A stretch of DNA of 64,000 bases from Tremella fuciformis (Eukaryota > Basidiomycota > Tremellomycetes > Tremellales > Tremellaceae): the NCBI GenBank assembly GCA_032768795.1, contig CP136500.1, forward strand, positions 186,001-250,000. The letters are read 5' to 3'. The notes below the pieces were generated by a model. The model had not been told where the DNA came from. It did no database searches and was given only the letters and a program-made list of their open reading frames with translations. The position numbers and the translations under genes were made by a program. Positions 1-64,000 of this stretch are shown one piece after another. The stretch's first letter is position 1. Every line of letters begins with the position of its first letter.

Positions 1-413
1 CAATTCGGGCACGAGTATACAGTACACATCGACCATTGTCGTCTCGACTCCAGCTGGCTGGTAGGCTAGCTAGCTACTGGCAAAACTTGAGACTGTGCGT
101 TGGTCCGTTTGTAGGGTTCAAACAAAGGCCGAAATGGGGTGGGATCACGTGGTACATCTCCTAACAAAAAGTTTCGACATGTCCGTGCTCAAACCACCAT
201 GCTGCCTTCGCCTCTCGTCTCTTGAATTGTCTTCAACAAGTGTCCGCGTCACTCTGGAAAAGCGAGGTCAGTCGACAGAGCCACACCACATATCGTGAGC
301 ACTTTATCCCAACTGTATTCCCCCAGCCCCGCCTCACCTTACCCCGAGCGGTCGGACATTCCTACCCATCTACCACCTTTCCCACCCACATCCACCCACG
401 TACTAGATCGCTC
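1..413. other. upstream region of first gene
   Basis: No gene is supported here. Pyrimidine-rich stretches precede the first ATG at 414, which fits a promoter or 5' leader. Bases 2-15 (aattcgggcacgag) closely resemble a cDNA-library EcoRI adaptor and may be an assembly artefact. Confidence 0.4.
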
Positions 414-1869
414 ATGTCAAAGCCTACGACATCTAACCGAGCTGAGCTGAGGGACCTTCTCACCCCGCCTCTTCCTGTCCTCGAGGCCAGATCAATCCAT
501 ATGGGCAGCTCCAACCACCTTGTCGATGTCGATGTCGATGACGACGATGGCGATACTCCCTTGGCCTCTCGGCACTGGGACCTACTGGGTAGCATCTCCG
601 ACCCACCCGGTAATCTCTTTGCTCGCTCCCCCACTCGCATGCTTTCCACAATGTATCGCGCACCAAACCAGTCAGCCGGATCAACCCACGCCCATTCTGC
701 ACTGGTACCCGTCGATGAGGACGAGATAGGCAGTGAAGCCCACACCGTGGAGATGAGCAGACAAGAGAATCACGAGCCGGCTGCGGTAGTGGTCTCCAAA
801 ACTCGAGCCCGAGCCATCGCAACGATTGCCGGACCGACACCTTCATCCGGTCAATCCGCACCCGATGGGTCTAACAATCCAAAGCTCGCGCCAATGACTA
901 AACGTCTCTCGAGCACGATCCTGCGCCGGCAATCACTCATCCCTCTACCCAGTGAGAGAACTGCTCGACGTCACTCTTCCATTTCATCCTTATCATCATC
1001 GACAAGCTCTTCCATCACCACCTTGACCCAGTCCTCTCGCGCGGGATCCTCGGCGCCACACTCCCAGAGCCAACCGATAGCACCTCATACACTTCACCCT
1101 AAACCTACCCAATCCGAGATGATCCGATTCAACAACGAGACACGACCCCTCTCGGACAGGCTGAAAGAGTTGACGGATATCAACCAGACGCTCCGGGCCA
1201 GGATCGCGGATCACGATAGCAAGATTCAGGCCGTACATCGTCAGAGGACCGTGGAGAAGGGACTGTTGCAGGAACAGATGAGAGACCTCGAGAGGCAGTT
1301 GGACGGCATGAAATCGGAGCGTGAGGCGAGGGTGATTGGTACTTATGTTTCTGGTGGGGATGGACAGTCCGCCGTAAGCCGAAGCGATTGCCAACGTTGA
1401 TGGGTCTGACCGGTAGAAAGGTGCCACGGTCAATAACGTACGAGCAGAGCAAGACCGACGAGACCACCCCCCACGGCCGAGCGAGGACGGCAACAGCCAA
1501 GTGCTGAATCGGCTCGACACCCTCACGGAAATGATGACCCAGGTGATCACTTCCCACGATCAGCATTCGCGCCTCCTCGTCTCTCTCGTCAGACGTGACG
1601 TTCACGCCGCTCCGGACTCAAGTACCGACGTCGGGATCGAGATAGCTCAGCTGCGAGTAGAACTCGCATGCATGAGCGAGCGGAATCGTCTATTGCAAGA
1701 TCGGATCAGACGTCTTGAATCCCGAGACCGCCTGGCGGGAGGGTGGACGACTGATGTTGCTCAAGCGGGTGCATACGGTGGCTGGACTCGTCGTTGGGAG
1801 ATGCCACTGGGTCGACCGGGGTCTGAAACTGGGTTTGAGGCGGTGAGCGAGCAGGACGGCGGCGACTGA
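414..1869 (+). CDS. coiled-coil protein of unknown function
   Basis: Two exons are proposed, 414-1373 and 1417-1869, giving about 470 residues. The 43-nt intron starts GTAAGC, has a CTGAC branch-like site and ends TAG, and the phases match (0/0). The N-terminal ~240 residues are low complexity, rich in Ser, Thr and Pro, with an Asp-rich run (DVDVDDDDGD). Two heptad-type coiled coils follow, roughly residues 245-305 (rich in Leu, Arg, Gln, Glu) and 375-440. No catalytic motif or membrane segment is visible. The open frame extends upstream of 414, but 414 is the first ATG that suits a eukaryotic start. A structural or scaffold role is possible from the coiled coils alone. I do not recognise the family. 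Confidence 0.6.
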
Positions 1870-2026
1870 TGAGAAACTCGGAGGATGCGCGCTCTTTTTC
1901 GAAACCGAAACGACTGGAGGATGTGTGGGATTGAGCGAGTAAGATGGGTCAACGAGAAAACGTCTTCGAAAAGTCTGATACGCCGAGTGGTAGTAGTTGC
2001 CTTTATGTATATACGACTGGTACGAG

Positions 2027-2117
2027 TATGTTGAAGGTCAGCCGCCACTGCGGTGAGATAGAGACCCCGGTGAATAGACGAAACTACATATAGCCACCAT
2101 CCAGAGAGATTGTACGA
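2027..2117 (+). repeat. downstream element, copy 1
   Basis: About 90 bp containing TGTTGAAGGT, AGCCGCC, CTGCGG, CGAAACTACATATAGC and TACGATG in that order. The same blocks recur in the same order and orientation at 5331-5416. Each copy lies about 160-230 bp after a stop codon, of the coiled-coil gene here and of the JmjC gene there. It may be a duplicated 3' region, a small RNA or a repeat remnant. Confidence 0.6.
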
Positions 2118-2232
2118 TGTGAACTTTGTGTGAATTGGGCTGACGTCACGTGACACCATTCTAGGCATCCAACAAAAAGACGTCGCCCCTACCTACTCGC
2201 TGTTTTCGCTTTATGACCGATCCTCACACATC

Positions 2233-5106
2233 ATGATGGCCTCAACAGCTCCGACATTATCACCGACTCCCACTCGGGCCTCTGGGAAAGCCCCACGGGT
2301 CTCGATGCAAAGTATGACCAGGCTGCCCTTCCCGCAGATCCCGCCACCGCTTCTACTTTCTCATCTGGTTCACCGTGTCTCATGGACCATCTACCGTACA
2401 CTCAAGGAGATACAGCGCTCCAGCCACCACCTATCTCCTGGTCCCCAAGATGACGGCGTCCAGTGCTCATCCGACGCGATCAAGGTCCACTCGATCCCGC
2501 TGCCTGAGGCAGACGAGGACAATGCCAGCATGGCCTTTGACAGACTTTGTCCGTCATCGGATCGCCGCTATGAATTCGAGCTGTTGACCGGTCTCGAACG
2601 CATATCCGGATCACATACCGGCGTCACCGATGATGGCAGGGTCATCGGTGGGATCGGGACGAGTTCCGACAAACACCAACGTGAACCATCTCCCCGATTC
2701 GTCATCAAGTCCATACCCTACACCATGATCCTCCTCGGGTTGACCGGCTCGTCGTCGGATCAACCGCTCGTATCGCCTCTACCTCCAACGCAGAGCCGTC
2801 CGGCTGCGACACAAGATGCTTTCCTGGCGGCTTGCCAGAGGTTCTTGCCGATGCTACTGGAGAGGACATTCCGACTAGAGTCAATCTCTCGTCAGCGTGA
2901 CGGCCGAGATGACGACATGCCGTTGGCGGAGCCGACGAGAGCCAGTGGATTGGAAGACGACCCCAGTCTGGCCGGTGCAACGGCGATGGGGGTCGAACCG
3001 ATCCTAGCATACCCACCAACACCCTCAGCACTTGCCACACGACCCCCCGGGACGGGCAAGAGACGACATGCTCCCGACTCGGAGATGGATCGCCCATGCG
3101 AACAACAGTTGAAACGCATGCGGAGGGAACTATCGCGCCCGTCGGATCCGCTCCGAGATGCCATTGACAACACCAAGCTGGACAAGGGAGACAGGATCAA
3201 ATCTTACCCCGAGACAAGGTTGTTCCGCGATCATATTGTCCCAGAGAGGACGGAAGCGAATGTGACGGTCGTCATGGATATGATGTCCCGTCAGGCTTGG
3301 GGTCCAGGTGAGGCTGTCATACAACCCCGCTTGTCGACCATGCTGACACGCTTAATCCAGTTCGAATCAGATCCGAGTCTGCCGATAAGTTTGCCAGCCC
3401 TTGCAGCGACCGGGAGCCATTGCCCGGATCCCCGGCCTGCAACAACGGCTTTGAACGGGCTACGCAATACGACGAGCCGATACTCGTAAAACGCACAGAA
3501 GTAGAGGATAAAGACAGACCGCTTGGTTGCAGGATTGGTTCTCTCGAGCGTCTCGGGGGACATATCGACGAGACAGCCTGGAAGGTTATTCGGGACGTGG
3601 AGGAGTGGCCTCGGGAGATCTTCCAGGCTCAGGGTTGGTGTCTTCATGATCCGTCGCCCTTTTATCACCTCGTTTCCCGGTGTATCTATCTGCTCACGGA
3701 CCAGATTCTTGGGTTCAGAAGCTACGCAAGATGAGCAGAGTGAAATTATCCGAACACTTTCAGTCGACGTTCCGGCTGGACGTGATGCCACCTCGACCGA
3801 TTAATGTCTTGTCAAACGAAGCCTCGGAGTTCGACTTTTCAAAGGGCATTTCCCCGCCCGAGTGGATCCGGAAAAACGATTTCGCCTGTGCTCTGGGTGG
3901 GGATGGTGATGTCGGACAAGTCAAGTTTGTCAATGTGAGTTGGGGCTAGCTCCGTCTAGTCGATGCTGACGCTTGATCTTGCGCAGTATGCCGACAGGGG
4001 ATGTATCACCGTGAGTCCCGAACGGACAGATGTGTGCGCGCCTGTTGGTGGGACGTGGGACAGGGAGGGTGGCTGAGCAGACATAGCCGTTTCACTACGA
4101 TTCCAGCGGCGGTAACAATATGATATGGTTGCTATCGGGTGAAAAGGTGCGATCCGCCCGGGCAGGGATCAAGCGCGTGTAGCTGCTCATGTGAATCAGG
4201 TGTTTTACCTCCTCAAGCCGGAAGAAGAACGTATTTATCGATGCGGTATCTGTGAGGCCATCAGAGCTTTCGCCTTTGAGATCAGCGCTGACGCGGATCT
4301 CGGGCAGCGAGGTCGCTGCTGCCCAGCCGCCCGTTTCCTAGTCCCGATGAGTTCAAAGATGTCATCAGAGTGAGAATGAAGCCAGGTGATGCGTTGTGAG
4401 TACGGGATTTGGGTCAAGCTTCCACCTCCCATCCCCAAACCCACCACAGATACACGCGGGATATTTCGGTATGGTACGGGCAGGAAGCGAAGGATCCCTG
4501 TGTTGACTTGTCAAAGATTGCTCCCTTCTGGCTGGCTACACGCTGTGGTCACCACCAAACCCTCGGTCGTCTGGTCCAGCTCGTTCTACACCTATGGCCA
4601 GCTGTCAAGGCGCAAGTCTCGATCCCGGCTACTTCGGATCCTTGAGCTGACATGTGACAGAGATCCACCTATACAGACTCGACCTGGAGACGGCGCCAGA
4701 CAAGGTCGATGCGGATTTCTGTTGGTCAGTCGATTTCCCCGTCTACTGTGACCGCTCATCGGACGACAAGCTGACCCTTGACCCCTTCCTTCCCCTCTGC
4801 GAACATTATAGGTTACATTACCTCGCTGCCGAATCCATCTTGTCCACGCTGGAAGCTTCGTCCGATGCCGTGCAAACGTCCATGCGGATTGAATTGGTCA
4901 TTCGTCAACTAGGACTGAGAGACCTGGTGGCCATCTACGACGTCGCCAGTCTTGTCTGGGACAATGTAGATGTGATCGTTGAGAAGTCCGGTATCATGAC
5001 CGGGCGTGTGGATGGGAAACCGAGTGCGGTCACTGCGGCCCATGTAAGGGAGATGGTCTGCCGCTTGAGGGATTTAGTAGATTCGTACAGAACGGATGTC
5101 ACATGA
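2233..5106 (+). CDS. JmjC-domain histone demethylase, JHDM1-like
   Basis: Ten exons: 2233-3307, 3361-3633, 3705-3934, 3987-4010, 4087-4146, 4200-4245, 4308-4395, 4517-4611, 4661-4724, 4812-5106. They sum to 2250 nt (749 residues). The N-terminal ~360 residues are unstructured-looking and carry no PHD finger. The C-terminal half follows the JHDM1/KDM2 JmjC layout: NVLSNEASEF, then TPFHYD (Thr534, His537, Asp539), GEKVFYLL (Lys554) and LPSGWLHAV (His607). These supply the Fe(II) ligands His, Asp, His and the 2-oxoglutarate-contacting Thr and Lys expected for an active dioxygenase that removes methyl groups from histone lysines in the nucleus. Exon 4 is only 24 nt. The intron 4612-4660 starts GCAAGT, a GC-AG intron. 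The intron ending at 4516 uses AAG and is the least certain junction. Substrate (H3K36 in relatives) is inferred only. Confidence 0.85.
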
Positions 5107-5330
5107 TTGTGTAAGTTCTATATCACACATTGGGTATGACTGACTCTGCGATCCGCGACCGCAAAGTCTCATCTTTCAGCGGGGAAAGTATAATGAGTGA
5201 GCTAGTCGGTCGTGCGCCTCGAAGATGACTATATGGGTGGTAAAGTCGCGTCGAGATGAAATACAGCAACTAGGGCAGTGGCGATGAAGAAAAGTGAAAA
5301 GGGGCGAGGTCACGTGTATACCGTCCGTCC

Positions 5331-5416
5331 TGTTGAAGGTTAGCCGCCGCTGCGGGGTTATGGGAAATACCGTAGAAGAACGAAACTACATATAGCGAGA
5401 GTTAGTACGATGAATT
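5331..5416 (+). repeat. downstream element, copy 2
   Basis: Second copy of the element at 2027-2117, same orientation, beginning about 225 bp after the JmjC stop. The TGTTGAAGGT, AGCCGCC, CGAAACTACATATAGC and TACGATG blocks are kept, while the spacing and the middle differ. Confidence 0.6.
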
Positions 5417-5868
5417 CTCTCTTCAGCTCGTCCGCGATTCAACACGTCCGCCCAAAGGCATGTCCATTTTAATCCCGGTCGTGGGAGTTTTTGGTGGAGC
5501 TAATTTTTTGAACTTCATATTTGATGTCACCGCTCATCCGGTTTACCATGTTAACGAACCGCCTTGTTTACAGCGTCGAAACCGCATGCGAACCGCTGTT
5601 ATGATAGGTAGCAGTTGCATTCGAGTGTCAATCCTGCAGTTGCACCGGTTCTAGGCGATCGAGCGGTGTCGACAGCAGTGAGTGTCCTGTAGGACGCAGC
5701 TTTCGAAAGGTAGGCCCGTGCTTGAAAAAAAAACAGTAGACACTCCTTCAACGTTACCTGCTGATCGTACATACTAAGCCTACGCTGATGGAGTTTTGAC
5801 GTTGTACTTCATCTGCGCTTCACCTTTCAGCATCGCTCATAAGACCCGCTGCTCAAATCTTTTACACC
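5417..5868. other. intergenic, promoter of split gene
   Basis: No gene is seen. The stretch holds T-rich runs and an A9 tract near 5725-5733. It leads into the ATG at 5869 (context acaccATGgcc). If the following block is one transposon, its left end should lie here, but I found no terminal inverted repeat by eye. Confidence 0.4.
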
Positions 5869-6858
5869 ATGGCCAAGAATACGCCCAACCCTAGGTCTCG
5901 AAAAGCCCCTGTTTCCAATGCCAAGCCACCCTCCCCAACTCCGTCAAGGGCTAGGTCCCGGAAGACTCCAACTCGCGCATCGTCTGTTTGTTCTACGCGC
6001 TCTACTAGTCGAGCGGTCAGCCAGGCCTCGGGGCGCGATCGCACGTCCACCCCCCTCTCCGAAGCCCCTCCACTTCCCGGAGCGACTCTCGGTTTCGATG
6101 CCGTCGCCGAATGGAACACTTCACAGCGCCCTACAGATCCTGTCTTCGCCACAAGGGCTTCATTCTGCGCTGCGGAAGTCGCCGTTGGTCAGCCCATTCA
6201 GCCTCCCGAGCACTGTCCACCAACCTTCTTTCCCCCAGTCTCTGAGATATACGGGCTTCTTCGATGCATCCCGGCTGAGTCTCACGGTGAAGCCATGAAG
6301 GTTCGAAGCCACGGAATCAACTGCATTGTACCTGGAGTGAAAGGTCCTGTTTGTCATAAGGCTTGCCTTCCGGCTTTCATCTACACGTAAGTCTTCCCAC
6401 AGTCGCGGGGTGTTCAGGCCTGATCACCCAGGGCGGAAGATGTCAATTGTCGGCGATGTCAAGACAAGAAAGTTCCCACGATTATCTGGCAATGGTACTT
6501 TTTGGCAGACGGGAGAATGTGTCTTCGGACCTGCTGGTTCTACTATACCAGGGGCCTCAGCCACTGCACGATCAAGGAAGTCAAAAGAGATCGTATTCGA
6601 GAGCCGTCCGAAGCTCCATCCTCGAGTACAGTTGTGCGCCATGCTGCGACGGGCACTTCTCGAAAGAGGACCGACAGCCAGGCCAATTTCCTTGGACCAC
6701 CCTCTAAGCGGTTGTCCGTTGACACAGCTGGAGGCGGGCAGCTTTCGGATCCTTTCAGCCTGAACACCCAGTCCGGCCATGCCTCGTACCCTTCGTTGGG
6801 ATCAATGGGCGGTGTTTCCAATGAGCTGTCGTCCGTTGTCGGGACGCCGACAGATCCC
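5869..6858 (+). pseudogene. 5' part of Cys-motif/coiled-coil gene, split by copia
   Basis: Exons 5869-6386 and 6432-6858 with a 45-nt intron (GTAAGT...CAG, phase 2). The N-terminus is basic and rich in Ser, Pro and Arg. After the intron comes a Cys cluster: Cys179-x2-Cys182, then Cys203-x3-Cys207 and Cys218, with Trp and Tyr between, suggesting a small metal-binding fold. The frame runs into the copia LTR at 6859 and stops a few codons inside it. With the element and one ATCCC repeat taken out, codons continue without break at 11909. The joined gene is 2256 nt (751 residues). Its neighbour on the opposite strand is transposase-derived, so this may be an accessory gene of the same element. Function unknown. 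Confidence 0.7.
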
Positions 6859-7176
6859 CGACGGAAATAGGTAGTACGCTCACATGAGCTTGACTCAGCC
6901 TCGAGTAGCCTCGTCGAGGCACACACATCCTCGACGAGGTTGTGCCTCGACGAGGTTCATCCTCGACGAGGCAGGGGAAGCTGCCACAACGATAACTCCG
7001 CATATAACGCCGACACCCTCGACGACCTTGTAGAATGCCGCCGCCTGTTGCCCTCCTCATCACTCATAGCAAGTGCTGAGCGGGCAACAGGTAAGTCCGA
7101 ATGCATCACTCATAGCAAGTGCTGAGCGGGCAACAGGTGACCGGAATCCCATTGCCTCAGAGCTAAGATTCCGTCG
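6859..7176 (+). repeat. 5' LTR of copia 1
   Basis: 318 bp, ends CGACGG/CCGTCG. It carries several CCTCGACGAGG or CCTCGTCGAGG palindromes between about 6907 and 6972, and a ~46-bp internal tandem duplication (copies near 7058 and 7104) that the other LTRs of this family in the window lack. Confidence 0.93.
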
Positions 7177-7273
7177 TGGTAACGTCTCTTTCGACAAGTC
7201 GCGGTAGATAGAACGCGTCAACAAACTCGTCGACCTTGCCTACGCACCGCCAGCCTCGAAGTGGTCCTCCGTC

Positions 7274-10200
7274 ATGCCATCTGTGCAGACGGTGAAAGAG
7301 GAGCGCAAGCTCAACGGGCGCGACAACTACGCCCAGTGGGTGCGCGAGATTCGAGTCGTCCTCGGATCCGCCGGTCTCGTACCCCACATCACCAAGGACG
7401 CGTCAGCGATTCGGGCACTCGTCGAGGCTCGATATCCAGTGTCAAGTCCGGCGACAGCAGCCGAGACATCAAAGAGAGCAGTTGCTCTATACGAGCATGA
7501 GAAGGAGCAGTCCACCGCCCTCTCCACTCTCTACGGCAGTCTGACAGAGACTGTCCAAAACAAGCTTCCCTCGAACCTGATCGACTTCGAGAATCCTCAA
7601 CCGAAGGGGCTCTACGATCATCTGGTCACCACATATGGGGCCGACAACGGATCTCGCCTAGCCGAATTATGGTCATCGATATTTGGCGAGACCATCCCAG
7701 AGAATGAGGACCCCGAACCTCATCTCACAGCTATCCGGTCGCAACTGGCCGAAATCACCTCCTCCGCCATCACTTCCAAGCTCACCCTTGAGCAATTCGC
7801 CAACCAGATTGGCGCATACGCCGCCATCCGTCGCCTACCGTCCTCATACGGCCTCCTCGCATCGACCTTCTACTCAGGGACCTCGTCGAACAAGATCCAC
7901 CTCGACGAGGTTATCGATAGGGTCGCCGATGAACATCGCAGACGTCAACAAAAGGGCGAGAGCGTAAACGAGATGGGGATGCTCAGCAAATCTCTGCAGA
8001 AACCGGCAAGCAAGAGATGCATCCACCATCCGGATCAGGGGAGGCACTCCACAGATGAGTGCTGGAAAGTGATTGGAGTGCCGAAGCACATCCAGGAGCA
8101 AAGGTCGGCCAGGGAAGCAGCCAAGGGAAGGAAGCAGGGAGGACAAGCAAAGAAGGCAAGAGAGCAGATGGAGTCAGGGGATGACTCATCGAGTGAGAAC
8201 AAGAGAGGCTCGTCGAGGGAGACAAAGGAGGAAGGCTATTATGCGACGGAGATTGCACTACACGCCAACGACAACCTCCCATCCACCTCCATCATCATCG
8301 ACAGCGGTGCCACCAGTCCATTCATCAAGGACAAGCACCTTCTCTCACATCTCACCAAACTCGACAAGGCCGTCAAGATCCAAATTGGAGACGGATCGAT
8401 TGTCGAAGCTACACACTCCGGCCGCCTCACCTTCAACAACGTATGGTACAACAACGCCCTCTACGTTCCATCATTCTCGCATAACCTCCTCTCAACACAG
8501 CGCCTCGGTCCGTACACAGGGACACACTGGCGCTTCTCGAAGGACTCGGCTACATTGGTCGAGAAAGGGAAGGTCATCCTCCGGGGAAAGAAACTTGGCA
8601 ACCTATGGGTTGTAGACGACACACCGGTACGCACCACCTCGCGCATTCACCGAGCACTTCAGGCAATAGAAAACACTGAAGCCGAAGACACTCGCCTCCT
8701 CACCTGGCACAAACGTCTAGGTCACTCGAACATGAGGAAGGTGTGGGAGCTCGGGAAAGAGGGGAAGCTAGGCGCAAAGTGGACAGGGTCATTTCGGAGA
8801 GTCGAATGCATGGACTGCCTAAAAGGGAAGGCAACGCGCTCGGCATCTCTACCTAACCCTCGTCGAGCCAGCAAGCCCCTCGTCGAGGTATCAGTCGATC
8901 TATGGGGACCAGCGACCGTCCAGTCGAGAGAAGGCTTCCAATACTTCCTCACCTGCTATGACGACCACAGCAAATACGTGCAGGCCATACCACTCAAGAA
9001 GAAGTCGGATGCAGCCGAAGCACTGCAAGACTATATCAAGTTGGCAGAGAATCAGCTTGATCGAACAGTCAAGACCATCCGCTCAGACCAAGGAGGCGAA
9101 TTCACGAGCAAGGAATTCAGCCACTGGTGCAAAAGCAAGGGAATTGAGCACACCCTTACGCCGACCGACGCACACAACCAAAACAGTCGAGTCGAGCGCG
9201 TCCATCTCACCATCCTCAACGACATCCGGACATGTCTTGCGGACTCGAACTTGCCAACCCAGTTCTGGGTAGATGCACTGCGATATGTAGTCTTCACTCG
9301 GAACAGGCTACCAGGCTCCCACGCGAAAATCCCGATAACGCTCTTCCGACCAAACCACGACATCGACCTGCAGTACCAGGGGATGCAGCCATTCGGCCAT
9401 CACTGCATCTATCGAGTTGTGAACCCCGCATCGAAGCTCGACGAGCGGGGACAATGCGGTCGACTGCTGGGGTACACAGAAGGGAGCTGGGGCTACAAGG
9501 TGCTGACCCAATCCAACAGGGTCATCGCAAGCCGAGACGTCACATTCATCACGGGCAGGAAGACAACGCCCAGTTCAGATGAACCACGACAGATCCTGGA
9601 GCCGCCTCAACCTGGACCTCGACAACCATCGACGAGCCTCGACGAGGATGACGATACATCCATCGAGCTGAACGAGATAGTCGAGGCAGGGGAGGCACCA
9701 GAAGAAGAGGAACAAGGGGAAGAGATGGACGACATACCTCCCCAAGCCGTACCCAGGCAAGGAAGAGGCTGGGTCAATGAGTACATCCGAGAGGATGCAC
9801 CGAGCCCGGAACCGAATCCCGACGACGGACCAGAGGATCCCGATCGTCGACTAAACGAGCTCACAGCGGCCGATGCAGATGAGCCAAGACGGTCGGGGAG
9901 ACTAGCGGGCCAAGAACCTAGTCATCACCCTCTGCACGACATCGACATGGACTATAACCGAGTAGCCATAGAGCACGCGTTATCAGCCCAGTCACTCAAC
10001 AACCCCCAGTCGTACACCGAAGCTCGTCGAGCCGCAGACTGGGAGGATTGGAAATCGGCCATGGACGAGGAGATGGGAAAGATGGAGAAGTACGGAGTGT
10101 GGGAGATGGTTCCCAAGGAGAATCACCGCACTCTTACAGGCAAATGGGTATTCACCCGCAAGATCGACGGGGACACGGGCAAAGCGAGTCAGCACAAGGC

Positions 10201-11566
10201 CAGATTCGTTGTGAGAGGATTTCAACAAGTCTCAGGACGAGACTTCGACGAACTCTTTGCTTCGGTCACCCACAAGTCATCATTCCGCCTGTTCCTCTCC
10301 ATCGTCAACTACCTCGACTGGGAATGCGACCAAATAGATATCATTGGAGCATTCCTCAAGGCCAACATCGACAAGGACATCTTCATCGAGCCACCAGAAG
10401 GCAGCGACATCGCCGCCGGACACGTTCTGCACCTCCGGAAATCACTATACGGTCTCCGACAATCACCGCACTTGTTCAACAAGCGCCTCGACGAGTTCCT
10501 ACGGGAGCTAGGCTTCAAACCGACCCTAGCGGATCCATGCATCTACTCGCTGCGACAAGGACACAAGCGGTGCATGATCTCAGTCCACGTTGACGACATG
10601 CTCATAGCCGGCAACGATCGATCAACAATTGACGAGATCAAACGGAAGATCAACAAGGAACTCGAGTGCAAGGACCAAGGACCGGTCTCTTACTTCCTCG
10701 GTATCAACATCTACCGAGATAGGTCAAACAAGAAGATGTACCTGTCACAAGAGCACTACATCGAGGCAGTTCTTCAACGCTTCGGTGAACCCGGCAAAGC
10801 CTGCAAGACAATCTTGCCTGACGCAAAGCTCGTCGAGGCTACGCCAAAGGAGGTCGACGAGGCTCGAGATAAACCATTTCCAGCACTCGCCGGGTCAATC
10901 CTCTATATTGCCACGATCACCCGACCCGACATCGCCTACGCAGCATCACTGCTCTGTCGCTTCATCAGCAAATGGTCACTCGCACATTGGAGGGCCGCAA
11001 AGCACCTATTAAGGTACCTGCGAGGAACATCAGATCTCGCACTCACCTTTGACGCACATGCAGGAAGAAGAGCACTGCTAGGCTGGGCAGACGCAGACTG
11101 GGGTGGATGTCTCGACACACGTTGATCTACAACCGGCTACGTCTTCAATACATACGGGGGCATTGTGTCATGGAAAAGCAGGCGACAACCGACAGTCGCA
11201 CTCTCGACGACACAGGCCGAACTCCTAGCATCAACAGAAGCGGGCAAAGAGGCAATATGGCTCAGGCAATTATTGAACGACCTCGACCTCGGTATAGATG
11301 GGGCAGTGCCCATCTACAACGACAACAATGGAGCCATTCAACTGGCCAAACATCAACACGGGTTCAAGCTGAACAAAGCATTCGACATGCGAGCCCAGTG
11401 GATACGAGAGCATCAAGCTGGTGGACTGCTTGAGCTCAAATACACACCAACGGACAGCAACCGAGCCGACATCCTGACCAAGAACCTTTCGGCCGAGAAG
11501 ACGAGACAGCTTCGGCAGCTACTGGGCTTGGGAAGACAAGGAGAAGCAGAGCAGCAGAGTCAATAG
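7274..11566 (+). pseudogene. copia Gag-Pol polyprotein with internal stop
   Basis: One frame from ATG 7274, interrupted by TGA at 11123-11125 and open again to 11566. Visible in order: a Gag region with a Cys/His cluster (CIHHPDQGRHSTDEC), aspartic protease IDSGATSPF, integrase zinc domain (HKRLGHSNMRK...CMDCLKG), integrase core (DLWGP, SDQGGEF, SRVERVH for the D, D, E triad), reverse transcriptase (KARFVVRGFQQ, DIIGAFLKA, SLYGLRQSP, VHVDDML) and RNase H (STTQAELLAST, NDNNGAIQLA, DILTKNL). The second copy at 48.7-54.2 kb reads CAA (Gln) where this one has TGA, so the stop is a mutation within RNase H. It probably makes the copy non-autonomous unless the stop is read through. Confidence 0.93.
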
Positions 11567-11585
11567 ACATGCTCGCGAGGGGAGG

Positions 11586-11903
11586 CGACGGAAATAGGTA
11601 GTACGCTCACATGAGCTTGACTCAGCCTCGAGTAGCCTCGTCGAGGCACACACATCCTCGACGAGGTTGTGCCTCGACGAGGTTCATCCTCGACGAGGCA
11701 GGGGAAGCTGCCACAACGATAACTCCGCATATAACGCCGACACCCTCGACGACCTTGTAGAATGCCGCCGCCTGTTGCCCTCCTCATCACTCATAGCAAG
11801 TGCTGAGCGGGCAACAGGTAAGTCCGAATGCATCACTCATAGCAAGTGCTGAGCGGGCAACAGGTGACCGGAATCCCATTGCCTCAGAGCTAAGATTCCG
11901 TCG
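11586..11903 (+). repeat. 3' LTR of copia 1
   Basis: 318 bp and identical by eye to 6859-7176, including the internal duplication. It is followed by the ATCCC target duplication at 11904-11908. Confidence 0.93.
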
Positions 11904-13219
11904 ATCCCCTCGTCGGCACATTCCACTTTCGCACCGACAAAGATCGGTCAAGTGTCCCGACTCTAGGACAACAGCGGGCAACGAATGCTGCCGATGCTGT
12001 TCCAAGCCATCAGCCTAAACTACGACTGTGGCGACAATATCGACAGGAGTCTCGTTCACGTGGGGCCAGTGATTCGACTGAGCCTAATATTGCTGCCTCC
12101 TTGTCGGAAGCTCCCTTACAAGCAGAGGTCTTACCGCCTCCGTCAACTGAAGCCGTCCCTCCCCCACATGCCTCGAACGCGCCTCCCGAGCTCCAGACCG
12201 CAAATACAGAGACCATGGTGTCTGCGCCCGAGCAATTTAGCCTCCCGGTTCAGTCGTCCGTGCCTCGCCCGGATCTGCCGGCCCAGCTCAAGAGCTTGAC
12301 GTCCGAAGTCCTTGGTACTCTGTCATTCCCTTCCGATATTATCAGACGAACCTTGAAGGACATTGAAGCCGCCGAGATGCAATCCTCAATGGCGGTGAAC
12401 AGTCTTTTGGACCGATGTGAGGCGGTGTGGTTGCAAGCTCAAGTGGAACGCTTGGAGGTGGATGGTTTCCGCGCGGAGAAGGCGAAGACAGATCTCACCA
12501 TCAAAGCTCTCGAGCGTCGCCTGGTCCATTACACGAGTCAACTCAAGGAGAAAGACAAGGAGCTGGCTGCGATGAAAAAACAGCAAGAGTTCTTCGATGG
12601 CTTCGTCAACGATACCAAGGCTGAGCAAGCGGCACTTGACGAAAGGATTAGTGAGGCAATCGTCGAACGGGATCAAGCATTCGTAGACCGGGCGAACGCT
12701 CTTAGTGAAAGCACCGAACTGCGCCGGTCAGCTCGACAAGCAACGACACAACAAGATGAGGCGCTCGCTGCTCAACAGAAGGCGGAGCTCGCCATGGACG
12801 ATGCCTTCCTCGAAATCAGTGAAGCCAAGGCTCAGGCTGACGCTCTTGCGATTTCGAATCAGTCGCTCAAGGTTCGAATCGCGGAGTTGGAGAAGCTCCT
12901 TGCGTCCGCACCCGAGAGCTCTGAGCAAGGCCATCAGCAAGTATCGGAGCCAGATTTTCAAGCCTCCACGCTGTCAGCTTTTCCCGTCTTGGCTCCTCCA
13001 GCGATTCACCCTCCTATGGTGCATAGTCCCCTTGACATGCAAATGCCAGCCACGAACACCGAAGCGGATGGCAACATCTCGCAAAATATGCAAGCGCCAG
13101 GGGCTTTCAACCTTGAGGAGCTCGTCCCCGGATTCGAAACGGCATTTGACGCCATGCAAGAGATGGAACACACCTTTCCCGGGTCATTTGAGCCGCGTAC
13201 TCCTGGACGGGCCTCCTAG
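11904..13219 (+). pseudogene. 3' part of split Cys-motif/coiled-coil gene
   Basis: After the duplicated ATCCC (11904-11908) the frame from 6858 resumes at 11909 and runs open to the stop at 13219, about 436 codons. The first ~100 codons are Pro, Ser and Ala rich. A long coiled coil follows (about 12340-12910) with dense Glu, Lys, Gln, Leu and Ala heptads, then an acidic, Met- and Pro-rich tail. The stop faces that of the minus-strand protease gene only 73 bp away. An independent start at an internal codon is possible, but the exact frame match across the copia element favours one original gene. Confidence 0.7.
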
Positions 13220-13292
13220 TTATACAATGATTCTAGTTGCTTGATAGTATGGTGTAATTGATTCATGGTGATCTCTTTTCAATGCATATAGT
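13220..13292. other. 73-bp gap between convergent stops
   Basis: AT-rich spacer between the + stop at 13219 and the - stop at 13293. It probably holds overlapping 3' ends and poly(A) signals of both genes. Confidence 0.4.
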
Positions 13293-14861
13293 CTAGACTG
13301 CGTGCGATCTTCTTTGGTTGAACTGTATTGAAAGACGGCAAAGATAGACCTCGAACCGAGCTTTCCAGCTCGCAATTTCCCTCATTACACCTGGTTCGAC
13401 GAGCCAGTGATCGCTTACCATGCCTGCCTCACTCTCTGAGAGTTTCTTCACCGAATGAAGTACTTCGTCCATGAAGACCATGACAAGCGAGTCACGTAAG
13501 AGGAAGATTCCGGCGTCAGAGTAGGTCTCGTTGTGAAGCCCAAGATGAACAGCAGTAGGACGGACCCCCTGAAATACCATGATGGCGGCCGCAGTTGCCA
13601 ATGGGCCGCAACTATTGCCGTCGTTTTGCTTAACCCATCCCAAGCGATCCCGGAGCAACTGCCAGTCAGACAGGACCTCTGGTTCTCCTCCAGCTGCACT
13701 CACCGGGATGTTTGGTGCAAATATCCAATTCTCGTTGTCCTCGGGCGTCACCCACCCTTTTTTCAACTCGTATTCGAGGCGACTCGACAGCAGAGAAGTC
13801 CATCTCTGTACCGCATCAGCAATTCGAAGATACCGCCGACTGGACTGGAATGCCTGACTTTTTTAAGATCTGGATGATCCAACCTTCCACCCTCTCCGTC
13901 AAGAGGAATGATCAGCCTGGCTGGTCCAAAGATCATGAGTGCCGCAAAATGTGTCTGAAATCGTACCGATACGACTGAGACGATGATTTGGCCTCTCCAC
14001 GAGGCGTCACGTCCAAGTCCTGGCCAGGGCACATAATTCGCCCTCGAGTCGAAACCCAATCGAGGTTTGGGAATTGAGTTCTGCTCCCAGCTCAATAGAC
14101 TGACCACATAACGACAACGCCGCACGCTCCTGGGGTCCGTTCTCAATACCCGCATATAGCCGGCCTCACACAAGGCATCGATCGCATCTGATCGCCACCA
14201 GGCGTTGTGTTGTCCTAGAAGCGCGAATTGACTTCGAGGGAACGTCACTGGTCCGGCCTTGATGCCCAGGGTTGTGGGATCTATTCCCGGCCGACCGGAT
14301 CTATTACGCGATCTCGAGTCTAGGACCAAAAAGAACTCAGGAGACAGCAAGGGTGGTGGATTCGTGCCGCTCGAGTCCTCGTTGGCAATGGTAATGATGT
14401 TACGAGCCGGCGAAGTGTTACCGGTCAAGTCGCCGTCCCAAAAGATCCTTTTATATCTCTGCAATGCCGCCTCGACTTGCTCCTCTTCAGACAATGCTGC
14501 GAAATCTATCGGCTGGACGTATCCTTCGTCGATCACAGGCATTACTTTGTTTTCGTCCACTTCTTTGCTGATACCTGCGATAGTCGCAATAGGTCGACTT
14601 GGATGACCGAACCTTTCCGTTTCCTCGTCCGAAGGTGTGCTGAGTCTGTCGTTGGCGGGATCGGTAAGATCGATCAAGTTGACAACTTTGCTCGGCTCCA
14701 CTTTGCTCAGGCCATTGCTTGTTTTGACGTCAAACTTTTCTCCATCTCTTCCCTCGTCGGTTTCCTTTCGCTGGTCAGGTGAACATCCAGCTTGCAACGA
14801 CACAGGGTTGGCATTGGTGGGGTCGATGTTGTCGTTCGAGACATTTTGATCTTTGTAGGAG
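13293..14861 (-). pseudogene. Ulp1/SENP-like (C48) cysteine protease domain, severed
   Basis: Exons 14861-13884 and 13839-13293 (44-nt intron, GTTGGA...CAG, phase 2). The C-terminal half shows the Ulp1 fold markers: GQHNAWWRSDAIDAL for the entry helix, THFAALMIF with the His codon at 13951-13949, IIPLDGEGG with the Asp at 13900-13898, and WVKQNDGNSCGPL with Gln and the Cys codon at 13610-13608. All expected catalytic residues of a de-SUMOylating or related peptidase are present. The ~190 residues before it are acidic linker. There is no start of its own: with the LTR 14867-15565 and one TCGGA repeat removed, its frame continues directly from the USP region. It appears to be the C-terminal domain of a USP-Ulp1 fusion. 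Confidence 0.8.
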
Positions 14862-14866
14862 TCCGA

Positions 14867-15565
14867 TGTTAGGGCCTGGCTAGCTGCTGCCCAAGAAGGG
14901 TTGAGCTAGCAAGGGTGGACGATTGACTGGTGGCAAGTGATTGCCACGGATACTCTTCAGCAGTACTAGGGCTAACTGGAAGCAGTGATGATGAAGAAGG
15001 GAATAGTGGGAGAGCTCCGGACGATGACTGAGGATCCTGGACTTGCTTATAGAAGGGCAAGCCAGTCAAAGTATCCGGTGATGATGGGTTGCTGACCTGA
15101 GTTGAGGATCAGGTAGACTGATGATGGGTGGCAAAAGAGATGAGAGTAACAATGAGATATTGGATCCTTGAGGTCAGAAGGGCCTCAAGGTGGGGGTATT
15201 TATCCCCAGAGCTGGGTGGCAAACCCAGCTCCTGGAAGGCTATGGAAGGCTATAGAATAGTATGAACTGTCCAATCAGATAAATGCCTCAACGATGTCAT
15301 GTCATGAGGGATTTATCAACCAATCAGATTCTTCTTCTAGCACAGCTTTGCTTACTCAGCATTCCCATGATGTCATTTGACCCTGACACCTTTGTACCTG
15401 GATTGTACATTGTGTCGTACGGAATGTGGTGGAAGATTCCATGGGTGGCAAGCCATGGAAGATCATGGAAGGTGGTGGAAGGTTGAGTGGCAAATCCATG
15501 GAAGGTCATGGAATGTTGTGGAAGGTTGCCACTGGGAGCTGAGGTGTCAGGACTGGGTCATGACA
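14867..15565 (-). mobile_element. solo LTR, 699 bp, inside the protease gene
   Basis: Ends TGTTAGGGCC...GGTCATGACA on +, with the 5-bp target duplication TCCGA at 14862-14866 and 15566-15570. No internal retroelement coding is present. It contains repeated CATGGAAG and TGGTGGAAGGTTG-like blocks near 15440-15530. Orientation is uncertain. Confidence 0.85.
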
Positions 15566-17554
15566 TCCGATAGCAACGTCAATGGCAGTTGCAGCATCTC
15601 GAGACCGTGCAAGGGTGAAAGTGGCACCTGTTCGCTTGCATTCGGTGTCGTCTTTCTCCCAAGAACGCTGATGTGTGTGCCGATTGAGGCCGGGGTTTCC
15701 TGCTGCAGACAATGAGTCGGCGAGGGGACAGTTGCTAAAACAGTCGGACCAGGAACCGTCTCAAAGTCAAATGAAGAAGTCATTGTCAGTGCTGGACTGT
15801 CTGGCTGTTCGATCGTCTCGTTGGTGTTCCGCTGTGGGTCTTCGAATGACTCGGACGTCGATTGTATGGGATTCGATGGGTTATCGGAGGGCATGATACT
15901 GCATTCCGCCGCCTGTTCTGTCCCGTCGCATGGCTCATTTGTGAACTCGGAGATCTGTGACACGTCTTTGGACTCCGGTGACGCATTCGAAGTGCTTTTC
16001 GGAGTTGGTTCACCAGCGTTCTTAGCAGTCGGCACAGCGGCATTCGTTGTGATCGATACCTGTTTCTGCTCTGATTGGTTGGGAGCCAGCATCCAGCGTT
16101 CTTGACTGTACAGCGGAGCCCTGAGATTGATGTCTGGCGTCTGTGACTTTGTGTCACTCGTCTCGGTCATGTAGCCGGGTACGCCGCGGAGATGTAGTTT
16201 GCGCAAATACTCGGTCAAGACATCGCCGGATTCGATCCCGCTTACATCTGGACTTGAGGCAGAATTGTAGATAAGCATTACGGGGTACCGGCCCCCTTCG
16301 AACGCCTGCGTGCTGGGCGTTGGGGTGAAGGTCGCCTCGGTATCGTCCAGTATCCACCAACTATGTCCAGTGCCGACGATGGCAACATAATGTCCGAGGT
16401 CGGTCGTCAAGCCATGACGGCAGATGATTCCTCGCAGCTCGTAACGTATAATTTTCTGGGTCCCGTCTAGATCATACGTCCTCCTGAGGCGTAATGATGG
16501 AGGAATGGCGAACTTCCTATTGACATTTACCTGTATCTCGACGTGGTTGGCGGCGTCCTTGGATCCTGTCAAATCGGTGTCAGGCCCAGCTCTTGTATTG
16601 ACCACCCGGGCTCCCCATGCGATGTCGATGTGCAACGCTGGTGGGCAATTCATGAGATAGGTATGCGAGGCGACACCGGTGGATGCTCTGCCACAATTTG
16701 GCCATCGGCATTGACGATCCAAAACCTTACTGAAACGCAAGCTGTTTCTCAACATTGCTTCGAATGTGGAGAAGGTCTCGTCGGCCGGATATATCGGGAT
16801 GCTGGAGTGAAGCTGGGCCGTGTCGGAGGCGGGGTGGCACCTTTCACAGCGGGGACACCTCCATGAGTATACTGCGCCTAATCGGAAAATCTTGCCGAAA
16901 GAGGGATGCAGTCCGTCCAGATACCCTAGCAGTTTTCCGCATACCTCGCTGGGATCCTGCTGCTGGTCCGCCGAATCTATGATGTTGTGAACTGATCATC
17001 AGACCATGCTCCTACGGTCACTCAAGGAGCTCACGTTTCAGAAGGCCTTTCAGCAGGGGAAATGATCTGGCCTGCTCACCGGCCAGGGACACCCTCATCG
17101 CGCGTAATTGGTTGACGAGAGGGTCAGTCGACCGCTTTGGTAGTTCGGCCATTCGTCCAGCAAACGCGTCGAGTTGGAAAAGAACTTGCAGTAGAGCCAG
17201 CGCATAGCAATCAACGCCCGTGTTCACGAACCCGAGAGGGGAGCTTTCATCGACGGCTCGACGAGTTTTCCTCAAAAGTCCTAAACTCGATTGGGGTACA
17301 GCCGGAAATGGGCGTTTGGTTGGGTCCGTAGCCACATCATTGACGCTCAATACTTGGGGATCTACGCCAACCGCCTGCATTCGCCTTTCCACCACGAACT
17401 CTCTCGATGAACTCGAAACAGGAGCGACCCTTCCTGAACCAGGTTTTCGACCTCGGGAAGGACGGGGTGGCACTCGAGGGAGATCCTTGAGTTCCTTGAG
17501 ACCCTTAAGATCCTTACGAGGTCGAATTGCAGTGGGCGTCGCCTTGGCCTCTGA
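15566..17554 (-). pseudogene. ubiquitin-specific protease (USP) domain region
   Basis: Exons 17554-17035 and 16991-15566 (43-nt intron, GTGAGC...CAG, phase 1). USP boxes occur in order: Cys box GFVNTGVDCYALALLQVLFQ (Cys codon 17209-17207), QQQDPSEVCGKLLGYLDGL matching the QQD box, a zinc-finger-like CPRCERC with a later CRWPNC, and His box DLGHYVAIVGTGHSWWILDD (His codon 16392-16390). This is a peptidase C19 layout that would cleave ubiquitin or a ubiquitin-like protein. The ~280 residues after the His box are low-complexity Ser, Thr, Pro, Glu linker. The region lies in frame directly behind the transposase TGA at 17557-17555. The first in-frame ATG comes only about 58 codons later, which argues for an original fusion. 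Confidence 0.8.
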
Positions 17555-20500
17555 TCAGGAACGGTTCGATTTCAAAACGCTTTTAGTGGGTGTGAGTTTA
17601 GTGGGTGTGAGGTTGGAGGGATCTGTTTTGGTCGGGCTTGCTCTCGGCTCCGTATTCGAGATTGGGGAAGTGTCAACTGGTGGCACGTAATCCACAGCGC
17701 TTGAATCGGCTGGTGGCATCGTCGCTGGCGCTGGAGCAAGAACGTTCGAAGTGGTAGGTGCAGCCGACGTGGTCTCAGGAATTCCCATCACTGCCGGCGG
17801 AGGAGGGTAAGAGGGGATTGACGTGGAGTCAGCCGCATTGTTACGGGGAAAGGGAGGATATGGCCACGGGCCAACAGGAGGAGGGTAGTAGAAGGTGTTC
17901 AGATTGCCCATCGGAGGTAGAAGATAGTACGGTAGGGAAGGTGCAGCAGGAGCAGGGTACCCGGGAGGAATGATCTGACCCGCAGGAGTATTCGCTGAGG
18001 GTTCCAGTGCGGACATCACATTTGCTTCGATGTCTTCGACTGACGGGGCCGCAGCCTCATTTGCAAAGGAGTCCGGGCAGGGTGTCTCCGTTGGCTGAGA
18101 TCCCGCGGAAGGATCTTTATCTTTCGATGCGGTAACAGCTTTTCTTGAGGGGTTTAACGGGCGAATTAACGCGGGTCTGCCTCGAAGCGATTCTGACAAC
18201 TCTGAATTATCGGTGTTATGTGTATCGTTGTCATAGATTTGGTGACGTCGCCCAATGGGGCTGACCTCGCGCTGATTGGGAGTTGTTTCGTAACGAGCCT
18301 CCTCGGCCACGCATGAGCTGACTGCGCAAGCTTTGGCAATGCTGGGCTTGAGCTTCGGACGAGGTACATATCCGGGGTTGAGGTCGACTTTTGCCATATT
18401 TGGTAGGCGGGACACATCATCGCCCCAGTATGCCTTGAAGTCCTTGCGCTCGTCGGCGTAGGGGTTCTCGTCTGGTGGCGTTGGCTTCCCCGAATCGAAG
18501 AGCTTTTCGTCCTGTCTACGTAGGAACTCTTCTATCCTCTCGCTGTTTTCTTCGAACGAGGACACGGGACCGCAAAGCTCGAAGGTGACCATGGCCCAGA
18601 GATGGAGGCAACGCTTGCCAGTGCCGCTGAAGTAGTTGCAGGTGCAGACTTCTCTTTCGTTCCCAGGTCTTCGCCCGCAGAAATAGGGCTGTTTCGAAGA
18701 TGCATTGCGTCGAGGAGCATTCACGCGGTACACCTCCCCGCCAAATTTGTTCTGATGAATTCCTGGGACTGAGGCGTGTGGACACGGGTGTATGCAGTCG
18801 GTCTCCCACCGATGCATACCGCGAAAGAGATTCCGTTGCAGACGAGGATCGGCTCTTGACTGATTTTGCGGGACATGATCATAAAATGCAAAGTAGGCAT
18901 TGAGGAGAATGGTGATCAGTCTGTTGAGTCTAAAGATGGTCAGCACCGGCGCCCAGTTGTCCGGGCCCACCACTGACCGCTTGTTCGCCAGACATCCCAA
19001 AAATATCCTGTCGAACGTCCGGAAACTGGCTTCGACGTAATTATTTGTGGACCACGGACCGTCTCGTGTGACTTGTGTTGGAAGTCCGTAGTCGACGACA
19101 AAGTCTCTCCAACGATCGCTGAACCACTCTCTATCAAGGTAGCTTTTGACTAATTTCCAAGTTTCGCCCGAGTCGCGCGCGATTCTCGTCACCTCGCTAC
19201 CGAGAGCCGAATAGTACTGATCCCATTGATCTTCATCCGGACATCTCTGACACTGTCGAATGGCATCGAGGACAGCCGAAGTAAGGAGATCGGCGTTCAG
19301 ATACTGTCCGAATATGCGGCAAATCTTGGATCGGCAGGCTTGCATAACGTGAAACTGGCAAGCTCGAATTGGGACACCGGGAAAGACTTGCTGGATTCCT
19401 CGTCGCTCTGCATCATTGCCATCAATCATCACAAATCGTGGGGTCAGACCATCCTTCTCCGTAGCTTTACAGATAGCTCGCAGTTTCTCGTCAGACGTGC
19501 CATCAATCTTGATGTAATATTCGCCTCGTAGGTAAGCGCGAGCTGTCTCGCGCACTGCCTTATTGAATTCAGATAGCATGTACGCGTACGCCTCTGTATC
19601 TGCGTGATTCGAAACCATTGTGGCGACTGATATGAGCCCAGATACAAAGGCAACTCGCCGATTCGCGTCAAAGCCACTCACGGGGAATCATTCGATGGTA
19701 TTCATTTAGCGTCACAAGGAATGTGAGGGGGAACTTGAACGCATTTTTGTTCCTCCATGAGGAGTCCAAGTACATCCCCATCGCCAGGACCTGAATCATG
19801 GCCCTGATCTGTGCAGAGCGAGGTGCGATCACGCATTCAAAGCGCGTGTTCTTGGCTAACCGCTTCCCTGCATTGAGATCCTTGAGCAGCTTCGGGTATC
19901 GCGCACTACATATTAGTCCGGACCGACAGAAACAATGCACGCGCACGCAATAAAGGACTCCGGATGACGAGAAGCAAGAACCTCGATGGCAGCCAAGGGG
20001 CTTCGATCGATTCGAACACTGGATTTGGCGGTGTCCACCGCTGACTTGTAATCTTTAGGACGAGGGAGACGATGAGGGCAAGCGGAAGCAAGCCACTGCG
20101 CATGTGTATCGACCTGAAGAATGTGCTGGGCGTACCCTTCGCGTCAGACTCCATTGGAGATCTACGCAGACAATCACTTACAAGCGGTGAGCCGACCGAC
20201 CGTAACACCGAACAGCAATGCGGCCTCATGTAGTAGGCGTCGCAGATAAGGAGACACCCTCAGACCTTCTTCCGCTCCGGGGGTATGGTATTTCGGATCC
20301 TTCATGATGAGCGTACACTTGCCGGTCTGGGACTGGGCGGCCGTCATTTGTACCTGTTCATAGTTTAGCTCGTTGCGCTGTCACTCATCAAAACGATGGC
20401 TCACAACAAGAAAAGCATCACAGATCTTGGTTCGAGGGGGTACAGGCTCGCCTATCTGCTTCGACGGCGACTTCGACGGCGACTTAGATTGCTCCGTTGG

Positions 20501-21709
20501 GAGTTCGGTCTCTTCCTCGTCGTCCGTATAATCCAGCATGTCTTCGCTGTCGTAATCTTCCGAGAACTCGCAATCCTCTGCATCGCTACATGAGTGCTGA
20601 TCTTGCTCGGGACTTGAGTGCCCGCCACCGTATACCGGTACTGGTGGCTCGACAGATTCGCTCTCACTATCGCTCTCCAGCTGCAGTAGATCAGAATCAT
20701 CCCGAGGTGATGTTGTCGGATCCGCGGGAGTTCCATTATTGGCTTTCTTCCAACGGCGATGACCGTGGCCTGCAGCTCGGAATATCTGTTTTGCCGCAGT
20801 GTCTTTCCGAGAGATGGTCGGTTGCGAGTTGGGCCGCTCAATTCGGGTCAAACAGCATCCGTTGCACTGGTATTTGACGCGCCAAATGACACGGTCTGGT
20901 TCGTTGATAGCCAAGGCTCTCGGATAGTGTATGTGGAATCGACGGGCTCAAATATCGCTGGGAATGATTCCCGGACCATCGTGCCATCTTATGGACGCTT
21001 TCTTGTACAAAACGTGACTGCGAATATTGTAATTGAATGGCTGCGCAGTCAGTGAAAGTGCTCGCCAAGGGTTGAAAGCGCTCACCAGATTTTCGAATCT
21101 CTTCAGTAATCCAGATACTCTGGTTTCAGTTCGAATGTATCCTTGTTCCGCTGTGAGCTCCGTCTGCATTCGGCGGAGGGGTTCGGAAGCGAGATCCACT
21201 CCAAGAGTAGGAAAGTCCGGTCCAGACGAATGACCCTCTTCATCGGGATCGGAATCAGTATCAGTCTTGTCGGACATCACAGTCATGTCTGCAGCCATTC
21301 GATGGTCAGGCATGCTCCAGTACGATGCCAGCCAGCGATTGTGGCTTGCTACTTCCTCCGCCGTGAGATTGTCCCGCGGTTGACTGAATCTTCGACTCTT
21401 CTTTCGCTGAACTGCTCGATCCATAGCCGGACTGAGGTTTCTCTTGTTGGCAATGGTGTTCTTACCGGGAAGAGGTCGCAAGCGATGATCAGGAGGTTTC
21501 GAAATCCGACCTGCAGGAGTGGGGGACGATGCGGGTGACTCGAAGGCAGTGTCGGTTGAATGCCGTTTGTGACTAGCGGAGGGTCGCTCGTCAGGCGCCG
21601 CGGTATACAGTCGGCGGGGGCGCCCACGCTTGCGTGGCGCAGCACGTTTGTCGATGACATCCGCTGCGAGGATTCCTGTGGGAGGTGTTCGAGGGTTGAA
21701 GCTGCTCAT
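17555..21709 (-). CDS. MULE-type transposase with AT-hook and SWIM finger
   Basis: Starts at ATG 21709. An AT-hook (PRKRGRPRR) lies near the N-terminus. Introns 21085-21041 and 19681-19627 are well supported; those between about 21000 and 19950 are not resolved. The MULE DDE core is visible: MYLDSSWRNK (first Asp, 19766-19764), RFVMIDGNDAERR (second Asp, 19423-19421) with CQFH just after, and STNNYVEASFRTF (Glu, 19033-19031). The SWIM zinc finger CTCNYFSGTGKRCLH is at 18646-18602. A Pro-rich tail follows and ends at TGA 17557-17555, beyond which the same frame stays open into a USP domain. It would bind and cut transposon ends in the nucleus. No terminal inverted repeats were found. Confidence 0.85.
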
Positions 21710-23042
21710 AACAGTTATGAGTGTAATCGATCGCAAGGCCTTCACACACGAATGAGTAAAGAGGATGTGGAACCGGACGTGAAGGTGCGGTGAGAAGAAT
21801 ACATCGAGCAGTGCAGTCAGATGTCAGTGTAAGCATTCCTGCGCAGAGCAAACAATGCGGTAAGCTGAAACTTGGTACGAAAAGTTGAATGACAGTAAAC
21901 ATGATGGGACCTGCCCGAGCCCGCAACAAAGGGACTTGTGCAGTGGTCGCCGGAAGGTTTTGATGGCTCCGAATGAGGCGAAGAACTCGATGAACGAGCT
22001 GTTGGGGTCTCGAAAGGAGAGCTGTGGGCTGCTATGATGTTGTAGAGACCTTGAATGGCGACTTTGACGGCGTACATGCATAGGGGTGGATTCTGCCTTA
22101 TTTAACGTGACGTTGTTTTTTGCAGCGAGAATTAACGCCGACTTTTTACAGACTAATCGGGGAAAAACGGTTTTAGCCGCCCAAAGCCGATGGATTTACG
22201 TAATGGTCCCCTCCTTCCCTCCCCTCCCGGCCAGAGCGATGGCAACGTCGTCTTGTACCCCGCCGATCATGGCTGCATCATCGACAACCATCAGATTTGA
22301 GGATGGGGTCGTGATGCGTAGACAGGGGCGGTGGTCGACCGCTTGGTCGATTGAGGATGGATCCGAGGCACGGGAAGGGGGGGGAGGGCGAAGGAGAAGA
22401 AATAAGAGCAAGGATCAGCAGTGCGATGTGATGTCCTTGACCGAGGGCCGTCATCGCGTCTGAGTGGGTTTTCCATCCCACAAGAGGCATCACACGAAGG
22501 GAGAGGGGGAGGGAATCTGATCAGCAGTCCCGAGTCGTACGACCACCCACAGTCAGGTCGTCTCCCACGAATCTAAGAGGAGATGATACATACACTCTGC
22601 TCTTGCAGGTCGGTGACCGTGTCGTGTTGTGGACGGACCTCTGTGAGGTTGATGGGGAATGGGACGGGACAAGAGGGTTAGGTGCAATCCGCACTGCGCA
22701 CTCGCCATTCGCCACTCGACGATCTTGGTCGTTGGACTCTTTGGTTTCTTGCCGCATCGTCATAAAGTAGCCCCATGTACCATCAACCCTTTGCGAGGCT
22801 CTTTACCCCCTCCCTTACCTTGTCGTCCCGAGATTCCTTGACTCGTGGCTTATTGTGCTCATCTCTCATTTGACCGGGCGAAGTGGATATGCACGGTATA
22901 CATCGACCAGGCAAGTAAGATTAGGTACCCATCGCACAGTGGAGTTCACGAGAACCAATCCTATATACACCAATGCCTGACACCATACGAGCACGACACG
23001 GCGGCAACAAGGTCACTTGATCCCCCTCCGCTGACCTGCCCA
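21710..23042. other. intergenic between transposase and next gene
   Basis: No gene is supported. It holds the transposase promoter side, a T/G-rich stretch at 22105-22190 that could be an element end, a purine-rich run near 22375-22400, and one copy of the 19-bp dispersed motif at 22762. Confidence 0.4.
22762..22780 (+). repeat. single copy of dispersed 19-bp motif
   Basis: Reads ATAAAGTAGCCCCATGTAC, one base different from the consensus found repeatedly between 35 and 46 kb. No inverted partner is seen nearby. Confidence 0.6.
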
Positions 23043-24654
23043 TCATAAATGTCCCCCGGCCTTTGCGACGACCTCTGGAGATCGGGCAGTATCGACCTGA
23101 GCTTCCCACAGGTCCTTGGTCTCATCCTTGATATCATTCCAGTCCAGGTACCTTCCCCGACCCGCGCTCCCATCCGAGCCGGCCCCTTCCTCCGCTTCTC
23201 CGTTCTGCTCCGCCGTATCGGTGCCATGTTGGAGCAGATCCTTCAGCAGGGTATTGTGAGGCGCGACGAAATCCGAACCGGCTTTCTTGGACCATACGGC
23301 TGATCCTCGCTCGCTCTTGCGACAAGCTACGGGTCAGCAAGCCCGGATCTTCGATATCACAGCTCGAGCAGCATGTTCCACCAGGCGACGAACAAGGAAG
23401 ACGGGGCATGCTCACCTTGGATGACGTCTTGGGCCTTGTGCGCGACTTTGACCATGTTGTCGAGCTTCGATTGGGTCATGTGACCATCTCTGAATGCTTT
23501 GACGCAACGAGCAAAAGTCCTGTTGACGATCGAGTACTGAGAAGAGAGAGGGTCAGCATCTGCGCTATACTTTCACCATCCCGATCCATCGACCGAGTCC
23601 GGAGGTCAGATATGAAGGGAGACAGGGGGGGAGGGGGGGGGGGGGGGGGGGGGCGCTCACTTACCTGTTCTCGCAAAGTCGCCAGACGGACCTTGGCCAT
23701 CTCCTTGTGAGCAGTGGCATTTCCGTTGTTGGTGCTACGGCCGGAGGATCCCCTCTTGTTGTTCTTCTCCACTTGCTCGTCCGTCCCGTCGCTGTCTTCG
23801 GTATCGGCAGAGGCACCCGCAGCAGGGTGCTCATCCTCCATCTCTGAAAGACTGGCATTGCTGGCCGTTGTGGAGTCGTCGCTGGCGGATGAGACGTGCG
23901 CAGTGTCGTCGTATGAGCTGTTGGCCGATCCTGTGCTTGGCGTTGAGGGCGAGGGAGTGGGAGAGGGAGTGGGAGTAGGTAAAGCCCGAACCATGGCCGC
24001 CGTGGGTCTTCGAGCGGTCAAAGCGGTGATGGAAGTGGTCGCGGTAGAAGTCTTGTTGATTCGTGTGTTACCCGCACGGTGAACCCGATCAGCATCCAAT
24101 GGGCTCAGGAGGACACCACGGCCGCGATGGGTGTTGGTGGTCCTGCCTGAACCGGGCGGGTCTCTTGCGTTTGCGGTGGCGATGCCGGCGAGCAGGCTCT
24201 TGTCGACCAACGGTGTGAAGAAAGACTCTGTCTTGCGGAAGTTTGACTTGGCAGCGGGTAGCACCAGCGCGCTCGATCTCTGAGAAACAAAAACACACCA
24301 TCAGCACGGCTCCACCCCCACTTGTTCTATCGAGGAATGTCGGTCAGAGAGACTCACCTTTCCACCCGGAGGAATTCTCGGTGGACCCGGGAGACCGACG
24401 CTCGTGGACGTCCGACCGGATGATCTACCCCTTGCCATCTTGACATGACGATCGTGAGATCCCGGACGTGGGACCGGCGTTTGGATAACCGTTGGACCCG
24501 AGTGAACTGCTGTGTTGGACCGGGTGTTGCATTGTGGGAAGGGAGTGTCATCTACTTGGAGTGTAAAACGATCCATTGTGCAGAGTAAGAGCTCGTCGTC
24601 GCTGTCACTCTCATCTTCGGGTATATGACCGAGGCGCCGTGGGTGGGTTGACAT
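23043..24654 (-). CDS. hypothetical protein, four exons
   Basis: Exons 24654-24358, 24279-23665, 23536-23416 and 23299-23043 total 1290 nt (429 residues), with phases 0, 0 and 1 consistent and canonical GTGAGT, GTAAGT and GTGAGC donors. The middle is low complexity: basic Ser/Thr/Arg, then a PTPTPSPTPSPS stretch and an acidic Ser-rich block. The C-terminal ~150 residues look folded and predicted helical (TFARCVKAFRDGHMTQSKLD, then VWSKKAGSDFVAPHN and YLDWNDIKDETKDLWE). No catalytic motif is seen and I do not recognise the family. Intron 2 contains a long G/C homopolymer. Confidence 0.65.
23625..23653. repeat. poly-G tract in intron
   Basis: About 29 nearly uninterrupted G on + (C on the transcribed strand) just inside intron 2 of the minus-strand gene, about a dozen bases from its GTAAGT donor. 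Length is likely variable and poorly sequenced. Confidence 0.85.
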
Positions 24655-25079
24655 GTCAGATAGAGGAATAGGAATGAGAGAGAGAGAGAGAGAGAGAACA
24701 GGTTGTTTCTACGTCAAAGCGCTGAATCCCCTAAATAACTCCGCAATCCCGACACCTCGAACGTGTGGCACATTTCATCCGATCACTACTCTAACTAACT
24801 ACTCTGCTCGACTCCCCCGTGATCTTCCAGTATTCCAGTGGCCCCTGTCTCCTGGACCCGTGACCGACTCTACCACCCGTCTCAGCATGTCCATCCCCGC
24901 CCAAAAACGTCCATCTTGCGCCTTGGCAAGCTGCACATCACCCAATTGCGAGGTTGGCGGCATTTCAGTGGCGGAGATCTGGAGCCACAGCTGGTCTTCT
25001 CGATCGTCATCTTGATGGGTGGTGTCTTGGTCGAGTGGGAGTGCGCGTGGGCGTGGAGCCGAGGCGCGGGTTGACACGT
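24655..25079. other. intergenic between two minus-strand genes
   Basis: 425 bp from the myosin stop to the start of the gene on its left. It contains a (GA)n microsatellite at about 24675-24697, and presumably the myosin 3' end and the promoter of the 24654 gene. No gene is seen. Confidence 0.5.
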
Positions 25080-28000
25080 CTAGACCTGGTCAGACTCAGC
25101 ATGCAGATAAGACAAAACCGCGCACACCCCCCGGTGAGGTTGAGGTTCACCGTGAGGAGACGGGACGGGAATCCTTCGCTCACCTTTGACGAATTCATCA
25201 AAGGCTTCTCGACAGATACGCGACATGATATCGCCCGGTGCGTCTTCCTCTCCGACTCGGGCTCCGCCATGATCATCATCGCCCCACGCACGAGCATGAG
25301 TGTGGCCAGACGCTCCTGCTGAAGTGGCCGTGACGGGCATGCGGGTCACCCGATCCACCCCGAGTAGACGATAAATGTCCAACGGGCCGTCGCGCGAGTT
25401 GACGAGATGCATTCCGGGAGCTTGGCGACATGCTTGAACGACGCGGAGGACACTATCGACAAACGAGGCGGCTAACCAGTGATTCGTGTCAGCCATATGG
25501 TCGTCCGCCGTTGTCCACCCTGACGTAGGTGCTAACTCACTCGTCTTGCCCAGTATCATGGGTCTCGGCTGTCTCACCATCTCCCTTAACCGGACGCACC
25601 ATTGGACGAGACAGATGGCCATGGCGGCGTGGACCAAGACCGTCCCGCCAGGAGCTTCTGGAGAACAAGTGTTATCGCCAGATGGTCCGAGGGTTGACCG
25701 TTGGACTGGCATCAGTTGCGAACCTTTTACTTTCCGTTCTGAACTTGGTGGATCAGACTCACCAGGTAATCCAGCAGCGGACAAGATATGGCCCATCTTC
25801 TCCCGGACGACGTGACGCGCCCGATTGATGCATCTCGATAAGGCATCTTGGAACTGCCTCCGGTCTTGCCATGGAGACTCTGGTATCGAGTCTTGGAGTA
25901 TCGGAGTTGTGTGGGAGAGCAGCAAGCGGAGTAGGACCTCTGACGTTGAGTCCGCCAGAACCAAGCCGAGTGTCGCCGCCAGTGAAGTAGGGGTCGAGTC
26001 TGGGTTCGATTTGGGGGCAGGGGCAGGGGACGAAGAGAGGCTAGAGATCAGCTGCTCTCGCTGCCCGCCCGACGTGGTCATGGGATGCAACGCGAGTCGG
26101 GTCAAGGCGATCATGTTGCTCAAGATGACGGCGACAAAGTGTCGTTGCTTCTTGGTCAGGCCGGGTGGCTCGTTCCCATGCCCATCTGCAAGTGGTTGTG
26201 GTCGCAAGGTGGACACGCGTAGGTGCAGGCCTTGGATCAGTTCCTTGATGGCCTCGAGGACCCGTTCGGATTCCAGCGGAGGACAGGTCACCGGATCGGC
26301 GGCCAGGTCGGGCGGGATTGACGCCGAGGCTGCCGAGTTGGATCGGATGGTACCGTGATCGGCAGCGGCTGCGGATGCGGATGCGGTAGCAGCAACGACA
26401 CAGCTGGCCAGTAACCACGGGACCATACTCTGCCAACACAGCTCGGTGGTGGAATGGTATTGTACGAGCTGGTTGACCGTGTACCACATCTGCGACAGTC
26501 AGCCGATCAATGGATCTGTTACGAGTAGGCGCTGGGCGGAGGGTGGCAGGGCGAAGCGGAAAAGCGGAAGACGCACTGTATCAATCTCCCCTTGATCCAT
26601 CACGTATCCTGGTTGACCCATCGTAGTCGCAGATAAGATTCCCGCTGCCTCTGCGTCTCCCATATCGTCTATGATGATGGTATCGTCCCCAACGTCGAAT
26701 GCAAAACCGAAGGAATCATCAGGATCGACATGCGACCCACCGTGACCCGAGTGGTGATCACTGTCGAGAGAATCTGAAGCTTGCTCGTCCTGTTCAACCC
26801 GCCGTCAGTGACCCTGCCATTCCTTAGTACATGGGGAATAGACTCACATCGAGTAGTAGAAATGCTTGTCGGAGCCTCGTTGCTGCCTGCGCCTGGTTGT
26901 GCGTGGACCCGAACCTGGATTGGCACTCCTCCGGTGAACCACCTCGGTCCGCCTTGGAGTTGACGAGTCGCTCGGCTAGTTCGTCCTGTATGCTTGCTTG
27001 CGTCTGCTTCTGCATCGGATTCGACATCGTGACCTTTCTCTCCCTCTCCCTCTCCCTCTCCCTCTCCCTCTCCCTCTCCCTCTCCCTCTCCCTCTCCCTC
27101 TCCCTCTCCCTCTCCCTCTCCCTCTCCCTCTCCCTCTCCCTCTCCCTCTCCCTCTCCTTCTCCTTGTCCTGCTCTCGCCTTTGGTGTTCCTTGAACTCGC
27201 GGATCAACCACTGCGCTCTTTTCGTGCACAGTATCGACTCTTCACCCATCTCGTAGTCTACCCCTTCGACGAGTTCGAGCTTATCCAACAAACTTCGAAC
27301 AGCCGTCCGGTTTCCCCTGGCCACCACCTCGTCAAAGGGCAAGTGACAAATCAGACCGCCTCTCGACATTTCCAGGAGCTGTCTACCGCCCACCGCCCTC
27401 AGCTGTCGGAGCACGGCACGGTCAGACCACTGATCAGGCTTGGCCACCATGTTGGGTCTGATACAGAGCATGTACCGCATCGTCGAGTTGGAAAGTTGGG
27501 TCTCGAGACTCGACAGACTTTGACTCAACGTCTCAAATTGCGACGTCTGGCGCTTTCGAACCTTGCCCGCTGCTGCTGCTGGTGGTGGTGGTGGTGGTGG
27601 GACGTCTCCCGGTCCATGTCCCAGCCCGTGTCCTACAGGAGGGGCTCTGTGTAACTGATGACCCGATTGCAGTTTACCTATCAGCCGATCGAACGTGCTG
27701 CAAGTGGAATGGAATCCTGCCGAGACGATGTTGGGAGGTATTGCGCACCGGTTCTTCTCTGGCAGGTCCGCACTGGTATACGTGACGGACCGGGCATAGT
27801 GTCGGATTGTGAACCTGCCATCCGCAAGTACTTTGAATGGAGGGGCAGGGGCCGGGAGACGGCCGTCCAATGTGGCGGTACGAGTACCTTTGCTCGTGGC
27901 GAGATTGGCCCGTAATTGATCAATGAGCCTCGTGCTGGTGCTGGGTGTGGCCGCGGGGGTCGTCAGAGCTGATCTGTCGGGAGGTTTGGGAGCTGCTGCC

Positions 28001-30735
28001 GAGAGGATTGAGCGTTTGGTGATATCGTTCAAACAGGGTATGATACCGCCCGGACCTGAAAAGACGCTCAACACGGCCTCGGCGTCACGGATGACGTTGG
28101 ACAGGGACGTCTCTGCGGAGCGAGGGGAGCTCGAGGGGGAGTCCGTATGCGAGCCACCGCCAGTTCTGCCAGTGTATCGCTTGAAATTCTTGTGAAGCGT
28201 ACGCGAGGTCTCCAGATGGTCTCGGTTGTACTGTTCAACTGATCAGCTCGGCGCGCGAGGGTGTCATGATGTCCAGACAATGTCTGCTGCGCTACGCCGG
28301 GCTGGCTGGCTAATGGGAGGGTGGGTAGGTGAAGGGGACAAGGGGAGAGACGCACAAAGCACTGCAGACGCTCATTGGTAAAGTTTATACATAGCTGTTC
28401 GAAACCATTCTCCTTCATCTTCTCAAAGCCGTACTGTCACTGTCAGCCCGGTGTTTCGAAGTGCAGCAGTAAAAGAGGGAGATGAAAGACACTGACGATA
28501 TCTATGAACGAGATCGTTTTCAGAATCGTACGGTTACCTCCCTCTTGACCGTTCATGAGCGCCGACGGCGACGTCGAACCTGTCGCTGACATTGGTGACC
28601 CGGCCGAGTTGAGACTGTCCAAGATGTCCTCTACCACCAAGGCGTACATCCACATCCCCAGACTCGCCGCATTGGCTTTGATCGTCTGCTCGTCCAGTGG
28701 TCCGGTGGACATGACCGATGCCCCGCCATTGATCCCTCCACCACCACCGATCCTTCGGGTCCCATCCTTTAGAACCCGTTCCAACGTCTCGCTCGACAGC
28801 CCAAAATAGGTGCTCGCCCGTGCCATCCATCTCGAGGGTGTGTCGTCGAGCCGGGAGACACGTTGACCGACTGGGTCCGAATGGCTCAGGATGAGACAGA
28901 CGACTCCCCGGAGGATACGGATGTAAGATTCGATGCGTTCGACTGTGAAACCTGCCCAGGCCAGGTTGTCTCGGAAGTCTGAGAGGGAGAATTCGGGAGG
29001 ACCAGCGTCTCGGAGGCCGGCAGATCTGACCATCGATGGCGGCACAGTTGACACGCGCTCTGGTCCCTCGTGCCCATTCTCGAACTCTTGCCGTATCAGA
29101 CCGAGTATATGGAACGAGCCCTCATCCGGTTTCCAACTCGCCACTCTGGATCGTTCCAGCAAATACGTCGTAAACTCGGTATCGAGCAGGGTCATCTTCT
29201 CGTCTCTGCCCGGAGTATCGTCGATGTGCGGTCGCGTGGTGGATTCCGGCTGGGTCGAGTAGTAGCCATAATGGAGGGAAAGCTTGATACCGACCCGAGA
29301 CGAATTGTGGTTCAACGGCGTTGGAGCATTACCGAGGTATTCGATTATCCGGAGTGCTCGGATGACCTTGTCAAACATCGGTCCGGCGGATGTGGTCGTC
29401 TCCTGCGCTCGCTGCGCCTCCGGTTGGACATGCCCACCCATATGATCCGGCTCGACATGGAAATGAGGTGACGCGGTTGCCTCCCCGGCTTTCAGCAGAA
29501 AGTGGACGGCTTTTCTTAGCGTGAATGATTTTCCTGTCCCGCTGGCAATGGGTGTCAGCTCGAAGCCCTCGTCTGCAATTCCTACCCGCTGCGACCGAGA
29601 GACCAGAGAATGCGGTGGGGTCGAGGGTGGGTGGCGGCGTACGGCGAGCCAAGCTCACCTTTCTCCGGTGAAGATGACGGATTGATCACCTTGGGCTGTG
29701 AGAGCGTCTACCAATATGTTATACAGGTGAGTCTCGGTCGATGGCTTGGAAGCCCGACTACCGACCGAGCCGTGATGTACGAGGGGTTCGATAAAGCGGT
29801 GAACGGTTGCATCATCGACTGTAGAATCATGAGCATTTCCATGATCAGACCTCGGCCTCGGGGTCACCCCTGTCCCCTTCCGTGGAGTGCTTGTCAAGGG
29901 AGAAGCAGAGGATGTGAGAATGGTTCTTGCGAAAGGTCAAGGGGCTCACAAATAGACGTGTCCTTGAAAGGGTTGATAGATACCTACGTTCTGTTCAGCG
30001 CAATTCTATACCGACGCGTTCTCCTCGGCGTGCCCGCTGTCTGATGACGAGCACACTTCTCGAGAAGGATCGAAACAAGGGGTGGGGTAAATGATTGGGG
30101 TAAGGTACTCACCATAGATCGGCCAAAGTTGACGTACACGTGGCCATCTGAAAACGTCTCTCGCATGGCAGCCAACACTATTCCAAGAGTCAGCATGGGA
30201 CCTTCTGGTGCCGAGCCTCGTGGAGGATGGACCATCCGTGGTACCATCCCTCCTGGGACAAGAGAGGAACGATGAACTGACCGTTGGGCTCATTGATGAT
30301 ATCCATCCCGGTGATGTCGTGCTTGTTGGAACAGGAAGAAGCGAGCGCGAGTACGGTCCGACGAGATGATTCCTGGAGCCCCTCGGATAAGAGCGTGATA
30401 ATTCGAGAAGAAAGCGCATCTTGCCCGCCTTGATTGACCGGGACGGGTAACCAGTCGGCGAGGTCGATCTCGAAACTCTGCTCTCCACAGTTGATGGTCA
30501 TGATGAAACCGGGACTCCCGCTCGCATCCTTGTCGTCGAGAGCGACATGGTCGATGAAACCTTTGACGTATGACACTTGTAATGGATGATCGTCGGACAG
30601 AGTGTCGTCCTCGTTATCGGTGGCATCGTCGAGATTCCGCCTCTTGACATGACCATTCTGACTCTGACTCGAGAGCCGACTCTGAAGCCACTTGCGATCT
30701 ACCCAGACCTCGTGTTGCCGGAGAGAGTCGTTCAT
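25080..30735 (-). CDS. myosin motor protein, orphan tail
   Basis: Nine exons: 30735-30282, 30177-30113, 29983-29950, 29818-29659, 29541-28497, 28433-28356, 28230-26848, 26789-26577, 26489-25080. They sum to 4842 nt (1613 residues). Motor motifs: P-loop GESGTGKS (236-243), switch I NHNSSR (ends about 320), switch II DIYGFE (585-590), ENGFEQLCINFTNERLQ, HYARSVTY and RYMLCIRPN with LRQLRAVGG near the converter. It should hydrolyse ATP and move on actin. The usual lever-arm IQ motifs are not visible. Instead about 45 residues of alternating Glu-Arg, encoded by a hexanucleotide repeat, follow the converter. The ~600-residue tail shows no recognised DIL, FERM or chitin synthase domain. One or more further introns may lie in the last exon, for example a GTGAGT donor in its middle. 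Confidence 0.82.
27037..27163. repeat. CTCTCC hexanucleotide microsatellite, coding
   Basis: About 20 units of CTCTCC on +. On the myosin strand it reads as alternating Glu-Arg codons. The period is a multiple of three, so length change keeps the frame. Confidence 0.9.
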
Positions 30736-30968
30736 GATGAGTAGAGAGAGAGTAATGAAAGCGGTTGCAACGTCCAAGCGTCGAAACTAATTTTGGTCTA
30801 ATGGGTTTGGGATTAAATCGAATGAAAGAAATAGACGAGGGAGGCGAGACCCTCAATTACGTAAATTCAGAATGATGATGGGTTCTTCGGTTTTCTTTCC
30901 CCTTCTGCCTTCTTCATCTGACTTATAATAACAAAACTTTCGCCCATGTCGACCGACGGCGGACGATC
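30736..30968. promoter_or_regulatory. divergent promoter region
   Basis: 233 bp between the myosin start (30735, -) and the next start (30969, +). A TATA-like acttataataac lies at about 30921. An ATG at 30946, out of frame with 30969, opens a 24-codon reading frame ending at 31020 that overlaps the main start. Confidence 0.5.
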
Positions 30969-33900
30969 ATGCACGGCCGGTCTCATCTTCATCCGTATCG
31001 TCGACCTCCGCCTAGTCTAATCTCTTCCGATACGACATGCAGGCCGGATGGAGGTCGCGTTGGTGACGTCGACGATGATGGGGCATCTGTCACGGTCAGG
31101 AATGGTATCTCGGGACAGTCGGATCCGGAGTACGGTCTCAGACGTTTACCGAGCATAGCCTTGACTCCAGCACCGCTCTACCATGATTCCAGGTCGCCCA
31201 CGCCGACTCTGCCCGCCGAATCCCAATTCTTTGCAGGATTCCATTTCTGGCATAAACCGACAGGACCGCTGGTCGAGAAGGATATGCAGTTCGTGTGGAG
31301 GAATCTCATAGAGGTCAGTGATGCACTGTCGACCACGAGACCGTCCCCTCCCCTGGCCCCCACCTCTTCTCTCATCGCCCCTGACCGGACGGGGATGCGG
31401 GATTCTCTCGTTGTGGTCCGGGGCTGACAGTCCTAGAGTCATGGGGGTACAATCTGCTATTCGTCCATACCCCCTCCGGCAGGTCAACTCTTCTACCGCC
31501 TGATACAACCCCTGTCGGCAAGATACAATAGGCACAATTGGAACGTCGCGCAACCTCATATTCCTCCCGGCTCCATCCCCCTCCCAGACCCGACACGCTC
31601 TACGACAAGTCGCCCGAGCGCCGCTCCCGTCCCGACCTCCGATGCTGCTGCCGCCGCTCGCGATCCTGGCTCAGCCCACGTTATCCACCTGACCGCTCCC
31701 ATACCGACCATCTACCTGCAACGATCGTGGATCAACAGTTGTCATGCATCCAACAAAGTCATGCCCGTCCTCATCGAGCCTCCGAGCATCACCCTCGACT
31801 TGCCCTCTCTGCGCACGGGATCTGATTCAGACGACAACGACACCGATGTGGATCACCCAGACGACGTTGGCGACAAAGATGACGGGGGTCGACGAACGGT
31901 CACGCACGGGTCCAAGTCAGTGCCGGCGGGTCACAAGAAGGTTATGGAAGGCGAATGGAAGAAGTTCAACTTTTGCGTCGAACAGGGCAATGCTTGGGAT
32001 TGGGCAACCTCGAGCTTTAGCAAGTTTTGTTCGGTAACGGAGAAGCGTTTCGTGAGTGCGCTCATCATCCCCTTGGGACGCATTCCCATATTCCGGCTCT
32101 GGACAGCTTCGGAATTCGGCAGGACTCGTGGTGTTGGACCCAAGGGTCGTTGCCGGGAGAAATCACTGACTCTGCAGCCTTCCGATCCTCGCGCTCGGAA
32201 CCTATCCCGTTTCCTCAGTGACCGATGGGCGACGTTCCGCGAATATGTCCCACATGCGACCAAGCAGCCCTACAAGGCGTCGAGGAGAAAGAGGGGTCGC
32301 GATGAATTCGAAAGGGAGTTATCGGAGTCGATCGTCAAGACGACGACCACCACGACGACCGTGGAGAGGAAAAAGCTTACATGCACCGTCTCGACTGGTC
32401 CGAGGAGATCGAAAAGCCGAGCCCTCTCGTCCATCAGCGGTCTAAGCTTCCCAGGGATGATCGACTCCGGACAGCCCAGCTTACTCGTCGCTCCGTCATC
32501 GACCCATCAACCTCATCATCCGGAAACACATTCCGCCAGTCCTCCGACGATGACCGCAGCCCAACAGCTGGTCGATTTCAGCGGTACGACGTCCGTCTCC
32601 GCTGCCGGCATACCAGACGACGCCGATTCTCGAATCGAAGTCAATGTCGAAAGTGGCAGTGGCGACCCAGTTGGACTTTCGGCCTTGGACGGGGCAGAAC
32701 CGGGAGCACCTCCAGTGGACGAGACCCACGATGTCATCGAGCAGTCATATACCCAACGTTCCCACGGGACGGGTGACATTATATCACCGCCACCCGACTT
32801 CTCACCGGAGATCGAAAGCGCAACGCCTGCCGAGGAGAAGGAATTGGTAATTCCCAAACCGGATCGACAAAGGATCGGTATCGACGCCATCAGGCTCGCG
32901 GATCTGAATGGGTTCCGAGTCCGGCCGGCACCACTCCTCGGCCATGTCCCGCTTGCACCTGGCGACTCTGCGGACGTACCGGCATTCGCTCCTGGTACGA
33001 ATACCCCTGTTGATCAAACTCGGACGGAGAAGCTGCTTGACGAGTGGCGGAAAGTGTCGGACCGTTTGTCCGCCAGCGATGAGCGAGGTGATGATGGCCT
33101 TTGGGAGTGGGAACTTTTCGGGACGTCCTGGGAAACTGGATCGCACGATGTCATTCCGACCCTCTTGGGCCAATCATCAGAACGCTCCGGACTCCTCGGT
33201 GACAAGGCCGACCAGCCGGGAGGAGAATGTCGATTGGAAACGATCATCCGAGGCTCACAAGATCTTGGTCCTCCAGAGGTCAAGGTGATCCTCAGTGCAT
33301 GGGCGCCGTGGGGACTTTGTCTCCTACCGTCGAACACCGGCACGAGCGTCATCTTCTGGGAGCCGATTCCCTTTCACCTGCTACTGGCCCCGACCGACAC
33401 CAAGGACGATAGAAAGGGTCGGCTGGAGAGCATCATCCGGCAGTGGGAGTCGAGCGTTCGACATTGCTGTCGCACCGCTAAATCGCAACTTTCCTCATCG
33501 TCGAGCACGGCCGACCCGAATCTTGCTGCCGACTCCGCCGCCGCCGCCATTGCCGCCAATGACAGAGACGAGGTGACTGCGTCTATCACCAGGATCCTAG
33601 GATGCCTGGAGATGCCCGCCATGTCGAGGCGAGTCGAATCCGCCCCGTCGAAAAACGGTACTAGGAGCAGCTGGGCAATGTTCATGATCGACCTGAGCCA
33701 GAGGAGCATCTCCGTCCTCTACACTTGTCCCCCGGATCTCGTCGGCAAAGAGGACTACGGGCATGTTCAAAATTATACGGATCTCAGAGACGGATGCGAG
33801 ATCTTGACGAGGGCGTTTCACGAGGTCTTGTCGCGAGATGATGGTACAACACTTGATGACGTTTCAAGGGAGGAGAAGGGGGAGGTGCCGATCACCGTGT

Positions 33901-34299
33901 TCATCGGTCCGTCTTGGGTGAGTTGGACTTTCATTCGCAGTGGTTGTTCTTGCTCTCGAGGTGAGGCCGGCGACTGATGGTAGTCAGGTAACGATCCCGC
34001 CCTCGATGCCAAGGTTATCTGGTATAGTGGCAACGCACACTGTCTGGATCTGCCACAAGGCCCTACTACCCGCCGTATCCTCGTCGAGTCGACGACCTCA
34101 GTCTCCCTCTGAGCCCTCCTCTCTGGAACATGGGGAACGCCTACCAGAGGACGAGGACGCGGACGTCGTGGAGACGGAAGAGGTCATATGGCAAAGGATC
34201 GCCCTTGACTTGCTGGAGGCGGTACTTGATTCGATGAAGGTCGATGAGGGATTTCGCAACTTGAGGCTCGAGCCTTTCCACATGGGCACGGGAGACTAA
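30969..34299 (+). CDS. hypothetical protein, five exons, about 989 residues
   Basis: Exons 30969-31313, 31439-31482, 31523-32051, 32178-33917 and 33988-34299 total 2970 nt in a consistent frame. Donors are GTCAGT, GTCAAC, GTGAGT and G/GTGAGT. The first intron ends in GAG and is the weakest junction. Folded-looking parts are an N-terminal segment (FFAGFHFWHKPTGPLVEKD, then SWGYNLLFVHTPSG), a region WKKFNFCVEQGNAWDWATS to FLSDRWATFREYVPH, and a C-terminal region (WAPWGLCLLPSNTG, MFMIDLSQRSISVLY, VFIGPSW). The middle is acidic and Ser/Thr/Pro rich, with a basic RRKRGRDE patch suggesting nuclear location. No known catalytic motif is seen and I do not recognise it. Confidence 0.65.
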
Positions 34300-35107
34300 A
34301 AAGGGGAAGGAGAAGGTGTTGACGAGTGAGAGAGGGGGGTTTGAGGGCAGGAGAGAAAGTGAGCACGTACAGGGAGGGCAGGGGTGGAGGGAAGAAAGAG
34401 GCGAGGCGGGCATGGTGAGATTTTCATGTTTGGTCGGGTGTCGTGTTGTATTTTTCTTCTTTTGGGTGGGGCGGGCGGTGTCTACCATGTCTTGTTGTTC
34501 GTCACTTTGTTGACTTTGTTTTGTTTTATCGACTCTCAACCTGCTCTTGTGATAGCTAGCATTACTACGAGGGATGGATGCGATGTATGATTCAAGAGAG
34601 ACTTGAAGAGTAGTGACAGCAGCAGGGGGATCAAGAGCGACGATACCGTGTCGTCGTAGCTGAGAATTCTCGTTCTCCTCGCCCTCGGTCCTCTCACTCA
34701 CTCGCACGACCAGATCAGATCATTCAAATGCGTCTGTCCTACGTGATCCCATCATATCCTGTCGCTAGAGCCCACGCTCATACATCACGTGATGTCACCC
34801 CATTTCACTCAAACATAGTTATGTGTAACTTCCCTCCGAGGTCCTGGGTAGAGCCCCGCTGTGCAAGTCTGCCCCAACAAAAGAGCGTGCTCACAGCCCC
34901 GGCGAGGGTGGGTACTGACTTGGTCCGAACATGACGCCCCGCGCTACATGGGATATGGGATGAACCTTTCTGCACTTGGGCAGGCTATGATACCACGTGA
35001 CCTCACCCCATTTCACTCGTCTCTTCCCATATTCTGGTTACCTCGTTGACGCGATTCTGCGTTACCGCGGTCGAGTAGGAGCTTGTCAACAAAATTCCAG
35101 GCCAACA

Positions 35108-35284
35108 TGTACATGAGGCTACTTTTGAAGTTGGTATGCTTGGTCTCAAGCGGGGGCAATAGCCTATACGACCATGATCAGGCCGGCCGGAGATGATACG
35201 AGATTCCACTTCCTCGGGTCTATCCCTGTCTGTCAAAGTTCATGATCGAATCAGGCAAGTCAACTCGAAAAGTAGCCTCATGTT
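35108..35284. repeat. MITE-like inverted pair 1
   Basis: CATGAGGCTACTTTTGAAGTT on the left and its near-exact complement AACTCGAAAAGTAGCCTCATG on the right (about 20 of the bases pair) bound about 175 bp with no coding. The left end also reads TGTA before CATG. Target duplication is unclear. Confidence 0.6.
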
Positions 35285-35766
35285 TTAATAAACGGCCGAA
35301 GGTGTTTAAACTGCCAAAAAGGTCAGGGTTGTCGGTACAGAACCCGCGCTGGGCGAGCGCGTGTATGGCACATGATCACTTACGGCACCACTGTCCTCCT
35401 AAACCAGGGTCTCGAGTCCAATACAAACAAAACTGGCTGGACGTTCGGGACCCGGAGGATACTGGTCAACCTTTCCCTTGGGCGCTGGTCAACAATGAGC
35501 ATCGGTTGACAAGGACGCTTGGGGTGCCCTGGACGCATGAATCACTTCGACCACTCGGCCACGGGTGTACAGACTACAGGGGGCCAGAGTAAGGATGCAG
35601 AGGCGGTGATACGATCCACCAGCTGATGCAGAGTCGAGAGCACTGGGCCATGTCTGCCCGCCTTGACCGATCACCGGCACCGGCTGCCTGCGCATCGCCG
35701 CCAAGCAGCGACTGGGGCTCAACTTGACACGCTTAACGATCATTAAGGTTCAACGTGACCCAGTGC

Positions 35767-35785
35767 ATAAAGTAGCCTCATGTAC
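35767..35785 (+). repeat. single copy of dispersed 19-bp motif
   Basis: ATAAAGTAGCCTCATGTAC, the consensus form. It has the same orientation as the right end of the 35108-35284 element and no inverted partner of its own was found. Confidence 0.65.
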
Positions 35786-36778
35786 GTTTCAGATGATGAG
35801 TGTCGTAACGGATGGTCAAAGAGCGGGACATGGACAATATATCATCAGGCTCACCGTCCGCGCCGGCCGAAAATGGCACTCGGACCGGTCTGTAGTGGAT
35901 TGGGTGTAAGGTGCCAGATGCCAGGTCTGATGCTGCTGCACGATGGTATAGACCTCACGTACGACTAAGTGCGTGGCATCGGAGCGAATACTCGTATGTC
36001 GCGACGGAACGGTACGAGGAGAAAGAGAGCTATTCCCTGGGTCCATCAAGAGGTTGTCCACCGTCAATCAGTCTAGCAGACGTGAACCCACTACCGGACG
36101 ATCGACTGACCAACCAAAAGAACTGGTGATCGCATTTTGACGCCTAGCGCGTAGTCGTAGTCGGTTCAACTAGGAGGTCTCATGTTATAGATGATCGCCC
36201 GAATCCTAGAGATGTAGCTGGGATAAGAAAAGGCGGGGGATCATGCTGAACATCACACCTCACCACACCACCTCGGCACCCAGCTACGCTGCTGAACCAC
36301 GGAGAAGACCAGCTGAACGGATTGTATACGTGTTCTAGTCCCCGCTGGGGGAAATCGTCCACCGTTCACGAGTCGGCTGGGCGGTGGTACGAAGGTGGAG
36401 TTATCAGCTCGTTACGGTCGACGCCAGATGTGAATGAGCAAGCCCTCCTTCCCTTCCCTTGGCCCGATGGATTCTCCAGTGACGGTATCCCGCATCCTGA
36501 TGAACGGTCTGTGTCTCGTGAGGGCTCGGTAGGCTTTCAGTGCGTCTGCCTTTCGCCTTGGATGATCAGCAATGTGAGGCGAAGATGCCGCCACTGCAGC
36601 TCGCCCTATCGATCTTGCTTATATCACGGGGGAGTCGGCACGCTTCCCCTGGCGCCCAGCTGGACATGCAGCCGGATAGTTCGCCGTCCACAAGCTTAGA
36701 CTAGCGCGCTCGATATCCTGCGGCTTCCAAGGCTTCTACGGTACCCGACCAAACGTACCAAATGCCCCATCATCGCCC

Positions 36779-37440
36779 ATGTCGTCGCCAAGCAACGCAC
36801 CCCCTTCTCAGAAGGACGAGGAGACGACAGTCGACGAGGCTCGGCCTGACTATGTGATGGATGCGCCCACTGGCCACTCGAACCTCCGTCGCCGCTCAAA
36901 CCATACTACTTTATCCCGACACCATCTCTCTCTCTCTCTCTCTTTCTTTTGCTGTTCAGCCTCCAGGATTGACTGTGTGGATCAGCGTGAGTAGGCTCGG
37001 AGGATGAGAGGGCATTGCAGCAGCTGCTGGACTTGCAAGAAGAGATCAGTATCAATGAGGACCTTCGAGTCCGCATCCGCATCCGCATCCGCATCCGCAT
37101 CCGCATCCGAGGACGAGGAGGATGAGGATGATGATCTCAAGCCGGCGAATAGGGTCAGTCATCTCACTCATCGAGCTATGGATGTCAAGCCATGCTGATG
37201 CCCGTACAATAGAGCAAGTATCAACCATCAATCCTCCCAAAGCCTTGGCGTTGAGATTCCTCGGCGAAAGCCATGCCGAGACGGTTCGTGATGCCATTTC
37301 AGCCCCGGAGACATACGATCCACCGAGAGAGACGATACGGATCGTCAAAACATCACGCGACCCGCCAGGAGAACGGCAGATCTCGCTTGACGGTGCGCGT
37401 ACTGCGAGTACCCCAGCCCGGTACGTTGCTAATCTTCCAC
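36779..37440 (+). other. weak candidate gene or relic
   Basis: ATG 36779 opens a plausible acidic exon (SSPSNAPPSQKDEETTVDEA). Downstream, an acidic stretch EDEEDEDDDLKPANR runs into a possible donor (GTCAGT near 37155) and, after TAG near 37214, QVSTINPPKALALRFLGESH. The parts do not join in one frame without invoking further splicing or a shift across the ATCCGC repeat. It may be chance or a decayed gene. Confidence 0.2.
37077..37109. repeat. ATCCGC hexanucleotide microsatellite
   Basis: About five tandem ATCCGC units within the weak candidate gene region. Confidence 0.85.
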
Positions 37441-38812
37441 GCCAGCGAGGATCTGTCCAATGCACACTAGTCAGGTGTCATGCTCGGGTATCAGTGCCGT
37501 GGGGATCGGGTAGGTCTGAAGGGCTATCAGGCTGGCACGACGGCAAGGACCGGAGGAGCTACAATGTAGGTAGGTCCGAATGGGTTAGCCATTGATCGTT
37601 CACCCGGAGATACGTGATGACACACCCAGCTCATGCTTGTGGACGATCGACGGTTAAAGAGTGCGAGTAATCAATCATGTTGACGTGTCGCTGTCGACCC
37701 AGGCAGGAGAACTCTCGTACTGCACCGAATCCGACTTCACGCTACAGCTGCAAGGTACAGGTACAACTGTGATCCCGCCATCCGGCGTACCAGTGTAGTG
37801 TCCGCAATGGACCGCAATGGACCAGTGGATCGAATCCATCGTTGACAAACGGCTGACGCCTGTCAAGCCACACACGCCCAAACGAGATGCACTAGCTACG
37901 CCAATTCACCACTCGGCGGTCGACACGAACAGTCAATACGCCCTCAGGACGGGACCGGGTGGCACTTCAGTGTGTCAGAAGGTTTCTGCGTCGTGACCCG
38001 ACTTGGCCGCCGCCTCTGATCGCAACGAAACGAGCGAGCCGCGAGGTCGATGCGGCCGTTGAACATCTCCATCTGACAATGTCTGTACTATCCATATCCT
38101 TCGTCTCGCACTTGCATCGGTCGTGTCACCTGTGGATACTCTCAACAGTTCCGTCACGGCCGAGCGGTACAACAACAGATGTACGCAAAAGCGATGTACC
38201 CACCTGACCTGTGGGCAACAAACAGGCGGTGTGTGCCATCCCGAGAACGCATATTCCTCTGGACCGCATCTCTGGGCTGCATCATGCTGCTGACTGTCTC
38301 GGTGTGAGTGAGGCGTCGAGACAATAGACCCCCGACCCCAAGATCCATCGACCTCTCATCATCCCTGCCCGTCAGTCAGTCATCAGCAATCTCCACTCGC
38401 CCATCACCCCACACTGATCAAACCGTTCTCCCATATCCCACTATTTGCCTCTCCTGCACCTCTCCATCGTCCCCGTTCTTACCCTCGGACACTATACCCC
38501 CACCACGTTCGATGAACGGTCCATCACAAAGCCTGTAGGCTATAACGCCAGTCATCACTCTGGACTTATATCACATGGATATATGCGAATGGACAACGGG
38601 CACCGGCCATGCACATTCACAAGGACGGCCGAGCAGCAAGGGACGCAGCGTTCAGCGTTCATATGATATCTTGTTGACCCGTCACCATGTCCTAGCCTAC
38701 GGTCGGATGCTCTTCGCCGAGTGGTTAATTCCCATTTGCGCCGCCCAGAGCCACCTGGCTCTGATCGATTCGAGTTCTTTGTCTCTTACATGCATCCTCC
38801 GATAATGCTAAA

Positions 38813-38832
38813 TGTACATCAGGCTACTTTAT
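38813..38832 (-). repeat. single copy of dispersed 19-bp motif
   Basis: Reads TGTACATCAGGCTACTTTAT on +, a left-end orientation copy with one mismatch to consensus. Confidence 0.6.
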
Positions 38833-38902
38833 CTTTGCACTAAATCCATGCATCAGTCGATTGATCACGGGTGCTCTCTGGTATGGTCAGGCTACCGTCT
38901 TG

Positions 38903-38928
38903 CCCCCCCCCCCCCCCCCCCCCCCCCC
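38903..38928. repeat. poly-C homopolymer
   Basis: A run of about 26 C on + in otherwise unannotated sequence. Confidence 0.85.
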
Positions 38929-41900
38929 AAAAGGGCCGGGACTGTGGCTGCCCCGGATATGCTTTAGCTGGGTATCGCATATCGCATATCGCATACACGC
39001 CGGCTCGGCATCACCTAACGAGCCGCGAGCCGATCCACCTGCGGGCTCAGATTGAACGTTGACAACTCGGCTGTTGAACGGCCTGTCTGGAATAACGGAC
39101 CAAGGAGTGTTTTTGGTTTGGGGCCAGGACTATCTCGTAGGGCGGATTCCCGCTGTGCTGTGCTGTGCTGTGAACGAGTATGGACTGCCAGATCTCGGGA
39201 AGCTATGTACAGGAGTACGAGACTGCTCGTCATCGTCTCATACGCTTACAGGTGGAGGACTACTTGGTTATATGGTATCTGATCATCTGATGAGATGCCT
39301 ACGGTTCACTGTCGACATGTCACCGGGATTCAAGCTCGGCTGGGCTACACACCTGGGCTCGGTAGCCTCATCACCCGCTTCAGGTCATCCCTCTCTCGCT
39401 GTCCTCACCGTCCTCCTCTGACCTATTGCAAGTCGCTCCATCGGTACAAGCAAGGCAAGATGATTCACAATCGCAAGCACAACGCTCGTCGAGGTTGAGA
39501 CGAGACGAGGTCCAATGGATCGCGGGGGACACCGAGCAGATCCTCATGATGTATGCATGCTTGTAGCTTGTACAGCCCCCACAGCGACTGGGCGCGCCCT
39601 ACATTTGCCTTGTTCTGTCCCACTTTGCCACGGGAGACGACTCACCCATGCCTCACATGAGTGAACACCTCACATACTTTATAATCATCATTTGGAAACT
39701 GCCTGCCAAGCTCTCGCCAATCAAGGACTGGTCACCAGCACCGCTTGGGACGCAGACCGCCATGTCACAGTCTGTCAGCCGCGAGTGGCACCAACGGCGG
39801 CATATCGGGGTGGGGAACAAGATGAAGGGGAAGACTTATAAAGTTGCCGGCCTAAGCGTCCGGGAGCGAGGAGACTTGAGCATTGAGCAGCTTGGACCTC
39901 GTTCTGGAGCGTCTTGTTGCATCTCCGACGCCAGAGTCTCGTCCTTTCGGACAGGTTAGGTACGTCTTGACGTCAATCACTCGGTGATCCATCACTATGG
40001 CCGAGGACCGAGCAAGAGGCCAAGCCGCTCGACCAATGTCGAGAGCGGATGGGTACAGATCAACCTCGATCGACGCCACGAAGCAGCCAACCAACCGTTG
40101 TCCGCTTTCAGATTCCCATGTCCGCTCGACATGACACGATCATACATGCATTCCTCTCATCTTGTGCGCTATTCAACGTGACGTGGCCCGATGCGCCGAT
40201 CCAACCGGTACGGTACCCCGTCGGCGATACATCATCTCGTATCGGCTTGGTGGCGTTTGAGGACGGAACAAGGAAGCAGGGGAGGAAGAGGTGATGCGAG
40301 CAAGGGCAAGTGTGGTGAGTTCCCCAAACTGCCTCTGCCTCGACGTGGCAGGACCTTCGACACATGTAAGTGACTTTGCTCGGCCGCACATCATGCTCAG
40401 TACCAATGCCAGATCCAGCGACCGCCTTCTCCACCCCAACCCCAATCCTATGCCTCCTCGCGCGGCCATCAGCGGTCCCACGGCTTTCCAACACCGCCAC
40501 CGCTTCCCCCTCTCGACGCCCTGTGCTGTGCCTTCTGCCGACCAATGGCAGAGATGTGTGTTTCCGATCCACCTCCTCCCTCGGGCGGCTCAGACTCCGC
40601 ACGAGGTACTGCCCTTCCGACGGTGCGGTGAACAATTTCTCTGGGTCGAAAAATCTCCTTCTCCTTGCGTGCTACCGCCTTTACGACCGTCCAGTCTGCC
40701 CTTGCAAGATCGTCCATCTCCAAGCAGACATGTATCACCCACACCTCCGTCCGTCCCCGAAGATCACTTCCCCATATGCCCCTTTCCCCCACGTCTCTTC
40801 ATTTACGGGAGCTCCGCCAGCCTTTCACTTCGCCCACTCTCGTTGACGAGGTCGCTCATCCCGTCAGCCGTCCATCGTACACGCAAGAATGAGGGTGAGG
40901 GCTCACCTGTCGTAAGCAAAGCCTTGAAGTCCCGTATCAGATGAATATAGACCTCGCTCGTCGCCTTGTGTCACACACAAGCGTGTCCGAGGAGCTCCTT
41001 TTGGACGCGCTCCCGTGTCTGCCGCGTGGGGATGGACGGCAGGGGCTGACAGGTGTATCGACAAGGTTGTCACGTAAAGAATGAACCAAGACGAGATTTA
41101 AGTTAAACATCAATTCAGCATATATCTGCGAGCATATGGGTCCAAGTTGTTCTCCATCAACGATTCCGCTAGCGCTGTCACATGTGCTGCTTCTGTCTGA
41201 CTGCCTGGATATTCCCAAGCGAAACGAAGCGCCACGGCTCGTGAGGCTGTGTGTAAAGATACGGACCCTCACACTCCCGGAGTAAAAGCGGTCCCAGGCT
41301 CTCTCGAACAGCCCAACGAGGTATTCTCGCAGAGACCTCTCGTCTCCCGTGATCACCTGGCGCCCGTGCTCCTACGGCAGACACCAAGTCATCGGCCGGA
41401 TATGTCCAGTGCTCAACGCCCAGCGTCTCTTCCGCTTGCCAGCCGGAACGGACTACCTCGCTACCTGTCCTAGATACAACCGGTACGCCCCAAGAATATG
41501 CAGACACACACCTCGTTCCGAGCAATCGGATACTACGCCATCAAGGTGCCAGTTTCCCCTCCGTAAGAAGTATCGCAGTGGCACAAACTCAAGATGTACA
41601 AAGATAGTGCCGGTTGAGGACTCAAGAGCGACGCATTGACCGGGCACGGAGCAGGTACGTATCATGTGGGATGCTCACCCGCCTCTGCCCCGGGAGATCG
41701 CGCCCGAATGCGTTGTCCTTGCGGTTGCTGGACGGAGCCCAACGTTCATCACCCTGCCAGTCTGAACAGTATTCGATGGGCGCGCAGATGTGCCACCTTA
41801 TAGTTCTGTTGGACGTATTCAACCGTACCTGAGAAGGGGAAATGCCCTACACAGCCAAGGCGAAAGCGGAACATCGCAAGATACGATGCAGTCTTATGGA

Positions 41901-41997
41901 GAAGAGATTGACAGGCTGCAGGACGGATGGACGACCTGGATTTTGCTGAGCGGGATGAGAGGCGGCTTCTGAACAACTTGAAGACAGTTGTCTGCCA

Positions 41998-42045
41998 TAG
42001 GTAGAGATAGAGGTAGAGGTAGAGGGAGAGGGAGAGGGAGAGGGA
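41998..42045. repeat. purine-rich simple repeat
   Basis: Degenerate tandem GGTAGA/GGGAGA hexamers on +. Confidence 0.8.
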
Positions 42046-44084
42046 CAAGGCGATGCAGAAGGCGAAGGCCAAGGGAAAGCTCGACTGCTTGGGAGTCGTC
42101 GTCGTCGTGCTCTCCGGCCCCTCCCATGCCCGCCCTCTTCGAGTCAACGGACATGGTCTGATTCAGGCAGCTCGACACTGTCAGAGCCAAGAACAGGGCT
42201 CTTCGAATTTCAGCAATCAGAGAATCTCCCCAACCTGTCGACCGATGAAGGATTCCCACCCCAGCTGCTTCGGATCTCTGCGGACCTGTCATCCCATCAG
42301 CTCGATTCTCTCGGCACTGACGGACTTGGTCTCTGGCACACTTCCTATCCGTGACCGATCTCAGTTACCTACCCCTCCTACCTCGGACATGTTGTCTGAA
42401 TTGCCCGTCATCTTTCAATCTGTGCCATCCATTTCGCGCTGATACGTGTCCAGCATCCACCTCATCCACTGAGAGTGACATGACTGGCAGACCTCGCTGT
42501 GTCCTTCTGCCAAGTTGGAGGTCGAGCTCATCCCCGTCGTGAGCTCGCATTCACCTCCGATACCAAAGGCTGATCGATCAGCAAGACGCACACGACATGC
42601 ACGCATGATCAAAGTCGAGTCGAAGAAGAGCAGCAAGGTGCTAGCTCGCTTGCGCGACCAAACAGGCGGGAAATACAGGTCGCCATCGCAACTCGACCGC
42701 GGGATTGTCTCGGTCACACACGCTAGCTGAACACGCAAGCTCCCTTTCTTTTCAACTCGATATCTCCAGGTACGGCTGTCCGACGCTGGAATGGAGAAGC
42801 ACCTGAGACGATGGGTGGGACTGCGGGCAAAGGAGATCTGTATGGTGTTTGCGATAGGTCATGGGTCAAGCGCGAGCTTCAGGTCACAGCTCTCGCATCT
42901 CACACCCGCCGACTAGACGCGTTTGCTAGATGGACGCAGCTTATCAACCCGGACCTTTGTCTTTTGATGTGACCCTTTCGCACCCCACTCCTGATTGTCC
43001 CGTCCATCAGCTCGCTGGACTCTTGGCACACATCTCACCTACGAGTACGGTACATCAGATCAATCAAGCGTGTGACGGGGATATCTGGCGAGACAGTCAA
43101 GTACCATGCGGAGTGGAGTGATTGTGTCTTTGTATATCCGTGAAAAACGTTGGAAGCAGGCAGGATTCTCATTGAACGCACAATATCTTCGGTACACATG
43201 ATGCTGAGAGGTCATATGATACAATATAGGGCCGTTGGGGGCTGTATTTAAAAACAGCAATATCTGGGCGGCAGGCTTGTCTCAATCACAATGGCGAATG
43301 ACACCATGGCGAAGCTTTTGTCAGCAGGGCTGGTATCCGAGTGCCTTTGAGATCTAGAGTGATGATGGTGCATGCAGGCACAGCGAGCTAATGTTGCAGA
43401 TGAGGTGAATAGTGCTATATACCCCCCGATTGAGTTAATCTCGGTTGGGCGGCGATATGGTCAATATGTGGAGCCGAAGCAGACTGCAGTCTGAACTGTA
43501 CCGAGTCTTGAACTTGTTCCGGACGACACCCCCCAATGCAGGATCATCAAGCAATGTAGCGTACATCGGACACGGAAACGCGGAAACGGAGTAAGTAGGT
43601 ACAGTACATGCCCGTCAGTTAGCAGCCCATCATGCCAATACCTTTCTGATCAACGGATGAAAGGATGACGTCCGGCCTCAAACTTGATAGACACCTGGAC
43701 AGCGTACACCGCAATGATTGCGCCACCATCTTGGTCATGGGCCGTTGAACGGCCAGCGAGTAACACGATCGACATACATAGATTGTGCTGATCGATCGAC
43801 TGTGACGCGGTCCTTGGATGTGAACCCGACCGGCACAGGGCACACATGGAGATACACGCCCATGCACAATCCGGATAATCGGTGTTGCCAGGTGTATGTC
43901 TGGGGCTAGTCGCCACGGAAATTGCCAGGGTTGACTCGTCTCTCGAACCAATGGTCCTCTCCCTCTTGAATCGTTGACGCCTTTCTGTCTGAAGACCATG
44001 TGGCGTCGATCCGGACAAACTGCGTCTCTTTCCGCCAGGGATACGTTGCACACGCTTTCATTCCTCTATCGACACTGAGATTTT

Positions 44085-44104
44085 TGTACACGAGGCTACT
44101 TTTT
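44085..44104 (-). repeat. single copy of dispersed 19-bp motif
   Basis: Reads TGTACACGAGGCTACTTTTT on +. A further degenerate relative (GAGCTACTTTTTAATGG) in the same orientation lies at 44284. Confidence 0.55.
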
Positions 44105-45692
44105 GCATCTGCTTTTCAGGACGGAGAACGCAGAGTATCATAAGCAAGAGGTGACGACATGTCATCATCACTTGTTCCCCCGCAGCACCGGCCACTCTCC
44201 AGTTTATCGAGTAGAACACTATCGACCGATTGTTCGATAGGCTGTTGCAGCGTGCAGCGCCTGCAATCACTGGTTGAACCAGCGAGCTACTTTTTAATGG
44301 CATGCATGGCATCCAGAAGCCAAGGCAACTGACACGGCGCCGGGACCCTGGACCTGACTCCTCCCGCGCCCTCACGCCCAGGACTCCCGCAAGACCGCCG
44401 TGGCGAGCCCTCAGGCGGAAACTGAACTATCGATCAGTCCGGCATCCGGGACAGAGGATCAGGACGGATAGGAAAGGGACTGACCCACTAATCCAAGCAC
44501 CAGGAGCTGGAATATGTACCAGTAAATGTAGTACCACTGAATCACCGGGGAACCGATCGAACTGCAAAGAGTCTAACGCCTCGAGATGCATGCTGGTCGT
44601 CGATGGGATGATCCAATCAGGGTCACGCCGCTGCAAGCACCGCGACGTTACGCAATCCAGTAGACAGCACACCGCGTGCAAACAAAGACAAAGTGACGGC
44701 TCTTCTTGCCGCCGGGTATGCTTGCGTCCCTTTCGCCTCAGAAAGCCTAGATGGACCGATGGAAACCGGACGGGTTGTCAGCCTTGGACAGAGATTGAGC
44801 CTCTGTCAGTGGAGGAGAAGGTCGTCCCACGGACAAGGGCGCAAACGAACAGATCATCGTCGTCCTAGTGAGCGACTCCCTCCTGCTTGCTGGAAGCGAG
44901 AAGGTGAACCGAGGGGTAAACAAGGCGGTCTCGCACCCTCGCAAGAAGTCTGAGCGCCTCATAGGACAGTGATGAGCTCGGGATCAGGGGCACGCTACTC
45001 GATCCATCATCCTTTCTTGTGGCCTGCCACCCGCACCCACTGTCCACCTCTACCGGAAGCTATCTGCACACGCCGGGAAACCCTGCCTGCCTTGTATATA
45101 TATCTTCAGATGAGACGGTGAATAGCCTTCGGAAATCATCTATCAGGACCAACTTGCGATCAATCAGGGTAGGTCGAGTTGCAAACAGATGTGTATGTAT
45201 GCAATTGAGATTTGACTCTGCTTTGGTCATTGCATCATGTTACATAGAACCAGCCTTCACTCGAGGTACTTGTTGGTCATCTTCAAGCCCTCCCGAGCCA
45301 AATGCATTTCGAGATTGGCGACAGGTCTGGCACGGCTCCGGATGCCAGTCGAGAGCCTCCCCTGTTCTCCGTAAAGGAGACTGGGCCCAGTGAGGCGCAT
45401 GGTCCCTAATCGGAAAGATCCACGACTGTCCGTGGCGGTGTATGTAGATTTCGCATGCCTCAGGAAGACAGAGGAGAATGGCGTATGTGATCCCCCCGGC
45501 AGACTTGGGTGTCGCTCATTCATGCCCACAGACTGTGGAAGATGAGGTTCCTGGGACTGGGTAGACAAGAATGTGAAAGGCCGAGAAGTCATATGTACAG
45601 TATCGATCCCACACCCAGGGCGAAATTCAGCATCGAACACCAAGGAGTTCTGCTCGATCTCCTTGGTTACGCAACCATGATACTGGATTTAT

Positions 45693-46032
45693 TGTACAAC
45701 GAGCTACTTTATAAACGTCTGTATGGGAACAATGAATGGGGCGTTGGTCCGACCTCTACCTCACTGACACACCGAGAGTGCGGCAACATTTTGGCGCACG
45801 GCGAAATGGGTATGCATGTCGACCACAGCATTGTGTGATGGCTGTGCTGTGCAACAGGCCATGCACCAGCAAATTAAAGACTCACGTTGGTCCTCTGACC
45901 TGGATACAGGACGTGTTTGACCTGCCCCTTCCGGTCGGTCTGGGGTTACGCTTGGGTCTGCGTTTCTGCTCGGTCACCTCTCCACCAACATCTTGCAGCT
46001 ATCTTCATCCGGCATAAAGTAGCCTCATGTAC
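45693..46032. repeat. MITE-like inverted pair 2
   Basis: TGTACAACGAGCTACTTTAT on the left and ATAAAGTAGCCTCATGTAC on the right form an imperfect inverted repeat enclosing about 300 bp without a convincing gene. Confidence 0.5.
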
Positions 46033-47195
46033 ATGGTAGGCATTGAATCCATTTGCATCCGTGCATAGATGGATCATGCCTCGGGACGCTACTCAACAGG
46101 ATGAATACACATACCCTCCAGGTAGTCAAAGTGGCATTTGGGTGCTCAATGTCAGGTTTGCGGTATTGGCGGTCTAAAGTGAGAGAAACGTTATTGTGAG
46201 CAAGTTGCCAATCAGCTCCCGTGCGCCTCTCAAGAGCCGCAACGCAGCATACATTGTGCGAGCTTTTGCCATCCCGCGGACATCAGGTGGATTGGGTGGT
46301 GGACGCGATGGATGCGGATACGAGATCGGGCATTGTGACAGACTCTGAAGCTGTACCAACAACAGTGAGCTCTATTGACGGACAAACGGCACCACTCACA
46401 TCAGCCGCAATGTCAGAACTGTCGGAGACACCGCTTCATACCCTCGCTTGTACCTCCCTCTGTCCGGAAAGAAGGATCGCTCTCTTACCAGTCCGGAACG
46501 CCATCCTGTTGCGATTGCCCAGAGATGTGACTCGCAGATGAGCACACGGCGAGTGTCCTGCAAATCGTGTCAATCATTCTGCACTGCAAAGCTCATGACA
46601 AAGGCTCACGTCTGCCAATCTGCCCCCTCCCGCATCTCTCACACCTCAAAGCCTCTCCTTTCTTCCACCCTTGTTTGCGAATGGGACTCAAAGCCAAGTC
46701 ATGGCTGAACCGCAACTGCTCGAGACTATGTACACACCTTCTTCAGTAGCTGGATGAATCCCATGCCGGGCCGCTCCTTCGGACCAGACCAGTGCTTCGC
46801 GCCGCCGCCCAACGATCCATCAAGCCAGAGAAGCTGTCTCCCGGAGGTCGATGATCTTGATAGGATTCGGGACTGTGGGTCTGTCCTTCTTCTCTGTCGA
46901 CCCTCTCACTCCTCTCTCTCTTGTACCCCTCCAATGTTTGCGCTTTCATAACCGGACGGATGCGCAGAGAACCTGCCAGCGGGAGATGTGGATCGAGAAG
47001 AGTGCCGCACGACATCTAGGTACCGCCAGACACATTGCGCGCACGTTGTCGGCTCTTCGCCCTCCCCGTATCTGTCTGCCATCAAATGGCTCACTCTGTC
47101 GCACAAGCAGCAACATTCGGAACAATTTGCAGATCGATCAGCTGTCTTCGCTAAAGCTTTATACCGCGGTCAAGCTTGATGCTCGAGCATATGAC

Positions 47196-47466
47196 CGACG
47201 GTATCTATAGCTCTGTGGCTATGTAGTTCCGGTCACCTGTTGCCCGCTCAGCACTTGCTATGTGTGATGAGGAGGGCAACAGGCGGCGGCATACTACAAG
47301 GTTGTTGAGGGTGTCGGCGTTATAGACGGAGTTATCACTGGTGGCAGCTTTTCTGCCTCGTCAAGGATGAACCTCGTCAAGGCACAACCTTGTCAAGGAT
47401 GTGTGCCTTGACAAGGCTACTCGAGGATGAGTCAAGCTCATGTGAGCGTACCACCTATTTCCGTTG
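47196..47466 (-). repeat. decayed solo copia LTR
   Basis: 271 bp matching the copia LTR family in reverse orientation, from CGACGGTATC to CCTATTTCCGTTG. The CCTCGACGAGG palindromes of young copies appear here as CCTTGACAAGG or CCTTGTCAAGG, i.e. CpG changed to TpG/CpA. No target duplication is recognised. Confidence 0.85.
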
Positions 47467-48149
47467 TATATATGTCTACGGACTGGGTGGCAAATCCGTG
47501 TGCGCAACTCCTTCTCCTGGTGTTACAACCCTGCACACCGCCCACCTGCAACACCACCAGCCTTTGCCACTGCAGGTTGTAACACCGATCACCAACCGTT
47601 CACTCAATCACCCCCACCGTTCACCCAAGCACTCCTACCCCTTGAGGGCCCATATTGTTTTTGTAGGGGATCTTGACCATTTCCCCCGTTCGGACACTCT
47701 GTTGGACCCATTCAGGCGTGACAACCGGGGTGGGGAAGAAACGACGCATGCTCGTGGCCGTTCAGCTCCGGCGGGGTTTTTTGGGGTATGGTGACGTGAG
47801 TGACGTCAATGACGGTCCATTACGAGGACTCAAGCCGAGAGGAGAAAGAGGAGGGGCGAGGAGAGGAGGGGGACACAACTCGTCCAAGATGGATTTTGCC
47901 AGCGATTGGAATCATATCGTCTTTTTTGGTCTCCAGCCCCTGTCATGAAGTGTGGCTGTCGGATCGGGCTCTGTGATGGTGGCGGCGGCAGAGAACGAGA
48001 TGGCGGATGATGAGTAGTTGGAGGAGGCTGAAGCTGACGATGCGGAGACATGGCAATGATGTGAATCAGGTCTGAGGATCATGTCGAACGACTTTGGGAA
48101 ATCGCAAAAGACACCTCCGTGTTCCTAAGGAGGATCAGCGGCTCTTCAT
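47467..48149. other. no gene seen
   Basis: Pyrimidine-rich left part and purine-rich right part. Possible extra exons of the minus-strand fragment at 48150-48678 could lie here (for example around 47950-48085, Ser/Ala rich), but they cannot be confirmed. A poly-G run lies just beyond the right edge, at about 48209-48222. Confidence 0.3.
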
Positions 48150-48678
48150 TCAAACATCCCCAGCCCGGGGGGGAAATGAAGGAGAGGGGGGTGGGGAAGA
48201 GAGAGAGGAAGGGGGGGGGGGAGGCTTGTTGACTGAAACTACGTGTATCAACTTGATCACCTCCAAGCCCGGTCTGTTATCCCTCCATTCTAGAGGTATA
48301 TACGCAAACGTCATGTTTTGGAATATTGCCTCAGCCTCTGCTCCGTCCAGCAAGTCTCTACCAACAGCCGCCCCAGCTTTGCCCAACACGTTGAGTCCTG
48401 TCAGTCTTGTTCGGAGAGGAGCAGTGGTCAATGCCATATCAGAGATAGAGGCAATGTCCATCATGTCCATTTTGGCATCCGGATCCTTGTCCTCGTACTT
48501 GTCCTCGTCCTCATCTATGCCATCAACAACGTCGGCAGGAGTTGAGATGGGCATGTTGATCAAAGAGCGTGCTTGAGCATGAGAATGAGAATGAGAGTGA
48601 GCAGACGTTGCGCTTTTTTTCACCGTGTCTGACTGCGACGCACTGATGACTGTCTTGGTCACACGTGTCAACGGCCGC
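48150..48678 (-). pseudogene. gene fragment truncated by copia 2
   Basis: Frame open from the copia LTR edge (48678) leftwards. It has a His/Ser repeat (HSHSHSHAQA), an acidic stretch (DEDEDKYEDKDPDAKMD), then a folded-looking end IFQNMTFAYIPLEWRDNRPG before a possible donor GTAGTT. The last part loosely resembles the start of a BRCT domain, which is a weak guess. Its N-terminus is missing: the sequence beyond the copia element belongs to a gypsy element, not to this gene. Confidence 0.35.
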
Positions 48679-48933
48679 CGACGGAATCCTAGCTCTGAGG
48701 CAATGAGATTCCCGGTCACCTGTTGCCCGCTCAGCACTTGCTATGAGTGATGAGAAGGGCAACAGGCGGCAGCATTCTACAAGGTTGTCGAGGGTATCGG
48801 CGTTATAGTCGGAGTTATCGTTGGTGGCAGCTTGTCAACCTCGTCGAGGGTGAACCTCGACGAGGTTGTGTACCTCGACGAGGCTACTCGAGGATGAGTC
48901 AAGCTCATATGAGCGTATCACCTATTTCCGTTG
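48679..48933 (-). repeat. 3' LTR of copia 2
   Basis: 255 bp ending at the purine tract side. It carries CCTCGTCGAGG and CCTCGACGAGG palindromes but fewer than copia 1. Confidence 0.88.
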
Positions 48934-48952
48934 CCTCCCCTCGCGAGCATGT

Positions 48953-51900
48953 CTATTGACTCGTCTGCTCTCCTTCTCCTTGTCTTCCCAAGCCCAGTAA
49001 CTGCCGTAGTTGTCTTGTTTTGTCGGCCGAGAGGTTCTTGGTCAGGATGTCTGCCCGATTGCTGTCTGTCGGTGTGTATTTGAGCTCAAGCAGTCCACCA
49101 GCTTGAATGCTCTCGTATCCACTGGGCTCGCATGTCGAATGCTTTGTTCAACTTGAACCCGTGTGGATGTTTGGCCAGTTGAATGGCTCCATTGTTGTCG
49201 TTGTAGATGGGCACTGCTCCATCTGTGCCTAGGTCGAGGTCGTTCAATAATTGCCTGAGCCATATTGCCTCTTTGCCTGCTTCTGTTGACGCTAGGAGTT
49301 CTGCCTGTGTCGTCGAGAGCGCGACGGTTGGTTGTCGTCTGCTCTTCCATGACACGATGCCTCCGTAGGTGTTGAAGACATAGCCGGTTGTTGATTGGCG
49401 TGTATCGAGGCATCCACCCCAGTTGTTATGACCTGTCCCTGGCAAAGGGGAAGTCTGATCCAGAGACAGGATAGACGACAGAGGTTTACAGCAAGCTTGG
49501 CCCAAGACTGACAGGGATGGGCCGTAGTGCCGGTCAAAAGGTCGACAAAAGAGTGTATAAGGTCAAGTAAAAGAGTGTGGGGGTAAAGAGTGACTATGAG
49601 TAAGTAAGGAGGTGGCGATTTGGCTGGGGCTGGCCAGTATCAGGGATAAGGAGGTGGTAGGGAGGTAGAGTAGGGGTAGGAGAAGGAATATGAGAAGTAC
49701 GATAGTTTTGGTTCTTGGGGGAAGAGAGACCCAACCACCCGGGCTTATATACACAATCACTATCCTAGCCGAGTCCATTACACGCCTCCTCGTCCTAGGC
49801 ATCGTGCCACTACACGCCTCCTCGTCCTAAGCATCGTGTTATCCACGGTTGCCTCTGCTAGGCATCGTGTTATCCACGGTTGCCTCTGCTAGGCATCGTG
49901 CTATCCACGATTGCATCGGCTTGGTATTGTGCGCCCTCGTTGTCTCGGCTAGGTGTCGTGCTCCCTCGTTGTCTTGTCCGTGCTGTGACATCCTCGGCTG
50001 GTCATGTGACCTTGACTCGGGGATTAGCGTGGTCATGACACCAGTCTGCGTCCGCCCATCCTAGTAGTGCTCGTCTCCCTCCATGAGCGTCGAAGGTGAG
50101 AGCGAGATCTGATGTTCCTCGCAGGTATCTCAATAGGTGCTTTGCGGCCCTCCAGTGCGTGAGTGACCATTTGCTTATGAAGCGACAAAGCAGTGAGGCT
50201 GCATAGGCGATGTCGGGTCGGGTGATCGTGGCGATATAGAGGATTGACCCGGCGAGTGCAGGAAACGGTTTGTCTCGAGCCTCGTTGACCTCCTTTGGCG
50301 TAGCCTCGACGAGCTTTGCGTCGGGCAGGATCGTCTTGCAGGCTTTGCCGGTCTCACCGAAGCGTTGAAGAACTGCCTCGATGTAGTGCTCTTGAGATAG
50401 GTACATCTTCTTATTTGGCCTGTCTCGGTAGATGTTGATACCGAGGAAGTATGAGACCGGTCCTTGATCCTTGCACTCGAGTTCCTTGTCGATCCTCCGC
50501 TTGATCTCGTCGATTATTGATCGATCGTTGCCGGCTATGAGCATATCGTCAACATGGACTGAGATCATGCACCGCTTGTGTCCTTGTCGCAGCGAGTAGA
50601 TGCATGGGTCCGCTAGGGTCGGTTTGAAGCCTAGCTCCCGTAGGAACTCGTCGAGGCGCTTGTTGAACAAGTGCGGTGATTGTCGGAGACCGTATAATGA
50701 CTTCCGGAGGTGCAGGACGTGGCCGGCGGCAATGTTGCTGCCTTCTGGTGGCTTGATGAAGATGTCCTTGTCAATGTTGGCCTTAAGGAATGCGCCGATG
50801 ATGTCTATCTGATCGCATTCCCAGTCGAGGTAGTTGACGATGGTGAGGAATAGGCGGAATGACAACTTGTGGGTGACCGAGGCAAAGAGTTCGTCAAAGT
50901 CTCGTCCTGAGACCTGTTGGAATCCCTTCACGACGAATCTGGCCTTGTGTTGGCTCGCTTTGCCCGTGTCCTCGTCGATCTTGCGGGTGAAAACCCATTT
51001 GCCTGTAAGAGTGCGGTGGTTCTCTCTGGGAACTCTCTCCCACACTCCGTACTTCTCCATCTTTGCCATCTCCTCATCCATGGCCAATTTCCAATCCTCC
51101 CAGTCTGCAGCTCGACGAGCTTCGGTGTATGACTGGGGGTTGTTGAGAGACTGGGCTGATAACGCGTGCTCTATGCCTAGTCGGTTATAGTCCATGTCGA
51201 TGTCGTGCAGAGGGTGATGACTGGGTTCTTGACCTGCTAGTCTCCCCGACCGTCTTGGTTCATCTGCATTGGCCTCTATGGGCTGGTTGAGTCGACGATC
51301 AGGCTCTTCTGGCCTGTCGTCGGGGTTCGGTTCCGGGCTTGGTGCATCCTCTCGAATGTACTCGTTGGCCCAGCCTCTCCCTTGCCTTGGTACGGCTTGG
51401 GGAGGTATGTCGTCCACCTCTTCCCCTTGTTCCTCTTCTTCTGGTGCCTCCCCTGCCTCGACTATCTCGTTCAGCTCGATAGTTGTATTGTCATCCTCGT
51501 CGAGGCTCGTCGATGTTTGTCGAGGTTCTGGTTGAAGCAGCTCCTGGGTCTGTTGCGGTTTGTCTGAACTGGGCGTTGCCTTCTTGCCAGTGGTGAATGT
51601 GACGTCCCGACTTGCCACGACCCTGTTGTTCTGGGTCAATACCTTGTAGCCCCAGCTCCCTTCTGTGTATCCCAAAAGACGACCACATTCCCCTCGCTCG
51701 TCGAGCTTTGATGCGGGGCTCACAACTCGATAGATGCAGTGGTGGCCGAATGACTGCATCCCTTGGTATTGCAGGTCGATGTCGTGGTTTGGTCGGAAGA
51801 GTGTTATCGGGACTTTTCCATTGGAGTCTGGTAGCCTGTTCCGAGTGAAGACTACATATCGTAGTGCATCTACCCAGAACTGAGTTGGCAAGTTCGAGTC

Positions 51901-53877
51901 CGCAAGACATGTTCGGATGTCATTGAGGATGGTGAGATGGACGCGCTCGACCCGACTGTTCTGATTGTGTGCGTCGGTCGGCGTGAGGGTGTGCTCAATT
52001 CCCTTGCTTTTACACCAGTGGCTGAATTCCTTGCTCGTAAATTCGCCTCCTTGGTCTGAGCGGATGGTCTTGACTGTACGATCAAGCTGATTCTCTGCCA
52101 ACTTGATGTAATCTTGTAGTGCTTCGGCTGCATCCGACTTCTTCTTGAGTGGTATGGCCTGCACGTATTTGCTATGGTCGTCGTAGCAGGTGAGGAAGTA
52201 TTGATAGCCTTCTCGTGACTGGATGGTTGATGGTCCCCATAGATCGACCGATACCTCGACGAGGGGTTTGCTGGCTCGACGAGGGTTAGGTAGAGATGCC
52301 GAACGTGTTGCCTTTCCTTTGAGGCAGTCCATGCATTCTACTCTCCGAAATGACCCTGTCCATTGTGCGCCTAGCTTCCCCTCTTTCCCGAGCTCCCAGA
52401 CCTTCCTCATGTTCGAATGACCTAGGCGTTTGTGCCAGGTGAGGAGGCGGTTGTCTTCGGCTTCAGTATTTTCCTTTGCCTGAAATGCTCGGTGAATGCG
52501 CGAGGTGTTGCGTACCGGTGTGTCGTCTACAACCCATAGGTTGCCGAGCTTCTTGCCCCGGAGGATGACCTTTCCTTTCTCGACCAATGTAGCCGAGTTC
52601 TTCGAGAAGCGCCAATGTGTCCCTGTGTATGGACCTAGGCGTTGTGTTGAGAGGAGGTTGTGCGAGAATGAAGGGACGTAGAGGGCGTTCTTGTACCGTA
52701 CGTTCTCGAATGTCAGGCGGCCGGAGTGTGTAGCCTCGACGATCGACCCATCTCCAATTTGGATTTTGATGGGCCTGTCGAGCTTGGTGAGGTGGGAGAG
52801 GAGGTGTTTGTCCTTGATGAACGGACTTGTAGCACCGCTGTCGATGATGATGGAGGTGGAGGGAAGGTTATCGTGAGCGTGTAGCGTGATCTCTGTCGCG
52901 TAATAGCCTTCCTCCTTTGTCTCCCTCGACGAGCCTCTCTTGACCTCACTCGATGAGTCATCTCCTGACTCGCTCTGCTCTCTTGCCTTCATTCCCTTCC
53001 CCGCTTGTCCTCCTTGCTTCTTTCTCCTGTCTGCTTCCTTTGCCGACCTCTGCTCCTGGATGTGCTTTGGCACTCCAATCACTTTCCAGCACTCATCTGT
53101 GGAGTGCCTCCCCTGATCCGGATGGTGGATGCATCTCTTGCCTGCCGGTTTTGGTAGAGATTTGCTGAGCATCCCCATCTCGTTTACGCTCTCGCCCTTT
53201 TGTTGACGTTGGCGGTGTTCATCGGCGACCCTATCGATAACCTCGTCGAGATGGATCTTGTTCGACGAGGTCCCTGAGTAGAAGGTCGATGCGAGGAGGC
53301 CGTATGAGGACGGTAGGCGATGGATGGCGGCGTATGCGCCGATCTGGTTGGCGAGTTGCTCAAGGGTGAGCTTGGAAGTGATGGCGGAGGAGGTGATTTC
53401 GGCCAATTGCGACCGGATAGCTGTGAGATGAGGTTCGGGGTCCTCATTCTCTGGGATGGTCTCGCCAAATATCGATGACCATAATTCGGCTAGGCGAGAT
53501 CCATTGTCGGCCCCGTAGGTGGTGACCAGGTGATCGTAAAGCCCCTTCGGTTGAGGATTCTCGAAGTCGATCAGGCTCGAGGGAAGCTTATTTTGGACAG
53601 TCTCTGTCAGACTGCCGTAGAGAGTGGAGAGGGCGGTGGACTGCTCCTTCTCATGCTCGTATAGAGCAACTGCTCTCTTTGATGTCTCGGCTGCTGTGGC
53701 CGGACTTGACACTGGATATCGAGCCTCATCGAGTGCTCGGATCGCTGACGCGTCTTTGGTGATGTGTGGGACGAGGCCGGCGGATCCGAGGACGACTGGA
53801 ATCTCGCGCACCCACTGGGCGTAGTTGTCGCGCCCATTGAGCTTACGCTCTTCTTTCACCGTCTGCACAGATGGCAT
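48953..53877 (-). pseudogene. copia 2 Gag-Pol polyprotein, interrupted
   Basis: Opens at ATG 53877 and matches copia 1 along its length: protease IDSGATSPF, integrase HKRLGHSNMRK and SDQGGEF, reverse transcriptase SLYGLRQSP and VHVDDML. It is cut after GWADADW by the solo LTR 49434-50040, resuming GGCLDTRQSTTGYVFN at about 49428. An extra base near 49106 (gagcattcaag versus gagcatcaag in copia 1) shifts the RNase H frame. Here the copia 1 stop position reads CAA. Two independent lesions make this copy inactive. Confidence 0.92.
49434..50040 (+). mobile_element. solo LTR, 607 bp, inside copia 2
   Basis: Ends TGTTATGACC and GGTCATGACA (inverted repeat), with the target duplication CCAGT at 49429-49433 and 50041-50045. 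Between about 49775 and 49925 it carries tandem ~31-bp units ending GGCATCGTG. The AT-rich part near 49545-49590 may hold the promoter. No internal coding. Orientation is assumed. Confidence 0.88.
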
Positions 53878-53972
53878 GACGGAGGACCACTTCGAGGCTG
53901 GCGGTGCGTAGGCAAAGTCGACGAGTTTGTTGACGTGTTCTATCTACCGCGACTTGTCGAAGGAGACGTTAC

Positions 53973-54246
53973 CACGACGGAATCCTAGCTCTGAGGCAAT
54001 GAGATTCCGGTCACCTGTTGCCCGCTCAGCACTTGCTATGAGTGATGAGAAGGGCAACAGGCGGCGGCAGTCTACAAGGTCGTCGAGGGTATTGGCGTTA
54101 TAGTCGGAGTTATTGTTGGTGGCAGCTTGTCAACCTCGTCGAGGTTCATCCTCGACAAGGTTGTGTGCCTCGACGAGGTTGTGTACCTCGACGAGGCTAC
54201 TCGAGGATGAGTCAAGCTCATGTGAGCGTATCACCTATTTCCGTTG
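53973..54246 (-). repeat. 5' LTR of copia 2
   Basis: 274 bp, ends CGACGG...CCGTTG, followed on the minus strand by the TGGTAACG primer site. It lies inside a gypsy gag frame. Confidence 0.88.
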
Positions 54247-55156
54247 CGCACCCCTCGCTCAACCCATTCATCTCCTCAAGCTCAGCGAGTCCCTTGCCGA
54301 GCCCTTTGCCCACCTCGCTCATACCTATCGACGCCCACGACCCCCACGCCGACCGTTCGGAGTACGTGCCCGCCGGGCCCTGGACAGAGAAGGCGGTCGC
54401 CATGACAGGACGCGTCGATGGAATTGGCGGAAGAGGACGGTAGGTCAACGAGGCAGAGAGAGGAACTTGTGGCTGGGTAGTCAAGGCCGGTTGTTGTCGA
54501 GCTTCTTCGTGCCACTTGATCTCGGCCTTCTTCTCCGCATACCCTGCTCTGAGCCTGTTGTCCAACTTGATGACATAGGACTGAAGCTCTCCAAAGGTCT
54601 CAAGCTGGACAGTGGTCCGAGCAACCTCGTCTTGTAGATTGTCCGAAAGGCCCTCGAGTGCCCTAGCTCTAGCTTGCTCGCTGGGTTCCCATCCCAGGAC
54701 CGCTAGGTACTCCTTAAGCTTTGCGAAGTACTCTGCGGCTGATCCGGTCTGCTTCAAGCCACAGTATTGCCTCTGAGCGGTGCCCTTGATGACTGGATCT
54801 CCAAAGTTGTCCCTCAAGTATCTCGATAGCCTCTGAAAGCTGTTGATCTTCTCGTCGAGTTCTTCTCCCAACGCGAGAGGCTGGATAGCGTCCTGGACGA
54901 AGGCCCTGAGGAAGGAGATGGCGTAGATTACCTTGGACTCCTCTGTGAACTTTAAAGGCTGTAGGCAAAAGACGATATTGCATTGCATGAGGAATCCTTC
55001 GAGTTTCTCCGGCTTAGAGCCATCGAAAGTGTCGAGCGGGTTGGCCTTTGGCTTGCTTGATGTTGCGTTGGTCGAGGGAGCGGGTGAATTGGCTCGACAA
55101 GCCTCGATGGCAACAAGCTGTTGCAGGATCTGAGCGAGGGAAGCCTGATCCGCCAT
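54247..55156 (-). pseudogene. Ty3/gypsy Gag (element A), truncated
   Basis: Starts at ATG 55156. About 300 residues of retrotransposon Gag type: NPLDTFDGSKPEKLEGFL, CLQPLKFTEESKVIYAISFL, YLRDNFGDPVIKGTAQRQ and AAEYFAKLKEYLAVLGW follow the usual capsid pattern. The C-terminal part becomes Pro and Gly rich. The frame enters the copia 2 LTR at 54246 and stops there, and the rest of this gypsy element is not found on the other side. The upstream LTR is at 55319-55748. Confidence 0.8.
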
Positions 55157-55318
55157 GTTGTTGGGTGTGCTAGACCAGCTAGCAGGGGGAAGTCAAAGGG
55201 ACTGTGGTAAAGCTTGGTGCTTGTGGTTTGGGTTGAGTGATGTTGAACGTTGAGTCTCGATGGGCATATGCCCCGGGTCTGCGTGGTTGTGCGAAGAGGT
55301 AGTAGCACTCTCTGATAC

Positions 55319-55748
55319 TGTCACGATGCTGCGCTCTCCCGTTGGCAGAGGCCCTCTTGCACAATATCAGAGTCAGGAATAAAGGATAAGGGGTAGAAAC
55401 AAGGATGTCAAGGAAGGATCCTTGTCGAGGTTGGATCCTCGTCGAGGTTACAAGGTTGTTGAGGGAACAAGGTCATCAATGATGCAGCGTGAGTGCAACT
55501 CAGCCAGACTGCGTGCCACGGAGAAAGTGAGATTGTCAATGATGATCCATGAGACTCAATCAGAGAGTGCTGAAGAACTACGACGGGCGCCCGGGGCATC
55601 CTATATGACTCTGTGCCTGCGTCCTGTCGTCGCGCGTTCATCCAACGTCTACTCCCTCGTCGAGGTTCTCCAGCCCAAGGTCACGTGTCGGCCACGTGAC
55701 AGGTGTCGGTCACGTGCATAGGTTGTCGAGGGCGTAGCTGTTGTGACA
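55319..55748 (-). repeat. 5' LTR of gypsy element A
   Basis: 430 bp. On the minus strand it starts TGTCACAACAGC and ends CATCGTGACA, directly followed by GTATCAGAG, a plausible initiator-tRNA primer site, and then the gag start 163 bp on. It contains CCTCGTCGAGG-like palindromes (near 55435 and 55660) like those of the copia LTRs. Confidence 0.65.
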
Positions 55749-56154
55749 GTCAACAAGCAGGGGGAAGGCAAGGTTGGGGACGGTTCAGGATCAACGGACT
55801 CAGTAGGGGCAGCGGAGCAAGGAGACACGCAAGGAACAGGATCAACGGGCGCAGGGGACTTGGCGGACACAGCGGATGTGGGGAACTCGGTAGACTTGGC
55901 AACTTCAGGGGACTCGGTGGACTCGGTGGAGCTTGGCGGCGGTGGAAGAGAGGAGATGAGTAAGATGACTCGGCGACATGGGAAGTGGGAACGGGCTCTG
56001 CCCAACCTTGCCAGGATGCTCCCGTGACAGTTCCCTCGCCAAAGTCCATGACAACTTGGCGAGCATCAGCTCCATTCAAGCGCGTGAGCTCGAACCTTGC
56101 TGTGCCAGCATACTGGCCCACATTGACTCGCTCGAGAGAGAAGTGAGTCAGCGG
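55749..56154 (-). pseudogene. gypsy element B, distal protease region
   Basis: Continues the aspartic protease frame from 56390 after removal of the solo LTR: LTHFSLERVNVGQYAGTARF and RQVVMDFGEGTVTG, then Pro/Ser/Glu-rich linker to the edge of the element A LTR at 55748. Reverse transcriptase is not seen, so the pol remainder is missing or lies outside this window. Confidence 0.55.
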
Positions 56155-56389
56155 CAACGGAAATAGGTGGTACGCTCACATGAGCTTGACTCATCTTCGA
56201 GTAACCTCGTCGAGGATGAACCTCGACGAGACAGAGAAGTGCCACCGACGATAACTCCGCTTATAACGCCGACACCCTCGACGACCTTGTAGACTGCCGC
56301 CGCCTGTAGCCCTTCTCATCACTCATAGCAAGTGCTGAGCGGGCAACAGGTGACCGGAATCTCATTGCCTCAGAGCTAGGATTCCGTCG
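56155..56389 (+). repeat. solo copia LTR with target duplication
   Basis: 235 bp of the copia LTR family, CAACGGAAATAGG to GATTCCGTCG, flanked by AGCGG on both sides (56150-56154 and 56390-56394). It interrupts the gypsy protease frame, which rejoins exactly when LTR and one repeat are removed. Confidence 0.93.
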
Positions 56390-56640
56390 AGCGGGCCATC
56401 AGACAACGCCACTCCATCGAACAAGGTGAGTCCAACGGGCTTGTCGCACGCATTGAGGACAATACGGTGTTGCTCGGCAAACAACTTGGCGAGGAAGTTA
56501 GCGGAGGCTCCTGATTCCAGGGGGACCTTTGCGGGGTGGCTGCTGATGCGACCTGCAACAACAGCGTGCGTGGGGTTGTCTAGGAGCCTCTCAGAGGCTT
56601 CCCAACCTTGTGGGGAATCAGTGTGAGTCGTGGGTATCCG
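56390..56640 (-). pseudogene. gypsy element B aspartic protease, proximal part
   Basis: Minus-strand frame with PAKVPLESGASANFLAKLF and KPVGLTLFDGVAL. The LESGAS motif sits where retroviral-type proteases have the catalytic D-S/T-G, so the Asp appears as Glu. The frame leads into the solo LTR and continues beyond it. Confidence 0.65.
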
Positions 56641-56752
56641 GGTATCATAGGTCTGGGGTGAAGGAAAGGAGAACGGGAACGATCAGAGATTCCGGTCTTG
56701 GCGAGTCGATACGGAAAGGCATGATGCTTGCCGAGCTGTTGTCCACCATCCC

Positions 56753-57392
56753 TCAGGCTTTTGGGGCCTGTCCCTGGGCGGGAATCGGGGGCAGCGGCCT
56801 CGGCTTAGCGGTGGGACAATTAGCCAGCTGGTGGCCGCCCTGCCCGCACCGCAAGCAGAGCCCGCCGTGCAAACGACGCTCCCTCTCGGCCTCCGTCATT
56901 GACCCATCGGGGTTGCACGTTGACTTCAGCAAGTCTGACCCAGAAGGGCCCAAACTCGCCAAGAGCTCGCCGCCCTGCTCGCTGACCCGAGCAGGCGGGA
57001 GCAGTGCGCCCAAGCGCTCAGCCCATGGGCGTCGCGCTGGCGCTTCAGCTTTGGCATACTCCGGCTTGTGCCTTTCAGCCTTTGCCGTAGCAGCCTCCTC
57101 CAGCTTCCTCTCCTCCTTGCGATGATGGAGGCAATTGTCTAGAGGCACAATGAACTCGACGAGCTCGGTCAGCAAGTAGAACTCGCCGCGCTTAGTGATC
57201 TCGTCCTTAAGGTGAGAGTTGAGCCCATGAATGGCCCAATCCATGAGCGCGACCTGATCAGTGAAACCAGCAACCACCACAAGCTCTCTGACCTTAGCAA
57301 AGTGCTCGGCAGCTGACTTGGTCTGCCGCAGCGCCCGGAGTTGTCGCTTTGCCGTACCCCGTTTGTCCGGGTCGCCAAAGGCGGACTTGAGG
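56753..57392 (-). pseudogene. gypsy element B Gag, C-terminal part
   Basis: Frame resumes after the mariner-like insertion at YLKSAFGDPDKRGTAKRQ, then AAEHFAKVRELVVVAGF, a charged stretch, and a zinc knuckle CLRCGQGGHQLANC (CCHC), ending at the stop at 56753. It parallels element A Gag but diverges well below it in similarity, so it is a separate gypsy lineage. Confidence 0.8.
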
Positions 57393-57394
57393 TA

Positions 57395-57889
57395 CAGTCG
57401 GGTGTCATAACTGATGGAACACCCAAAATGCATGTTTGCTTGTAATTTTGGCTGGGAGGGATTTTGCATAACTTTGGCAAGCTACCCATCCATGCATACA
57501 ATTTGTAGGGCATGCACAGTCTCTACACATCTACTACCGCCTGTTCTTGTCTCAAATATTGTGGTTTATGCATATATCATCAAGTTTGTTGCCAAGATTT
57601 GGATGCCTGAAAGTGCTGGCCAATTACCCTTTTAATAGGCAATTGAACAAAAACGACCAAAACCCAAGCACTTACGCAACCCTAATACTCATCTCATGCA
57701 TATTAGCTTTGCATTGTTTAAGCTAAGCATGCATGCATGAGGTATGTAAGATTGCTCTGCTAGCAGAAGAGTCTTGCATGCATGATATGTAGAAAGATAA
57801 CATGGTTGAAAGAGAGACAACAGCATTTCCAGCCAAAATCACAGCCAAATGCGCGTTTTGAGCGTTCAATCAGTTATGACACCCCACTG
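57395..57889. mobile_element. Tc1/mariner-like MITE
   Basis: 495 bp flanked by TA on both sides (57393-57394, 57890-57891). Imperfect terminal inverted repeats of about 65 bp start CAGTCGGGTGTCATAACTGA on the left and CAGTGGGGTGTCATAACTGA on the complement of the right. The inside is AT-rich with no transposase, hence non-autonomous. It sits in the Gag of gypsy element B. Confidence 0.88.
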
Positions 57890-57891
57890 TA

Positions 57892-58274
57892 CCTCTTGAA
57901 TGCGTCCACCGTTGCGAGCTTGGCGGCATACCCACCATCGGCTCGACTGACTGGAGAGCCGGCCCCCGCAAGTACAAAATCATGAGCGAGACCATGACCT
58001 CTTCTGACTGGTACCGGCCCGCATGCAAACTGAACATCAGCTTGCACTGCAGCAGGAACCCTTTTAGCTTGGCGGGGCTTTCCCCAGAGAAGGTGTCAGG
58101 CTCCTTGACCTTGAGTTCCTTTGGCGTGCCGCTCATTGAACTCGCCGGGCTGAACAAGGGAGCTTCACTTCTGGGACGGAGGAACTCTTCTTCCTCCTCA
58201 CACTCAAGGCAAGCTTCCTCAAAGGCTTTGCAACGGATATTCCATCGCTCAAGCTTCTTTAAGAAGAGCGCCAT
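57892..58274 (-). pseudogene. gypsy element B Gag, N-terminal part
   Basis: Begins MALFLKKLERWNIRC. KEPDTFSGESPAKLKGFLLQ and MLFSLHAGRYQSEEV match Gag spacing. Near its end the frame is off by one from the downstream part (AKLATVDAFKRY is readable in the neighbouring frame), so there is a frameshift as well as the MITE insertion. Confidence 0.7.
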
Positions 58275-58559
58275 GTTTGCCGCGTCACTGACGTCGACGG
58301 GAGGTGTAGGCGAGCTCGCCGAGGCTTGTGCGCCCTGGGAGTGTCAGGCGGGGTAGTGCCACCGTCTTCCTCCCTAGTCACGGTCACGGCAGGGGGAATG
58401 GGTGGTGCAGGAGGCTCCTCCTTGGGCTTGTTGAGCCTAGGGGCTCCTGGGTAGACGGGAGAATTCAGGTGCCAAGGGAAACATGATGATGGGGCCTTCA
58501 TGAGGCTTTGGCAAGATGAACGAGAAGAAACGGGACTCAGCGGGTTGGGTACGTGTCCG

Positions 58560-58770
58560 GCGGTGGTAGTCTTCTCCCAATACTGTCACGGCGACCGCCT
58601 TCTCTGTCCAGGGCCCGTCGGACACATTGATCATACCAGGTGTCAAGCTCGACAAGCCTGTATTGAGCGAAGAGGGAACAGGATGTGACTCGGCGGAAAT
58701 GCGCTTGCCCTGTCACTCTTGCCGTCGGCGGGCGTCCCCCCTCTACAAGTCTCAAATTGGCCTGCACACT
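58560..58770 (+). pseudogene. gypsy Gag-like fragment, opposite orientation
   Basis: On + this reads TVTATAFSVQGPSDTLIIPG. About 45 bp of it match, in inverted orientation, the 54360-54410 part of element A Gag (VMATAFSVQGPAGT). It is a short relic of a related element lying head to head with element B. Confidence 0.4.
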
Positions 58771-58962
58771 TCCACGTGACTCCACGCCGACCCGGTGCAT
58801 CTCCTCGCTTTATAAATAGGGAGTCAAGGCGTTGAAGCACATGGATGGACAGAGGCGACAACGAGGGAGGGAGCAAAGGAGGTCGAGGGAGGCGGCAATC
58901 ATGCGGTCAGCCGTGGTGGGAAGCCGTGGTGCTGGTGGTAGGGTTGAGTGGGTGATGGTGCT

Positions 58963-59970
58963 TGTCAGACCTATACCCGGTGACCTGTTTTAGATCCAAC
59001 TAAAGCTCACCAAAATCCATCTATCGGTTCAAGCTGCTAACTATCAACAACTATTCGTAACAGATAGTAACAAACAAGAGTAGAGTGGAACCAAGCTGGG
59101 TGAGGAGCAATCAAGACTCACTTCACTGATCTATCTCTCGTCACTGGTACGGTCGATTCTCTAAGTAGACGTTCTATCTAGAGGACTAGTTAACTGTTAA
59201 CTAGATTGCTGAGGAACTTCCTCTGCGATCTTCCTTCTTAAGTATCCACCTACTCTTGTCCGTTCTCTCTCTGGTTCTTCTAGCATCGTCTCTCATGGAT
59301 TGTTCCATCGTTCTCCTAGTCGTTTCTACTTGTTCCAATAATCTCTAGCATTCCCTCGTCGCCTCTCTTTTCTTCTTTTGTCTTCTCTCCGTGCTGGCTC
59401 GCATCTAATGTCACGCTCGAGTGGTTAACCCAAGGTAAAGGGCTCGAGGGGGTCTAGTCTCTGGCTCGTAAAGCAAGGGGACTGAGAGATTGAGGACAAG
59501 AGTGCTGGGTTCAGACCAGCTGTGTGACTTTTGTGACGGGACACAAGAGATCCATTGCTGAAGAAACTATCTTGGCCGGAAAGTGGCCTCCTTATATAGA
59601 CAAGAGGGCTATGTACGTCGAAGGGATTTGCCACCCGTTTTGCCACCCATTCCATGAGAAAAGTTTTCCTACTGCCGATATCTCTCGAGTGCAAGCGATT
59701 CTCCTTGCTGCAGATCTGTCTATAATTACTGGGAATGGAAAGGTGGCCGAAGGTCACCGAGTAGGATCACCGGAAAAAGTAGTGACTTCAGGAAAGATCA
59801 CCGATAAAAGTATTGACTTCAGGGAAGGTCACCGATAAAAGTACTGACTTAAAACGGCGATGTACCAGAAGAGGTAATGTTTAAGCGGTTCGGTGGAAAA
59901 AGTACTGTGTTTTATAGGCGAATGGCGTAAAAAGTGGTGACTTGTGTTTCAGATGAGGCCGGTCATGACA
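58963..59970 (+). repeat. possible LTR, about 1 kb
   Basis: Begins TGTCAGACC and ends GGTCATGACA, resembling the ends of the other two solo LTRs here. No target duplication is visible (gtgct versus tctaa), so ends may be misplaced or the copy rearranged. No coding. Confidence 0.35.
59764..59850. repeat. about 30-bp tandem repeat, three units
   Basis: Units share GATCACCG or GGTCACCGAT followed by AAAAGTAnTGACTT. They lie near the right end of the possible LTR. Confidence 0.75.
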
Positions 59971-60250
59971 TCTAATCTCCTTGTGTGCCCGTTGTCGTTG
60001 TGATCATCCTTGGTCTCCGTCCCATGGCGCTGACTGGGAGATAACTCTATCCTCCGTTATCGTGGACCTGACTCTTCTCTTTGTGTGCGTTCCTGTCTTA
60101 ACTTGGCCAATGGGACGCTGAGATGCATCCTTCTATCGTTCTCCAGGTTGTTCCAGTGTCTTCAAGAGTAAGTCGTAGTTATTTGGGACTAATAGTGATG
60201 GTTCCGCCGTGCTCATGTTCCTTGGTTCGTAGATCCTTTGGATTTTTCCG

Positions 60251-60710
60251 GGGTCCCAATGAGCGCACCCAGGTCAATCTTTAACCGCACCCATATGAAC
60301 AATCGCCGCCCAATAACTTGACTCCAAGGCATTGTTGACACTTCAAACTCGCACCGTCTTGGGATATACCCTGCATCCCTATGCATGTAGAATTTGAGCG
60401 CTCTAGCTGCATGCATACCCAAGTTATTGGGCGCTGTAGGAAGCGGCCCAAAAAAGCGGAGATTGATGTGATCTCCGGAGCTCCCGCGTGCGCAAAGTGC
60501 CACAAATCCTCAACTTCACCCTCTCCCTGCTTGAGCATACAATCTTGCATTTTTAGAGCTGGAAAAGGTGTACATGTATCAAGAGCAGCTGCAGAGCATG
60601 ATGCAGCTCCTTTTTGAAGCAAAAAGCATGCACGGGACACAGGAAATGAGTTGCCGGCGTTTCTCGGTGGGTACGGTTAAAGATCGGAGTGGGTGCGGTA
60701 ATTGGCACCC
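60251..60710. mobile_element. TIR element with 8-bp target duplication
   Basis: 460 bp bounded by imperfect inverted repeats of about 42 bp (left GGGTCCCAATGAGCGCACCC, right complement GGGTGCCAATTACCGCACCC, both followed by ATCTTTAACCG). TTTTTCCG repeats on both sides (60243-60250 and 60711-60718). A second internal inverted pair, CGCCCAATAACTTG, is at about 60309 and 60423. There is no transposase, so it is non-autonomous. The 8-bp duplication fits hAT- or MULE-type movers. Confidence 0.85.
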
Positions 60711-60929
60711 TTTTTCCGTCGGAAGTTGCCTCGTGGTAGTCTCGTGGTCAGGATGCCGTGTCGGTTTCCTGACAGTGCTGAGCCGCGGTGATGAGCCGTG
60801 GTGGCGACCCATGGTAGTTGGGATGGGGCTGCCTGGGTGTCATTGAACATGCGTATTAGGTGTATTGCTGACCATGAGTAGGAAGTCGTGGTATTGACAG
60901 GTCGAATGAGATGGTCAGCCAGCATACAG

Positions 60930-61250
60930 TACGATGGTGGACAAGGGGACGTGATGGACAACGTAGTGGACGAGGGGATGATCGACGAGGCAGTGGACGA
61001 GGAGACGGGCGACGAGATGATGGACGAGGTGATGCAGTGGACGTGCGAGGAGGGATAAGCGACGAGGTGATGTTCGACGACGTAGTGGACGGGGCCATCA
61101 ATGGCGGTAAAGGACGATATCGCGTGGTGGACGGTGTTACGCGGTGGGTGGACGGCGTGGACGAGGTGACGGCATGGTAGAAGGGACGATGTACACGAGG
61201 TGATCGACGGCGTGACGCGGTGGTCGATGAGGCGGAAGATGGTGCCGCGG
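60930..61250. repeat. degenerate GTGGACGAGG-type repeat
   Basis: Imperfect tandem arrangement of GTGGACGA/GATGGACGAGG units on +. Long open frames on either strand reflect the repeat rather than a supported gene. Confidence 0.6.
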
Positions 61251-61914
61251 GGGTCGACGGTGTAGGCGCAGCAAGGGTGGCTGTTGCAATGACGGGCGGT
61301 GAGGGTATGCCTGTGGTGAGCCGTGTGATTCCGACCGTCGTAGCCATCCGTCTCGGCCGTCGTAGCAAGTCGCGAGACAGGTTGATGAGAGCTGACGGTC
61401 AAACGGGATTGTATACACGTCATGATCGACCGGAGCAGTGCCAAACCACCTTCTCCGCGAGTTCGACATCGGACAAAGACATGAAATGATCCTCCTCGAA
61501 GCTTTTGACCAATTCTCGCCCGGCGCGCTCAAGGGGGCCATGCAGAGGGAATAAGCTGTATCGCGAGAATCCGGCCACGTACCAGCTACAGCAAAGACGA
61601 GAACATTGGAGAGCCACGTCCTCGACTCCTGGGAGATCATGTATTGTCAAAACACAGCTCACGCTACAAGATACTGTCGGTGGCAGGCGTTACCAGTGTG
61701 ACCACAAGCTGCCAATGTCAGAGTGAGTGTTGTCGCGGCTCCGCGATTAGAGTACGCCATGCCCTTGGCTTTGCGCATCATCGTCTCCTGTTCACGGCAA
61801 CGAGTGAACAGGTATACGCGTGCATGGTGAAGCAAGATCCAAACTCAATCATCCGGTCTCTCAACGGCCGGCTGGCACCGCAATGACATCAGGGCACATG
61901 CGACGATTGTCTAG
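61251..61914. other. no gene seen
   Basis: Mixed sequence after the degenerate repeat and before the HNH gene stop. Short open frames only, with no motif or splice-linked continuation recognised. Confidence 0.35.
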
Positions 61915-64000
61915 CTATGGCTGTGGAGATTTGGTGCGCTTGAACTGAAAGGCGTGTTTTCCCCAAGTCTTGACCTCCTTGACCAGTGACGATGCCGAAG
62001 CGGTTCTGGCCGACCCGTCTCCGTAGGCGGCATCATCAGCGGCCTGGCTAGGGTGGAGCAAAGGGCGTGATGCCGGGAAAAGGGGGCCCGGAATAGACCT
62101 CGCTGGCGGGCCCTCCGACAATTCACGGACGCCGAGCGCCCTCCTGGAGCTCGGAGCGACCGCGCCCACGTCCGGAGCTCGCTCAGCGTCGGACTTGGCC
62201 GCCGGACCTGGTCCGGAAGCGTATGCGTCGACCGGCGGGGGAATGCTACCACTCCTGACCACCTTGATAGAATTGCGGTCGGCCACAAGATTTGTCTGGC
62301 CGTCGTCAACACCGTCGTCAGATTCGAGTGCGGGGGTCGTGTCGCACGACGGCTGCACGGGGGTATGCACGGAACGCTTGGACACCGCAATATCGGACGG
62401 AGACGCCGTGGAGCGGGACGGCGCGTCAGCCGGCTGCTTCGAGTCGTTCGGGCGACCGTCGCCTGATTGATGCCGATTTTGCGCAAAAGTCCGGGTCTGG
62501 AGGCTTCGGGATATGCGCTCTTTGGTCCCTGTCTCTTTCCGATGCGCCTCGAGGGCAGCTGCGAGCTTGGCTGAAATGGAGCCGTTAAAGTCTGGACGTT
62601 CGACTTGGCACAAGAAGCAGCTATGAAGAAAGCCGACGAACTGAATTGTCAAGAGGAGAGGACTTGGCAGAGCTGATCGGTGCAGTTCCAGGATGGGATC
62701 GTCGGAATAGGGATAAAGGTGAGCAAACGGTATGGGGTCGCGCCGGCGTGGATTATTATGTCGTTCGCTGAGCTCGATAGCGGTGTCGGCGCGCCAGTTC
62801 GGCGCGCTTGTGATCCTGACTCTGGAGGGCTCCTCGCAGAAAACGTTTATACCGTGGTAAAGGAAGTCGAATGCTTTCTCGCAGCTGGCACAACATAACA
62901 TGAGATTCGACGGGTGTGCTGGCAAGCGCCAGCCAATGTATGCGTTATTGACACCATATTTGAACGTTTGCGGAGCGAGCGGTCGTTTCTTGTCCGGGAA
63001 AGGATATGCTGGGAAATAGGCGTCTGGATCAAAGGCACATCGGTATTTGGAGTGTAACTATCGTGTCAGGTGAGGCATATCGACTTTTGCGAGACACGGT
63101 GGGTGTGATTGACTCACTTCCGAAGCGAACGAGTTCGAAATGATATGCGCGACCTTGCAATCGTATGTGGCGTCGGCGGGGCGAGCGCAAAAGTAACATA
63201 CCCTGTCTCTATCGTGTATGAGTGCCCGGGGGCATGCGTCCTGCATATCAGCAAGATTACGCTCGAGGACTACGTATGTGCGTACACGAGTGTTGTCAGG
63301 GTGCTCCGGGGGCCCATCTGGATCGCGTATGGCCGATGAACGGGATTGAGGAAGGGAAGACGCCTCCGAGGGAGTTGCATCACGAAATCTCTCCTTCGTT
63401 GTCTTCTTTGTCTTTCCGAAGCCGGCACGTTCAGCGTCATCGACGGTCAAGGCTGGAAAGGGACTCGGTTCGAATGCTGAGGTGTAAGAACCCGTGCAGA
63501 TGTCGCCCGGCTCACTCACTGTGCTCGCCGGTCTCCCCAACCAAGAGGTATTGTCCCGGGGTCGCAGGACTCAGATCGCTCCAGTTGATTCTGATTCCGT
63601 CTTGGTCGATCAGATACCAGTCCAACCGTCTGGTATTTTTGCTTGACAGGAGGTAGATGAACGTGTGGATTTCCCGCCAAGTGGTTTTAGCTTCCCCACA
63701 TGCAAACTCGGGAAAGCCTTGAGATCAGCATCAGCCGGCTGAAGCTGAGACACGGGAGAAGAAACGAATCTCGACGTACCCATGAGCAATACGTAGCCAC
63801 GTGTATCCCGAGCGCTGTTGTGCATACGCACGCCCCATATCTCGATGTCCCAAATGTCGACGAAGGGGTTGACGTGGACTTTGTTCCCCTGCTGCCCGTA
63901 CGAGCTTCGGCTGCTTGGACTATACAACATCGACGATAGCTCGGAAAAGGTTGTCAGGGCTACGGAGGGCGGAGTCTTGGGTGTGGCCTCGACATCGAGA
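61915..64000 (-). CDS. HNH-nuclease-domain protein, 5' end beyond window
   Basis: Minus-strand exons include 63057-61915 and 63476-63118 (60-nt intron, GTGAGT...TAG), an exon ending at 63520 (GTGAGT donor), and a 5' exon open to the window edge. The core resembles the fungal HNH domain: DRDRVCYFCARPADATYDC, CKVAHIISNSF (the His of the first strand), FPDKKRPLAPQ, and NLMLCCASCEKAFDFLYHGI for the C-terminal H/N segment. Upstream, EIHTFIYLLSSKNTRRLDWY and SPATPGQYLL look like the N-terminal part common to such proteins. The ~190-residue C-terminus is low complexity and basic. Nuclease activity is inferred only. Such proteins are often lineage-expanded in basidiomycetes. Confidence 0.7.

What the first reader, a model, noticed from the sequence alone, without database searches (positions are those of the whole stretch)
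13293..21709. MULE transposase, USP deubiquitinase and Ulp1 protease in one reading frame
On the minus strand an AT-hook/DDE/SWIM transposase is followed in the same frame by a USP domain (Cys, QQD and His boxes) and then a Ulp1 domain (His, Asp, Gln, Cys). Only a TGA and a solo LTR separate the parts, and removing the LTR plus one TCGGA restores one frame (post-TGA exons sum to 3471 nt). Plant MULEs with Ulp1-like proteases are known. I know of no transposase joined to both a deubiquitinase and a SUMO-type protease. Such an element could strip host ubiquitin/SUMO marks from its transposase or from silencing factors.
Basis: partly seen in the sequence, partly recalled or inferred. Interest (0 to 1): 0.88.

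Follow-up and report, generated by a model that had tools for sequence, protein, structure and literature searches.

The report
Jumping gene fused to two proteases
A family of fungal jumping genes appears to make its cutting-and-pasting enzyme as one long protein that also carries a ubiquitin-removing and a SUMO-removing type of protease, so the element may erase the cell's protein tags on itself or on nearby chromatin; the copy in this window is an old, broken member.

The parts
20948..21709 (-). N-terminal coding stretch from an ATG at 21709, with AT-hook RKRGRPRR; ends at an in-frame TGA (20948-20950)
   Evidence: seven of seven relatives printed are open at the TGA position
20381..20947 (-). 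next N-terminal coding stretch (ARRF...IWRVKYQCNGCC)
   Evidence: similar to E6 and, weakly, E8; to E2, E3, E7 by eye
19668..20054 (-). coding stretch with first catalytic Asp of the DDE transposase (19764-19766)
   Evidence: (E6 3.8e-15)
17555..19687 (-). MULE transposase ORF: second Asp, Glu, SWIM finger, conserved linker motifs; ends at TGA 17555-17557
   Evidence: (MULE 1e-5, SWIM 0.02, both under Pfam's cut-off there)
17035..17554 (-). USP first exon with catalytic Cys (17207-17209)
16992..17034 (-). predicted intron (43 nt) at the same place as in E3, E5, E6, E7, E8, E9; one of four candidates here
15571..16991 (-). USP second exon with QQD Asp, His and Asp boxes, then linker up to the LTR
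   Evidence: (UCH_1 1.7e-7)
14867..15565 (-). solo LTR inserted in the linker; TCGGA at 15566-15570 and 14862-14866
13859..14861 (-). linker and first part of the Ulp1-like domain (Trp, His, Asp)
13293..13805 (-). last part of the Ulp1-like domain (Gln, Cys) and C-terminus; predicted introns at 13806-13858 and 13659-13703
5800..6387 (+). open frame holding the first exon of the convergent second gene of the element
   Evidence: 8 of 8 other places lie 3' of and convergent with a family element
11904..13219 (+). later exon of the convergent gene (coiled-coil by eye); the open frame itself starts at 11894, inside the Copia repeat
   Evidence: 5 other places, in E5, E4, E3, E7, E2
6859..11903 (+). 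Copia retrotransposon with identical 318-bp repeats, nested in the second gene; ATCCC on both sides

Best explanation
The feature is an old, inactivated copy of a family of roughly 10-kb Mutator-like (MULE) DNA transposons. Their transposase is one multi-domain protein: an N-terminal DNA-binding region (AT-hook in the copies whose N-terminus I read, window and E6), DDE catalytic core, SWIM finger, USP-type (C19) ubiquitin-hydrolase domain, and C-terminal Ulp1/SENP-type (CE clan) cysteine protease. A second, convergent gene encodes a coiled-coil-like protein. Shown: the fused order, catalytic residues, folds, linkage in many copies, recent mobility of two lineages (E6, E8), and the same architecture in one annotated protein of another tremellomycete. 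Inferred from frame and splice sites: the splicing. Inferred: the protease domains travel to the element's ends with the transposase and remove ubiquitin and SUMO (or related modifiers) locally, protecting the transposase from proteasomal turnover and SUMO-linked repression and/or stripping marks from silencing and repair proteins at donor and target chromatin. The confidence below is for what it is; I put the functional reading at about 0.4.
Against: No transcript was available. Pfam Peptidase_C48 matches none of the pieces, and the sequence match to solved structures is weak (0.32, with unrelated phosphatases at 0.36). Of 20 ORF pieces scanned, 8 had no Pfam match at E<=0.1. In the E9 pair substitution counts outside the transposase part are small (4 vs 5 and 2 vs 2 replacement vs synonymous), and between lineages synonymous sites are saturated or nearly so. 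No strict intron candidate in E4; E2 not testable. Deep splits of the three domain trees conflict, with support of 86 or less. Only one annotated full-length homologue was found, and the single-sequence search with E6 found none. The window copy itself has two in-frame stops. Substrates are unknown; the Ulp1 domain could act on SUMO, NEDD8 or ubiquitin.
Confidence: 0.9

Rival explanations
1. Transposase and USP-Ulp1 are normally two proteins: the intron behind the USP Cys box is usually retained, giving a truncated transposase, and the proteases are made from a separate downstream start.
For: If this intron is retained, the frame stops inside it (E6, E8, window) or within about 25 nt after it (E3, E5, E7, E9); in E6 the downstream 672-aa ORF is open on its own.
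Against: The catalytic Cys of the USP lies upstream of the intron, in the transposase ORF, in eight of eight lineages read, so a separate downstream product would be a dead USP; yet the downstream His and Asp are invariant. The Kwoniella gene is annotated as one chain.
Confidence: 0.07
2. The proteases are passenger gene fragments captured as in Pack-MULEs and carried without function.
For: Plant MULEs are known to capture gene fragments (passages of PMC6431247).
Against: Same order in eight other lineages, with identity to the E6 sequence down to 22% (USP) and 25% (Ulp1), and in Kwoniella; catalytic residues invariant; replacement changes depleted.
Confidence: 0.03
3. The window copy is a domesticated host gene rather than a dead transposon.
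For: No close copy of its lineage (the best-scoring other match is 46% identical), no TIRs found, long open stretches retained.
Against: Two in-frame stops, an LTR in the coding region and a Copia in the partner gene.
Confidence: 0.05
4. The proteases act mainly on the element's own protein (auto-processing of a polyprotein) rather than on ubiquitin or SUMO conjugates.
For: Two proteases in one long chain.
Against: By eye no conserved Gly-Gly in the transposase-USP linker of alignment A3; its conserved motifs are SPI.RR and a GRP-containing one. The USP-Ulp1 linker was not aligned.
Confidence: 0.05

Closest known systems
Mutator elements with Ulp1 (plants, hydra, lancelet; Kaonashi and melon MULEs)
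   Same: Mutator transposon that encodes a Ulp1 domain (passages of PMC2836005; the name Kaonashi is recalled)
   Different: No USP mentioned for them in the passages read; here USP sits between SWIM and Ulp1, in a fungus
Transposase_11-domain protein with peptidase C19 in Trichomonas vaginalis (XP_001314237.1)
   Same: transposase domain with a USP-type hydrolase (passage of PMC2836005)
   Different: another transposase superfamily, no Ulp1 mentioned
Helitrons/Helentrons with VTD and OTU deubiquitinases
   Same: transposon protein with two deconjugating protease domains; 121 VTD Helitrons also carry OTU (passages of PMC9741609)
   Different: rolling-circle RepHel, other protease families, no SUMO-type protease in the passages read
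Ginger1 transposons
   Same: transposase with C-terminal OTU or Ulp1 (passages of PMC2836005)
   Different: Gypsy-integrase-like transposase; the table read lists OTU or Ulp1, never both, and no USP
Two-gene fungal Mutator elements such as Mutyl with MutB in antisense (and maize MuDR, recalled)
   Same: second gene on the opposite strand (table passage of PMC6446971)
   Different: kinship of the second genes not tested; that paper's main text has 0 occurrences of ubiquitin, protease, peptidase, Ulp

Membership tests
Mutator/MULE superfamily | MULE DDE domain with D, D, E and the C..H motif | tested here: met
   PF10551 28.7 bits, over the cut-off, in the genome search, 26.3 bits, under it, on the ORF alone; second Asp, CQFH and Glu invariant in 9 of 9; first Asp present in the window
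Mutator/MULE superfamily | 8-11-bp target-site duplication and long TIRs | tested here: met
   E6: TSDs of 10 and 9 bp at two sites, TIR about 114 bp at 86%; E8: TSDs of 9 bp at two sites, TIR by eye
Mutator/MULE superfamily (window copy itself) | TIR and TSD around this copy | tested here: not met
   no inverted repeat above shuffled background in the stretches compared; the pairs lie within the Copia. Membership rests on the transposase
Peptidase C19 (USP) | Cys, QQD and His boxes and USP homology | tested here: met
   invariant in 9 of 9; USP12 8.5e-18
Peptidase C48 / CE clan (Ulp1/SENP) | CE-clan fold with His-Asp-Gln-Cys | tested here: met
   in the window His-Asp are 17 and Gln-Cys 6 residues apart, as in yeast Ulp1 (recalled)
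Peptidase C48 / CE clan (Ulp1/SENP) | Pfam Peptidase_C48 above cut-off | tested here: not met
   no PF02902 match; in the genome search only two pieces, on C1, over 100 kb from the elements there
Peptidase C48 / CE clan (Ulp1/SENP) | SUMO-deconjugating activity | not testable with these tools
   needs an enzyme assay
Plant MULE-Ulp1 elements (Kaonashi type) | descent from the same transposase-Ulp1 association | not tested
   no plant sequences were compared

The most novel reading that the evidence does not exclude
These elements encode a self-contained eraser transposase that removes both ubiquitin and SUMO at the sites where it acts, as an anti-silencing or anti-degradation device. Retention of the short intron that splits the USP catalytic Cys from its His would switch between a protease-free transposase (possibly a repressor, as with P-element IVS3, recalled) and the full eraser.
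Probability: 0.25. Interest if true: 0.88.

Novelty: new variant of a known kind. Interest (0 to 1): 0.73.

Why it matters
Deconjugating proteases recur in unrelated transposons (Ulp1 in plant and animal Mutators, OTU and VTD in Helitrons, OTU or Ulp1 in Ginger1), but why has stayed open. Here both classes sit in the transposase itself, so ubiquitin and SUMO removal can be separated by inactivating one cysteine at a time in one protein. That makes the question of whether transposons must fight host ubiquitin and SUMO directly testable. The family also offers near-identical, recently moved copies in a fungal genome.

Tried and rejected
Single-sequence protein search with the E6 core: none at E<=0.001 among 7993 candidates scored. 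The profile search then found eight proteins among 7994 scored. A third search with the Kwoniella protease part found only itself and one Cryptococcus floricola protein that shares the Ulp1-like domain without a recognised transposase; its UniRef name, cut short, begins 'Ubiquitin-like protease famil'. So annotated full-length homologues of the three-part protein: one.

Folding the E6 USP-Ulp1 ORF alone gave a useless model (pLDDT 34.9). P0009 gave no Pfam and no PDB match.

I considered that TGA 17555-17557 lies in an intron, since TTCCTGATCAG resembles a branch and acceptor site. The only plausible frame-keeping donor that I found by eye is 294 nt upstream and non-consensus, against 42-50 nt for the six introns, so a lesion is more likely; not excluded. 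In E4 the strict intron pattern found no candidate, in the window four.

TIR search for the window copy: nothing above shuffles; one search listed six inverted pairs, all inside the Copia.

As a control, UCH has 29 places in the genome, 5 of them in these elements (E5, E6 three times, E4), the other 24 elsewhere.

Literature: searches (listings capped at 10-20 rows) showed no paper with a MULE carrying USP, or any transposase with both USP and Ulp1. The library holds open-access papers only, so this is absence in that library under those terms.

The host species was not identified.

Full report
What was checked. The window is contig C11:186001-250000 of an unnamed 28.1-Mb, 11-contig genome. 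On the window pieces Pfam gives MULE 1e-5 and SWIM 0.02 (both under cut-off), the USP Cys exon 0.02 (under cut-off) and the following USP exon UCH_1 1.7e-7 (over cut-off); it does not recognise the Ulp1 part.

Relatives in the same genome. The transposase ORF has 20 other places, the USP piece 13 and the Ulp1 piece 15 (lower bounds by the tool's own note, and some elements give two places). All 13 other USP places and 14 of 15 other Ulp1 places lie within 15 kb of a transposase match; in two cases (C1:8414773 and the C8 copy) the distance exceeds 10 kb and an insertion is likely. The one orphan, C5:55989, has Arg in place of the catalytic Cys. The copies fall into eight lineages besides the window (E2-E9, my labels). 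In eight of eight, the ORF holding SWIM continues without a stop into the USP Cys box. E8 and E9 lack the last His of SWIM. The remaining transposase matches are partial copies and were not read for this.

One protein. In E4 a single 664-aa ORF matches MULE, SWIM and UCH, each just under Pfam's cut-off. Over 20 ORF pieces of seven lineages, 12 had a Pfam match at E<=0.1: UCH or UCH_1 in 8, MULE in 5, Peptidase_C48 in none. In E6 the ORF with transposase core and Cys box (662 aa) and the ORF with the rest of the USP and the whole Ulp1 domain (672 aa) are separated by a 42-nt GTGAGT...CTGATGATCAG intron; spliced, they read 1322 codons to one terminal stop. The N-terminal exons with AT-hook and first Asp lie upstream and are not in that stretch. 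In six of eight sets scanned (seven other lineages and the window) exactly one canonical in-frame intron of 42-50 nt exists at this place (E3, E5, E6, E7, E8, E9; the E5 one lacks a branch-site match); E4 had none under the strict pattern, the window four, and E2 could not be scanned.

Another species. A profile of eight transposase ORFs, seven of which reach into the USP, returned eight proteins among the 7994 candidates scored. P0002, annotated in Kwoniella mangroviensis CBS 8507 (Tremellales) as hypothetical protein I203_106484, 1236 aa, has MULE at 137-170, SWIM at 386-406 (under cut-off), UCH at 567-846 (2.6e-15), then the Ulp1-like domain with QEDGHSCGPLAV. I saw no AT-hook in it. P0006 and P0008 are transposase pieces, and P0007 is a shorter Kwoniella entry that ends at the Cys box.

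Mobility. Two E8 copies are 99.8% identical over 10.3 kb, and two E6 copies 99.99% over 7.8 kb plus 99.9% over 1.6 kb. E6 has about 114-bp TIRs (86%). TSDs are CGACGCTATC and TTCAGCACG (E6) and CCTCCAGAG and CTCCACTTC (E8). These fit MULEs and show recent movement. The third E6 copy (C8) and third E8 copy (C10) were not read at their ends.

Second gene. Downstream of the protease end and convergent with it, E6 and E8 carry a gene for a Ser/Pro-rich, coiled-coil-like protein (by eye). Its first exon is similar to window + 5800-6387 (E8 1.9e-8, E6 5e-5). That frame has eight other places in the genome, and all eight lie 3' of, and convergent with, a family element (E2, E3, E4, E5, E7 and three E8 copies); E6 and E9 did not match in that search. 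The later exon corresponds to window + 11894-13219, with five other places in E2-E5 and E7. In the window a Copia element with identical 318-bp repeats splits this gene. The layout recalls two-gene Mutators such as Mutyl/MutB (table passage of PMC6446971).

Selection and history. In the two E9 copies dN/dS is 0.004/0.026 (transposase to Cys box), 0.004/0.015 (USP to Ulp1 His) and 0.007/0.022 (Ulp1 Gln-Cys end), on few substitutions. Between lineages, in the nine comparisons made, synonymous change is at or near saturation (pS 0.72-0.82) while replacement change is 0.17-0.48. Trees of the three domains (nine taxa each, E7 left out) all recover E8+E9 (100, 100, 99), E2+E3 (99, 79, 68) and E5+window (85, 89, 70); deeper splits conflict, with support of 86 or less. 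This fits one old fusion inherited as a unit, and does not prove it.

The window copy. It carries TGA at 20948-20950 and 17555-17557, a solo LTR, a Copia in gene 2, and no TIRs found. It is best read as an inactivated copy. No attempt was made to mend it.

Mechanism. Shown: architecture, catalytic residues, folds, mobility of relatives. Inferred: splicing, and that the proteases act on ubiquitin and SUMO conjugates near the transposase. The suggestion in PMC2836005 (passage) that the ubiquitin pathway takes part in transposition, and that in PMC9741609 (passages) that Helitron deubiquitinases might prevent degradation of proteins needed for transposition, both fit. I give the architecture about 0.9 and the functional reading about 0.4.

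Novelty. Individual pieces are known: Ulp1 in Mutators, Ginger1 with OTU or Ulp1, C19 with a transposase_11 protein, VTD plus OTU in Helitrons. Both a USP and a Ulp1/SENP domain in one cut-and-paste transposase was not seen in the searches. I call it a new variant of a known kind. Papers were seen as passages found by term (PMC2836005, PMC6446971, PMC9741609, PMC12730594, PMC12062965, PMC6431247, PMC11185503); all others only as search listings.

Noticed in passing
L031 (E5) residues 619-649 of ORF L031:1477-3453; L033 (E4) ORFs: GATA-type zinc finger between USP and Ulp1 in E5 (Pfam GATA 8e-4, 19.4 bits, under the cut-off of 26.8) and similar repeated CxxC patterns by eye in E4, where Pfam found none.
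   Followed up: partly
   Followed up: yes
window 6859-11903: Copia element with identical 318-bp repeats starting CGACGGAA and ending TTCCGTCG, flanked by ATCCC, nested in the second gene; a stop codon splits its long frame at 11123-11125.
   Followed up: partly
P0009 (Cryptococcus floricola B9479_006055): Protein with the same Ulp1-like domain (38% over 138 residues) but no recognised transposase: possibly another element's gene or a domesticated one.
   Followed up: partly
G000 C5:55989-56351: Orphan Ulp1-like piece without a transposase match nearby; the catalytic Cys is replaced by Arg.
   Followed up: partly
introns behind the USP Cys box in E3, E5, E6, E7, E8, E9 and the window: The intron splits the USP catalytic Cys from its His; retention would give a transposase without active proteases, reminiscent of P-element IVS3 (recalled).
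   Followed up: partly
alignment A3, linker between SWIM and USP: Short conserved motifs SPI.RRH and a GRP-containing motif in an otherwise variable linker.
   Followed up: no
G000 genome: 36 MULE matches in all, 9 of them in this family; the other 27, among them all the strongest, were not examined for extra domains.
   Followed up: no
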